Below, piece by piece: positions 1 through 48,166 of a stretch of DNA of 48,166 nt. Where the stretch lies: IMG/VR virus record IMGVR_UViG_3300028706_000011, positions 1-48,166 of that record; one strand, 5' to 3'. The DNA comes from a virus. The notes under the pieces were generated by a model. It did no database searches. It was not told the DNA's origin and was given only the letters and a program-made list of their open reading frames with translations. Made by a program: the position numbers and the translations under genes. Each line of letters starts with the position of its first letter. The stretch's first letter is position 1.

Positions 1-126
1 AATCATGGCATCAATATCCAAGATAGCTTCAATGGTACGTACTGCGTTACCTACTACAGTGGGAACAGCAAGAACGTCTGCACCAACACCAGCAGTATCA
101 ACGGAAGTCATGTCAAAAGTAGCCAT
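1..126 (-). CDS. Unknown protein downstream of the coat gene, N-terminal part only
   Basis: An open frame of 42 codons runs off the left end. It starts with ATG at 126-124, preceded by a good GGGAGGGAT ribosome site, and lies 15 bases after the coat gene stop. The visible part begins MATFDMTSVDTAG and is rich in small and hydrophobic residues. I do not recognise it. Its place right after the coat gene suggests a head or head-tail joining protein, which is inference only. Confidence 0.6.
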   Translation of the reverse strand, partial: MATFDMTSVDTAGVGADVLAVPTVVGNAVRTIEAILDIDAMI

Positions 127-141
127 AAGTTATCCCTCCCC

Positions 142-1215
142 TTACGCTGCGTTATATTTGGCAGTAACGATTGCTTCTGGGCGAAGAATCTTTCTACCGT
201 ATAGGTGCATACCACGAACAATGTCAGCAAAGCTGTCAGGGTCACGATATGTTTCCGTCTTGTTGATTTGCTCAGCAGTTGCTACAGCAGAATCATGTCC
301 ACCAACAATAACACCATAGTTAGTGTTCTGGTTTGCAGAACCTGTGGTTCCTGGACCAGTACCTACCGCTGGCAGGTTTGATGAAGTGTACATACGGAAA
401 CCGTGGAAGTTATTAACGACAAGGCCGTTACGCAGTCCACCTGATTCACCGTAGTCTGCATTTAAGAAGCGTGAATCTTCGTCACGAAGAAGCTCCATAA
501 ATACCGGGTCAACTACCAGCCAACGTCCTTGAGTATCAACTTGCTGTTGATCCAAGAGGCGAGCCATACGAGCAACAACCATTGCTGGTGAAGCTGTAGC
601 AGTTGGTAGTGCAGTAGCACCAGGCAAACGTGCTGCCAGTGGGATCGAATGATCACCAGCAGAACCAGTTGTGATGTTGCCCATAGAACCCTTGATGATC
701 TTCATTGATGTCAACAATTCATCACTACCAGCAGTGCTAACAGACTTGCTGCCATTTACGACATCATTAGCTGTATCTGCTTGAGAATGCAAAGAAGACT
801 GTTTGAAGCCAGACAAATAACCTAGAACGTCTTGGTCATACTGGTCAGCCAAACGATAAGCTGCACGATCCGTTGCAAGACTCATAAAATTGATGTGACT
901 ATGAGCCTCTTCAATATCATCCATCTTAAACGCAAAGTAGTTAGCTTTGTCTACAGTCAACTGAAAATCATCATCTTCAAGATCTTGTGCTGTAACCTGA
1001 GTACCACGAGCGTATTGGCTAACGGAAATTTCAGGTTCTTTAATAATTCTGACTGTATCGCCTTGAGCAGCAATCTCGCCAAAATAATCTGAGTTAGTAA
1101 TTTCTCCTACTACAGTAGACTTGCGAAAGGCAAGCTGTACCTGCTTGGAGTAGATTACGGGGCTAAAGTTACCATTAGGTAAATTCCCATAACCTGTTGC
1201 GGATGTAAAAGCCAT
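142..1215 (-). CDS. Major capsid (coat) protein, 357 aa
   Basis: This is most likely the HK97-fold major coat protein that builds the head. The N-terminal half (about residues 20-115) has the pattern of P22/podovirus-like coat proteins: a stretch on removal of old folds (VVGEITNSDYFGEI), a TVRI-type strand, then an acidic segment and an FKMDDIEEAHSHI helix, followed by a long alanine-rich helical region and a C-terminal IVTAKYNAA end. The length is normal for marine podovirus coat proteins. It follows the scaffold gene, as expected, but is set apart by a 260-base leader with its own promoter candidate. The start has a strong AAGGAGGA site a few bases upstream. Identification rests on position plus sequence pattern. 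Confidence 0.88.
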   Translation of the reverse strand: MAFTSATGYGNLPNGNFSPVIYSKQVQLAFRKSTVVGEITNSDYFGEIAAQGDTVRIIKEPEISVSQYARGTQVTAQDLEDDDFQLTVDKANYFAFKMDDIEEAHSHINFMSLATDRAAYRLADQYDQDVLGYLSGFKQSSLHSQADTANDVVNGSKSVSTAGSDELLTSMKIIKGSMGNITTGSAGDHSIPLAARLPGATALPTATASPAMVVARMARLLDQQQVDTQGRWLVVDPVFMELLRDEDSRFLNADYGESGGLRNGLVVNNFHGFRMYTSSNLPAVGTGPGTTGSANQNTNYGVIVGGHDSAVATAEQINKTETYRDPDSFADIVRGMHLYGRKILRPEAIVTAKYNAA

Positions 1216-1440
1216 AATAAATCCTCCTTAGATGTTTGTTGGCTTATGATATTTAAGCCCAAACTTAACGTAAGAGGCTAATCTTTCTAGGGTGCAATCT
1301 ATTCTATCAAGGGCCATTGTTAGAATAGTTGGGCCTATACTTAATTAGGTAGGTCTTATCTTAATTGTTTGGCTTAGTTGGTTAGAGTATAAAGGTAGCT
1401 AATGATATTAGGGCTTTATACTCTTTTCTTAACATACACA
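1216..1440 (-). promoter_or_regulatory. Structured 5' leader of the coat gene with three hairpins
   Basis: The 225 bases between the promoter and the coat gene hold three inverted repeats: an exact 11-base stem (1384-1394 with 1414-1424) whose loop contains a further TAAT/ATTA pair, an exact 8-base stem (1299-1306 with 1321-1328) extended inside by CAA/TTG, and an exact 6-base stem (1241-1246 with 1254-1259). None is followed by a clear U-tract in the leftward direction, so they look more like mRNA stability or processing elements than terminators. No coding frame is evident. Confidence 0.5.
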
Positions 1441-1468
1441 GTTATACATATTAATTCTGTGATGTCAA
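1441..1468 (-). promoter_or_regulatory. Sigma70-like promoter for the coat gene
   Basis: Read on the minus strand there is a perfect TTGACA (1468-1463), a 16-base spacer, and TATAAC (1446-1441). Transcription would start near 1434 and give a leader of roughly 220 bases before the coat ATG. The same TATAAC -10 box occurs in the promoter before the SSB candidate at 25806-25834. A private promoter for the coat gene fits the high demand for this protein. Confidence 0.6.
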
Positions 1469-1475
1469 TACTTTT

Positions 1476-2354
1476 TTAACGTGCACCCCCAGAAATATCA
1501 TAAATAAACTTGCCACTACGGATAGCTTCCATGATTGAGTCTGAGTTAGCCTCATACTGTTGTGCTGTCATCTTTTGTACAGCAGACTCACGGATACTTC
1601 CTGAAAGGTCATTATTCTCTGGCTTGGTAGTACGTCTTGTTTTAACTTCAGATGCAGCCTGTTTAGTAGAACGCTGTTTACCTTTTACGTCCATGTTGTT
1701 ATCAATCTTGTACAGATCAATTACCCTGATTACAGACTTAGGGTCATCTTGGTTTTCATATAGGGCATCCTGTACCCACTTAGGTTGTTCTTCTGCCCAA
1801 TTATGAAACTCATCACTTGATCGTAAGTCATCAAAGTCTGAGTGCATAGAGCGTATCTCATCTTCTGATTTACTGCGCTGGGCTTGTGCTGTAAGCTTGT
1901 CTATCTCTTGTAGTCTAGCATCAGCATTCTTAAACTTCTCTTCTGCTTTTTGATTAGCAATGGTTTCTACAATAGAAGCAATCTCTGGATACTTATTAGA
2001 CCACGCCTCAATGCTCTCATTACTAGCAGGTGGACGAACTGGACCACTAGTCTTTGCTTTATCTAGCTGTGCCTTTAGTTCTTTTAACTCTTCAGACTGC
2101 TTGTTTAGGTGGCTGCGTAGATCACTATATCGTTTCTTAAACGATTTCTCTTCTGCAGATAACGCTTCTTCTTTAGTTTCTGTATTGGACGCTTTCTCTT
2201 TGGAACTCTCTTGTTCTTCTGGTTCTCCCCCTTCAATAAGGGCTTTGAGTTCAGCTTCATCCTTTTCTATACGTTTCTGGTTTGCATTGCGCTTTGGTTT
2301 AGCTTGTACAAATCCTGCATTCTTTGGTGTTTCCACTTCTGCTAGTTCTGCCAT
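1476..2354 (-). CDS. Scaffolding protein, 292 aa
   Basis: Likely the internal scaffold that guides coat assembly and leaves before or during packaging. The sequence is very charged and low in hydrophobics, with predicted coiled coil around residues 60-105 (many E, K and L at heptad spacing) and again around 130-165. The C-terminal end (GKFIYDISGGAR) is short and partly basic, as in scaffold proteins that touch the coat through their tail. It sits between the 918-residue structural gene and the coat gene, the usual scaffold position. The start has an AAAAGGAAA ribosome site. Assigned from composition and position, since scaffolds conserve little sequence. Confidence 0.75.
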   Translation of the reverse strand: MAELAEVETPKNAGFVQAKPKRNANQKRIEKDEAELKALIEGGEPEEQESSKEKASNTETKEEALSAEEKSFKKRYSDLRSHLNKQSEELKELKAQLDKAKTSGPVRPPASNESIEAWSNKYPEIASIVETIANQKAEEKFKNADARLQEIDKLTAQAQRSKSEDEIRSMHSDFDDLRSSDEFHNWAEEQPKWVQDALYENQDDPKSVIRVIDLYKIDNNMDVKGKQRSTKQAASEVKTRRTTKPENNDLSGSIRESAVQKMTAQQYEANSDSIMEAIRSGKFIYDISGGAR

Positions 2355-2426
2355 GTTGTATTTCCTTTTATGTTGGGGCCAGCATTATTGCCGGGTAGCC
2401 TTATAGTTTTAGTTTATAGTTATTGT

Positions 2427-5183
2427 TTAAGAGAAAAGGTCTGAGAATGAAAAACCACCACTGTCTGATTTTTCTTTAGCGTTGTCCGTATTAGAACTAT
2501 CACCAGTAGCAGCCTCATTAGCCCGTCTATTAGCTGTGGCTACATAATGTGCCGCTGTTTCAGGGAAAGCTCTAAGAGATTCTTTTTCTCTATCTGATAG
2601 ATGTTCAGCTACGTTTGCACTTGTGTTTGGATTACTTACATCTAAACGGCTAGACTTTTCATCTCGTGGTGCAGATGTCCTACCTGCCTCACCCATATCC
2701 GTAGTTGCATAAGAAGGTGCTGCGTTTGTAGAAACCCCTGCTGACCTTGCTTTTTCCATTGCTGCTTTTTGTTCTGCATCAGATAAATCAGGATCATCAA
2801 AAGCAGTACCTTTAGTTACAGCACCTGTTATAGGATCTACTCTATCTTTTCCAATCCCAAAGCCATTTGTAAATGCATCATATCCTGTTTTAAAACCACT
2901 ATCAGATGCAGAAAATAGACCTTCATAGTAATCATCTCTTGCTTTTTCTGACGTAAACATTAAGTCAAGACCGTCAGGTGATTTACCACCACTATCTTTA
3001 AAACCACCATATAATCTATCAGATGCAGCCTTAACAGCGTTAGAATAAATATCAATTTGTTGCTGATTAACGTTACCGCTTTTCATTCTACTTGCTAAGC
3101 TTTGTTGAACAGCCTCTGCTTGTTTTTTTTCTGCCTGTTCCGCAAATTTAGATAATCCTAAAGAAACTCCTGGACCACCAAGTGCAAAGCCGATACTTCC
3201 TACAAAAAGTTTTTCTAATGAACCCATAGGTTTAGACTTAGAATAACCTTCATAATCTTCATCTGTCCAATCCTTCACTGCTTTATTACGAAAGGTTTTA
3301 TCTGATATACCAATAGACTCTAAAGAAATATCTTCCTTATCGTCACCCCTCTCAGCAGCCACTGTTTTTTGCTCTTCTACAACATCCTGCGATACTTCAC
3401 GAAAGCCAGCAGGTATACGGCTCATGGGTCTACCATTAAAGTAGTATATTATAATACGCTGACCTGTCTCAGGACTAGTAAAAGTCTTAGACTCAAAGCC
3501 CATAAAAGGTGAACCTGTACCACCGTAACCTCCATAGCCACCACCTACAGGTTTAGGTACAGTTATACCTGCACCAGGTACACCACCACCCTCATTCATG
3601 TTTATAGGTGTATCTGTGTCTTGTGTATTTTCATCGTCTGCTGTTTCTAGTTCATCATCTCTAAAGTAAGACTCTTCACCTTCATTAATACGTTTCCAAC
3701 CTTCTTCTGCAGATTTTTGTAGCTCTTCAAAAAACTCTGTACCAAAGTAGCGTCTAGTTGCAGCATTAATCATAAACTCATTAGGACTAGCATTGATAGG
3801 TACATCATCACGTACCTCTTCTGGTTTGGCTCCAAGAGGTGCAGTGTTGCCACTTACAGGATCTTTAGTCTCACTCATAATGAGATCCATTTCTGTTTGT
3901 ATGGGTTCGTTATTATTAGATATAGATCCACCAACAGCCATATCCGTACCAGAACTAGACGTTAATAAATAATCTTGTTGGCCTGTATACATATCTTCTT
4001 CCCCTATTAATCCACCTTGAGCAAATTTTTTACCAAGTATATTTTCTACTTCATCTCTGTATGGTAAATCTTTTACCCCTGCAGCTTCTTGTGCAGATTT
4101 TGCTTCTTCTCTACTCAATACTCGTGATACTTTCATATCACCACCAACTACCCATGTATCTCCATCTGCTTGACCATCTACGTATGAGTAGCTACCACCT
4201 TTAGGTACTTTATCATTAATGTCAGTACGGCCTCTTTCTTTCATATAAGTAAGTAGCTCATCACTTGTATCGTCTGCCATTTCTACTTCTGCCCAGACTT
4301 GATCTTCAGCCCTACGTTTTACGTAGTATTGATCACCACGGGTTCTTATAGCTTTTGGATTGATACCTGCATTAACAAGTTGTTCTGCTTCTTTTTTAGT
4401 TATTTTTAAATCCTGTGGACCTAAATGTTCTGCTACAGGATTCATACTAGCATGCCATCCAGGTCTAGCAGCAACAGCAGTCACTTTACCATAGGGTGCA
4501 TCTTTAGTACGTTTTGTTTTTTCTGTAATGTACCCTGAATCAATAAGTTTTTTTCTTGTTTCTTCATCTGGTATATTTATAGAATCTCCAGTTTTTTTTG
4601 TTTTTTCACCCTTTTTACGTTTAGCACCCTTAGTAGGTACGTAAAATCCTTCTTTACCTGCTTTTGTAGTTCCTTTAAAAGCTACATCAGGAAAGTCTGC
4701 TTCTAAAAAAGACCCTTGAGGTACTTCATCTGCAGCATTTACAAATAAAGGATATAGCTTGTCATCTGATTGTACAAATAATTTATATGCCTTACGAGTT
4801 TTTTTAAAAGGTTCATCTACAACAGAAGATGAAGAAGGTTTTAATTTAATATTTCCACCTAAACTACCTAAAGCATTAGGATCAACTTCAATACGCTTAC
4901 CTACATCTAAAGCTTTCTTGGCACCTGATCTTATAGCACTGGCTGCAGCATCACCTAATCCTGGAATAAGTCCTATCATTGCTGCACCGCCCAGCGCACC
5001 AACTAAAATATAGTTAGGGTCATCTTTCTGTAACTCATCGTAAACTTCTTTAGCTGCCATAGCATCGCCAATGACAGGTGTAGCTGAAGCAACAAAGGTA
5101 GCAGCATCTTCTAATGTAATATTATCCACACGCTCTGCATAACGCCCCTCAGGGTCTTGTCTTCTTTTAGGATTTAGGGCCAT
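2427..5183 (-). CDS. Large structural protein of unknown role, about 918 aa
   Basis: A long protein between portal and scaffold. Residues about 20-80 hold a glycine/alanine-rich hydrophobic stretch (VGALGGAAMIGLIPGLGDAA) that could sit in a membrane. The middle is lysine-rich, and around residue 470 is a segment of the form VPINASPNEFMINAATRRYF, a motif I have seen in proteins of many marine podoviruses. Then comes a glycine-rich linker (GGGYGGYGGTG) and a helical, charged C-terminal third. An ATG three codons upstream (5192) is possible, but an AAGGG site lies 9 bases before the ATG at 5183 and only about 0-1 bases before the other, so 5183 is preferred. Function unknown; virion-associated by position. 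Confidence 0.7.
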   Translation of the reverse strand: MALNPKRRQDPEGRYAERVDNITLEDAATFVASATPVIGDAMAAKEVYDELQKDDPNYILVGALGGAAMIGLIPGLGDAAASAIRSGAKKALDVGKRIEVDPNALGSLGGNIKLKPSSSSVVDEPFKKTRKAYKLFVQSDDKLYPLFVNAADEVPQGSFLEADFPDVAFKGTTKAGKEGFYVPTKGAKRKKGEKTKKTGDSINIPDEETRKKLIDSGYITEKTKRTKDAPYGKVTAVAARPGWHASMNPVAEHLGPQDLKITKKEAEQLVNAGINPKAIRTRGDQYYVKRRAEDQVWAEVEMADDTSDELLTYMKERGRTDINDKVPKGGSYSYVDGQADGDTWVVGGDMKVSRVLSREEAKSAQEAAGVKDLPYRDEVENILGKKFAQGGLIGEEDMYTGQQDYLLTSSSGTDMAVGGSISNNNEPIQTEMDLIMSETKDPVSGNTAPLGAKPEEVRDDVPINASPNEFMINAATRRYFGTEFFEELQKSAEEGWKRINEGEESYFRDDELETADDENTQDTDTPINMNEGGGVPGAGITVPKPVGGGYGGYGGTGSPFMGFESKTFTSPETGQRIIIYYFNGRPMSRIPAGFREVSQDVVEEQKTVAAERGDDKEDISLESIGISDKTFRNKAVKDWTDEDYEGYSKSKPMGSLEKLFVGSIGFALGGPGVSLGLSKFAEQAEKKQAEAVQQSLASRMKSGNVNQQQIDIYSNAVKAASDRLYGGFKDSGGKSPDGLDLMFTSEKARDDYYEGLFSASDSGFKTGYDAFTNGFGIGKDRVDPITGAVTKGTAFDDPDLSDAEQKAAMEKARSAGVSTNAAPSYATTDMGEAGRTSAPRDEKSSRLDVSNPNTSANVAEHLSDREKESLRAFPETAAHYVATANRRANEAATGDSSNTDNAKEKSDSGGFSFSDLFS

Positions 5184-5364
5184 TAATTTCATCCCTTAAA
5201 TAGGTTAATCTACGTAGAGCAGCTATCTCACCTTGAGCACGATATATGTCTTCCATAGACACTGCCTGTTCTAACTTGCGCTGGGCAGTGTCAATCTTTT
5301 TGTTTAGTACATCAAGGAAGCCATCCCATAGGGGCTTATCGTTTACGAGTTTCTTTACTATCAT
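5167..5364 (-). CDS. Small helical protein, 65 aa
   Basis: A short charged protein predicted to be nearly all helix (LDVLNKKIDTAQRKLEQAV and a second helix RAQGEIAALRRLTYLRDEI), likely a two-helix hairpin or coiled coil. Its ATG overlaps the portal stop by one base (TAATG), and its end overlaps the start of the 918-residue gene, so it is translated as part of the portal operon. Small genes at this position occur in other marine podoviruses, but no role is known to me. Confidence 0.65.
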   Translation of the reverse strand: MIVKKLVNDKPLWDGFLDVLNKKIDTAQRKLEQAVSMEDIYRAQGEIAALRRLTYLRDEINGPKS

Positions 5365-7505
5365 TATGTACCAGTAAACCCTTGCTCACCAGGAGTTGGT
5401 GCTGTGCCTGTGCCAATGTTACCACCACCTGCACCTGTAGTGTCTTGTACGCCTACACCAGCTTGCTCTGGCCCAGCGCCCGGACTAGGTGGTGGGGGTG
5501 GACCTTGAGGTGCTCCCTCTGCTCCCTCAGGTGGGGGTGGGGGCTGTGTAAACTTCTTAAGTATCTCAGCTTGTATAGCTGCATCACTCAGAGAGTTAGT
5601 CACCTTGTCTGGGTCTAGATCCATTGACTTAGCTATCTCACGAATGATGTAGTCACTCTTAACAAATGGCATCAGTGCTGGGTTAGATGCTACACCCATG
5701 AACTGCATCAGACGCTGTGAACGTACCTCGTTAGCCATCAAGCTTTCTGTGCCAGATGCCTTAACCTCTAAGTCACCCTTGATATCTGTATCAAAGTCAA
5801 ACTGCATGTTAAATGAAAAGAATGCTTTACCTATTGGACCAATGAGGTAATCATCCACGTTTTTAACAACATTTCGTATGCTGCCATTAGCTGCAGACAT
5901 AAGCATAGAGATGCCAGAAGCAGTTCGCCCCACTCCACTGACACCTGTTTGACCGTGTGCAAAACTTGGGAAGCCTGTACTTTCATCTGCTAAAACCCTA
6001 GCCTTATCAAAGAGTTGCATGTTCTCGCCAGCTACATTAGGGAACTTAGTGCCAAAGATGCCTTGTCCTGGTGCACCCCCCTGTCTGCGAAACACCTTGC
6101 CAGGGTACACACTTAAGTCCTGACCAGGAACTAAATTTGTCTCATCAACTTCAATGATTAAGTTACCAGAAAGTGCAGCATTATCAATAGCCATACGCAT
6201 AAAGCCATTCATTAAGGTCTGCGTATCATCCATATTCTCAGCAATACCTACACCAAAGAAGCTGTATGGATTAAGCTCATAAGGTACAGCATAGTAAGGA
6301 ATACGTGCTGGCTTGAATGGGTTAAGAACTAAACGTAATACTTTACCGTTACAAATCCATGTATTCACACTGACCTGCTCAGAGTTCTTCAACTCTTTAG
6401 GGATAGTTACACCATTCTCAGCTAGAATGTCTGTATCTACATAACCCCAGAACTCTAGTACTTCATAACGATAGGGGCTAGAACTATACTGGGAATCATC
6501 TTCCATGTCCTGTTCCCAATATTTCTTTTCGTAAGACTCACCTAGATCAATAGCCTCATTAACAGACTCACCCCTAAAGAAAGGTCTAGACTTTAAGCCT
6601 CGCATCTGTGAGCGTGTCATACGGTGACGCTCTACTACATACTCAGCCTCATCCATGTTGTATGCATCAGGATCAGGGTAAAAGTTCCAGATAGATACAT
6701 GACTAGTAGATGGTACAGTCTTAATTAAAGGATCATAAGAACCTTCATCATCCCAATTAGGGTACTCTTTGTCAATAGCAAACGGACCCTTCATAATACC
6801 TGTACCAAAGAGTGCCATCTCAAATGCAGTATGGCGTAGTTGCTTGTTAGCACCACTCTCTTCTAGCTGATCGTGTATCTTCTTTTCCATCTTCTTAGCT
6901 GCAACCATAGCAGGATGAAATGTAACTGTACTTTGTGAAGTACCTGGACCCTCAACTACCTTCTCACCTAACTGCTCTAGCCTGTCCTTGAGTGGGCCTA
7001 ATCGTTTCATACGATCAAACATAGTCTCGCCAGGCTTTAGCTTTTCATCAGGGTCAAACAAAAAAGAAACCTTAGGTTCTTCACCAAAGGCTGCATTAAG
7101 TTCTTTCTGTCCTGCTTCTGCATTAGGGTCAATGTTAATGTGTACTGACTCAGCTACACCATCAGGTAACGTTGTAGGATTAACTGTAAGAGGAAAGCGT
7201 GAGCTACCAAACAGTACATCTACAATCTGACCATACGCAGCTAGAGTTTTAGTTTTAGTAACTTTGACAAATACACGAGACTTTTCAGTTTCAGTAAATT
7301 GTACGTCAGAACCATACAGACCACGGTAATTACGGTAAGCACGTAGCCACCTGTTTTCATCTGTGTACCTTGAGTCTTCTGCACGTTTATATTTCCCTGT
7401 TACAAAAGAAACTAGACTAGGTGCATCTAACTCATCACCATCCTGTATGACAGAAACCTCATCTGTTTCAAACAGTTCGCCTTGATTATTTTCATTTATT
7501 GCCAT
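5364..7505 (-). CDS. Portal protein, 713 aa
   Basis: Forms the dodecameric ring at the head vertex through which DNA is packed and ejected. The length (713) suits podovirus portals of the P22/HMO-2011 kind. The N-terminal half has typical portal elements: a YRNYRGLYG-type helix near residue 60, an ATE-like VKVTKTKTLAAYGQIVDVLFG helix, and a central stretch with WNFYPDPDAYNMDEAEYVVER and YYAVPYELNPYSFFGVGIAEN, which matches the stem/wing part of these proteins. The C-terminal 70 residues are rich in P and G (PPPPPEGAEG). It lies directly after the large terminase with 5 bases between them. Confidence 0.9.
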   Translation of the reverse strand: MAINENNQGELFETDEVSVIQDGDELDAPSLVSFVTGKYKRAEDSRYTDENRWLRAYRNYRGLYGSDVQFTETEKSRVFVKVTKTKTLAAYGQIVDVLFGSSRFPLTVNPTTLPDGVAESVHINIDPNAEAGQKELNAAFGEEPKVSFLFDPDEKLKPGETMFDRMKRLGPLKDRLEQLGEKVVEGPGTSQSTVTFHPAMVAAKKMEKKIHDQLEESGANKQLRHTAFEMALFGTGIMKGPFAIDKEYPNWDDEGSYDPLIKTVPSTSHVSIWNFYPDPDAYNMDEAEYVVERHRMTRSQMRGLKSRPFFRGESVNEAIDLGESYEKKYWEQDMEDDSQYSSSPYRYEVLEFWGYVDTDILAENGVTIPKELKNSEQVSVNTWICNGKVLRLVLNPFKPARIPYYAVPYELNPYSFFGVGIAENMDDTQTLMNGFMRMAIDNAALSGNLIIEVDETNLVPGQDLSVYPGKVFRRQGGAPGQGIFGTKFPNVAGENMQLFDKARVLADESTGFPSFAHGQTGVSGVGRTASGISMLMSAANGSIRNVVKNVDDYLIGPIGKAFFSFNMQFDFDTDIKGDLEVKASGTESLMANEVRSQRLMQFMGVASNPALMPFVKSDYIIREIAKSMDLDPDKVTNSLSDAAIQAEILKKFTQPPPPPEGAEGAPQGPPPPPSPGAGPEQAGVGVQDTTGAGGGNIGTGTAPTPGEQGFTGT

Positions 7506-7510
7506 ATCTA

Positions 7511-9091
7511 CTAGTATCCAAATGTTGAGTCAGAAGCTTGAAACCCTGAACGTTGTGACATAGGGTTGAAATCCCAAAGTGAGCTACGTGGTCTTGTCAT
7601 TATACCATACCTTAAAGCATCATACAAGTGATCTTCTGCATTTGTATCAACATCTTCATGGTTCTTTTTATCTAAAGGTAAACCAGGAAGCTGAGCTATC
7701 ATGTTGGTACAGGAAGAAAAGAACACGAGTCTTGGCTCCTCAGTGAACTCATCTACCTGTAAACGGCGGTGAAGCTCGTTTTTACCTGCAACCCTAGAAC
7801 CTTTTGAACGATCAGAAGGACGCCACCTACATCCTTTTGCATTCATCTGCTCTGCCAAAGACGGGCCTGTGTCTCCACGTTTATGCCACAGGGAACTGTC
7901 TAACACACCGTATCTAATACTACTATCACTACTTTCAATTTCAAGTATCATATCTGCTAAATCAGTAGCTGTAACTTTAGAACAATAGAGTTCTCTATAT
8001 ACAATGAGTTGTTCAGCGGGAGATACAGCAATCCAGACAACTCCTGTAAAGCTCCCATAGCCGTAGTCACAAGCTCTAAACTTAGTCCAGCTTCTTGGTA
8101 TATCATAAGGCTCAATTACATGTATCTTTCTGTTGAACTCAGGAAACGCTGCTCCTTCATTTACATCCCAATTACCCTCAAGTAATTGCTTTCTTTGGTG
8201 TTCAGGTAGCGAGAGTAGCATAGCTTCGTAGTCACCACTCTCAGCTAAGTAAGGATTATCAAACAGACTAGCAGGTATGAACCTTCGTTTGAATAGGGGT
8301 TGTCCAGCTTTACTATGCCCTGATGGAAACTTCAGTACCTCACTAGTCTCAATGTCCGTTGCCCAGAACGCTGTATTAGGTTTATCTGGATCAATGAACA
8401 TCTTCTTTACCCAAGCATGTCCTAAACCGCCAGGGTTAGTTGTGGCTCTCATGTACAAGCCTAAGTCTTTATTAGCAGTACGTAAACGTGATCTCATGTA
8501 GTTCCACGCAAAGGGTGACTGCCACTGCGTCAACTCGTCAAACGCTACATAGTTAAACGCCTGTCCTTGGTAACGCATAACGTCTGTGTCTCTGTCCAAG
8601 TATGACATCCATAATGTGCCACCTCTAGGCGTAGTCCACTGACTCTTACGCTCAGACCACTTAATTCCAGGTATAGCCTTAGGGTACAACTCTTGGCTTT
8701 TCTGTATAAGCTCTCTTAGTTCTTCTGTTGTATGACGTACCAACAGCCCACTAAAGTCTGGACTGTTCATGTTCCTTAAGGGGTCTGCTAGTGTGGCGTA
8801 GCTCTTGCCGCCTCCTGCTGCTCCTCCATAAAGTACTTCACGTTCACTAGACGCTAGGTATTGTGTCTGTGGGCCAGGGTTTGGCTGAAAGACTACGTTC
8901 TGTGCCGTTGGTACGTCATATTCTTCATGCTTAACTTGCGCTGGGCTGGTCTTCTGTATCACTGTCTTCTTCGTAGATGAAGTAGCCTGTTCTTTCTTTT
9001 TCGAGGATTTCGATTTGGTGTAACGCTTTTTGGAGCCGCTGGGCATACTGGCGCTTAATTGTAGTAAGCCTTTTTCGCTTTCTTTCGACAT
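7511..9091 (-). CDS. Terminase large subunit, 526 aa
   Basis: The ATPase and nuclease that pumps DNA into the head and cuts it. Walker A is GGAAGGGKS at residues 89-97, Walker B is YVAFDELTQ near 181-189 with the catalytic E185/186, and the RNase H-like nuclease half shows DYGYGSFTGVVW, YGVLDSSL and the late HLYDALRYG motif. The first 55 residues are a lysine/serine-rich disordered tail that overlaps the upstream HTH gene by 160 bases, so the true start might be further in, for example at M16. Followed closely by the portal gene. Confidence 0.93.
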   Translation of the reverse strand: MSKESEKGLLQLSASMPSGSKKRYTKSKSSKKKEQATSSTKKTVIQKTSPAQVKHEEYDVPTAQNVVFQPNPGPQTQYLASSEREVLYGGAAGGGKSYATLADPLRNMNSPDFSGLLVRHTTEELRELIQKSQELYPKAIPGIKWSERKSQWTTPRGGTLWMSYLDRDTDVMRYQGQAFNYVAFDELTQWQSPFAWNYMRSRLRTANKDLGLYMRATTNPGGLGHAWVKKMFIDPDKPNTAFWATDIETSEVLKFPSGHSKAGQPLFKRRFIPASLFDNPYLAESGDYEAMLLSLPEHQRKQLLEGNWDVNEGAAFPEFNRKIHVIEPYDIPRSWTKFRACDYGYGSFTGVVWIAVSPAEQLIVYRELYCSKVTATDLADMILEIESSDSSIRYGVLDSSLWHKRGDTGPSLAEQMNAKGCRWRPSDRSKGSRVAGKNELHRRLQVDEFTEEPRLVFFSSCTNMIAQLPGLPLDKKNHEDVDTNAEDHLYDALRYGIMTRPRSSLWDFNPMSQRSGFQASDSTFGY

Positions 9092-9383
9092 CTAATCTCT
9101 TCTTCAACCCATCGTGTGTTATACTTTTACCAGACTGAGTAGTAAGCCACGCTGCAACCTGTCTTAAAGTATATTGCTTTACGTGCTTCCTTGCAAGCTC
9201 TAATAGCTCTAGTTCTTTTGGTATAGGCTTTAGCCATTCATTATCTTCTGGGTCAACCTCATATCCAAAGGGTATGTACTGGCTTACTCTTGGTATACGC
9301 TGCCAGAGCTTAACCTTAAGTGGTACTTTAGGTAGCATCCAGTACGCATAGTTTAGAGGTCTTTCTTTTCTAAACGTCAGCAT
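8931..9383 (-). CDS. HTH DNA-binding protein between the terminase genes, about 150 aa
   Basis: A basic protein with a likely helix-turn-helix in the middle (TLRQVAAWLTTQSGKSITH followed by a DGLKKRL recognition helix) and a long charged coiled coil after it. A start at 9383 (MLTFRKERP) overlaps the small terminase stop; a longer form from 9422 is possible but begins with an odd hydrophobic stretch. The last 160 bases are also read as the N-terminus of the large terminase in another frame. It could act with the small terminase in DNA recognition; that is inference from position and fold. Confidence 0.7.
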   Translation of the reverse strand: MLTFRKERPLNYAYWMLPKVPLKVKLWQRIPRVSQYIPFGYEVDPEDNEWLKPIPKELELLELARKHVKQYTLRQVAAWLTTQSGKSITHDGLKKRLDVERKRKRLTTIKRQYAQRLQKALHQIEILEKERTGYFIYEEDSDTEDQPSAS

Positions 9384-9744
9384 CTTCACTGTTTTTAGGT
9401 GGTAAGATAAATAAACCACCACTTGACTCTACAGATACTTTTTCAGTTTTAACTACACCAGCACGATCTAAGATCTGCCCTGCTGCCATCATCTTTTCTT
9501 TAATGCCTAGCTGGGTAGGATCGTCCAAAGCAGAGGCATATGCAACTGCAGCCTTAGGACCAACTCTTGACATATACGTTTTAGTTGCATCAAATATCTC
9601 ATCCTTTAAAGACTCAACAATAGCTGCAGTTGATGAACCCTCATTGTATCCTGCTAGTTTCTTAGCACGTACAACATCACCACCTGCTTCTTCAAAAAGC
9701 ACTTCAAGAAATTTAGCTTGGTTTTCTGTAAGATTACGCTTCAT
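9370..9744 (-). CDS. Terminase small subunit, 124 aa
   Basis: Likely the DNA-recognition subunit of the packaging motor. The N-terminal segment, LTENQAKFLEVLFEEAGGD followed by VVRAKKLAGYNEGSS, has the pattern of Terminase_2-like HTH proteins, followed by a helical oligomerisation region and an acidic tail. It lies upstream of the large subunit with one HTH gene between. The predicted size matches small terminases of marine podoviruses. Its start overlaps the end of the gene upstream by 4 bases. Confidence 0.78.
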   Translation of the reverse strand: MKRNLTENQAKFLEVLFEEAGGDVVRAKKLAGYNEGSSTAAIVESLKDEIFDATKTYMSRVGPKAAVAYASALDDPTQLGIKEKMMAAGQILDRAGVVKTEKVSVESSGGLFILPPKNSEDADV

Positions 9745-10001
9745 GTTACTTTCCTGTAGGCTTTGGTTTTCTTTGCAACTTTCTTAGGTTGAGCCACAAA
9801 CTGCTTACCTGCCTTAGTGCCTTTTCGTTTAGCTCGTGAGGTAGCAGCATACTCAGAAGAACTAAGAGACTTAATAGCTTTCTCAGGTAAGTATCTCTCA
9901 CCTGTCGCTTTTGAGCCTTGCGTAGATGGCTTTCCACTCTTGGTTCTCCACTTCTGCTTACCCCAAGACTTTAAGCTCTTCTGAGATTTAGCTAGTGCCA
10001 T
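9741..10001 (-). CDS. Small basic conserved phage protein, about 86 aa
   Basis: Starts best at the ATG at 10001 (MALAKSQKSLKSWGKQKW); a longer frame from 10049 adds 16 residues that look unlike the rest. It is very rich in K, R, S and T, with the pattern WRTKSGKPSTQG and YLPEKAIKSLSSSEYAAT. I recall very similar proteins in cyanophages and other marine phages, always without a known role. The strong positive charge suggests nucleic acid binding. It overlaps the small terminase start by 4 bases. Confidence 0.7.
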   Translation of the reverse strand: MALAKSQKSLKSWGKQKWRTKSGKPSTQGSKATGERYLPEKAIKSLSSSEYAATSRAKRKGTKAGKQFVAQPKKVAKKTKAYRKVT

Positions 10002-10085
10002 ACTATCAGCACTCACATCCACATTCGCACTTACGATTAAGTACAGCACAAATAATACGCTTAATATACGATTTTACTTTAGTAA

Positions 10086-10271
10086 TCATTTGTATCCCCC
10101 ACCTTTTGCTTTATATTGCTTTGCAACCATCTGAGCTTTCCTGGCGCTCCATTGTCCGGGCTTTCCACCTTTCCCGCCAGCTTTAACGGAAGCAACAAGG
10201 CGCTTACGCATACTAGGCTTAGTATAATTACCCGCTGCATTAACCGTAGACTTTTTGCCTGATTTCTCCAC
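10086..10271 (-). CDS. Small basic protein with a GQWSARKAQ motif, 61 aa
   Basis: A lysine/glycine-rich protein with the conserved marine-phage pattern YTKPSMRKRL ... GKGGKPGQWSARKAQ ... GGGYK, which I believe is catalogued as DUF5872. The start is GTG at 10271-10269, nested in the end of the DUF1127-like gene in another frame, so the two are probably translationally coupled. Role unknown; the charge suggests DNA or RNA contact. Confidence 0.7.
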   Translation of the reverse strand: MEKSGKKSTVNAAGNYTKPSMRKRLVASVKAGGKGGKPGQWSARKAQMVAKQYKAKGGGYK

Positions 10272-10380
10272 GGCTTATCCCCATATCGTGCAGTTCTTTG
10301 TCAGATAGATTCATAAGAATCCAGTAGTCTGCCCTGCGTTGTTGACTGTCTTGAATACGCTTCATTAACTTTTTAAACAT
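10240..10380 (-). CDS. DUF1127-like micro-protein, 46 aa
   Basis: A 46-codon gene with ATG at 10380-10378 and a clear AAGGAG nine bases upstream. It begins MFKKLMKRIQDSQQRR and ends NLSDKELHDMGISRGEI plus six residues. The LSDxELxDxGISRxxI pattern is the hallmark of DUF1127, small arginine-rich proteins common in Alphaproteobacteria, some of which bind RNA (CcaF1 of Rhodobacter). This suggests the phage uses it to act on host RNA metabolism or nutrient regulation, which is inference. It overlaps the next gene by 32 bases. Its ribosome site is inside a 9-base hairpin (see 10386-10416). Confidence 0.78.
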   Translation of the reverse strand: MFKKLMKRIQDSQQRRADYWILMNLSDKELHDMGISRGEIRQKVYG

Positions 10381-10385
10381 ATCGC

Positions 10386-10416
10386 ACTACTCCTTTATTA
10401 ATTGTGCAGGAGTAGT
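10386..10416 (-). promoter_or_regulatory. Hairpin burying the ribosome site of the DUF1127-like gene
   Basis: An exact 9-base inverted repeat (ACTACTCCT at 10386-10394 with AGGAGTAGT at 10408-10416 on the plus strand), loop 13 bases. In the leftward mRNA the 3' arm contains the AGGAG ribosome site of the DUF1127-like gene, so the folded form would block its translation. There is no U-tract after it, so it is not a normal terminator. Confidence 0.55.
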
Positions 10417-10469
10417 TATACACATTTTATGTCAGAGTACTACATACAAGTTTGCATACCCGTTATGTA

Positions 10470-10838
10470 TTAAGTTCGATTAGGATCAAAGTATTCCTCT
10501 ACTGAAACAATCACTTCCATAGTGTTTGTTGTTTCACCATATACCATAATCTTATCACCTGAATGTAAATTAAAGTAACCGCCATTAACCAAATTAACTA
10601 CAGAGTTACCTGCCATACTCAGTCCATTAGCTATGTAGTGATACGCATTATCTTCAGCATGGTAGAACTGTACATAGACTTTCTTAGTGGATGTGTTGTT
10701 ATTACTAATGTGTAGATACCTAGTAATAGCACTAAAGTTAGCAGGGCAAGTATACACAGCAGTAGCACTGGCATCTGCAGAAGTAGATGCTATAGTGTAC
10801 CCCTGTGTATGAAACTTTGACTTACTTAGATCTGGCAT
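10470..10838 (-). CDS. Predicted all-beta protein, 122 aa
   Basis: The sequence alternates hydrophobic and polar residues and is rich in T, S, N and V (for example STKKVYVQFYHAEDNAYHY, GNSVVNLVNGGYFNL, DKIMVYGETTNTMEVIVSV), as in a beta-sandwich. Similar small proteins are found in marine phage structural operons, sometimes as head or tail decorations. I cannot assign it. It sits 6 bases after the lysine/glycine repeat gene. Confidence 0.65.
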   Translation of the reverse strand: MPDLSKSKFHTQGYTIASTSADASATAVYTCPANFSAITRYLHISNNNTSTKKVYVQFYHAEDNAYHYIANGLSMAGNSVVNLVNGGYFNLHSGDKIMVYGETTNTMEVIVSVEEYFDPNRT

Positions 10839-10844
10839 CTAGTA

Positions 10845-11258
10845 TTACTTCTTATTCTTGAGGTTATTAGTTTGTGATTTAACCATACCACCCAAGTTGT
10901 AAGACATAACCTTACCACCAGCAGCGTAACCCTTCTTCTTAGTCTTACCACCATTCTTCATAGGCTGGGGCTTAGATTGTTGCATCATACCTTGTTGACG
11001 CTGCATGTCAGCCTTAACTGGATCATATGCACCAGTCATACCACCCATAGCGTAACCCTTCTTCTTCATGGTCATACCACCCTTAGCCATGTAACCCATC
11101 TTATTACGTACAGACTTAGGTAACTTCTTTACACCAGCTTGCTTAGCTGTAGGTTCCTTTAAAGCCCCACCAGCAGCGTATCCTTTTTTCTTCATGGCTC
11201 CACCTTTAGCCATTCCCTTTTTCTTCATGCCATTCTTCTTCATCGTAGTCTGCCTCAC
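10845..11258 (-). CDS. Lys/Gly/Met repeat protein, up to 137 aa
   Basis: A low-complexity basic protein made of repeated KKKGYAAGG / MAKGG blocks (near residues 12-20, 23-32, 57-72 and 103-115). The longest frame overlaps the upstream gene by 53 bases; an inner ATG at 11198 has an AAAGGTGG site six bases before it, so the true start is unsure (11258, 11243, 11213 or 11198). Proteins of this kind are common in marine phages and might bind DNA or the virion; the role is unknown. Confidence 0.6.
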   Translation of the reverse strand: MRQTTMKKNGMKKKGMAKGGAMKKKGYAAGGALKEPTAKQAGVKKLPKSVRNKMGYMAKGGMTMKKKGYAMGGMTGAYDPVKADMQRQQGMMQQSKPQPMKNGGKTKKKGYAAGGKVMSYNLGGMVKSQTNNLKNKK

Positions 11259-11925
11259 TGTATAAATTGTTAAACACTCGTTGCGTATCCCATACGTATT
11301 CTACGTCCTGCTTAGAGTGATACGTGTGCTGGTTAGGCTTAAAGTCAGGTGCACCTTCTCCTGCTTCAAACCACGCTGGGTGAGTTACTCTCACTCTGTT
11401 GTTGGGTAACGCAACTATGTTACCTGTGTAGTTACCTGCATCAAGTAACTCAAGCACATGTGACTGCTTGTGTTGTGCAGGGTCATCAGCTACCTCACTG
11501 TCTGTGTAGTCAACTGTGAAGTAATACTTACAAGGGTAAAACTCCCCATCTACTTTAGCTATCCACGGCGCTGGGCTTGCACGTTCTAACTTATATACAG
11601 AGTGACTGTGAGACATACAATCCCACGGCTGGGCCATATAAGGTGGTAACTCTTCAGGCCAGTCCTCTAAAGGTGTATCAGCTACAAGTGCTGTAAGAGG
11701 CATCCTAGCCCACATTGCACCACCATGTACATTAGGTGTAGACTCATCATAGTCTGACTCACACCCCGTAAATATAACTTGAAAGCTCAGTGTACGATTA
11801 GGCATCGTAGTTACAGCTACAACCATACAATGTAAAAACTCACCGTGGTATGCACTCATGTTGTGCGTATACTCACGCCTTACCCATGCTTTAAAATAAG
11901 GTATATTACTTTGTAGATACGGCAT
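11206..11925 (-). CDS. Conserved marine phage protein, 239 aa
   Basis: A protein rich in W, Y and H with several sharp motifs: PYFKAWVRREYTHN at the start, YHGEFLHCMVVAV, VHGGAMWARMPLTALV and DDPAQHKQSHVLELLDAGNYTGNI. I recall close relatives in cyanophages, pelagiphages and ocean metagenomes, all without assigned function. The many conserved H, D and W residues would suit an enzyme or carbohydrate-binding role, but this is not shown. It has its own promoter candidate just upstream (11954-11982). Confidence 0.75.
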   Translation of the reverse strand: MPYLQSNIPYFKAWVRREYTHNMSAYHGEFLHCMVVAVTTMPNRTLSFQVIFTGCESDYDESTPNVHGGAMWARMPLTALVADTPLEDWPEELPPYMAQPWDCMSHSHSVYKLERASPAPWIAKVDGEFYPCKYYFTVDYTDSEVADDPAQHKQSHVLELLDAGNYTGNIVALPNNRVRVTHPAWFEAGEGAPDFKPNQHTYHSKQDVEYVWDTQRVFNNLYSEADYDEEEWHEEKGNG

Positions 11926-11953
11926 ACAGGTTCTCCTAGCTTACATGCCGTGT

Positions 11954-11982
11954 AATATACTCCATATTAAAATAAAAGTCAA
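11954..11982 (-). promoter_or_regulatory. Sigma70-like promoter before the 239-residue gene
   Basis: Read on the minus strand: TTGACT (11982-11977), 17-base spacer, TATATT (11959-11954), each one base off consensus. The predicted start near 11947 lies about 22 bases before the ATG at 11925. It overlaps the last codons of the gene upstream. Confidence 0.5.
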
Positions 11983-12230
11983 GCTATAATAAAGTCAACT
12001 ATCTGTCCATCTGGGGTACGCAGCTTGTTAGGATTAGGATTATATGCGTACATCTGATTGACTAACTTCAAGTCCTCTACTGGTGTGTCAGGAGTTACCT
12101 TGTTAGGTTGCTCTGGCTTAAACTCTTCATTATTTCTACTAGACCTGTCCTTATCAGCTTTCTCAAAGACTATGTTATCGTGAGTCTGAAAAGGCATACT
12201 AGGCAAAGGAAAGTGAGATATTAAAGTCAT
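11979..12230 (-). CDS. Unknown protein, 83 aa
   Basis: A small hydrophilic protein rich in N, P, D and K, with the C-terminal end YAYNPNPNKLRTPDGQIVDFIIA. The start shares an ATGA overlap with the stop of the gene upstream (12227-12230), which supports this start over an inner Met. I do not recognise a family. Confidence 0.55.
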   Translation of the reverse strand: MTLISHFPLPSMPFQTHDNIVFEKADKDRSSRNNEEFKPEQPNKVTPDTPVEDLKLVNQMYAYNPNPNKLRTPDGQIVDFIIA

Positions 12231-12496
12231 TCTACTACAGGCTCTCTTGTACCAAAATATCTCTGATACGTTAGATCATCACTGTATTCTTCAGCCCATC
12301 TGTTCTCAGTAAACGTAGCAAACTCTATAAGAGCCTCTAGATCTATATCCATAGAGTTCATGTACGTCTTCATATCAACTACATCCTGCTGTAGTATCTC
12401 AATAGTGTGTGCCTGTTTGGATACCCACCACACAGCAGCTACAAGCTGTACAGCCATAGCTACTACAAGGGCTACAGGAAGCTTAAGATCAGCCAT
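12227..12496 (-). CDS. Membrane-anchored coiled-coil protein, 89 aa
   Basis: One transmembrane helix near residues 6-26 (LPVALVVAMAVQLVAAVWWV) followed by a heptad-like helix (HTIEILQQDVVDMKTYM) and an acidic tail. This layout is much like the 88-residue protein at 45331-45597 and like small holin- or spanin-like phage proteins. A role in lysis is possible but unproven. Confidence 0.6.
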   Translation of the reverse strand: MADLKLPVALVVAMAVQLVAAVWWVSKQAHTIEILQQDVVDMKTYMNSMDIDLEALIEFATFTENRWAEEYSDDLTYQRYFGTREPVVE

Positions 12497-12502
12497 ATTA
12501 CA

Positions 12503-12787
12503 TTACCACGCTTTACATGACCAGTAACGAGCAGTGAACTTGTCCTTAGCTGTGTCACAACTATGTCTAGCTCTAAAGTTCTTACGGGCACCAGGGTTAT
12601 CTTTACGGATTGGCATGTCAGGATCACCAAAACGTACAACTTTTACTTCACTGCCCTTCTTAGCTAACACAGCAGACTTCTTAGCCTCACCCGATAGCCG
12701 TTTTGGTTTGTTATAACCAGGATATGTTTCACCACGGTACTTTAACTTCCCACTAGGCAAACGTTCTACATCTTTAGTTGTAGCCAT
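12503..12787 (-). CDS. Conserved phage protein with C-terminal Cys pair, 94 aa
   Basis: The C-terminal half carries the pattern VRFGDPDMPIRKDNPGARKNFRARH..C....D....YWSCKAW, which I recall from small proteins of T4-like and T7-like cyanophages and pelagiphages. The two cysteines with nearby H could bind metal. Basic and without a known role. Its start overlaps the stop of the upstream gene by one base. Confidence 0.7.
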   Translation of the reverse strand: MATTKDVERLPSGKLKYRGETYPGYNKPKRLSGEAKKSAVLAKKGSEVKVVRFGDPDMPIRKDNPGARKNFRARHSCDTAKDKFTARYWSCKAW

Positions 12788-13047
12788 TACTCTCCGTAGC
12801 CTCGTTCTCTGTCAGGGTCTAAGACCTCGTGACGTTGTAAATGTCCTTCCATGTACATAGCACGTTCTACATGGTCTAAACTGTACCATTCTCCTGTACG
12901 GTTGTACATAGCTTCACGTACATAGAACACATCTGACTTAGGAATGTGAACTTTGTTTAGTATACGTGTGTTATTTGATGCTATAGCTTCGTAAAAGTCT
13001 TCAATGACTCGTTCACTTGCATATAGTTGTACTGGTTTTCTGTACAT
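12787..13047 (-). CDS. First gene of the leftward block, about 86 aa, unknown
   Basis: A small protein (MYRKPVQLYASERVIEDFY...) with charged helices and an acidic C-terminus. An ATG at 13047 is chosen; a TTG two codons earlier (13053) is also open. No strong ribosome site is seen. It is the first gene after the divergent region and follows a hairpin plus U-tract (13074-13155), so its expression may be controlled by read-through. No family recognised. Confidence 0.6.
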   Translation of the reverse strand: MYRKPVQLYASERVIEDFYEAIASNNTRILNKVHIPKSDVFYVREAMYNRTGEWYSLDHVERAMYMEGHLQRHEVLDPDRERGYGE

Positions 13048-13080
13048 TGTCAAGTCTTATTTTATTAAAAGAGAAAAAAA

Positions 13081-13155
13081 GTGTTACAACCGCATGTTAG
13101 TACATTAGGAGAGGAGACACATAAGAGAGAGCAGTACTTTATGTGGTTGTAACAC
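13081..13155 (-). terminator. Long hairpin followed by a U-tract upstream of the packaging block
   Basis: A 15-base inverted repeat (13081-13095 with 13141-13155) with a single non-Watson-Crick pair (G92 with T44, a G-U wobble in rightward RNA and a C-A mismatch in leftward RNA). A second inner stem AGTAC/GTACT (13099-13103 with 13134-13138) closes most of the loop. In the leftward direction the stem is followed at once by seven T residues and TCTCTTTT, as in an intrinsic terminator. It lies between the leftward promoter candidate and the first gene, so it may work as an attenuator. Confidence 0.5.
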
Positions 13156-13366
13156 TATAGTTTAACTATATAGTTTATTTTTATTATAGTTATAAGACAA
13201 TAGTAGACTATTTCTATGTACATGTCAATAGTTATTTTATAAAAATACAAACATTGTATAGTTTAACTATAAGTTTAACTATCTTTGTTCTATTTCTTAA
13301 GTTATAACTGTATAGTTTAACTATCCTATGTCCAATTCTTTAAGTTTTAACTTATAGTTTAACTTA
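13156..13366. repeat. Array of TATAGTTTAACTATA-type palindromes
   Basis: A 15-base near-palindrome, TATAGTT-T-AACTATA, occurs exactly at 13156-13170 and 13257-13271, with one mismatch at 13311-13325, and as partial copies with the core AGTTTAACT at 13272-13280 and 13357-13365. Looser relatives (AAGTTATAACT near 13299, TAAGTTTTAACTTA near 13341) fill the gaps. The array flanks and overlaps the leftward promoter candidate. It looks like a binding array for a dimeric regulator or a replication initiator. Confidence 0.6.
13200..13228 (-). promoter_or_regulatory. Leftward sigma70-like promoter
   Basis: On the minus strand: perfect TTGACA (13228-13223), 17-base spacer, TACTAT (13205-13200, four of six). 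A start near 13193 would give a leader of about 145 bases that contains one AGTTTAACT palindrome and the U-tract hairpin before the first leftward gene. Confidence 0.42.
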
Positions 13367-13550
13367 GGCTGCTACTGCTACGCAGTTTTACACAAAAAAA
13401 CACCTTTGTCAAGTAGTTACGTTACGTCACTTTGTATATTTTTCTTACATGTTATGGCTTTATAGACAATCTAGGTAGTACATATACAAGATGTAGTGCT
13501 CAAAAGTAAAAACCCCGTGTGTTGCAGAGTGTGTATATATATACGCCATA

Positions 13551-13580
13551 CCCCCCGGTGGCCCTCGCCCGCCCCTCGAT
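13551..13580. other. GC-rich island in the divergent region
   Basis: 25 of 30 bases are G or C (CCCCCCGGTGGCCCTCGCCC and the next ten bases), in a region that is otherwise strongly AT-rich. It directly follows an alternating TGTGTATATATATAC tract (about 13530-13544). It has no coding signal and no tRNA-like T-loop pattern. It could be an attachment site core, an origin element or a protein site; the sequence alone does not decide. Confidence 0.45.
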
Positions 13581-13753
13581 GGAACAAACAGCGAACAAAA
13601 GCAGCGCAAAACAGGAACATTGATGCTTTTCTTTTTAGATTTACTTTTTTGGTGATGATTTAGACTAGCAAGTGTTTGTTTTTGTTACATAAAAAGACTG
13701 ATATGCCGTCTGTCTTAACGTAATTAAATGAACAAGCGTTCAATTCTCAAGAG

Positions 13754-13835
13754 TGTGATCACAAATCAGTAGTGGATGCACAACTTTGTGATCACAAATA
13801 GCAACACCACCAAGCCACCCTAGAATGTGATCACA
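13754..13835. repeat. Three TGTGATCACA palindromes (likely operators)
   Basis: Exact 10-base palindromes at 13754-13763, 13787-13796 and 13826-13835, with starts 33 and 39 bases apart; the middle one extends to a 14-base palindrome, TTTGTGATCACAAA (13785-13798). All are followed by A-runs. They lie 170-250 bases upstream of the rightward promoter. The pattern is that of operators for a dimeric regulator, but no repressor gene is recognised in the window. Each holds a central GATC. Confidence 0.6.
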
Positions 13836-14000
13836 AAACACCCCACCCCATAGCTAAGCTTGCACAGTACACCCCTAGGTTGTGTTAGCCTGGCGAACGC
13901 AGCTTAAAGATGAACATGGCTTGTTCTACCTAAGAAACTTTTTTTATTATTGTGTATTTTCAATAACTTACACAAAAGTAATTTTTTTATATTTTATGGG

Positions 14001-14028
14001 TTGACACATTTTTAGATCTCCATAAAAT
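14001..14028 (+). promoter_or_regulatory. Rightward early promoter
   Basis: Perfect TTGACA (14001-14006), 16-base spacer, TAAAAT (14023-14028, five of six). A transcript from about 14035 would carry a 40-base leader with an AAAAGGAAAAAC site before the first rightward gene. Confidence 0.6.
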
Positions 14029-14077
14029 CAAGGGCAAGGCAAAACAGAAACAACGGACAAACAAAAGGAAAAACAAA

Positions 14078-14275
14078 ATGTTAAATATTGATAGAATTGA
14101 ATTAATTAAATCTTTGATCCGTACTTATCACCAGTTAAATAAAAATAACGTTTCTTTTCAACCTGCTATATATGCGGAAATTGAAGAGCATTTATCTTAC
14201 CTAATGCTACCTTGTGAGAATAAAATTTTTATAGATAGTTATGAGTTTCACGGCGTTGACTGTGCAAAAATATAA
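14078..14275 (+). CDS. First gene of the rightward block, 65 aa, unknown
   Basis: A small mixed protein (MLNIDRIELIKSLIRTYHQL..., later EIEEHLSYLMLPCENKIFI) with ATG 7 bases after an AAAGGAAA site. It is the first gene after the rightward promoter, the position where phages often keep host-takeover genes. No family recognised. Confidence 0.6.
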   Translation: MLNIDRIELIKSLIRTYHQLNKNNVSFQPAIYAEIEEHLSYLMLPCENKIFIDSYEFHGVDCAKI

Positions 14276-14300
14276 ACGTTTACAAAAAAGGAAAAACACG

Positions 14301-15041
14301 ATGGAAAAGCTAACATTAAAAAGCGCAATTGAAAACAGCGGCAAGGTATCACTTGGCAACACTAAGATGCCAAGCACAACATTTGCCATCAGCGCAAAGC
14401 ATTGCAATGTAGGTGGCAAGCTTGTCAATGTTCAAAATTCTACATGTTCTCGTTGTTATGCTCTTAAGCTTCAAAAGCTTCGCCCTTCCGTTGACACTGG
14501 CTGGACAAACAATTTATTCAAAGCGGTTAAAATGATTGAAGAAAACTCTAAGCTTTGGGCTAAGATGCAAGCTTTTCAAATAGAAAGGGGATGCAAAAAG
14601 CTAGGCGTAAACTTTCACCGTTGGTTTGACAGTGGTGATTTACAGTCTGTTGCAATGTTGCGTGCAATTGTTTTGACAGCAGAAAGAACACCAGAAATAA
14701 AGCATTGGTTGCCTACACGTGAAGCAAAGCTTGTGAAGCTTTACCGCAAAGAATACGGACAAGAGCCTAGCAATCTAGTCATCCGTGTTAGTGCTACAAT
14801 GATAAGCGATAAGCCTATTGCTGGTCATGCTAATACGTCCACCGTCCACCGTAAAGGCGAAACAATACACGGTAAAGCTTGCTTAGCATATAGAACCAAT
14901 AAGAATTCAAAAGTAATTGAAGAGCAAGCTTTCAAAGATATGACAAGAGAACAAAAGAAAGAGCAAGATTTTGGTCACTGTGGCGATTGCCGTGCTTGCT
15001 GGTCTAAGACGGTTGACAATATCTCGTACCCTTTGCACTAG
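14301..15041 (+). CDS. Gp88-like protein, 246 aa
   Basis: The sequence has the pattern of the phage Gene product 88 family: TFAISAKHCNVGGKL..., a CSRCYALKLQKL segment, HRWFDSGDLQSVAMLRAIV, HWLPTREAKLVKLYRK and LVIRVSATMI, and a cysteine-rich end (FGHCGDCRACW). The spaced Cys pairs could bind a metal. A frame open from 14241 adds 20 residues, but the ATG at 14301 has an AAAAAAGGAAAAA site and matches the family start better. No function is established for the family. The gene is rich in Lys-Leu coded AAG-CTT. Confidence 0.8.
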   Translation: MEKLTLKSAIENSGKVSLGNTKMPSTTFAISAKHCNVGGKLVNVQNSTCSRCYALKLQKLRPSVDTGWTNNLFKAVKMIEENSKLWAKMQAFQIERGCKKLGVNFHRWFDSGDLQSVAMLRAIVLTAERTPEIKHWLPTREAKLVKLYRKEYGQEPSNLVIRVSATMISDKPIAGHANTSTVHRKGETIHGKACLAYRTNKNSKVIEEQAFKDMTREQKKEQDFGHCGDCRACWSKTVDNISYPLH

Positions 15042-15047
15042 AACAAA

Positions 15048-15064
15048 AGTGACGTAGCGTCACT
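15048..15064 (+). terminator. Stem-loop after the Gp88-like gene
   Basis: An exact 7-base stem (AGTGACG at 15048-15054, CGTCACT at 15058-15064) with a 3-base loop, seven bases after the stop codon and preceded by an A-run, followed by CTTTAC. It could be a weak terminator or an RNA-end stabiliser; the T-run is short. Confidence 0.4.
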
Positions 15065-15125
15065 CTTTACAATTGGCGCTACGTTTGAAACAGTAAAAAC
15101 ACAAACATTATAGAAAGGAAATACA

Positions 15126-15374
15126 ATGCAAATTGAAGATTTTATTTTACCTACTCACTGGGCTGTATATCTTGTCAACGCTGACTCTTCTTATCTTCAT
15201 GATGATGAAATCGCCTTAATTGATACCTATGTGGATGACATGCTTGCGGCAGGTTATGAGTGCTTCCATGTTGTTGACGTATCAGAAGAGTCTTACATTT
15301 CCAGATATCATGACGCTGACAATGGCAAGTATCTATTAACTGAAGTATCAGATTATCAAGTTCAAACTGCTTAA
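15126..15374 (+). CDS. Small acidic protein starting LPTHWAVYLVN-like, 82 aa
   Basis: The N-terminal pattern ILPTHWAVYLVNADSSYLHDDEIAL and the later VVDVSEESYISRYHDA recall a family of small phage and plasmid proteins (possibly DUF6926) of unknown role. ATG follows a GAAAGGAAA site. It lies alone with longer gaps on each side than most genes here. Confidence 0.65.
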   Translation: MQIEDFILPTHWAVYLVNADSSYLHDDEIALIDTYVDDMLAAGYECFHVVDVSEESYISRYHDADNGKYLLTEVSDYQVQTA

Positions 15375-15402
15375 CATAAATTAAACTTGAAAGGGAAATA
15401 AG

Positions 15403-15600
15403 ATGACAACGCAACATGATTTTATAAAGTGGGAAGAGCAAGCTAAGCATTGTGATGTAGACGCCTTGCAATACATCATAAATGATTGTGCAGAAGCACG
15501 AGATGCCATGCGAGGGTGGAACCCAGAAAAGGAAAACTATTACGCTGATCAATATTGGACATTCACAGATGAATTACGGCGCAGAAAGCTGCGGCTGTGA
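15403..15600 (+). CDS. Small charged protein, 65 aa
   Basis: A helical, W-rich small protein (HDFIKWEEQAKHCDVDALQYI..., ending YWTFTDELRRRKLRL). ATG follows a GAAAGGGAAA site. It reminds me of short proteins found on alphaproteobacterial plasmids and phages, with no known function. Confidence 0.6.
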   Translation: MTTQHDFIKWEEQAKHCDVDALQYIINDCAEARDAMRGWNPEKENYYADQYWTFTDELRRRKLRL

Positions 15601-15637
15601 TATTTATGCAACGGTTTTGGGCTGTTAAAAAAACTTA

Positions 15638-15666
15638 TTGACAGCCTGATTAAACTATGATCTAAC
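15638..15666 (+). promoter_or_regulatory. Sigma70-like promoter before the second early operon
   Basis: Perfect TTGACA (15638-15643), 17-base spacer, TCTAAC (15661-15666, four of six). An inverted repeat GGCTGT/ACAGCC (15620-15625 with 15641-15646) overlaps the -35 box and could be an operator. The next gene starts at 15708 with an AGGAG site. Confidence 0.45.
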
Positions 15667-15707
15667 TTTAAACACAGAGAAACACAAACACACATAGGAG
15701 ACATATC

Positions 15708-15935
15708 ATGTTTGTATTATTCGCTACTAAGCCTCTCAATGATGGCACTCAAGGGTTCCGCTTTAACTTCGCTGGACTCAAGGGCTTGACACGCAAGCGT
15801 AAAACATTAAGCCGTGGTTTCAAGGTCAACACTACCAAGTGTATGACTGGTGTACACTTTGGCAAGCGTACCATCTACATTGAGCGTAACCCTAACCGTA
15901 ACACAGAGCGCAAGCTTTGCCACTTCGCAGGGTAA
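15708..15935 (+). CDS. Small basic protein, 75 aa
   Basis: A basic protein (FRFNFAGLKGLTRKRKTLSR, then TIYIERNPNRNTERKLCHF) with strongly alternating charged and hydrophobic residues. ATG follows an ATAGGAGA site. First gene of a tight operon that continues to the integrase. Not recognised; the charge suggests nucleic acid binding. Confidence 0.6.
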   Translation: MFVLFATKPLNDGTQGFRFNFAGLKGLTRKRKTLSRGFKVNTTKCMTGVHFGKRTIYIERNPNRNTERKLCHFAG

Positions 15936-15941
15936 TGTCAG

Positions 15942-16169
15942 ATGACTAAGCTAGACTTCAATAACATCGTGGTGCGTCATAACGGGCGCACCATATCCAT
16001 CGCCCAACATTGGAGCCGTACTTCTGAGGGTGACTTTATAAACGCACAAGAGATTGCAGACATTGATGATCTACATCACTGCGAAGACTATGACCCCATC
16101 AGGTTTGATGATACTGTTGACGGTCTAATCAATGCACTGCAAGCAATCAAGAAGGATATAGAACAATGA
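15942..16169 (+). CDS. Small acidic protein, 75 aa
   Basis: An acidic protein with many D, E and H (FINAQEIADIDDLHHCEDYD), ending in a helix (LINALQAIKKDIEQ). It overlaps the next gene by 4 bases (ATGA). Not recognised. Confidence 0.6.
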   Translation: MTKLDFNNIVVRHNGRTISIAQHWSRTSEGDFINAQEIADIDDLHHCEDYDPIRFDDTVDGLINALQAIKKDIEQ

Positions 16170-16543
16170 AGTTTGACAAACCAACAGCCCGTAAGATTCG
16201 TGAAGCCATGCAAGAAGCGTTAGAGAACGCAGGTATACATGGTGTGACTATTAACGTAGGCAACTGCTCATTCACTGACGGTGAAGCTACCTACAAAGTC
16301 AAGGTATTGATTGATGGCGCTAAGTCTAGGGATGAGCAAGACCTTGAACAGATGGCTTCACTCATGGGCTTTGACACAAGCAAGATTGCATTACTGCAAG
16401 GCATGAGGGTGTCACTTGTAAGCTACAACTCTAGAGCACGTAAGCGTCCGTGGGTAGTGCAGGACTTGACAACTACACAGAAGTATATTATTGATGATGA
16501 CACAGCCAAGCGTTTATTTGGAGCAGAAGAAAAGGTATCATAG
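16166..16543 (+). CDS. Conserved phage protein, 125 aa
   Basis: Begins with a helix (TARKIREAMQEALENAG) followed by strands (VTINVGNCSFTDGEATYKVKVLI) and ends VSYNSRARKRPWVVQDLTT plus a short tail. The pattern is familiar from small proteins in phage early regions, but I know of no function. It is directly upstream of the methyltransferase, 2 bases apart, in the same operon. Confidence 0.6.
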   Translation: MKFDKPTARKIREAMQEALENAGIHGVTINVGNCSFTDGEATYKVKVLIDGAKSRDEQDLEQMASLMGFDTSKIALLQGMRVSLVSYNSRARKRPWVVQDLTTTQKYIIDDDTAKRLFGAEEKVS

Positions 16544-16545
16544 CC

Positions 16546-17466
16546 ATGAACGTACTATCACTATTTGACGGAATGTCATGTGGACAGCTTGCCCTTGAAA
16601 GGGCAGGCATTCCAATCGATAATTATTTTGCAGCGGAGATTGACAAGTACGCTGTACAAGTAACACAAGCTAACTTTCCAGAGACAGTTCAGCTAGGTGA
16701 TGTGACTGCCATAGATCCTGACAGTCTGCCAGATATTGATATACTAATCGGTGGCTCACCGTGTCAGGGCTTTAGCTTTGCAGGTAAGCAACTTAACTTT
16801 GATGATCCACGCAGTAAGTTATTCTGGGAATATGTGCGGCTACTCAAGGCACTCAAGCCTAAGTACTTCCTACTTGAGAACGTCAAGATGAAGAAGGAAA
16901 GCATGAACGTTATCACTGAGGCGCTGGGCGTAGAGCCTATCTTTATCAACAGTAACCTAGTGTCTGCTCAGAATAGACAGCGATATTATTGGACAAACAT
17001 TCCAGTAGATAAGCTACCTGATGACAAAGGTATTGTACTTGCTGACATCTTAGAAGATGGACATGTTGACCGTGACAAGTCACACTGCATTGACGCTAAC
17101 TACTTCAAGGGTGGCAACCTAAAGTCATACTTTGAGAAGCATCGTAGACAGCTAGTGTTTAGCAAAGATGGTGGACACCTACAACCTAAGATACTACAGA
17201 AGGGTAGAGGATTTAACAAAGGAGGACTCAAAGCACAGGACGGTAAGACACCTACAATAAGCACATCATCGTGGCAACACAACAATCATCTTACCTACGA
17301 TGAAGGTATGACATGGCGCAAGCTAACACCGCTAGAGTGCGAGCGTTTACAGACAGTACCTGAGGGCTACACTGACCACGTATCAAATACGCAGCGGTAC
17401 AAAATGCTTGGCAATGGATGGACCGTTGACGTAGTATCACACATAATGAAAGGACTAACACAATGA
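16546..17466 (+). CDS. DNA (cytosine-5) methyltransferase, 306 aa
   Basis: Methylates cytosine in DNA with S-adenosylmethionine. Motif I is LSLFDGMSCG (4-13), motif IV with the catalytic Cys73 is GGSPCQGFSFAG, motif VI is ENV (about 111-113), motif VIII reads QNRQRYYWTN, and the C-terminal motifs IX/X appear as WRKLTPLECERLQTVP and RYKMLGNGWTVDVV. The target recognition region is short and the shape is closest to DNMT3-like phage enzymes. No partner restriction enzyme is seen, so it is an orphan; self-protection against host restriction is the usual role. Confidence 0.92.
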   Translation: MNVLSLFDGMSCGQLALERAGIPIDNYFAAEIDKYAVQVTQANFPETVQLGDVTAIDPDSLPDIDILIGGSPCQGFSFAGKQLNFDDPRSKLFWEYVRLLKALKPKYFLLENVKMKKESMNVITEALGVEPIFINSNLVSAQNRQRYYWTNIPVDKLPDDKGIVLADILEDGHVDRDKSHCIDANYFKGGNLKSYFEKHRRQLVFSKDGGHLQPKILQKGRGFNKGGLKAQDGKTPTISTSSWQHNNHLTYDEGMTWRKLTPLECERLQTVPEGYTDHVSNTQRYKMLGNGWTVDVVSHIMKGLTQ

Positions 17467-17798
17467 ACTTAACAATCAACACAAAAGCTTTCCCTGATGC
17501 AGATCCTGGAATGTTACAAGAGATGCTTGGTATATTACCTTACTGGGTACGTGAGTATAACCTTTTAGGTGAGGACATGGACATCGTAGGCTTTATGACT
17601 GAACGCTATGGCTTTGGTAGCTTGTACCAATTCAAGGGTGACGTACAAGATGATGGTACATACAGCTATCCAGAAGACCCTGACCTGCCCTACATAGGTA
17701 AGATGAACACGCCCAACGGCAACGTGTACTTCTATGAGTACGCTATGCTTGCACTACCCTTGCCTAGTGGTGAGTACTTCGTAACACGGATGGACTAA
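17463..17798 (+). CDS. Unknown protein, 111 aa
   Basis: A mostly acidic protein with aromatic residues (GILPYWVREYNLLGED, MTERYGFGSLYQF, NVYFYEYAMLALPL). Its start overlaps the methyltransferase stop by 4 bases. I recall similar short proteins in phages but no role. Confidence 0.6.
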   Translation: MNLTINTKAFPDADPGMLQEMLGILPYWVREYNLLGEDMDIVGFMTERYGFGSLYQFKGDVQDDGTYSYPEDPDLPYIGKMNTPNGNVYFYEYAMLALPLPSGEYFVTRMD

Positions 17799-17802
17799 GA
17801 CT

Positions 17803-17991
17803 ATGCTATTCGTACTGTTCTCCCCTATGCTTGCGTACTTCCTGATGTTATTCAGTGTTGTTATCGTTACTAGTATAGGGATGGACAGCGGGGCTATTGA
17901 CACAGCTACACTGACTATAGTATATGTTCAGTGCATACTAATCGTGCAACTAATAAGAGCAATCAAGAAAGGACTACCTAATGATTATTGA
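17803..17991 (+). CDS. Small membrane protein with two helices, 62 aa
   Basis: Two predicted transmembrane stretches (about residues 2-24 and 35-52) and a basic C-terminal end (RAIKKGLPNDY). Placed in the early operon, so it is more likely to modify the host membrane or exclude other phages than to be a late holin; this is inference. Confidence 0.55.
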   Translation: MLFVLFSPMLAYFLMLFSVVIVTSIGMDSGAIDTATLTIVYVQCILIVQLIRAIKKGLPNDY

Positions 17992-18292
17992 AGACCAAAC
18001 AGTAGAAGTAAAAGTGTGGGATCATAATGATGCAGTGATCTTTGTATATGAAAACATACACGAGAAGACAGATGAAATACATGAGTCAGGCGTTCCTGTT
18101 TGGCGAAGCTATAAGAAAGTAGTCACAGCTATTCCAGTAAACTTTACTTATTGTGATAGTTTATCTAATGATGATAAGCTGGTGTTGGTACGCAAGGTAT
18201 CTGATGCATTGACTGAATTGTACGCCTATGAAGATGGTTACGAGATGGGTGTGTCTTACTACATCAACCACGATCAGTATGTAAACGCCTAA
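17981..18292 (+). CDS. Unknown protein, 103 aa
   Basis: A mixed alpha/beta acidic protein (QTVEVKVWDHNDAVIFVYENI..., ending MGVSYYINHDQYVNA). The start lies 11 bases inside the end of the membrane-protein gene, with an AAAGGA site. Not recognised. Confidence 0.58.
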   Translation: MIIEDQTVEVKVWDHNDAVIFVYENIHEKTDEIHESGVPVWRSYKKVVTAIPVNFTYCDSLSNDDKLVLVRKVSDALTELYAYEDGYEMGVSYYINHDQYVNA

Positions 18293-18309
18293 TATAGGAG
18301 ACTAAACTA

Positions 18310-18483
18310 ATGGCATATAATGATTTACTTATCCCTATCAATGACTACCATAATGATCTGCAGCGGGAGATTGATGACGCAGACTGGCTAGGTGACTTTG
18401 CTACTGCTGATGCTATGCGTGAAGACATACAGCACGTTAAGCAAATGATTGACAGTGGCGAAATGTATTACCCGTTATGGTAG
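18310..18483 (+). CDS. Small acidic protein, 57 aa
   Basis: ATG at 18310 follows an ATAGGAGA site. The protein, MAYNDLLIPINDYHNDLQRE and 37 more residues, is acidic, helical and ends GEMYYPLW. Its last codons overlap the next micro-gene. Codon use and tight packing support a real gene. Unknown role. Confidence 0.6.
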   Translation: MAYNDLLIPINDYHNDLQREIDDADWLGDFATADAMREDIQHVKQMIDSGEMYYPLW

Positions 18484-18578
18484 CAGGTTCACAGATAGTA
18501 ATCCCCTTCCTGATAGCTTATGTGGGTGGCTTCATCTACTTCTTAGCTAGAGGGAGCAACAACAACAGAGATGATTGA
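18477..18578 (+). CDS. Single-helix membrane micro-protein, 33 aa
   Basis: ATG at 18477 starts a 33-codon frame with one transmembrane helix (IVIPFLIAYVGGFIYFLA) and a short basic/polar tail (RGSNNNRDD). It overlaps the genes on both sides (7 bases before, TGATG after), as is usual for coupled phage micro-genes. No clear ribosome site of its own; coupling would be needed. Confidence 0.45.
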   Translation: MVAGSQIVIPFLIAYVGGFIYFLARGSNNNRDD

Positions 18579-18781
18579 TGTATATTAAGCGAGTGCTTAC
18601 CGCCTTTAGTGTTCTTATCAATGTGCTACTAGGCGGTAGCAATAACCAAACATTCTCAGCCAGGAATTGGCAATGGAAAAAAGATGGTAGGCTCAACGTT
18701 GTGTGGTTCATCGATCTATTCATAGGTCAGGGTCACTGCTTAGAGTGTTGGGTCTACTGGAAAGTGAGGAAAAAGTGGTAG
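18578..18781 (+). CDS. Small conserved phage protein with membrane N-terminus, 67 aa
   Basis: The ATG at 18578 overlaps the stop upstream (TGATG). A hydrophobic start (TAFSVLINVLLGG) is followed by the pattern NNQTFSARNWQWKKDG...VVWFIDLFIGQGHCLECWVYW, which I recall in small phage proteins next to other early genes. The two Cys with H may matter. The last 7 bases overlap the likely integrase start. Confidence 0.6.
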   Translation: MYIKRVLTAFSVLINVLLGGSNNQTFSARNWQWKKDGRLNVVWFIDLFIGQGHCLECWVYWKVRKKW

Positions 18782-19686
18782 CTAAAAAGACAAACAAACT
18801 AACAGATAAATCTAGGATGGCTGACTTGCTAGACTACTACCTAGACAGTCATGCATTCTTAAAGCTATCCCGCCCAGCGCAGAAGGACTATGAGTCATGC
18901 ACTAAAGTTATACGTGCCTCACTAGGTAGCGTAAGACTACGTGACATCACTGTGCCTAAGGCAGAGGGTGCCTATGAAGAGTGGCTAAAGAGAGGAACAT
19001 ACAGAGCTAACAAGATCGCAGCTATCATGTCTATCATCCTTAACAAGGCTATAGGTATGGGCCTACGTATACTTAATCCAGTACCACACATGGACAGAGA
19101 GACTAACCCAGAGCGTAAGGTACTGTGGGAGCCTGACCAAGTGTATGCGTTCTTAGATACAGCCTACAGTGATATTAAGTGGCGCTCTATTGGTTTGATT
19201 GTACAGATGGCTTACGAGTGGGGCCAGCGTATAGGTGACATGAGACTACTAACTTGGGATTGCATAGACTTAGACAAGAAGAGGTGCGACATTACACAGA
19301 GCAAGCGTGGTGCAGAGGTACACCTGCCTATCAGTGATCCATTGATGCACGTACTTAAACAACAGCACGATACGTTTAGCTTCCAGCCATACGTAGCACC
19401 ACAGATAAAGCCTAGTGATGGGGCATACAAGCCATACAGAAAGGATAACTTATTCAGCTACGTCAATGACATCAAGCAAGCTGCAGGGCTACCAGATGAA
19501 CTAACAGCTATGGACATGAGGCGTTCAGCTATTACTGAGATGGTTGAGGCTGGTGTAGATATAACACAGATCAAACAGGTTAGTGGACACTCAAACATAA
19601 ATAGCTTGACACCTTACATAAAACATACATATACTGGTGCATCAGAAGCATTAGCCCAGCGCAGTGCATACAAGGAGAAGCAGTGA
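18775..19686 (+). CDS. int: Tyrosine integrase, about 303 aa
   Basis: A phage integrase that would insert the genome into the host chromosome. The N-terminal SAM-like domain is followed by a catalytic domain with the first Arg in WGQRIGDMR, the box II segment MDMRRSAITEMVEAG (Arg kept, the usual first His replaced by Met), GHSNINS with the second His, and the Tyr nucleophile in LTPYIKHT. A GTG at 18775 with a GAGG site 5-6 bases upstream is preferred; an ATG frame from 18703 overlaps the gene before it far more and reads unlike a protein start. It sits between early genes and primase, as in HMO-2011-like phages. No excisionase or repressor gene is recognised nearby. Confidence 0.88.
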   Translation: MVAKKTNKLTDKSRMADLLDYYLDSHAFLKLSRPAQKDYESCTKVIRASLGSVRLRDITVPKAEGAYEEWLKRGTYRANKIAAIMSIILNKAIGMGLRILNPVPHMDRETNPERKVLWEPDQVYAFLDTAYSDIKWRSIGLIVQMAYEWGQRIGDMRLLTWDCIDLDKKRCDITQSKRGAEVHLPISDPLMHVLKQQHDTFSFQPYVAPQIKPSDGAYKPYRKDNLFSYVNDIKQAAGLPDELTAMDMRRSAITEMVEAGVDITQIKQVSGHSNINSLTPYIKHTYTGASEALAQRSAYKEKQ

Positions 19687-20522
19687 TGGATTACTATGTA
19701 AGAGATCTTGACCTATCTGATGGTGAATCTATACGTAAGACTTGCCCTAAATGTGGTAGCAAGAATACATTTACTGCCAGTAAGATTGATGGGCGTGTAG
19801 TGTACAACTGCTATAAACTATCGTGTGATCTAGCTGGTAAGTTCTCTTCTGCTATGACACATGAGGAACTACAGTCTTACTTTGTACAACCACTGGTTGA
19901 AACGTACAGTAAAAACAAGGAGTTAGATAGCTTTGTTTATCCAGAGCACATAACTAATGATGACCCTGCTAATGGACACATGCGTAGGTTTAAGCAGCGG
20001 TGGAGTAAGTTGCAAAATGAGACTTTATTATTTGATGTAAAAGATAAACGTGCAGTGTTCCCTATATATAGTGGGAACAAATTAGTTGATGCTATTGGCA
20101 GAGCATTGGATGGAGCTATACCAAAGTGGTACAGATACAGTGGTACTGCCAAGCACTACGAAAGAACTATGGGTGATGCTAATGGGGTATACGTTATAGT
20201 AGAGGATGTCATCAGTGCTATCACTGTGGCTAGGTCTTTCATTAATACTACTGGCTATGCTCTACTAGGTACTAGCTTGACAGAGGAACACAAAACTGAT
20301 ATAGCTGACAACGCTAGGGCTGTTATCGTAGCACTAGATCCTGATGCATTAAGTAAGACACTAGAGTACAGAAGGGAGCTACAACTATGGACGGGTCTAC
20401 CTTGTAAGGTACTGAGCCTAGAGGATGACCTTAAGTATGAACGTGAAGCAGACATGAAAGGACTTAAAGAGTTGGTCGATTATGAAACAGGAGCACAAGA
20501 ACAAACAGAACCCAATGGCTAA
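19686..20522 (+). CDS. Primase with zinc finger and TOPRIM domain, 278 aa
   Basis: Makes RNA primers at the fork. The N-terminal zinc ribbon has C20 and C23 (KTCPKCGS) and a second pair within CYKLSC. The TOPRIM core shows GVYVIVEDVISAITVARS (the catalytic Glu) and ARAVIVALDPDALSKTLEY (the DxD-like part). It is the primase half of a T7 gp4-like protein; the helicase is a separate gene at 22563. ATG at 19686 overlaps the integrase stop by one base and has AAGGAG 9 bases upstream; a GTG one codon earlier is possible. Confidence 0.85.
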   Translation: MDYYVRDLDLSDGESIRKTCPKCGSKNTFTASKIDGRVVYNCYKLSCDLAGKFSSAMTHEELQSYFVQPLVETYSKNKELDSFVYPEHITNDDPANGHMRRFKQRWSKLQNETLLFDVKDKRAVFPIYSGNKLVDAIGRALDGAIPKWYRYSGTAKHYERTMGDANGVYVIVEDVISAITVARSFINTTGYALLGTSLTEEHKTDIADNARAVIVALDPDALSKTLEYRRELQLWTGLPCKVLSLEDDLKYEREADMKGLKELVDYETGAQEQTEPNG

Positions 20523-20640
20523 GGACTTACGTCAGCCTAAGTATAGGCAGCAGGTTGTACCTGATAAGAAGAAACCTAAACCTAAACGGAAAGAGAAGCA
20601 TAAAGGAGACATGGATGTTGGACAATACAGTGATGATTGA
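20515..20640 (+). CDS. Very basic micro-protein, 41 aa
   Basis: ATG at 20515 lies inside the end of the primase gene. The protein begins MAKDLRQPKYRQQVVP and continues with a KKKPKPKRKEKHK run; about two fifths of residues are K or R. It overlaps the next gene in another frame. It could bind DNA or RNA. The lack of a clear ribosome site makes it a modest call. Confidence 0.5.
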   Translation: MAKDLRQPKYRQQVVPDKKKPKPKRKEKHKGDMDVGQYSDD

Positions 20641-21151
20641 TACATGTAAAAGTTGTGGTGTTGAACTTACTGATGACAACTGGCAAGAAGGGTGGAAGAA
20701 GTACGGCAGAAAGCAATGTAAAGATTGCCACGATAAGTACAATGAAGGTAGTAACAAGAATCGTATGTGGGTAAACGGTAAGTACATCCCACAGTCACAC
20801 CCATTATATAAACCAGGACGTTATAAATCTTTTGGTGACGCAGCGTTCAGTGCCTTGCAGAAGGACAAGCAGATCCTTGAGGGTTATGTGTACGCTATCC
20901 GTAATGCTGCATGGCCTGACTGGATTAAGATTGGTAAAGCTATTGATGCAGAGGATAGGCTTAACGGCTACCAGACAAGCTCACCTATGCGTGACTATGA
21001 GTTGATCCATTCAGTTTACTTTGATGATCGTAATAAGGCTGAGCGTGACGCACACAAGATAGCTGACCATAAGGGTGAACGTAAAGGTGAATGGTTTAAG
21101 ATAACAGAAGAGCAAGCACTAGAAGTATTACAGGAGTTGACACTTGATTGA
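20615..21151 (+). CDS. GIY-YIG-type nuclease-like protein with zinc finger, 178 aa
   Basis: N-terminal zinc finger of two CxxC pairs (CKSCGVEL, CKDCHDKY), then a GIY-YIG-like domain of the T5orf172/MUG113 kind from about residue 90: EGYVYAIRNAAWPDWIKIGK, RLNGYQTSSP, the AERDAH helix and GEWFKI. Such proteins may cut DNA like homing enzymes or act in repair. The frame is open from 20555, but ATG 20615 has an AGGAG site 7 bases upstream and is preferred. It lies between primase and ThyX. Confidence 0.75.
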   Translation: MLDNTVMIDTCKSCGVELTDDNWQEGWKKYGRKQCKDCHDKYNEGSNKNRMWVNGKYIPQSHPLYKPGRYKSFGDAAFSALQKDKQILEGYVYAIRNAAWPDWIKIGKAIDAEDRLNGYQTSSPMRDYELIHSVYFDDRNKAERDAHKIADHKGERKGEWFKITEEQALEVLQELTLD

Positions 21152-21869
21152 AGCAACATACATAGATCACATGGGTACTGACTTGACAGTAGCTAATGCT
21201 GCTCGTGTAAGTTTTGGTAAGCAGAGTGAGATGGATACGAGTGACGTATGGGGTCCACCTAAGTTGAAAGACAAGGACGCTAAGCTTATCAGCTATCTTG
21301 CAGAGCATAAGCACATCAGCCCCTTTGGGCATTGCTTTGCCAGCTTCCACATCAAAGCACCAGTCTTTGTAGCTAGGCAGCTAGTCAAGCATAAGTTCCT
21401 ACGCTGGAATGAGATCAGCCGTAGGTATGTGGATGAGAAGCCTGAGTTCTATTTACCTGATGTATGGCGTGGACGTAGTGAAGATAAGAAGCAGGGGTCT
21501 AGTAAAAATATTATTGATATGTTGCATTGGATAATTCCTGACCCTGATCTTTCCATAGAAGGACATACACATTATGACAACATAAGGGGTAAACCTAGTA
21601 GATGGACATCAGATGTATATAAATCAGTTCGTGATCTTTATGATGCTATGATTAACAGTGATGTATGCCCAGAGCAAGCCCGTATGGTGCTGCCACAGAG
21701 CATGATGACTGAGTGGTACTGGTCAGGTAGCTTGGATGCATTTGCTGACATGTGTAAGCTTCGCTGTGCGCCTGACACACAAGCAGAGACAGCAGAGGTA
21801 GCGTGGGCTATTAGCCTTAAAATGGAAGATCTATTCCCTGTGTCATGGGTAGCATTAAGGGATGAATAA
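21144..21869 (+). CDS. thyX: Flavin-dependent thymidylate synthase ThyX, 241 aa
   Basis: Makes dTMP from dUMP with FAD and methylene-tetrahydrofolate. The ThyX signature region reads FVARQLVKHKFLRWNEISRRYVDE: the usual RHR-x7-S is here KHK-x7-S. FGHCFASFHIKAP and the late PQSMMTEWYWSGSLDAFADMCKLR segment also fit the family. The start is TTG at 21144, with AGGAG 7 bases upstream, overlapping the stop of the gene before. Works with the RNR and MazG genes of this window in dNTP supply. Confidence 0.92.
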   Translation: MIEATYIDHMGTDLTVANAARVSFGKQSEMDTSDVWGPPKLKDKDAKLISYLAEHKHISPFGHCFASFHIKAPVFVARQLVKHKFLRWNEISRRYVDEKPEFYLPDVWRGRSEDKKQGSSKNIIDMLHWIIPDPDLSIEGHTHYDNIRGKPSRWTSDVYKSVRDLYDAMINSDVCPEQARMVLPQSMMTEWYWSGSLDAFADMCKLRCAPDTQAETAEVAWAISLKMEDLFPVSWVALRDE

Positions 21870-22017
21870 ACGTATACCTATGAAAGGCGGTGATGAGTAT
21901 GATGCCCTAAGTAAATCACGTAAGTTCCTACGATGGAAAGCAGGACAGGTAAAGAAGATCAAACGTGCATACAATAAAAGGTTCCGTAAGTATAGTAGGA
22001 GAATAAACTATGAGTGA
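21862..22017 (+). CDS. Small basic protein, 51 aa
   Basis: ATG at 21862 overlaps the end of thyX. The protein begins MNKRIPMKGGDEYDALSKSR and is strongly basic after that (KFLRWKAGQVKKIKR...). I recall similar KGGDE...basic proteins in many phages of Proteobacteria, of unknown role. Confidence 0.6.
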   Translation: MNKRIPMKGGDEYDALSKSRKFLRWKAGQVKKIKRAYNKRFRKYSRRINYE

Positions 22018-22195
22018 ATACATTAACAAACCAGTTAAAGTAACGGAGATAGAAGAACATGAAGATGGTAGTGCTACACTACAAGTAGAGTGTGACCCTG
22101 AGACATTCGCAGGTATCTTTAATGCAGGGTTTATTGCACTTATTAAGGCTGGCTTAGAAACAGAAGGGAGTAAAGATGTACGCAGTGGAGATTGA
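22010..22195 (+). CDS. Small acidic protein, 61 aa
   Basis: A compact alpha/beta protein (VKVTEIEEHEDGSATLQVECD, FAGIFNAGFIALIKAGLE). ATG follows an AGGAG site at 8 bases and overlaps the gene before. Similar short proteins occur in other marine phage early regions; no role known. Confidence 0.6.
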   Translation: MSEYINKPVKVTEIEEHEDGSATLQVECDPETFAGIFNAGFIALIKAGLETEGSKDVRSGD

Positions 22196-22352
22196 AGTTG
22201 ATGAAGGTGAGTATACTTTTGTACGTAAGGAAGATCCTTGGACATATGACACAGAAGTACATATCTTTAGCACTAAAGAACAAGCAGAGGCAGAGGCTAC
22301 AAGGTGGAACACAGGGCGTGTAGTTGATTATAAACAATACATTGGATCTTAA
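22176..22352 (+). CDS. Small acidic protein, 58 aa
   Basis: ATG at 22176 follows an AAGGGAG site and overlaps the gene before by 20 bases. The protein begins MYAVEIEVDEGEYTFVRKED and contains a STKEQAEAEATRWN helix typical of small two-layer domains. Unknown role. Confidence 0.6.
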   Translation: MYAVEIEVDEGEYTFVRKEDPWTYDTEVHIFSTKEQAEAEATRWNTGRVVDYKQYIGS

Positions 22353-22366
22353 TAAGGAATATCACA

Positions 22367-22582
22367 ATGAGTATGGCTGGAACAATAGAAGATATGCGTT
22401 GGGAGATTAAGCAACAGAAGAAAGAAATTGATTTACTATCAAAGCAAGTACGAAAGAAAGATAAAGAGATAGACACTCTTAAAAAGTTTATAACTGAACA
22501 TAAACTTATAAGAGATCTGGATGAAGATGAACGTAAGAGAGCACAAGAGAGGATGATAGCTAATGGAACTAGCACTTATTAG
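22367..22582 (+). CDS. Coiled-coil protein, 71 aa
   Basis: Nearly all residues form one long charged helix with heptad-like L/I/V positions (EIKQQKKEIDLLSKQVRKK...DTLKKFITEHK). ATG follows a TAAGGAA site. It overlaps the helicase start by 20 bases, so it may be a small partner of the helicase; this is inference. Confidence 0.6.
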   Translation: MSMAGTIEDMRWEIKQQKKEIDLLSKQVRKKDKEIDTLKKFITEHKLIRDLDEDERKRAQERMIANGTSTY

Positions 22583-23783
22583 AACACTGATGGACAAGGA
22601 GTTCTATGATAATAACAAAGGCATCCGTACTCCTGATGAGTTGTTCACTAAAGATGTACGTATCATTAAGCGTACACTAGACTACGCTATGCAAACATAT
22701 GAGCAGGACTTATCACCAGCAGAACTAGAGTCACTGTTCTTTACACGTAATACTCTGACCACAGCTAACAAGGAAGCATACAAGGATCTATTCAGAAAGA
22801 TATACAAAGAGAAACCTATGTCTGACTCTATTGCTCAAGAAGTTTTAGGTAAACTGTTTCAGCAGGTAGTAGGTGAGAAGATAGCTAACATAGGGTTCAA
22901 GTATGTCAATGGTTTAGAGAGTACACTAGAGCCTATACGTAAGCTTATCTCTGACTATCAGGATGACTTCATGCCTAACTTAAAGGTAGACTGGGGTGAT
23001 ATAACTATTGATACACTACTACAGAAGTCTGACATCCAGGCCAAGTGGCAGTTTAATATTCCTACACTACAGAGAAAGGTAGAGGGTGTGTCAGGTGGTC
23101 ACTTGGTACTAATTGGTGCTAGACCTAACACAGGTAAGACATCCTTCCATGCCTCTATCATTGCCTCTGAGGGTGGCTTTGCTAGGCAGGGTGCTAAGTG
23201 TATCGTGCTGTGCAATGAAGAATCATATGATCGTGTTGGTGCTAGGTATCTGAGTGCTGCATCTAACATGTCTATGGAAGAAGTCAAAGGTAACTATGCC
23301 CTAGCTGCATCACGTTACAAGCCAGTGTATGACAACATCAAGATCAAGGACAGCACAGGTAAAGATATGAATTGGGTAGAGGCTCTAGTCAAAGCTTATA
23401 AGCCTGACATATTGGTGCTCGATATGGGTGATAAGTTCGCCAGTAAGGGTAGCTCTGAGTCACACGTTTATCTAAAGGAAGCAGCGATACATGCACGTAA
23501 CATAGCCAAGCAGTATGACTGTGCTATCTTGTGGATGTCACAACTGTCTGCTGATGCAGAAGGTAAAGTGTTTGTAGATCAATCAATGATGGAAGGTAGT
23601 AAGACAGGCAAGGCAGCAGAGAGTGACCTGATGCTGTTGCTTTCTAAGAACCCACAGGTAGAAGGACAAGAGGAGCAAGACACACAGAGACACATTAACG
23701 TAGCTAAAAATAAACTTAAGGGTGGCTGGCATGGTGTTATACACTGTGAGTTAGATGGTTCTAGATCAAGGTACACAGTATGA
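22563..23783 (+). CDS. Replicative DNA helicase (DnaB/RecA-like), 406 aa
   Basis: The ring helicase at the fork. Walker A is GARPNTGKTS at about residues 185-194, Walker B is DILVLDMGDKF, and a later NVAKNKLKGGWHG segment fits the family's H4/arginine-finger region. The first 150 residues form an all-helical domain like the DnaB N-terminus. Primase is a separate gene, unlike the fused T7 gp4. It overlaps the polymerase start by 4 bases. Confidence 0.88.
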   Translation: MELALIRTLMDKEFYDNNKGIRTPDELFTKDVRIIKRTLDYAMQTYEQDLSPAELESLFFTRNTLTTANKEAYKDLFRKIYKEKPMSDSIAQEVLGKLFQQVVGEKIANIGFKYVNGLESTLEPIRKLISDYQDDFMPNLKVDWGDITIDTLLQKSDIQAKWQFNIPTLQRKVEGVSGGHLVLIGARPNTGKTSFHASIIASEGGFARQGAKCIVLCNEESYDRVGARYLSAASNMSMEEVKGNYALAASRYKPVYDNIKIKDSTGKDMNWVEALVKAYKPDILVLDMGDKFASKGSSESHVYLKEAAIHARNIAKQYDCAILWMSQLSADAEGKVFVDQSMMEGSKTGKAAESDLMLLLSKNPQVEGQEEQDTQRHINVAKNKLKGGWHGVIHCELDGSRSRYTV

Positions 23784-25825
23784 GAAGAGTTCTAGATGTA
23801 GAAAACTCTATCACCTTACGTGATGGTAAGATACACAACGATCCCTTTGAGGCCAGCAATACACTGACTCAGGTGGGTGTACTGTGCTTGGATACTGATG
23901 ACAAGAAGTTGTTATGCTTTGACCATGCAGAGGCTAAGGATATAGATGGTGCTAATAAGTTTACGCTACAGAGTATCTTAGATAGCACTACTCTGTTGAT
24001 TATGCACAATGCACAGTATGATCTTACTTGGCTATGGGCTAATGACTTCAAGTATGATGGTGACATTTATGACACTATGCTGTCTGAGTATCTATTGTTA
24101 CGTGGACAGAAGGACTTACTTAGCTTAGAGCAGTGCGCCCAGCGCAGACAGTTAGAGTACCAGAAGGATGATACATTAAAACAATATTATAAAAAAGGAT
24201 ACAACACAAATGAGATACCTCTGGATGAGCTTAGTCATTATCTTGAGTATGACTTACGCACTACTGGCGAGTTGTACAAAGCCCTTGAAGCAGACTATCA
24301 AACCCCTGCCAGCGCCTCTCTACATAACGTCAGAGACATTACCTTCCGCACCTGCAAGTGTCTCGCCAGAATGTACATGCGTGGTTTCAGGGTGGATAGA
24401 ACCGCCCTTGAACACGTTAGAGATGAGTTCCAGCGAGAGCACAATGACATTACAGTACGATTGCAACGACAAGTGCGAACACTCATGGGAGACACACCCG
24501 TAAACCTTAACAGCCCAGAGCAACTATCACAGGTTATCTTTAGTAGAGAGATACACAACAAGAAAGAATGGGCAGATCTATTTGAGTTTGCTAAGACACC
24601 TCAAGACTTTAAGTCTGTTGTAGAGAGTAACAGTAAGCTAATACTTAAGACGTTTGCTGTCACTTGCCCTGAGTGTAAAGGTAGAGGACATACATATAAA
24701 ACAAAGAAGGATGGTACAGCATACAAGAAACCTAACAAGTGCACAGCATGTAACGCCAGAGGCTACCAACTAAAAGAGTTACGTGAGGTTGCAGGTCTAC
24801 AGTTCAGAGCACCAAGTAAGAAGTGGGTCAGTGCTAATGGTTTTAGTACAGGTAAAGATAAGCTGGGTGTTCTTATAGCTAATGCAAAAACAAAAGGTAT
24901 GAAAGATGCAGAACAATTCCTTACAGATGTTAAAAGGCTTAGTGCTATTAGTAGTTATCTCTCTAGTTTTGTGGATGGTATTTCCACCTACACTAAACCA
25001 GATGGTCTACTCCACGTTGGACTTACCCAACACATCACAGCAACAGGACGATTCAGTGGACGTAAACCCAACATGCAAAACATGCCAAGAGGGGGAACCT
25101 TCCCTGTAAAACGTGTGTTCATATCTAGATGGGAAGGTGGTCACATTATGGAAGCTGACTTTGCCCAGCTTGAGTTCAGGGCCGCAGCGTTCTTATCACA
25201 AGACCCTGTAGCTATACAAGAGATTGACACAGGTTTTGATGTACATGCCTACACTGCTAAGGTTATCACTGATGCAGGTCAGCCTACTGCCAGGCAAGCG
25301 GCAAAGGAACATACTTTTGCTCCCCTCTTTGGAGCTACTGGATATGGTAGATCTATGGCAGAGGCAGCATACTATGAGCACTTCAATAAGAAGTATGAGG
25401 GTATAGCTGCATGGCATAAGAACCTAGCTAACGAGGCGCTTAGGTTCAACAAGATAACAAACGTTAGTGGCAGACAGTATGCCTTTCCTAATGTAGTACG
25501 TAAGCCTAATGGTGGTGTGTCTCACTTCACTATGATAAAGAACTATCCAGTGCAGGGCTTTGCAACAGGTGATGTTGTTCCCCTTGTACTTATTGAACTA
25601 GAGGCTAGGCTTGAGAAGCTACAGTCTTGTATTGTAAACAGTGTGCATGATTCTATGGTAGTAGATGTACACCCAGATGAAAAGGAGTATGTACTGGCAA
25701 CAATAGATTCACTGAATGAAGATCTAAATCAGTTAGTAGAAGAAGCATATGATGTACAAATGAATGTGCCTCTACTATTAGAAGCTAAGATAGGTAAGAA
25801 TTGGCTTGACATCAAAGACGTTTAA
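23780..25825 (+). CDS. Family A DNA polymerase with DnaJ-like zinc finger, 681 aa
   Basis: The phage replicase. The 3'-5' exonuclease shows DVENS (motif I), HNAQYDLTW (II) and HYLEYDLRTTGELY (III). Polymerase motif A is ADFAQLEFRAAAF, motif B is RQAAKEHTFAPLFGATGYG and motif C is VNSVHDSMVVD. Between them, at residues 296-324, lie two pairs of cysteines, C296PEC299KGRG and C321TAC324NARG, the core repeat of a DnaJ central zinc finger. This insertion is the mark of the HMO-2011 type polymerase. Overlaps the helicase by 4 bases. Confidence 0.93.
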   Translation: MRRVLDVENSITLRDGKIHNDPFEASNTLTQVGVLCLDTDDKKLLCFDHAEAKDIDGANKFTLQSILDSTTLLIMHNAQYDLTWLWANDFKYDGDIYDTMLSEYLLLRGQKDLLSLEQCAQRRQLEYQKDDTLKQYYKKGYNTNEIPLDELSHYLEYDLRTTGELYKALEADYQTPASASLHNVRDITFRTCKCLARMYMRGFRVDRTALEHVRDEFQREHNDITVRLQRQVRTLMGDTPVNLNSPEQLSQVIFSREIHNKKEWADLFEFAKTPQDFKSVVESNSKLILKTFAVTCPECKGRGHTYKTKKDGTAYKKPNKCTACNARGYQLKELREVAGLQFRAPSKKWVSANGFSTGKDKLGVLIANAKTKGMKDAEQFLTDVKRLSAISSYLSSFVDGISTYTKPDGLLHVGLTQHITATGRFSGRKPNMQNMPRGGTFPVKRVFISRWEGGHIMEADFAQLEFRAAAFLSQDPVAIQEIDTGFDVHAYTAKVITDAGQPTARQAAKEHTFAPLFGATGYGRSMAEAAYYEHFNKKYEGIAAWHKNLANEALRFNKITNVSGRQYAFPNVVRKPNGGVSHFTMIKNYPVQGFATGDVVPLVLIELEARLEKLQSCIVNSVHDSMVVDVHPDEKEYVLATIDSLNEDLNQLVEEAYDVQMNVPLLLEAKIGKNWLDIKDV

Positions 25826-25834
25826 TGGTATAAC
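25806..25834 (+). promoter_or_regulatory. Sigma70-like promoter before the SSB candidate
   Basis: TTGACA (25806-25811), 17-base spacer, TATAAC (25829-25834). The -35 lies in the last codons of the polymerase gene, and the start near 25841 gives a short leader with a GAAAGGAA site before the ATG at 25867. The box pattern matches the coat promoter. Confidence 0.62.
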
Positions 25835-25866
25835 TTAGTCTCTTTAACGTTGAAAGGAATAACAAC

Positions 25867-26721
25867 ATGAGTAACTTAGCACCACTACATGTGGACAACA
25901 TGAACCTAGCAGATGCAATGGGCTTCTCTACTAGTACATCTGGTAGTAAGGTACAGTCAAGTCTGTACCGCATTACAACAACAGTAATACAAGAGGTCAG
26001 CCCAGAGACTAACAAGATTGTATCATCTCCTGTGTTTAAGATTAAGAAGGGTGTGGATGAAGAGTTCTTAGCACGAGAGGTAGAGGTACGTCTGTTTGCT
26101 GAACGTCAGCGCTGGCAGCGTTGGGATAGTGTGAACAACACATTCCAAAAAACTGTCATGTCTACTAATCTAAATGGAGATCTAAAAGATACCTTAGGTA
26201 CGTTTAACCTTGGGCGTCCTACAGGATACGTCAAAGACTTTAATGCACTGCCTCAAGACATGAAGGATCTTATGCGTAGTGTCAATCGTGTAAAGGTGAT
26301 GATGGGTATGGCTCGTGTCATTGATCCATTCACAGAAGATGGTGGACCTATCACAGATAACTATGCAGAAGAGATCCCTTTTGTATCTGACATCAAGAAC
26401 CGTGACAGCTTGAAGTCTATTGATGGTGTAGTAGGTAAGCTTATGGGTAAGCGTATCTCACCAGTAGAGCACACCGTTGCATTCTTAGGTGACGTACAAG
26501 CTATGCCTACAGGTGTAAAGTATGCAACTATTGTAGCATCGATGGGTGAGCGTGTTGGTTTCTCTGATGGTGACAATGATGTACTGGCTGACTTCCTAGA
26601 CTACGTAGAGAAAAACAATGAGTACATCTTAACTAGGTGGGAAGAAAACCACACTGCTAAGCTAAGCTCTGAGGATGCAGCTATTGTATCTAACATCGTA
26701 GACCTAGAGGACTTTGAGTAA
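25867..26721 (+). CDS. Probable single-stranded DNA-binding protein, 284 aa
   Basis: Its place right after the polymerase, its own strong promoter, and the acidic C-terminal end (IVDLEDFE, with a terminal aromatic followed by E) fit a T7 gp2.5-like SSB, whose acidic tail binds polymerase and helicase. The body has beta-rich stretches (VFKIKKGVDEEFLAREVEVRL, HTVAFLGDVQAM) that could form an OB-like fold. I see no sure family motif, so this is a call from context and tail. Confidence 0.6.
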   Translation: MSNLAPLHVDNMNLADAMGFSTSTSGSKVQSSLYRITTTVIQEVSPETNKIVSSPVFKIKKGVDEEFLAREVEVRLFAERQRWQRWDSVNNTFQKTVMSTNLNGDLKDTLGTFNLGRPTGYVKDFNALPQDMKDLMRSVNRVKVMMGMARVIDPFTEDGGPITDNYAEEIPFVSDIKNRDSLKSIDGVVGKLMGKRISPVEHTVAFLGDVQAMPTGVKYATIVASMGERVGFSDGDNDVLADFLDYVEKNNEYILTRWEENHTAKLSSEDAAIVSNIVDLEDFE

Positions 26722-27578
26722 TGCAGCACCCTGCAGAACTAGCAGTGCATTCCTATCTAAGGAAGTCTATCAGTGATGAGGCAAGTATGTCTCAGGAAGT
26801 TATTGATAAGGTAGCTGAAGATATTAAGGATGCACTGCACAAGCAGTTCAACTCTGAGAAGAGAGTATTTAAAAAGAGGATGTCCAACATTGGGCGTCCT
26901 AAGTGTCAGCTTTGGTTTGATAAGAATAAGCCTGAGGGTGCAGAACCTTTTCCTGTATCATTCAAGATCAACATGGTCATTGGTGATATAGTTGAGGCTG
27001 TATTCAAAGGACTACTCAGAGCATCAGGTACATCATTTGATGACAACGATAAGGTAACACTAAAGTTATCTAATGGTGGTGAGGTTAGTGGTGAGTATGA
27101 CATGGTACTAGACGGTAAAGTAGATGACGTTAAGTCTGCTTCACCGTGGTCATTCACTAATAAGTTTGAAGACTTCCATACACTAAACAAGGGTGATACA
27201 TTTGGTTATGTGTCACAGCTTGTAGGCTACGCTACTGCTGCAGGTAAAGGCGTAGGTGGCTGGTGGGTAGTCAACAAAGCTAATGGTGAGTTCAAGTACG
27301 TGTCAGCCTCTGAGGCAAACAAAGAAGAAGTACTACAAAAGATAGAGGATACCTATGATTACCTAGACAATGATAAACCCTTTGAGCGTTGCTTTGAGGC
27401 TGAGCCAGAAACATATCGTGGTAAGGCTAGTGGCAACTACAAGCTAAGTAAAACGTGTGGCTTCTGTGCACACAGGCACAAGTGTTGGCCCACACTAAGA
27501 GCATTACCTTCTCAGGTATACAGTGGAAAGAAAACACCACCAACAGTAGAATATGTCAGCTTATGGAGTGATAGATAA
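26721..27578 (+). CDS. PD-(D/E)XK exonuclease with Fe-S type cysteines, 285 aa
   Basis: A Cas4/RecB-like nuclease, probably the recombination exonuclease. The core reads SGEYDMVLDGKVDDVKSAS (D...DxK), followed by QLVGYA (the QxxxY motif). A late cysteine group (the C in ERCFEAE, then CGFCAHRHKC) looks like the four-Cys iron-sulphur clamp of Cas4/AddB nucleases. The ATG overlaps the stop of the gene before by one base (TAATG). Confidence 0.82.
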   Translation: MQHPAELAVHSYLRKSISDEASMSQEVIDKVAEDIKDALHKQFNSEKRVFKKRMSNIGRPKCQLWFDKNKPEGAEPFPVSFKINMVIGDIVEAVFKGLLRASGTSFDDNDKVTLKLSNGGEVSGEYDMVLDGKVDDVKSASPWSFTNKFEDFHTLNKGDTFGYVSQLVGYATAAGKGVGGWWVVNKANGEFKYVSASEANKEEVLQKIEDTYDYLDNDKPFERCFEAEPETYRGKASGNYKLSKTCGFCAHRHKCWPTLRALPSQVYSGKKTPPTVEYVSLWSDR

Positions 27579-27796
27579 TGACAAAAGTAACTATTGATGA
27601 AGTAGAATATGAGACAGAAGATTTCTCAGAAGATCAACAGGCTTTAATCAATGAGATACAATACAACTCAACTGTACAAACGCAGTTGAACTATGAGTTA
27701 GCCAGTGTTCGCACTGTAAGTAACATCTTAGCCAATCGTTTAAAGGCATCACTTAATCCAGATGAAGAAGTAGATGACAACGAAGAGGCGGCATAG
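27578..27796 (+). CDS. DUF6447-like small acidic protein, 72 aa
   Basis: The pattern VTIDEVEYETEDFSEDQQALI followed by a helical stretch and an acidic tail (NPDEEVDDNEEAA) fits the small phage and bacterial family I know as DUF6447. No function is known. It overlaps the endonuclease gene by 23 bases. Confidence 0.65.
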   Translation: MTKVTIDEVEYETEDFSEDQQALINEIQYNSTVQTQLNYELASVRTVSNILANRLKASLNPDEEVDDNEEAA

Positions 27797-28217
27797 CTCT
27801 AGACGGTATCGCAGTGGCTTAGAGAAAACTACCGCTGCGTACCTAAAAGACAATCAAGATAAAGTCAGGTATGAAGTCTTAAAGATAGAGTGGGAAGACC
27901 TACGCTACAGGACATACACACCTGACTTTGTTTTGGATAATGGTATTATCATAGAGACTAAGGGTATATTTGATAGTGAAGATAGAAGAAAGCACCTAGC
28001 AGTACGAGAGCAACACCCAGAGTTAGATATAAGGTTTGTATTTAGTAATGCTAAAGCAAAGCTATACAAGGGTGCTAAGAGTAGGTACTGTGATTGGTGT
28101 GATAAGTCAGAGTTTATGTGGGCGCATCGTGTCATACCAGAATCCTGGCTTAAAGAAAAAGGAAAAGTTTTAACTTTAAAACGCATCCCTTTCAAGGGAG
28201 ACAAAAGGATAGAGTAA
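27774..28217 (+). CDS. Endonuclease I-like Holliday-junction resolvase, 147 aa
   Basis: A PD-(D/E)XK nuclease like T7 gp3. After a basic start with a SGLEKTTAAYLK helix come RTYTPDFVLDNGIIIETKG, which holds the catalytic D and ExK, and a helix RRKHLAVREQHPELDIRFVF with the following AKLYKGAKSRYCDWC. It would cut branched DNA before packaging and may help break down host DNA. Length agrees with T7 gp3 (149 residues). Confidence 0.88.
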   Translation: MTTKRRHSSRRYRSGLEKTTAAYLKDNQDKVRYEVLKIEWEDLRYRTYTPDFVLDNGIIIETKGIFDSEDRRKHLAVREQHPELDIRFVFSNAKAKLYKGAKSRYCDWCDKSEFMWAHRVIPESWLKEKGKVLTLKRIPFKGDKRIE

Positions 28218-28561
28218 TGTCTTACACATTAAAAGATGATGAAGTAGCTATACTACTAAGACCTGTAGAGTTTGATGAGTATGGTGAGTGGTCAGGTGAA
28301 CTTTCTACAGCTTTATCAGTAGGCCCAACTAATAGATCTAATGAGGAAACAATAGCTTACCTTGTACATCTGGCTACTCTTATGGGAACATTCTTAGAGA
28401 TGGCACAAACGGATGAAGACTTATATGATTTAGTAGAAGAAAAACGAAATGAATTAATAGGGGTTGACAATGACAGAACAACAGAGTATGAAGAAGTAGA
28501 GGGTACGAATGGTAAAGTTGTACGCTTAACTAGATTTACTAAAACACAGGGTAACGCATGA
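28217..28561 (+). CDS. Unknown acidic phage protein, 114 aa
   Basis: An acidic protein with a helix around ETIAYLVHLATLMGTFLEM and DEDLYDLVEEKRNEL. It starts on the last base of the endonuclease stop and overlaps the next gene by 4 bases. Not recognised beyond similarity to small phage proteins of replication regions. Confidence 0.6.
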   Translation: MSYTLKDDEVAILLRPVEFDEYGEWSGELSTALSVGPTNRSNEETIAYLVHLATLMGTFLEMAQTDEDLYDLVEEKRNELIGVDNDRTTEYEEVEGTNGKVVRLTRFTKTQGNA

Positions 28562-28794
28562 GTAACACACATGATGCAGTAAACAATCCAGTACACTACA
28601 ATCACGCTGGTATTGAATGCATTGATGCAATAGAAGCTATGACTGAGAACATGTCTGGATCTATAGCACCACATGCAGCTAACGTACTAAAGTATATGTG
28701 GAGATGCGAGTATAAGAATGGTTTAGAAGATATAGACAAAGCAATATGGTATTTACAGAGGATGAGAAAACGGTGGACGGACACACACAAATGA
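28558..28794 (+). CDS. DUF3310 protein, 78 aa
   Basis: The pattern NNPVHYNHAGIECIDAIEAM, YMWRCEYKNGLEDIDKA and WYLQRM is that of DUF3310, found in many phages and in the T7 gp1.7 nucleotide kinase. It sits among nucleotide-metabolism genes (MazG, RNR), which fits a role linked to nucleotides, though none is proven for the stand-alone domain. Confidence 0.85.
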   Translation: MSNTHDAVNNPVHYNHAGIECIDAIEAMTENMSGSIAPHAANVLKYMWRCEYKNGLEDIDKAIWYLQRMRKRWTDTHK

Positions 28795-28961
28795 GAAAGT
28801 TTAGTGTAACATTTGTTCTAAAGGTAGATGATGATAACAATATATTCTCAGCTTTAGAAGAAGCTCACGTAGATGATATATATGATCTTATTCGTAATAC
28901 ATTCTACGATATAGATGATGTAGAGGTAGACAACTTAAATATTAAGGAGAGAGTGTGTTGA
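28791..28961 (+). CDS. Small acidic protein, 56 aa
   Basis: The ATG at 28791 forms an ATGA overlap with the DUF3310 stop and is preferred over a longer frame from 28746. The protein begins MRKFSVTFVLKVDDDNNIF and is very acidic (HVDDIYDLIRNTFYDIDDVEVD). Unknown role. Confidence 0.6.
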   Translation: MRKFSVTFVLKVDDDNNIFSALEEAHVDDIYDLIRNTFYDIDDVEVDNLNIKERVC

Positions 28962-29344
28962 TTAATGAAACTGATTTAAAAGCGTTTGGTTACTTTGATA
29001 TGTTTCAAAATAGTCCAGTGTATGAGAATGACCCTATCAGGTTCTACTCTCAGTTTGTAGAGGATAAAGTATTTACCAAGGGCCGTGAACGTTTAGTAGA
29101 GAACACTCTTGGTTTAGTAGGAGAAGCAGGAGAAGTATCTGAGAAAGTAAAGAAACTATTTCGTGATAAGAATAAGTTCTCAGATGAAGAAGTACTAAAA
29201 GAATTAGGTGATGTATTGTTTTATGCTACAGCTTTAGCTAACATCTTTGGTGGTAACTTAAAGACTATCATGGAAATGAATATGAAGAAGCTAGATGACA
29301 GAGAGCAGCGTGGGGTTCTAGGTGGATCAGGAGACAACAGATAA
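28955..29344 (+). CDS. mazG: MazG-like nucleotide pyrophosphohydrolase, 129 aa
   Basis: An all-alpha NTP-PPase. The metal-binding EXXE-type motif is LVGEAGEVSEKVKK and the partner motif is ELGDVLFYATALA. Phage MazG proteins are thought to act on dNTPs or alarmones. GTG at 28955 and TTG at 28958 are both possible starts after an AAGGAG site. It directly precedes the RNR gene with a one-base TAATG overlap. Confidence 0.82.
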   Translation: MLINETDLKAFGYFDMFQNSPVYENDPIRFYSQFVEDKVFTKGRERLVENTLGLVGEAGEVSEKVKKLFRDKNKFSDEEVLKELGDVLFYATALANIFGGNLKTIMEMNMKKLDDREQRGVLGGSGDNR

Positions 29345-31242
29345 TGGATAACTATTTACCAACAGACTACCAAAGCTTTATCGCTCTGTCTCGCTACGCT
29401 AAGTACCGTGATGGTAAAGGGCGAGAGTCTTGGTCTGAAACAGTAGAACGATACATGGATAATGTAGTACGTCCTAAAGCTGGCAAGGACTCATACGTAA
29501 ACAAGATACGTGATGCTATACTAGACCTAGAAGTAATGCCATCTATGAGAGCTATGATGACTGCTGGCCCCGCCCTTGAGCGTGACAATACAGCAGGGTA
29601 TAACTGTAGCTACCTACCCGTAGATGACCCTAAGTCCTTCGATGAGGCTATGTTCATCCTCTTGTGTGGCACTGGTGTAGGTTTCAGTGTTGAGCGTCAG
29701 TTCATTACTAAGCTCCCTGAGGTTCCTGAGTTGTTTGACAGTGAGACTACTGTTGTCGTTAAGGATAGTAAGGAAGGTTGGGCTAAAGCTTTCAGACAAG
29801 TGCTTGCACTCCTATGGGCTGGTGAGATTCCTAAGTGGGATATAAGTAAGGTACGTCCTGCAGGTGCTAGGCTTAAGACGTTTGGTGGTAGAGCTAGTGG
29901 CCCAGCGCCTCTAGTAGAACTGTTTAACTTTGCTGTACAGACATTCAAGAATGCACAAGGGCGTAAGCTTACTAGCTTAGAGTGTCACGATCTCATGTGC
30001 TTCATTGGACAGATCGTTGTTGTAGGCGGTGTAAGACGTAGTGCTATGATTAGTTTGTCTAACTTGTCAGATGACCGTATGCGTCACGCTAAGTCAGGAC
30101 AGTGGTGGGAAACTGCAGGGTGGCGAGCATTAGCTAACAACTCTACTGCATATACTGAGAAGCCAGACATGGAAACTTTCATGCGTGAGTGGATGTCCTT
30201 AGTGGAAAGTAAGTCAGGAGAGCGTGGTGTATTTAATCGTCAAGCAAGTAAGAACCAAGCTGCGAAGTATAATAGGCGTGATCCTAACTATGAGTTTGGA
30301 ACTAATCCATGCAGCGAAATCATATTACGTCCGTATCAGTTCTGTAATCTTACGGAGTGCGTTGTACGTGCCACAGATACTATTGATGATCTGGAAAGAA
30401 AGGTTCGCTTGGCTACGATTCTGGGAACCATACAATCCACCTACACAAAGTTTCCATACTTGCGTAAGGTGTGGAACAAGAACACAGAAGAGGAGCGTTT
30501 GTTGGGTGTGTCACTTACAGGGATAATGGACAACCCACTGATGACCTCTGCTAATAGAGGATTGGAGAAGACCCTTGCACACCTTCGTGGGATTGCTGTT
30601 TCTACTAATGCTGAATGGGCTGACCGTCTTGGTATACCTGTTGCTGCTGCGATTACATGTGTCAAACCGTCAGGCACAGTCTCGCAACTGGTGGATAGTG
30701 CCAGTGGCATACATGCTCGCCACAGTTCCTATTATATCCGTACTGTTAGGGGTGATAACAATGATCCGCTAACACAGTTTATGAAGGACAGTGGTGTACC
30801 TAATGAACCATGTGTAATGAAGGGTGACAGTACAACTGTATTTAGTTTCCCTGTTAAGGCACCATCAGGAGCTATCACACGTAATGATATGACTGCCATT
30901 GAACAACTAGAGACATGGCTTACATATCAACGTCACTGGTGCGAACATAAGCCAAGCGTAACGATCTCAGTACGGGATGAAGAGTGGATGTCTGTAGGTG
31001 CATTTGTGTATGAGTACTTTGATGAGATGAGTGGTGTGTCTTTCTTGCCACACTCTGATCATACTTATCAACAAGCACCTTATCAAGATTGCAATAAAGA
31101 AGAGTATCAAGTACTCTTGTCAGAGATGCCAGAGAAGATAGAGTGGTCTAAACTCTCTGAGTATGAAAGCGAAGATAACACGGTAGCAATGCAGACTATG
31201 GCTTGCACTGGTGATGTTTGCGAAATAGTAGACTTAACATAA
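29344..31242 (+). CDS. nrdJ: Class II (adenosylcobalamin-dependent) ribonucleotide reductase, 632 aa
   Basis: Reduces ribonucleotides for phage DNA synthesis. The cysteine layout matches the monomeric Lactobacillus-type enzyme: C88 (GYNCSYLP) and C334 as the redox pair, C323 (NPCSEI) as the radical cysteine 11 residues before C334, and a C-terminal CTGDVC pair with the usual 5-residue step. CVKPSGTVSQLVDSASGIH is the substrate/phosphate loop. It needs vitamin B12, which suits marine Alphaproteobacteria. Last large gene of the rightward block. Confidence 0.92.
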   Translation: MDNYLPTDYQSFIALSRYAKYRDGKGRESWSETVERYMDNVVRPKAGKDSYVNKIRDAILDLEVMPSMRAMMTAGPALERDNTAGYNCSYLPVDDPKSFDEAMFILLCGTGVGFSVERQFITKLPEVPELFDSETTVVVKDSKEGWAKAFRQVLALLWAGEIPKWDISKVRPAGARLKTFGGRASGPAPLVELFNFAVQTFKNAQGRKLTSLECHDLMCFIGQIVVVGGVRRSAMISLSNLSDDRMRHAKSGQWWETAGWRALANNSTAYTEKPDMETFMREWMSLVESKSGERGVFNRQASKNQAAKYNRRDPNYEFGTNPCSEIILRPYQFCNLTECVVRATDTIDDLERKVRLATILGTIQSTYTKFPYLRKVWNKNTEEERLLGVSLTGIMDNPLMTSANRGLEKTLAHLRGIAVSTNAEWADRLGIPVAAAITCVKPSGTVSQLVDSASGIHARHSSYYIRTVRGDNNDPLTQFMKDSGVPNEPCVMKGDSTTVFSFPVKAPSGAITRNDMTAIEQLETWLTYQRHWCEHKPSVTISVRDEEWMSVGAFVYEYFDEMSGVSFLPHSDHTYQQAPYQDCNKEEYQVLLSEMPEKIEWSKLSEYESEDNTVAMQTMACTGDVCEIVDLT

Positions 31243-31260
31243 ACCCAAAGGAGAAGTAAC

Positions 31261-31380
31261 ATGACAGGTTTTGAATTTATGGCAGTAGCAACTATCGGTA
31301 TGGCAGCTATTGGTGAAGTAGTAAGCTTAGCTTCAGAGCATGGACCAGCAATTATTGATCAAGTGAAGAATTGGTTTTAG
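31261..31380 (+). CDS. Hydrophobic micro-protein, 39 aa
   Basis: ATG at 31261 follows an AAGGAGAAG site. It begins MTGFEFMAVATIGMAAIGEV and ends with a more polar stretch and NWF. One helix that could lie on or in a membrane. It sits between the RNR gene and two small genes at the end of the rightward block. Unknown role. Confidence 0.55.
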   Translation: MTGFEFMAVATIGMAAIGEVVSLASEHGPAIIDQVKNWF

Positions 31381-31381
31381 G

Positions 31382-31570
31382 ATGTATGCTTTACTGTTAG
31401 TTATGATGTTTGAAGGTAAGGTACAAGTACATGCCTTTAATGGTTTGTTTATGGATAATGCGTCTTGTGTTGAGGTTGGTTCCAAAATGGAGAAACGTTT
31501 AGAAGATTCAAAACCAGGACCATCAGCTACAGCTAAGACATATTGTTTTCAAATACCAAAAGAAGCATAG
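31382..31570 (+). CDS. Small protein with hydrophobic start, 62 aa
   Basis: A signal-like N-terminus (MYALLLVMMFEGKVQV) and two cysteines (C30 and C55) suggest export or a disulphide, but this is not certain. It starts one base after the previous stop. Not recognised. Confidence 0.5.
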   Translation: MYALLLVMMFEGKVQVHAFNGLFMDNASCVEVGSKMEKRLEDSKPGPSATAKTYCFQIPKEA

Positions 31571-31571
31571 A

Positions 31572-31775
31572 TTGAACATCGAAGAAGAAGCTAAGAGACA
31601 CGTTGAAGCTAAACAAAGAGAGTTCTATGATAAGTTAGTTACTCTGCTCACACCTGCACAGAGGCACATTAAAAATAATCTGAAAGAGTCAAGCATAAAG
31701 AATAGATCTCTTGAACGATTAGATGATGCAGCTATTATTGCTAGGTTTGCTGCAGAAGTAACAGGACTAAAATAA
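31572..31775 (+). CDS. Small helical protein, 67 aa
   Basis: A charged, nearly all-helical protein (EEEAKRHVEAKQREFYDKL..., LDDAAIIARFAAEVTGL). The best start is a TTG at 31572 with only a weak site, so the start is unsure. Last gene of the rightward block; its stop is three bases before the terminator stem. Confidence 0.5.
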   Translation: MNIEEEAKRHVEAKQREFYDKLVTLLTPAQRHIKNNLKESSIKNRSLERLDDAAIIARFAAEVTGLK

Positions 31776-31778
31776 AAA

Positions 31779-31799
31779 AGGGGGCTGTCATGGCCCCCT
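31779..31799. terminator. Bidirectional intrinsic terminator between converging blocks
   Basis: An exact 7-base GC-rich stem (AGGGGGC at 31779-31785, GCCCCCT at 31793-31799) with a 7-base loop. It is followed by a T-rich run on the plus strand (CTTCTTTTGTT) and, read the other way, by TTTTTTATTTTAG. It closes both the rightward early block and the leftward virion block. Confidence 0.9.
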
Positions 31800-31808
31800 C
31801 TTCTTTTG

Positions 31809-34800
31809 TTAATTACCTTTAGCTATATAATTAAGATGTTCAATGTAAGAGTTGTACATCTGTAACTCTCTAAAGTTAAAGTCCTCTAGCCTAGCTTCCA
31901 CACCCTTAGATTGCATAAACTTCATAGCCTTTACTCTCTGTTGTTTATTACCCTTTGTAGATGCTTTGTAACGCATACGTTCTATAAAGTTTGTACCTGA
32001 TGTACTATCTAAATGATCACGTATAGTACCTCTTGCTTCATTGAGCGCAGCTTTAAGTCTATCCCTACGGTAGCTTAAGTCACCCTCTATAAATCGTTTA
32101 TCTTGTATAAGCTTACTCATCTTTGTTTCTAACAGAGGTGCAATAGAACTATTAAAAATTCTATCATACTGAGTCATCTTAGATCTACTGTCTGCTGTCC
32201 ATGTCTTCATCTCAGCCATTGAATAAGCTTTCTCAGCAGCGGTACGTCCTCTCTTCACAGTCAAACCAAAGATGCGGGATAATGGGTTAGGGTCATAGAT
32301 CTCACCCTCACGAGTTGCTACTCTAAGTTGCTCGCCTGTAAGTGTGTCTGTCTCCCCTATAAAAGCTTCAATGATATTATCAAAGTATTTAGTGGCTTGC
32401 TGTGTAAACACTGCACCACCACGAGCCTGTCTAGGATCTTTTGCTATGTCAGTCTCAGTCATAAACCCTACAGCACGATTGACTGCATCAAGTGGTCTGA
32501 AGAAACCTGCTCCTATGTTACCAGCACTCTTATATAAAGAGTCTAGTCCAGCCTCACGAGAACCTTCTTCACCTGTTATAAAGTCAAACACATTATAAAG
32601 GTCATTAGCAAACTGTGTATCTCTAGCAACCTGACCAATGGCAAGCTGGTTAAGTAGATCTTCTCTTACTTCCTTAGTAATAGGCTCACCTTTACGATTA
32701 AGATTGGCTGCTCTGCCTGCAGCTAAGAAGAATGAAAAGGGAAATACGTTACGTACATCTACAATAGTACCACCACCTGCATCTATTTCGTTGTAAGCTA
32801 ATCCTTTTTCCTCTTGCTTCTCAGAGTAGTGCATAGCTAAACCTAATGATGCAGACCCTACAACAGAACGTGATACAGCTTCCATAGATGTTATATCTCT
32901 TTTACTCTTACGTATAATTCTAGATGCTGCAGGTAAGAAACTTAAAGGACTCCACTGATACGCCGTAGCCACAACATTATTCATAAACCTACCAAAGGGT
33001 AAGATAGTTCCTAGGCCTGGTGTATTGGATGCTTGCTCTACCAGCTTAGCTACGCCACCTAACATCTGATCGTCTGTAGTATAGTCTTTAGAAAATACAG
33101 ATCTCATAGTAGTGTCTAGTGCTGCACCAATAACATCATCATCTAATACTTCCAAGTCACCTTTCTGCAATACGTCTGCAAGTGTACGATCAGACTTTAA
33201 CCTTAGGTACTTATCTAGATCTGTCATAAACATTTGTGACTTAGTAAAGCTATCCTGTATGCGAACACCAGTTATATTCATAGCAGCATCAGTAAAGTTT
33301 TCTATACCAAACTTACCATAAACAATCTTATTACTTTCATCTATACCATAACGCTTTGAGCTACGCTCTACTGCTGCGCCTACAGTTTCAAATAACAAAC
33401 CTTTAACATCTTTGTGTTTATTTAAAAAGTCCATATATACATCATGTGTAGTGAATGGGTCTAAAAGGTTACGCATTTTCTGCATCTGTATCTGTTTATA
33501 AATATCAGACTGTCTACCTAACTCACGGCCTATCTTAGTCCTATTACCGCCAGCACCTAGAGAAGCTATACCTAAAGCACCACTAGTCAGCAAATCAGAT
33601 ACAGTTTGACCAGCATAGTACTGACCAAAGCCCATGACATTAGCTGATGTTGTTGCAGGTGAGGATACAAGTAAACGCTTCCATACGTTCTGACCATAAG
33701 TAAATGGCTTAGCATTACGTGCTAAAGCATTCTCGCTTTCTAGAGCATCTCTTATTTCTTTATTGTTTAATGCATTTGTAAGTGTTTCATTACCAGCTAC
33801 AACCCCACCATCTACAACCCGCCTAACTCTAGACATAACAGATAGAGTTTTACCTGCTCTGCTTATCTCTCTAGCCATGACATCGCCTATGTCTACAGCT
33901 AGACCATCTAAGTCTCCTAAGTGTATGCCTGACTTAACGTACATCTGTGCAGAATATTTCTGTAGATCTGCTTCATCCATGTACCTAACTATATTAGTCA
34001 TTACATCTGATACAGTAGCACTACGTTTTAGTTTAATACCATTGTCTTTAAAGATCTGAGTTAGTCCTGACTTACCATCTGAACCAAACATAATAGACTC
34101 AAGCATAGCCTCAGGCATTGCATCATTACCTAGTTTACTTGTGCCTCTTTCTACTTTAGCTGCCCAAGAATCTAAGTTATCTTTTATTACTTTCTCTGCT
34201 GACTTCTGTGCAGTTGCACTAAGCAAAGGAGAACCTATGTTGTTCTTTTTAAGTTCTTTAATTCTGTTCTCTATAGCTTCTATTTGTTTAGCGTCAGCAT
34301 TAGAAGCTTTTAACTTCTTAAGCTTTTCTTCTAGATTATTTATAGCTTTAGTGGGTAGTTCTTTAGCACGAGATCTTGCATTAAGATCAGCCATAGATGA
34401 ACCTAAACCTGAAGCACCTTCAAATTTACCAAACATATAGTGTAATCCACCACCCACGCCACCTAGTAAAGTAGAGAACAGTGTTTGTGTTTTACTGTAC
34501 TCATCCTGTGCTCCTACGTCTAAGTAAATATCTTGTATAGCATCTGTTTGTATGGCTGCAGCAAAGGCATCAAAGGCTGTAGTATAAGCTACTGCTTTTT
34601 TACCAGCAGCTTTCATACGCTCTTTAGTAAAAGCTTCTATACCCTCAGAGGAACCTTTTATAATAGCTTCTCTATATGCTTGTTGTGCTGCAGCTTGAGA
34701 GGCTTTAGCAACAGCACTGCCTTTCACACTATTAGCTATCATCTTTTTAGCCATAGCGTCACTGGCTTCTTCAGCGGCTTTCTTAGCGGCCTCTTTAGTT

Positions 34801-35435
34801 GCACCTGATCTGGCTGACTTCATTGCAGCATTAGATGCAGCTTTTTTTATTGCCAACTTACTAGCCTGTGTTACGCCCAGCGCAGAAGCCTTACCTACAC
34901 CACCAGTAAGAACTCCTAAGTAGTTAGTAGGATCTGTAACTGCAGCAAATACATAATCTTTAACACCATCAACTGCACCAAAGAAGCCATCATTAACAAA
35001 AACATTACCTAGTTGATCGTATAGTTGATAAGCCTCACCTGCAGCAGCCTTATCCTCTGCAGAACCACGAGATACAAACATCACTTCCCCTGCTGTAGAG
35101 ATAGTGTTCGTATTAAACTTACGCATGTGATCTACAAAGTCTTCAACAACATCTTCAGGTTTAGCTGTCTTATAATCAACGCCCTTATTACGTGTCATGT
35201 AGTTACGTATCTTGTTTATGTTTTCATACTGATACAGATCTTTTTTCTTTAGGCGCTGATCTTCTGGCATGTCACTTTCAAAGACCTCAGAGTTACCATA
35301 CGTTGGACCCTTTACATCTTGAGCAGTAGAAGTCCGTTGCATAAACTCTTCGTATGTTTCCTCTTCCTCTGTGTTTTGTTGAGCAGGAGAAGCAGTACGT
35401 TTCATAAACTCTTCATAGGTTTCTAGCTGAGACAT
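31809..35435 (-). CDS. Large internal virion (ejection) protein, 1208 aa
   Basis: By size, place and sequence pattern this is an internal core/ejection protein of the T7 gp16 kind, carried in the head and sent into the cell with the DNA. The first 45 residues hold two copies of a YEEFMKRT-like motif (residues 6-13 and 28-35). Around residue 165 is TDPTNYLGVLTGGVGKA, followed by a very alanine/lysine-rich helical region to about 290, and hydrophobic stretches later (TSGALGIASLGAGG; SASLGLAMHYSEKQ). Last gene of the leftward block, just before the terminator. Confidence 0.72.
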   Translation of the reverse strand: MSQLETYEEFMKRTASPAQQNTEEEETYEEFMQRTSTAQDVKGPTYGNSEVFESDMPEDQRLKKKDLYQYENINKIRNYMTRNKGVDYKTAKPEDVVEDFVDHMRKFNTNTISTAGEVMFVSRGSAEDKAAAGEAYQLYDQLGNVFVNDGFFGAVDGVKDYVFAAVTDPTNYLGVLTGGVGKASALGVTQASKLAIKKAASNAAMKSARSGATKEAAKKAAEEASDAMAKKMIANSVKGSAVAKASQAAAQQAYREAIIKGSSEGIEAFTKERMKAAGKKAVAYTTAFDAFAAAIQTDAIQDIYLDVGAQDEYSKTQTLFSTLLGGVGGGLHYMFGKFEGASGLGSSMADLNARSRAKELPTKAINNLEEKLKKLKASNADAKQIEAIENRIKELKKNNIGSPLLSATAQKSAEKVIKDNLDSWAAKVERGTSKLGNDAMPEAMLESIMFGSDGKSGLTQIFKDNGIKLKRSATVSDVMTNIVRYMDEADLQKYSAQMYVKSGIHLGDLDGLAVDIGDVMAREISRAGKTLSVMSRVRRVVDGGVVAGNETLTNALNNKEIRDALESENALARNAKPFTYGQNVWKRLLVSSPATTSANVMGFGQYYAGQTVSDLLTSGALGIASLGAGGNRTKIGRELGRQSDIYKQIQMQKMRNLLDPFTTHDVYMDFLNKHKDVKGLLFETVGAAVERSSKRYGIDESNKIVYGKFGIENFTDAAMNITGVRIQDSFTKSQMFMTDLDKYLRLKSDRTLADVLQKGDLEVLDDDVIGAALDTTMRSVFSKDYTTDDQMLGGVAKLVEQASNTPGLGTILPFGRFMNNVVATAYQWSPLSFLPAASRIIRKSKRDITSMEAVSRSVVGSASLGLAMHYSEKQEEKGLAYNEIDAGGGTIVDVRNVFPFSFFLAAGRAANLNRKGEPITKEVREDLLNQLAIGQVARDTQFANDLYNVFDFITGEEGSREAGLDSLYKSAGNIGAGFFRPLDAVNRAVGFMTETDIAKDPRQARGGAVFTQQATKYFDNIIEAFIGETDTLTGEQLRVATREGEIYDPNPLSRIFGLTVKRGRTAAEKAYSMAEMKTWTADSRSKMTQYDRIFNSSIAPLLETKMSKLIQDKRFIEGDLSYRRDRLKAALNEARGTIRDHLDSTSGTNFIERMRYKASTKGNKQQRVKAMKFMQSKGVEARLEDFNFRELQMYNSYIEHLNYIAKGN

Positions 35436-35984
35436 TTAAGCACCCACCTCTTGTATTACTTTAGCCAGATCTGACTTTGGTATATTTTTAAAACCTTCCC
35501 AGACACCACGCAGGTTTGCTATCTTACTATCTAAATCATTACCTCTGTTAATAGCATCATTAGCTAAGAAAAGAAACATAGCGTCCTGTGTCTCTTCATT
35601 AAATACAGTATCACCCGGTAAATTCATTTGCTTCATAAGGCTTCTTAGTGTAGTGCCTACTATCTGATACTTACCCATAGGTGTAGATGTCAAACCCTGT
35701 GCACGAGCTTTAGTGTCCTTGCCTAGCCTAGGCTTAACCCACTTACCATACTCACCACTTGGCTTAGAGAAAGCCACCAGTTCATCTAATGTCATCTCAG
35801 TAACACGCACATCACTAAAGGGTGTATCACCTACTTCAGCATTAGCATACAAAGTATTATACGTACCAGCTTCTACTTTTTCTAGAGATTGCTGTGTTAC
35901 TGAATCCTCACGTAAGCTTGCAGATGTAACCTCTGCCTCTTGTTCATCTGAGTGAGGGCTACTATATGCATCATATCTACCCAT
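35436..35984 (-). CDS. Virion lysozyme/transglycosylase-like protein, about 182 aa
   Basis: The C-terminal part (STPMGKYQIVGTTLRSLMKQ then FNEETQDAMFLFLAND) looks like the muramidase-like domain seen in phage internal virion proteins, where a Gly-Lys-Tyr-Gln helix supports the active site; a likely catalytic Glu is in SGEYGKW. It would open the peptidoglycan during DNA entry. The ATG at 35984 follows the upstream stop by one base and has an AAGGA site; a frame from 36086 adds 34 residues that read unlike a start. It lies next to the 1208-residue protein. Confidence 0.6.
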   Translation of the reverse strand: MGRYDAYSSPHSDEQEAEVTSASLREDSVTQQSLEKVEAGTYNTLYANAEVGDTPFSDVRVTEMTLDELVAFSKPSGEYGKWVKPRLGKDTKARAQGLTSTPMGKYQIVGTTLRSLMKQMNLPGDTVFNEETQDAMFLFLANDAINRGNDLDSKIANLRGVWEGFKNIPKSDLAKVIQEVGA

Positions 35985-35985
35985 G

Positions 35986-37665
35986 TTATTTTCTTTCCTT
36001 AGTTTTAACTCGTCTATCACCGTCATCATCGGTGAAAATAGCACCAATGGGTAAAGCATCAAAGGCAGCATCCATTTCACTTTCATTGTTATACTCCGTT
36101 AAGTCTGCTGAAGTATAACCTAGTTCTCCTTCTTTTGCAACTACATAATGATCTTTACCTGATATATTTACACGAGTTCCAGGTACTGCAATGTCTAGGT
36201 TTTCATTAGCCTCTTCTAATGTATCAAATGTTTTTACACCAGTACGTGATAAAAGCTTACCTGTTATTGGGTCATGGGTATCACCATACTGTTCATCCCA
36301 AGCCTCAGGAGTTGGGAACCTCAATGGTGCATCAGGATTACCCATAAGTCCTTCTCTTACATTAGGCATAAATAATCTACCTGCAGCCTCTGATATTACA
36401 TCTTGTGCACCACCAGGAAACTCATCAGTTCTACCTGCTGTTAAATCTTTAAATGTAATAGTCTTAGGTCTAGGTTCTACCTGTTCTGGTAATCCACTAT
36501 CACTACTTAGCTTACTTTCAGGTACACCTAAAGCACTAAGTGTGTCATCTACAGCAGACCTTATATCGCCAGATGGTATACCACTATATGAAGGGGCTTT
36601 AATAGAGCCGTCTGATATAGCCCCCTGATAAGCATCCTCTAATAGATGACTTGGTATAGGCTGACCATTACGTGTACCTGCAATAGGATCATTATTCTCA
36701 CCTAATTCAAATGTATAAGCACCACCTTTTACTTCGCCATAGCCATCCAAAGCTATTGCTTTTTTAGTTTCATTTGCAAATTCTTGATCTGTGCCTGTAG
36801 TACTAGCTCTAATACCAGTAAGGGCTTTTTTCCCAATCATACTTTCCAAGTCATATGCTGGATCATTTAAGAACTTATCTTTATAATCAGTTGCATATGA
36901 ATTAACTACTTGAGCAAGTCTTTTTTGTAGCATCTCTTTTTGTGCTTCTTTGTTTTCCCATAAATCTTTATATGCAGCAGAGTCTGTTACAAATTTAGTT
37001 ACTGCAGCTACAGATCTGTTAAACTTATCTTGAACATCTGTGGAACGGTAAGCAATACTAGGTGTAATCCTAAAGCTAGTGTTAGGCACAAGGCTAGTGT
37101 AAACATCTTGCTTAGCTAACTCATTAAGGTCTAACATAGAGTAGCCATCATATGCAGCTTCTGCATCTGCTTTGGCACGTACCTCACTCTTCAAGTCTAT
37201 ACCAAAGGCTTTACTAAACAATCCTCTCTCTGGTCTTGCAGTACTACCTATACTTGGTTTAGTTAATCCGTATGAACGCTCAATAAATTCATCTAGTGTG
37301 TAATCATCTGCTGTAAATGACTCAGGCATATCAACCAAGACATCTATTTCAGACTCAGTAAACCTATTTACTCGTGACTTCTCAGCTTCTTTAGTTAGCT
37401 TTTCAGCAAAAGTAAACAATGTCTCTGGTCCATTAGCTACAGCAGCTTTAATCATTCTATCTGTAGCACCTAAGCTACGCAAGTTAGCAACCTGAGACAT
37501 GGCTTTATTTACAAAGGTACGGCGCTTAGCATAGTTAAGCTTACTACGCTCAAACTGCTCACGCATCTCTTCTTCGTACTCATCTGCCTTAGCTACTCTC
37601 GCATTGATCTGCTTAGCTTGATCTTCCATAAAAGCGCCAGCAAAAGCTTTCCAATTAAATGCCAT
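35986..37665 (-). CDS. Internal virion protein, 559 aa, unknown fold
   Basis: Starts MAFNWKAFAGAFMEDQAKQI with a highly charged helix (residues 20-110) followed by mixed regions with many D, E, T and G. I recall similar proteins in the internal core gene cluster of marine podoviruses. No enzyme motif seen. Lies between the 208-residue gene and the lysozyme-like gene. Confidence 0.65.
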   Translation of the reverse strand: MAFNWKAFAGAFMEDQAKQINARVAKADEYEEEMREQFERSKLNYAKRRTFVNKAMSQVANLRSLGATDRMIKAAVANGPETLFTFAEKLTKEAEKSRVNRFTESEIDVLVDMPESFTADDYTLDEFIERSYGLTKPSIGSTARPERGLFSKAFGIDLKSEVRAKADAEAAYDGYSMLDLNELAKQDVYTSLVPNTSFRITPSIAYRSTDVQDKFNRSVAAVTKFVTDSAAYKDLWENKEAQKEMLQKRLAQVVNSYATDYKDKFLNDPAYDLESMIGKKALTGIRASTTGTDQEFANETKKAIALDGYGEVKGGAYTFELGENNDPIAGTRNGQPIPSHLLEDAYQGAISDGSIKAPSYSGIPSGDIRSAVDDTLSALGVPESKLSSDSGLPEQVEPRPKTITFKDLTAGRTDEFPGGAQDVISEAAGRLFMPNVREGLMGNPDAPLRFPTPEAWDEQYGDTHDPITGKLLSRTGVKTFDTLEEANENLDIAVPGTRVNISGKDHYVVAKEGELGYTSADLTEYNNESEMDAAFDALPIGAIFTDDDGDRRVKTKERK

Positions 37666-37671
37666 AATATA

Positions 37672-38298
37672 TTATCCTCTTGCCATTAAACCACCGCCCT
37701 GTTGTGGCATTGGTTGTTGTTGCATTCCTTCTGTTGGCATCTCTTCTTGAGTAGCTTCCATAGGTTCTTCGATTGCTTCCTCAGGTGCGCTTTCTGCTGC
37801 TTCCTCAGGAGACATTTCACTAGCTGTGTACTCAGCCATGCCTTTTAGCAGTTCTGTACCTTCATCTACTTCACCACTCTCCTCTGCTCTATTGATAGCA
37901 GCTTGAAGTAACATAGTCACACGAGATCTTTCTTTTTCTTCCATAGCTTTCTTAGGATCTTTCTTAGAAAACTTATATGGTATTTCATAACTATCAGCTA
38001 CAGCAGCAAAGAACTCCATCAAAGCAGGGGCTACCAAAAGACCTACATCTAAACTGTGAATACCTCGCATAACTCCCATAGTGTAAAGAGACTCAACCAA
38101 AGGCTTAATAGCTACACCAGATTCTATAGCTACAAGCATATCATCCATGACATCTTCATCTGAAAACTTAGTCATGTAGAATGACAGTGCATCCTCTACA
38201 GTATCTATTTGAGGTGGGCGCTCCCAAGGTACATTGCGAGGCTTATCCATTGTTAAAGACTGACCGGGTACAACCCCATTGAATTGTGATCTTGGCAT
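37672..38298 (-). CDS. Virion-associated acidic protein, about 208 aa
   Basis: The ATG at 38298 (MPRSQFNGVVPGQSLTMD) has an AGGA site 8 bases upstream; a longer frame overlaps the membrane-protein gene. The body has a helical core (VEDALSFYMTKFSDEDVMDDML, LLVAPALMEFFAAV) and a C-terminal tail rich in E, P, M and Q (PMPQQGGGLMARG). Such tails are common in phage virion proteins. I recall related proteins in pelagiphages and cyanophages next to the internal proteins; role unknown. Confidence 0.65.
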   Translation of the reverse strand: MPRSQFNGVVPGQSLTMDKPRNVPWERPPQIDTVEDALSFYMTKFSDEDVMDDMLVAIESGVAIKPLVESLYTMGVMRGIHSLDVGLLVAPALMEFFAAVADSYEIPYKFSKKDPKKAMEEKERSRVTMLLQAAINRAEESGEVDEGTELLKGMAEYTASEMSPEEAAESAPEEAIEEPMEATQEEMPTEGMQQQPMPQQGGGLMARG

Positions 38299-38308
38299 TC
38301 TATCTATC

Positions 38309-38752
38309 CTACTTAGTGAAACCTGCACCAAAGTACAGACCTATGATTGCTGATACTATATGTGTATCTAGTGGTGTAATTACAAAGCCCTGTGCTGTGC
38401 GCCACTGTACTGTTTCTGCTGGGCCAAACAACCAGTTCCAGAATCCACCAGTAGCCTCAGTGTAACCTACAATTACTCCAACATCAGGATACCACACTGC
38501 TACTAGCTTTGGCAAGACAATAATGCTAAACACTGCAGATAAAGCTATAAGTCTACGTGTCCAAGCAAAGTGACTGTCAGTCTTTCCAGCATCTCTGGCT
38601 GCATTAACTTGGTCAGCCTTGAAGCTTGCTGTCTGTAGCATCATCTTCTGTTGCTCTAGTTTGTTCTTTTGGTTCTGTCCTATAATAGACATGACACCAC
38701 CAAGGATAGTGGAGAAGAGCATGGTTATAAGTTCTAAAGGTAAGCCAAACAT
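38309..38752 (-). CDS. Membrane protein, possible holin, 147 aa
   Basis: Three hydrophobic segments: residues about 5-25 (LELITMLFSTILGGVMSII), 68-92 (RLIALSAVFSIIVLPKLVAVW) and 128-145 (HIVSAIIGLYFGAGF), with a charged coiled-coil part after the first. The RR-hydrophobic-P pattern of the second segment is like three-helix GTA-type holins. It could be the holin for lysis, or an inner membrane channel part. A lysis role is not shown. Confidence 0.55.
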   Translation of the reverse strand: MFGLPLELITMLFSTILGGVMSIIGQNQKNKLEQQKMMLQTASFKADQVNAARDAGKTDSHFAWTRRLIALSAVFSIIVLPKLVAVWYPDVGVIVGYTEATGGFWNWLFGPAETVQWRTAQGFVITPLDTHIVSAIIGLYFGAGFTK

Positions 38753-40437
38753 TATACGTTAGATCTTGCTTTAGGGCGTGAAACTGCTGGACCTAAATTA
38801 ATTTCAAAACGTCTTCCATATTTTTTATCCTCATCTTCATAACTTCTAGAACCAAGTACAAATGCTAAATCTCGCACAGTCTTATAGTCCAACTTACCCT
38901 TTGCTACTCTAGCAAGTATTTTCTTTATAACACCAGCGTCTGTAAACTTGCCATCTTTTACAGCTTGTTCGTATTCTTCTGTTTTGTATTTTGTACCATC
39001 AACAAAAATCTCGTTATAATTAAACTGGTCACTAACGATAATGTCACCGTTATTGTCTATATTAGCGTTAAACTGACCAAGCGTTAATTTAATCTCATTA
39101 ATTGGATCACTACCCTCTGATAAAGATTTTATTATTTCTTTTGCAGAAGCACCACCCTTTGCTTGATTTACGCTAAAACCACCTTTTCCATATATACTCT
39201 TGTCTATAGTAATACTGCCATTATCAAGTATATCTGTACCATCTTCATTTTTAAAGTCAAGGACTAATCTTTTCATAAGCTCTATTGCGTCAGGTGAAAA
39301 AATTTCAGCCCCTACTGTTCTTTGTTCGCCTAATCCAAGCTGACTTAAACCTGGTATATTTTTTAATGGATTACCTTGAGCTAAGTAGCCCCCACCAAAT
39401 AGCATGTCATTTATAAAGTTTTTTCCAACAGGAGAAAATACTGCTCCTAAAATACTTGATACGTCTTTAAGGGGTTTTTTAATAGCTTTAGGAAGAGGGA
39501 TACTATTAATAATAGAAGCTGTATTTACATCTCCTGCTTCTATTGCAGATACTCTAGAGGCAGTTGGTCTAGACATTAATCCATCTGATTCAACATCACC
39601 CTTAGCTAAACTAAGTAGTCTTTCATTAATCAGAGCATCAGAAAATCTATTCTCACCAGCTATCTGACCCTCTCTGGCTACAGATGGACGGGTATCAAAT
39701 ACTAGTGATTCTACTATAGGAGAATATGGGGCTACACTACGAAGAGCCTGTTTGGTATTTTGACCTGCTATACCATCTACCTTTAGCCCTTCTCTTTCTT
39801 GAAAAGACCTAATTGCTTTTTTTGTATTGTTACCCATTATGCCATCTTCTACAAGAGGCTTACCATTTACTGTTATACCTGCAGCGTTTAGTGCTACCTG
39901 CAAATCTTTAGTTGAGTCTAACTCTGTGTAACTTCTTTGTTCTTTTTCTATAGCTTGTATTTCAGCTACACTCTTAGGTCTAGCTTTAGGTCTTACAGAA
40001 CCTCTAAGATCCATCATACTGTCAACTTGTGCCATTAGATCATCAACATAAGTTTCAGGTTTAATTACATCATCAACTTCAACATTTAAAGAGTTATCTT
40101 TGTTGTTCTTATTAGCACCAATAAACTTGTAGGCAGGTGTGTTATACTTGTTATAGAGTTTATCTGCATTCATGTTAGCGTCAATGGCTACCGTAGGTCT
40201 TGCCATTGGTCTTACTGTAGCCATAGCATCATCTGAAAGTTTATTGATAAAGTTATCTACAGATTTAGTAGGCATATACGTATTTGTATCTTCATCCTCT
40301 TTAGTAGGTCTTGCTTTAGGACGCACAGAAGTCATTAAGCCCTGCTTGGGCTGTTCTACTTCTTTATCTTCTTCTACAGAACCACCTGTAATAGAGTTAA
40401 TAAAGTTCTTTATTATTGTATCTAATGTATTAGCCAT
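38752..40437 (-). CDS. Peptidoglycan-binding virion protein with RPKARP repeats, 561 aa
   Basis: Residues about 170-230 (LQVALNAAGITVNGKPLVED, then FQEREGLKVDGIAGQNTKQAL) match a PG_binding_1 domain that grips cell-wall peptidoglycan. The N-terminal half holds repeated VRPKARP motifs: SVRPKARPT (about residue 35), TVRPMARPT (about 75), SVRPKARPK (about 148) and a final SRPKARS near the C-terminus. The rest is mixed and not recognised. It is likely part of the ejection or tail machine that binds the wall during entry. Confidence 0.72.
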   Translation of the reverse strand: MANTLDTIIKNFINSITGGSVEEDKEVEQPKQGLMTSVRPKARPTKEDEDTNTYMPTKSVDNFINKLSDDAMATVRPMARPTVAIDANMNADKLYNKYNTPAYKFIGANKNNKDNSLNVEVDDVIKPETYVDDLMAQVDSMMDLRGSVRPKARPKSVAEIQAIEKEQRSYTELDSTKDLQVALNAAGITVNGKPLVEDGIMGNNTKKAIRSFQEREGLKVDGIAGQNTKQALRSVAPYSPIVESLVFDTRPSVAREGQIAGENRFSDALINERLLSLAKGDVESDGLMSRPTASRVSAIEAGDVNTASIINSIPLPKAIKKPLKDVSSILGAVFSPVGKNFINDMLFGGGYLAQGNPLKNIPGLSQLGLGEQRTVGAEIFSPDAIELMKRLVLDFKNEDGTDILDNGSITIDKSIYGKGGFSVNQAKGGASAKEIIKSLSEGSDPINEIKLTLGQFNANIDNNGDIIVSDQFNYNEIFVDGTKYKTEEYEQAVKDGKFTDAGVIKKILARVAKGKLDYKTVRDLAFVLGSRSYEDEDKKYGRRFEINLGPAVSRPKARSNV

Positions 40438-40456
40438 TACTGTATCACCTATTTAA

Positions 40457-43400
40457 CTATTTGGGCCAGATAGCGCCAACTACAGCAGATAAAAACTGAC
40501 CAGCCGCACCAGCAGTTGCGGAATCTTCATCCCCATCAGCCCGTATCTTAGCTACCACTAATTCGTGATCTCTACCTACTGCATTCTCTGCACTGTTCCA
40601 AGCAAAACTCATCAAGTCACGCTCCTGCTGCATCAACTCATTTAGACCTTGCACAGTCAAAGCATTAGCTGCCATAACCTCTGACATATTTGCTTCATTA
40701 AGAGCAGCAGTATTAGCTGTAGCTACACTCTGTCTCCATACGGTAGTAGCTTGTGCAACTACAAGTTCATTCTGTGCATTAAACATATCACGCTGGTTAT
40801 CAAGCTCAGCTTGGAACTTAGTCATGGTGTTCTCTTCACCCGTGTTAAACTGCTCCATAGCATTAGCTTGTGCTGTATTAAACTGCTGTACCTGTGTAGA
40901 CATACCCTCAAAGAACTGGTTGACTTGGTTGATACTCTCAGCGTTAAACTGCATCTGTGCATTCTCTGCAGCTTGATCACTAAAGATACTTTGCACTAGA
41001 GACTGAGCTTCAAACATAACAGCCTGTTGCTCATTATCTAAGTTAGCCATATCCATCTCTAGGAAAGCAGACGCCTGTTGTGCTGCAGCTTGCTGTCTAT
41101 TGTTGAGGTTAGCCATGTCTACGTTAGATAACGAAGCACAGTCAGCTAGTAGTTTAGCTTGAGAGTTAGACAGGTTAGCTAGGTCAACATTCTGTGTTAG
41201 CTGTGCGTTCTGTAAGGCACGAGACTGCTCAGCAGTAAAGTTTACGTTGGCTATCTCAGCAATACGCTCAGCCTTAATAATACTTACTTGTTGTTTATTG
41301 CTAAGCTCCTGACCCTTCATAGCAGCTTCTATCTGAGCATTAGCTAGAGCAGTTTGTTGTCTACCTGACATCTCTTCTATACCAATAGTCATTCTATTGC
41401 TCATATTAAAGATAGCAGTCTGTTGTTCGTTGTTTAGTTCTATCTCTCTTTCAGCTACAACATTAGCTACATTGAACAAAGCTGTCTGTTGTTTGTTATC
41501 TAGTACTCTACCTTCCATAGCTGCAGTAGCTACAGCATCTTGGATAAACGCCTGTTGCTTACGTGTAGCGTCACCCATGTTAGCTTCAAAGGCTTGTGTA
41601 CTATCCAGTACAGCCATCTGCTGCTCATTGGTTAGGTCTTGACCCATCATGGCAGCTTTAACTTGTAAGTTCGATAAGGCTGTCTGCTGTGAGTTAGACA
41701 GGTTAGCCATCTCTACTTCTAAGTTCTGTGTAGATTTAAGTATAGACGTTTGCTGTCTGTTTGTCAAGTTAATATCGTTGACTGCAGCATATCGTGCAGC
41801 ATTAGAGATTGCTACGTTAGCACTAATACTTAGCTCTTGCCCCTGCAAAGATGCCTTGAATTGTGCAGTGGCTAGTACAGCCTCTTGCTCATTAGACAAG
41901 TTCTTTAGCTGTAAGTTAGCGTTGTTCATAGAGTTCTGGATACGTACAGCTTGTTCGTTAGACAAGTTAGCTAACTCAAAGTTCTGTGCAGCAGCAGCAT
42001 TAGCTAGAGCTACGGCTTGCTCATTACGAACATTCTCCATATCCATTGCAGCAAAAGTAGATGCATCCTGCTGAGCTATAGGGATAGCACTCTCAAGTGT
42101 AGCTTGTATGATAGCTGCAGAAGCCATAGAGCTATTACCTAAACCACGAGCACTCATGGCTGCATTAGCTTTACGTAAAGCACCAGCCGCCCATGCAGGT
42201 GTACCATCATCGAAGGAAGCCATAAGCTTCTCCATCTGGCCCTGTACAGTAGAGTTAGCGCCTACGTCACCCTTAACAGCTTTAGCTTGTAGCTGTTGGC
42301 TAAACGTTGCAGTTGCAGCTTTAGCAGTAGATGCCTCATTAAGAGTCTCAAGTGTTTTAGCTGTAACAATTACTGACTCTTCGTTGATAATCTTATTTAC
42401 ATCTACTACTTCATCAGAACCCACAACAGTTTCTTCTGCTGTTATCTCAGGTACAAACTCAGACTTCTTCTCTTCTGCTGTAGCAAACTCATCAAACTTA
42501 GCAGCATCCTTTACTATAGTTGCTTCTTGTGCTGCTATTTGTGTTGCTGGTAAAGTGTAGTCTGTTGATGCTGTGGCTTTAGGAGTATCCGTTGCAAACG
42601 TCTGTGCATCAACATCACCTATATCACCTATTGCAGTTTCTTTTTCTACTTTTTGTTCTTCAGATGTAGTGTATCCCCCAAGGTCTGCAAAAAGTTGAGC
42701 ACTAGGAAACTCTTCTGAGTTCTGTTTTAGCTCACCTACAATAGTACCTGTTTGAATAGCTTTATCTACAGCAGCAGATGCTTGTTCATATGCAGCATTG
42801 AGAACTTTATAGGCTTCTGTATCACCGTCTAGCTGTGCTTTAATCATACCTGCTTGCATACGGGTACGTTCTTCATTTATGCGAACTACATCGTCTTCTG
42901 TAAGCACTACGTTATAAGAGTCTAATTTAGCTGGGTCTTTAAACTCACCTTGAAGCTGGGCTAAATCGCCTGGCGTCATGGTTTGAGCTTTCATTTTAGC
43001 ATCTTCAGATAATGTACCTTTCGCATAAAAATCCCCCTCTTCATCTTTGAGAGTTCCTAGTTTAGTTTCTATATCATCTATAGAAGTCTTAGCATCGTAT
43101 GTCTCAGCACGATCAGCTATAGCGTCCTGCTCAATCTGAGCCTGTTGCCGTTCATAGTAATCAGCTATATCTTTTACAACACCTTCAGGTAATGGTACAA
43201 CTGCTGGAACAGCGTTTGGATAGGGCGGGTATTTTCCACCACGCATAAACTCAGAATCATCTAAGCCTTGTACATAAGCCATAGCAGACTTAACAGCAGG
43301 ATCATCTACTGCATCTGCAGCCTGTGCTTGCTTAACTAAGAGTGTAGCTGCAGTTACTACTTGACCAGTACCCTCATCAATAAGCTGATTGTCTTCTACC

Positions 43401-44842
43401 TTCAAGCCATACACTGTAGGCTGTGATAGTACAGAGCTAGGGTTAGTTATAGCTTGCCCTAAGGCTTCTGCAGTGGACGGTACATCCTCTATCTTATATG
43501 CAGCTTCTTGTGCCGCTACGTTAGCAGCAGATTGTGTTTGTGTTGCTTCTGCTTCCTCTAAAGCTTGCTGATAAGTTACAGAGCCACCAGGATATTTGTT
43601 TAAGAAAAACTCTGTGAAAGCTTCATTAGGCTCACTAATACCTACAGCCATCTCACTATATTTTATAGCTTCAGAATTTGTTACTTCACCATCGCCATTT
43701 AGGTCATACTTTGTTATCTCTTCAGGAGTTAAAGAAGAAGGATCCATAAGCTTTTGTGATAGTTCAGTACCTGCAGCCCTACGTTCATCAGCCGTACCAT
43801 CAGCAACGCTAGTATAATCATCACGTCTATAGTATTCTTCTTCAGGATCTTTACCTAACATAGCTTGTTGTACGTCTGTTAAAGCACGAGTACTACTAGC
43901 ATAAGCCTCTTGTGTTGCATTTAACAGTTCACCAGCTTCGCTAACCTCTGGGGTAGGTGTGCCAGGTTTAAGTACTTGTGAACCTTCAGGTGTAGTAGGG
44001 TCTATTCCCGGCATTGGTGGACCAGCTAATTCACTTCTGTATAGAGGTCTACCCTGTTCATCTACAGGAGAACCAACCATACGTGTTCTTGTATCAGGCG
44101 GGGAAAGTTCACCTCTTAGTGAAGAACTAAACGCCTGTGCTCTTTCATTCAGAGCAGACATCTCAGGTGAAGCTGCCATCGCCTCTTGAAATTTAAGGCT
44201 TTCTTGTGCATTAGTAGGGCCAGTTTCAGGAAATCCTAGATCTTTAAATAGCTTAGCCTGTATTGTATTATATTCTTTTTGAGTTGCATCTGCAGTAGCC
44301 TTTTGCTCATCTGTAAGATCATCATACCCTATAGGTCCAGTACCACTAAGCTGGCCTAAGGCTCTCTGTTCTTGAGAAAGAGTTTGATTACTTTCATTAA
44401 TTCCTACCCTAGATTTAAGATCAGTGAGAGCAGTTGGTGTATCAGTTATCCTAGATACAGGTATCCTAGATACAGGAGAGAGTGTATTTGGTTGGTCTGA
44501 TACTGGTCCTGTATAGTTAGGATTACGTACACCTCCACCTGGACCTACTAAAAACTCTGGATTATTTGGATCATAGTTTGATAGTGCAGTTTCATTTGCT
44601 TTATTAAACGCAGCCATTTGGTCATCTACTGTACCACCAGCTTGCATACCCATGCCAGACAAAGGTCCACCCTCTACACGTTGCTTAGCTATGTTAGCGT
44701 AACGGCCTATCTTAGATGCAGCAGCAGGGCTAGACGCTAAGAATAGATCCATGTCATCCTTCTGCGCTGGGCCTGTGTATCCCATCTCACTAAGTAGTTG
44801 ATGTGTTTGTTGGTTACTAAAACCTTTAAACTGTTTTGCCAT
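40457..44842 (-). CDS. Giant repeat-rich virion protein, 1461 aa
   Basis: The N-terminal third is low in structure and rich in P, G and T. Around D380 lies DLNGDGEVTNSEA, a clear EF-hand-type calcium loop. From about residue 900 to 1310 the protein is a long alanine/glutamine-rich helical array with many LSNEQQ / LSNxQQTAL repeats about 17 or 34 residues apart, as in rod-like internal or tail-associated proteins. A 15-base tandem repeat (44447-44476) doubles an SRIPV unit. Probably an internal core or tail rod component; exact role unknown. Confidence 0.68.
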   Translation of the reverse strand: MAKQFKGFSNQQTHQLLSEMGYTGPAQKDDMDLFLASSPAAASKIGRYANIAKQRVEGGPLSGMGMQAGGTVDDQMAAFNKANETALSNYDPNNPEFLVGPGGGVRNPNYTGPVSDQPNTLSPVSRIPVSRITDTPTALTDLKSRVGINESNQTLSQEQRALGQLSGTGPIGYDDLTDEQKATADATQKEYNTIQAKLFKDLGFPETGPTNAQESLKFQEAMAASPEMSALNERAQAFSSSLRGELSPPDTRTRMVGSPVDEQGRPLYRSELAGPPMPGIDPTTPEGSQVLKPGTPTPEVSEAGELLNATQEAYASSTRALTDVQQAMLGKDPEEEYYRRDDYTSVADGTADERRAAGTELSQKLMDPSSLTPEEITKYDLNGDGEVTNSEAIKYSEMAVGISEPNEAFTEFFLNKYPGGSVTYQQALEEAEATQTQSAANVAAQEAAYKIEDVPSTAEALGQAITNPSSVLSQPTVYGLKVEDNQLIDEGTGQVVTAATLLVKQAQAADAVDDPAVKSAMAYVQGLDDSEFMRGGKYPPYPNAVPAVVPLPEGVVKDIADYYERQQAQIEQDAIADRAETYDAKTSIDDIETKLGTLKDEEGDFYAKGTLSEDAKMKAQTMTPGDLAQLQGEFKDPAKLDSYNVVLTEDDVVRINEERTRMQAGMIKAQLDGDTEAYKVLNAAYEQASAAVDKAIQTGTIVGELKQNSEEFPSAQLFADLGGYTTSEEQKVEKETAIGDIGDVDAQTFATDTPKATASTDYTLPATQIAAQEATIVKDAAKFDEFATAEEKKSEFVPEITAEETVVGSDEVVDVNKIINEESVIVTAKTLETLNEASTAKAATATFSQQLQAKAVKGDVGANSTVQGQMEKLMASFDDGTPAWAAGALRKANAAMSARGLGNSSMASAAIIQATLESAIPIAQQDASTFAAMDMENVRNEQAVALANAAAAQNFELANLSNEQAVRIQNSMNNANLQLKNLSNEQEAVLATAQFKASLQGQELSISANVAISNAARYAAVNDINLTNRQQTSILKSTQNLEVEMANLSNSQQTALSNLQVKAAMMGQDLTNEQQMAVLDSTQAFEANMGDATRKQQAFIQDAVATAAMEGRVLDNKQQTALFNVANVVAEREIELNNEQQTAIFNMSNRMTIGIEEMSGRQQTALANAQIEAAMKGQELSNKQQVSIIKAERIAEIANVNFTAEQSRALQNAQLTQNVDLANLSNSQAKLLADCASLSNVDMANLNNRQQAAAQQASAFLEMDMANLDNEQQAVMFEAQSLVQSIFSDQAAENAQMQFNAESINQVNQFFEGMSTQVQQFNTAQANAMEQFNTGEENTMTKFQAELDNQRDMFNAQNELVVAQATTVWRQSVATANTAALNEANMSEVMAANALTVQGLNELMQQERDLMSFAWNSAENAVGRDHELVVAKIRADGDEDSATAGAAGQFLSAVVGAIWPK
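44447..44476 (-). repeat. Perfect 15-base tandem duplication in the giant virion gene
   Basis: TATCCTAGATACAGG occurs twice head to tail (44447-44461 and 44462-44476), in frame, so that the protein reads SRIPVSRI. This looks like a recent slippage duplication in a low-structure region. Confidence 0.75.
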
Positions 44843-44848
44843 TATTCT

Positions 44849-45316
44849 TTATCCATTCACTACTTCGTTTAAACCCCAGATCATAGCACCTGTACCACCT
44901 ACAAATAGTATTACACCTACTGCTAAAGATATACCCCAGAACAATCTATCTCTAGCTTTGGCTTGTGCCTCTAGTGCTTCTTTATGTCTTTGCCTTGCTG
45001 CAGCTTGCTCTTTTACGACAAGATCCCACATTCCAGGTGGTCCATATAGTTGACAAGCTGACCTTAGCTCATCCATACATTCTTTGTGCTTCATCTTAGC
45101 TTGAGCTATAGCAAAGCCCTCTTCTTCAGATGAGCTTAGTCTACCTAGTGGGCCTTTGTGTTGCCCCTTCTCAGCTAATTGTATCTCACTGTCAAGCTTT
45201 GCTAACTTACCAAAGTGAGGCAGTAAGTCTGCTACATCACTACCAGCTTTAACCGCAGAACTAACTGCACCAGCTATCTTAGTAACTGCACCTGCTAAAG
45301 CTAATACTTCTATCAT
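44849..45316 (-). CDS. Membrane-anchored protein, 155 aa
   Basis: Alanine-rich amphipathic N-terminus (ALAGAVTKIAGAVSSAVKAG), a charged helical middle with two Cys (MKHKECMDELRSACQLYG) and one transmembrane helix near the C-terminus (LFWGISLAVGVILFVGGTGAM). I recall relatives in marine cyanophages near tail genes. A lysis or entry role is possible. Lies between the small holin-like gene and the giant protein. Confidence 0.6.
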   Translation of the reverse strand: MIEVLALAGAVTKIAGAVSSAVKAGSDVADLLPHFGKLAKLDSEIQLAEKGQHKGPLGRLSSSEEEGFAIAQAKMKHKECMDELRSACQLYGPPGMWDLVVKEQAAARQRHKEALEAQAKARDRLFWGISLAVGVILFVGGTGAMIWGLNEVVNG

Positions 45317-45330
45317 TATGGCAAACCTTA

Positions 45331-45597
45331 TTAGTCATTTTTGTTCGCCATCTTCTCTACTGATGATCTTATTGCTTTTATGTTTTCATCTATACGTGCT
45401 AGTGATACTTCTTGATTTTGTACAGATAATTCTAATCTACCCATACGTTCTTCTATTGCTACAATGTCTTCTCTATTAGCTTCTATGTCAGACATCATCA
45501 TTGATACTGTCCATACGATAGCTGCCCCTTGAACAAGTAAGCCAAAGATCAATGTAATCGGTACAGACTTGCTCAAGTGCCAGTTATCCTCAGACAT
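45331..45597 (-). CDS. Holin-like/coiled-coil membrane protein, 88 aa
   Basis: One transmembrane helix near residues 11-33 (VPITLIFGLLVQGAAIVWTV) followed by a heptad coiled coil (EDIVAIEERMGRLELSVQNQ...). This form is common in a small phage family near lysis genes (I believe DUF7201). It begins right after the 101-residue gene. Confidence 0.6.
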   Translation of the reverse strand: MSEDNWHLSKSVPITLIFGLLVQGAAIVWTVSMMMSDIEANREDIVAIEERMGRLELSVQNQEVSLARIDENIKAIRSSVEKMANKND

Positions 45598-45903
45598 TTA
45601 CCAAGGTACTCCTGCACCTGTGGTTGGATTTACCATTGCATCAATCTTAGCAGCAATAGCAGCTTCAGTATCATCCTTTGATACATGACCCCAGACCCAG
45701 CCTTGAGCTTGAGCCTCAGTTATATCGTCATATGGTGTAAAGTCGGACGCAGAGGCATCGTAGGTAAGACCACAGGTGCCATATGAGCTTGCTGAGTTGC
45801 CATCATCATCAACGCCTGTGCAGCGCCAGTGTGCAATGTAAACGCCACCGTCAGCGATTTCGTGTTCCAATGTTGGGATAGTCCACGTAAATGTAATTGC
45901 CAT
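45598..45903 (-). CDS. Small structural protein near the tail fibre, 101 aa
   Basis: The pattern FTWTIPTLEHEIADGGVYIAHW, then YGTCGLTYD and a WGHVSKDDTEAAIAAKI helix, recalls the small DUF7936-like proteins next to tail fibres in cyanophages and pelagiphages. Probably a fibre-associated or assembly protein. Confidence 0.65.
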   Translation of the reverse strand: MAITFTWTIPTLEHEIADGGVYIAHWRCTGVDDDGNSASSYGTCGLTYDASASDFTPYDDITEAQAQGWVWGHVSKDDTEAAIAAKIDAMVNPTTGAGVPW

Positions 45904-46160
45904 TATTCTGTCTCCTGTGCTGCTAAGTGTGCAGCATAGGCTGCTTTTACTGCGTCTGTGTGAACTACATTACAGATGGCTTGAACCTCAGTGCTTTCAC
46001 CTGTGATGTCTGATGCATCTGGTGCAACGACATGGCGTGAATACCCACGGCTAATCTCTGTGCCATCACGCTTGATGACTGTTGCTGTGCGTACTTGCAC
46101 ATGCTTGTAGTCACCTACGATCTCTATTTTGTCTTGTACTGTTTCTTCTGTTAGTGCCAT
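45903..46160 (-). CDS. Small protein next to tail fibre, 85 aa
   Basis: Beta-rich centre (KIEIVGDYKHVQVRTATVI then RDGTEISRGYSRHVV) and a C-terminal helix (TDAVKAAYAAHLAAQ). Similar proteins accompany the 101-residue family in cyanophages. ATG follows an AAAGGAGA site; its stop overlaps the next start by one base. Confidence 0.65.
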   Translation of the reverse strand: MALTEETVQDKIEIVGDYKHVQVRTATVIKRDGTEISRGYSRHVVAPDASDITGESTEVQAICNVVHTDAVKAAYAAHLAAQETE

Positions 46161-46191
46161 CGTTTATCTCCTTTATGGCTTGGACTGACTA

Positions 46192-46209
46192 CCCTGTGAT
46201 CCAACAGGG
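46192..46209 (-). terminator. Small hairpin after the tail fibre gene
   Basis: An exact 6-base stem (CCCTGT at 46192-46197, ACAGGG at 46204-46209) with a 6-base loop, starting four bases after the tail-fibre stop. No U-tract follows, so it may be an RNA end or processing site instead of a full terminator. Confidence 0.35.
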
Positions 46210-46212
46210 GTG

Positions 46213-48166
46213 TTATGTTGTGAAGTAGGTAAAACTAAAACCAAATTCATTGCCGCTACCCAAGGTTGAGCAATCAACATCAAGCCATAGTTGTGTATTT
46301 GCTTCGGGACATCTAAACGGCTGTGAAACTACAGTGCTATTAACGTAACCATAAGTTGAGCCATTAGCTCTACCAGAATACTCAGAAAGATCAGCAACAG
46401 TAAAAGGTAAGTTTAGTACCAATCTAGTCCCTACAGGAGAGCTAACAGAGGAAACCCTGACTTCACCGTTAATAGTTACTGCTCTACCAATTCTTGTAAA
46501 AGAAAGTGTGTTGTAAGAAACATTCAAAGTAACTGTTCCTGATGTATTAGGAGTTGCGGTTACTGCATACTCACCCTCATCATAGTCATCCAGCAAATTT
46601 TCCGACCCAGTGCCGCCAAGGTATACACCGCCAGACAGGTAGAGGTCTTTGAAGCGAGCAGAGCTTGCACCTAGATCAACTGTTCCATCAGCTGCTGCAT
46701 TGTTTTTACGAGGTGCAACTAAGGCACCACCAAATGTTAAACCAGCTTCGTCTCCTAGACCTTGAACTACGGGCGTGTAAGCGGAGCCAGACAGGTAGAG
46801 GCTTTCAAATCTAGCGGCAGAGGAGCCTAAATTCATGGTTCCGTCTTTGTCCGCACCAGCATTTGTTGAGGGTAGAATTGCACCACCCGCACCCTTTAAC
46901 GCCGATACGTTATCGGAAGTAGTCTCATTCAAAACGATGTATGCAACAGGACCAGCAGCAGCCCCAATACTCCCCACCTTGGCGCTTGCCGTTTGGTAAA
47001 ACTCCAAAATATCGCCAGCACTGCCTGTTCGATTAAACGAATGGACAACACTAGGTTTAATCGTCCAGTTGTCGGAAGATGGGCGAATTACAGTTTTTGC
47101 AGTATCGTTAAATGTCGCAAAGGCATCACCCACCAGCAAGTTACCGCTGCTGTCGATGCGCATACGTTCTGAGCCGTTAGTAGAAAAACCAATAACGTCA
47201 CCACCACTGGGCGGGAACATCCCCGTGTTGCCGTCATTAGTAAATCTAAATGCAGGTGCAGCTTCAGTACCATCACCTGATATTCTATCGGTGGAACGTA
47301 TTGCACCGCTTACGTCTAATGTTGCACTAGGCGAATCTGTGCCAATGCCCAAGCTCTCAGCACTCGCATCCCAGAAGAACTTTGCCGTGGTGCCTGTGTC
47401 CTCACGGAACGAAATATCCCCATTGTCATCAAGGTTAAAATAAGCCTTATCTCCAACACCTAATTGCAGAACTCTATTTGTGTATTCGTTCGCACTATCA
47501 GCAGATATAACCAAGCTACCTGTGTACAAGGCCATATTTGCTGAACCGCCATCTGTGTCAGTCATTGTGAAAACAGGCGTACTGTCACTCATGTTGACAT
47601 CCCCATCCACAGTCAGCCCATCGCTGGTGATAGTCCCAGTGACGTCTACACCTGTGGTGGTGGTGGCGAGTTTGATGGCGTTGTCAAAATATAACTCTAC
47701 ATTACTATCATCGTTTATAACAATGCTGTTTTCGCCAGACTTTCCTTGTATATATATATTACTTCCATCGTCATTATCTACATTGTTTCTTATATAAATA
47801 TGACCCGTGTTATTATCTATTACACCGTTTGTTCCTGTATGGTAAATCTGTAGGTCAGACCCAGCACCAAAGATGGCTTTGACGTTATCTGCAAAGGTAG
47901 CGTTGCCAGCATGAGCAGTAGTTGAAGCAAAATCTACAGCACCATCAATGTCAACAACATCTAGGTTTGTTGTACCGTCTACATCTATGTCACCTGATAT
48001 ATCTAATGAAGCAAAGACAGATGTGCCTGTTCCAGTGACAGTACCAGATACGTCTAGGTTAGCATTAACATCTACTAATGTAGCATTAAGTTCAATCTCA
48101 TCTGTAGCATTAATATCTAGTACAGTTGCGCTGGGGGCATTGATAAACTGTGAAGCATCGTTGAAC
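46213..48166 (-). CDS. Tail fibre / receptor-binding protein, C-terminal 650 aa, 5' end missing
   Basis: The frame is open to the right edge, so the start lies outside the window; an inner ATG at 47610 is not the start. The visible part is a chain of short beta repeats typical of marine phage fibres: FNDASQFINAPSATVLDI, VDVNANLDVSGTVTGTG, AIFGAGSDLQIYHTG, RMRIDSSGNLLVG, and two copies of a GTVDLGASSARFKDLYLSGG-like unit (about 46615-46700 and 46780-46860). The last 120 residues (SGTVTLNVSYNTLSFTRIGR and on) form a separate beta domain that may bind the host. Confidence 0.85.
   Translation of the reverse strand, partial: FNDASQFINAPSATVLDINATDEIELNATLVDVNANLDVSGTVTGTGTSVFASLDISGDIDVDGTTNLDVVDIDGAVDFASTTAHAGNATFADNVKAIFGAGSDLQIYHTGTNGVIDNNTGHIYIRNNVDNDDGSNIYIQGKSGENSIVINDDSNVELYFDNAIKLATTTTGVDVTGTITSDGLTVDGDVNMSDSTPVFTMTDTDGGSANMALYTGSLVISADSANEYTNRVLQLGVGDKAYFNLDDNGDISFREDTGTTAKFFWDASAESLGIGTDSPSATLDVSGAIRSTDRISGDGTEAAPAFRFTNDGNTGMFPPSGGDVIGFSTNGSERMRIDSSGNLLVGDAFATFNDTAKTVIRPSSDNWTIKPSVVHSFNRTGSAGDILEFYQTASAKVGSIGAAAGPVAYIVLNETTSDNVSALKGAGGAILPSTNAGADKDGTMNLGSSAARFESLYLSGSAYTPVVQGLGDEAGLTFGGALVAPRKNNAAADGTVDLGASSARFKDLYLSGGVYLGGTGSENLLDDYDEGEYAVTATPNTSGTVTLNVSYNTLSFTRIGRAVTINGEVRVSSVSSPVGTRLVLNLPFTVADLSEYSGRANGSTYGYVNSTVVSQPFRCPEANTQLWLDVDCSTLGSGNEFGFSFTYFTT

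Follow-up and report, generated by a model that had tools for sequence, protein, structure and literature searches.

A conserved, helically phased palindrome array in the early control region of HMO-2011-type phages and their relatives

Which protein, if any, acts on the short palindromes that are clustered in the early control region of an HMO-2011-type phage? To our knowledge, no repressor has been recognised in the integrase-carrying HMO-2011-type phages and cobaviruses, and their gene control is undescribed. The DNA analysed here (i.e., the window, meaning the whole stretch of 48,166 nt) was assigned to an HMO-2011-type phage close to the Roseobacter phages CRP-603 and CRP-2 via DNA and protein matches and shared families, and it has the hallmark gene set of such phages, with DNA polymerase, helicase, portal and terminase arranged in two convergent arms. 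HMO-2011-type isolates infect RCA roseobacters or SAR116 (PMC6918029, PMC9038755).

The palindrome array and its surroundings

The first-pass annotation had described three exact 10-base palindromes, one of them extended to 14 bases, with start spacings of 33 and 39 bases. Exact searching and shuffling confirmed this layout, with TGTGATCACA being present in exactly three copies in the 48,166-nt window (vs. 0.12 expected from dinucleotide shuffles, none of which reached three). Copy 1 is located at 13754–13763, copy 2 at 13787–13796 (extended to the 14-base palindrome TTTGTGATCACAAA, 13785–13798), and copy 3, again an exact match to TGTGATCACA, at 13826–13835, yielding start-to-start distances of 33 and 39 bp; no strand is assigned to any of them. 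No further copies, allowing up to one mismatch, were found elsewhere in the 48 kb. All three copies reside in the divergent region at 13054–14077, in which no convincing gene could be discerned, so that their gene-free location was borne out as well. No Rfam match was obtained within 13000–14400, a plasmid search returned nothing relevant, and no literature concerning phages was found to contain the 10-mer. The TGTGATCACA copies form a conserved array of operator type, which apparently has not been described before although its general kind is known.

The first leftward gene (12787–13053, minus strand) encodes F0, an 88-aa protein conserved in HMO-2011-type phages and found only in isolates of this type and in one metagenomic podovirus record. 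The rightward genes start with a 65-aa ORF, followed by a gene of the GP88 family (PF17338; 14241–15041, plus strand), which is the first recognisable early gene and has no assigned function. Near the terminase genes, a 46-aa arginine-rich protein (10240–10380, minus strand) resembles the DUF1127 family; a CRP-603 protein encoded at the equivalent position carries the DUF1127 annotation, and relatives are encoded in 15 of the 18 site-bearing genomes that were compared (i.e., the window, 5 isolates and 12 long contigs). Moreover, GTTTAAC and GTTTAA-NN-TTAAAC near-palindrome repeats recur at 13154–13370 of the window and in three of its relatives, lying either towards the late genes from the array or in the interval that separates it from the C-rich block described below.

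Conservation and helical phasing among relatives

Two checks proposed in the first-pass annotation, i.e., whether the palindrome recurs in the same region of relatives and whether it occurs at random across the genome, both came out without refuting the operator proposal. All nine viral loci that were found via the downstream GP88 gene, and whose sequence reached the region, contained two or three exact copies despite diverged flanking DNA, while the palindrome was carried by 20 of 20 long related metagenomic records and confined to the one cluster, the exceptions being two records with a single stray copy each and a third with a terminal assembly overlap. Among isolates, the palindrome was found at the same junction in CRP-603 (four copies), CRP-1 (two), CRP-345 (two), CRP-2 (one only) and CRP-13 (two exact copies plus one with a mismatch), and more than 100 IMG/VR contigs, cobaviruses included, had one to four copies at this locus and hardly any outside it. 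When 2.9 million IMG/VR viral contigs were scanned for paired TGTGATCACA copies 35–65 bp apart, at least 119 loci were retrieved, as opposed to 1 and 2 loci when two control palindromes, built around GATC with the same base composition, were sought in the identical paired layout. About 99 among the 119 loci listed code for two or more proteins known from HMO-2011-type isolates, and most of those listed are HMO-2011-type or cobavirus-like, with the sites at the same early/late junction. Since the cobavirus-type terminal late gene (families F29/F40) is present in a subset of the site-bearing loci, the palindrome array spans two phage groups.

No palindrome sites were found in HMO-2011, CRP-3, CRP-207 and CRP-9, nor in the cobavirus isolates ICBM1, ICBM2, CRP-4 and CRP-5. 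Restriction-site avoidance, which differs between relatives, is strong in HMO-2011 (L150, L164; zero GATC in the 45 kb tested of L150 vs. 135 expected) and in CRP-207 (L152; one TGATCA vs. 11 expected), and by itself would likely forbid the palindrome there. CRP-9 and CRP-3 infect the same RCA host group without having the sites, indicating that the sites are not essential.

The spacings between copies are whole turns of the DNA helix. Across 63 non-redundant loci, which were only crudely de-replicated, adjacent spacings fell at 20–24, 29–34, 39–48, 52–54, 64–65 and 74–75 bp, with one at 97 bp, and the gaps in between were empty (Rayleigh p of about 2e-12 with one spacing per non-redundant locus, an optimistic value as the loci share ancestry). 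An unbiased check of the whole collection revealed 84 contigs with a spacing of 42–45 bp, vs. 3 at 35–38 bp and 1 at 56–59 bp. The 33 and 39 bp spacings of the window belong to the three- and four-turn classes, respectively, with 39 bp at the lower edge of its class. The flanks are polar, with AA bordering about 80% of the copies towards the early genes and T or A on the opposite side. Arrays of TGTGATCACA at a two-turn spacing of 22–23 bp were also observed in five loci of a different phage group, which has a different gene context, and one of these loci (L127) contains six palindrome copies in tandem.

Promoter-like element and inferred genome end

A motif search around the sites, in which the palindromes had been masked, identified AAGSATGYAYRAW in 32 of the 63 loci, where it lies at offset 18 or 19 relative to the start of one copy, most often the first (vs. 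at most 8 per offset in shuffles). In the window this family consensus is represented by GTGGATGCACAAC (13772–13784, plus strand) at +18 from copy 1, with a –10-like hexamer at 13779–13784. The –10-like element is degenerate (often with C at positions 1 and 3) and missing in about half of the loci, cobaviruses included. Since the hexamer lies at a fixed offset, a palindrome copy would be centred near –32, the place of a –35 box, and copy 1 would take up this position in the putative early promoter of the window, with a transcription start predicted near 13791. The palindromes had been annotated as lying upstream of the early promoter, which is roughly right, save that one copy appears to be inside the predicted promoter itself. 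Their proposed role as operators for a dimeric regulator is well supported by the conservation of the footprint, the palindromy, the helical phasing and the fixed offset to the promoter-like element.

More conventional promoter sequences are situated on either side. A leftward sigma-70-like promoter (TTGACA-N16-TAAAAC; 13385–13412, minus strand) points towards the late genes and is conserved in the relatives with better –10 boxes, the form in the window being weaker. Most loci contain a leftward TTGACA-N16/17-TATAAT/C about 240–360 bp from the first copy on the late side. A rightward sigma-70-like promoter (TTGACA-N16-TAAAAT; 14001–14028, plus strand) is located just upstream of the 65-aa ORF, and no counterpart of it was found in the relatives. 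The positions of canonical TTGACA and TATAAT near the sites revealed only a modest TATAAT excess, 40–50 bp past the last copy.

The direct terminal repeat of the cobaviruses ICBM1 and ICBM2 has a C-rich 5′ end (PMC6775973), and a TATA stretch with a C-rich block at 13531–13579 (plus strand) of the window resembles it. A counterpart of this block is also present in the other HMO-2011-type members compared, and the resemblance would place the left end of the linear genome at 13531–13579, with the palindromes about 180–300 bp inside it. HMO-2011-type phages share with cobavirus terminal repeats the succession of a TATA-like stretch and a C-rich block, which suggests one genome-end signal in both. 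The cobavirus terminal region has the same C-rich block and early/late junction as the window, and cobavirus relatives carry the palindromes as well; in the isolates ICBM1, ICBM2, CRP-4 and CRP-5, however, the C-rich block stands without them.

What may bind the array

That the palindromes merely reflect chance or a functionless simple sequence repeat is practically inconceivable. A search for the triple pattern in bacterial genome contigs did retrieve six unrelated tandem repeats (none from Rhodobacteraceae) that contain the same 10-mer, but the control palindromes (1–2 loci vs. at least 119 contigs) refute this explanation, and the DNA between the copies is unrelated while the copies themselves are exactly conserved and helically phased. 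A role of the palindromes as phased protein sites for terminase recognition (pac/cos-like) or for replication initiation near the genome end is quite improbable. It would fit with the proximity of the sites to the inferred terminus (in cobaviruses within the likely terminal repeat, in HMO-2011-type phages shortly beyond it), with the sign change of the GC skew at the site region, and with the phased arrays known from lambda cosB and iteron origins. However, the number of copies, their spacing and their distance to the terminus (27–40 vs. 160–220 bp) all vary, and the GC-skew change also tracks gene direction. Moreover, no sites are present in close relatives whose TerS, DNA polymerase and C-rich block are homologous. 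A packaging signal should be present in all phages of a packaging type, but the sites are missing from CRP-9, CRP-207, CRP-3, HMO-2011, CRP-4, CRP-5, ICBM1 and ICBM2.

Operators of a phage-encoded repressor (i.e., a lambda CI/Cro-like protein or an early autoregulator), possibly serving a lysogeny switch as first proposed, are a somewhat better candidate, yet still an unlikely one. A divergent region with two to four palindromes is indeed a lambda-type layout, many site-bearing phages encode an integrase, and the sites are unique within each genome. The likeness to the lambdoid OL/OR operators of CI and Cro further extends to a spacing that would let dimers cooperate, and would extend to a promoter overlap as predicted from the –10-like element, which lies at a fixed offset from one copy in about half of the loci. 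Nevertheless, the array in the window differs from lambdoid operators in having no repressor gene nearby, all-identical cores, centre spacings of 3–7 turns and a presence that is independent of integrase. Indeed, CRP-13 and three cobavirus records have sites without an integrase, whereas CRP-3, CRP-207 and HMO-2011 have an integrase without sites, and members of the integrase family are encoded by 11 of the 18 genomes with sites and by 3 of the 8 without. Since CRP-3, which lacks the sites, has been shown to integrate into a tRNA gene (PMC6918029), and CRP-13 and the three cobavirus records bear sites without integrase, the lysogeny-switch role was not upheld.

The proposed phage-borne regulator fared no better. 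Among the window proteins tested, no helix-turn-helix regulator was recognised, and a comparison of the 18 genomes with sites to the 8 without (BLASTP E-value of 1e-4, at which a fast-diverging phage protein could escape) revealed no phage protein family that co-occurs with the sites. Just three families (ribonucleotide reductase, DNA polymerase and a DUF3310 protein) are universal in the 18 site-bearing genomes, and all three are also encoded in siteless ones. The search for a paired regulator therefore came out negative, and the suggestion of a small phage protein did not hold, as no small protein is common to the 18 genomes and missing from the others. F0, predicted to be all-helical and having a good AlphaFold model (pLDDT 84), is not supported as the binding protein, since it has neither a PDB fold match nor a sequence match and is also present in siteless phages. 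Likewise, homologues of the small helix-turn-helix protein annotated in ICBM1 and ICBM2 are encoded in only 2 of 10 HMO-2011-type genomes (CRP-2 and CRP-207) and in some contigs, which does not match the presence of sites. It is thus unlikely that the sites serve a dedicated phage repressor or have a role specific to lysogeny.

That one core is kept exactly across very different early gene sets speaks for a single conserved protein, most simply a host regulator. The palindrome half-sites TGTGA and TCACA are identical to those of CRP/FNR-type sites (TGTGA-N6-TCACA), but they abut without the 6-base spacer, and two 5-base half-sites about 6 bases apart are not found in the palindrome, leaving it with the wrong geometry for a CRP dimer. 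TGTGATCACA does not fit the LexA box GTTC-N7-GTTC either, although separate LexA-type boxes adjoin the array. In the window, such a box (GAACAAACAGCGAAC, i.e., GAAC-N7-GAAC; no strand assigned) was found by sequence match at 13582–13596. In the early control region, GTTC-N7-GTTC on either strand occurs 28 times in 51 kb vs. 0.9 times in shuffles (about 30-fold), and GTTC direct repeats with spacers of 3–6 and 8–12 occur only 0–4 times, the exact spacer being 7. CRP-9 (L153) has LexA-type boxes at 3613–3627 and 3642–3656, and many related loci have such boxes as well. We take GTTC-N7-GTTC to be the SOS box of Alphaproteobacteria, although a literature search retrieved no paper stating so. As judged from these boxes, the SOS response of the host may act on phages of this group, even on some that have no integrase, and the position of the boxes beside the array suggests that the region is a landing place for host regulators. 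Host LexA acts on phage early genes in CTXphi and in Bacillus phage GIL01, and the window resembles these LexA-controlled phages in its LexA-type boxes and in the host DNA-binding protein proposed here to act at the early promoter, but differs from them in that its palindrome is not a LexA box.

The alternative of a host regulator, likewise raised in the first-pass annotation, fits best, as no phage protein tracks the sites. We therefore consider it probable, though far from certain, that the palindromes form a phased operator array for a dimeric protein, most likely a regulator of the Rhodobacteraceae host, that controls the left-end early promoter. Each 10-base palindrome (extended consensus TTTGTGATCACAAA) would be bound by a symmetric dimer, and the whole-turn spacing would set neighbouring dimers on one face of the DNA, where they could touch or loop cooperatively. 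With one copy replacing the –35 box of the rightward early promoter near the inferred left genome end, the bound protein would directly control the first genes after entry, by either repression or activation. The binder would then be a conserved Rhodobacteraceae regulator, presumably of host origin, rather than a phage protein.

Both HMO-2011-type phages and cobaviruses are abundant and widely distributed in the ocean. It is a tentative and rather speculative prospect that an undescribed Rhodobacteraceae protein on phased palindromes at the left-end early promoters of these two groups would decide, together with host LexA, between expression and silence of the entering genome, and that the phages would thereby need no repressor of their own. 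Phased pairs of TTTGTGATCACAAA provide a precise bait for fishing out the regulator, and the LexA-box signature may tie the early genes of these phages to the DNA-damage response of their hosts.
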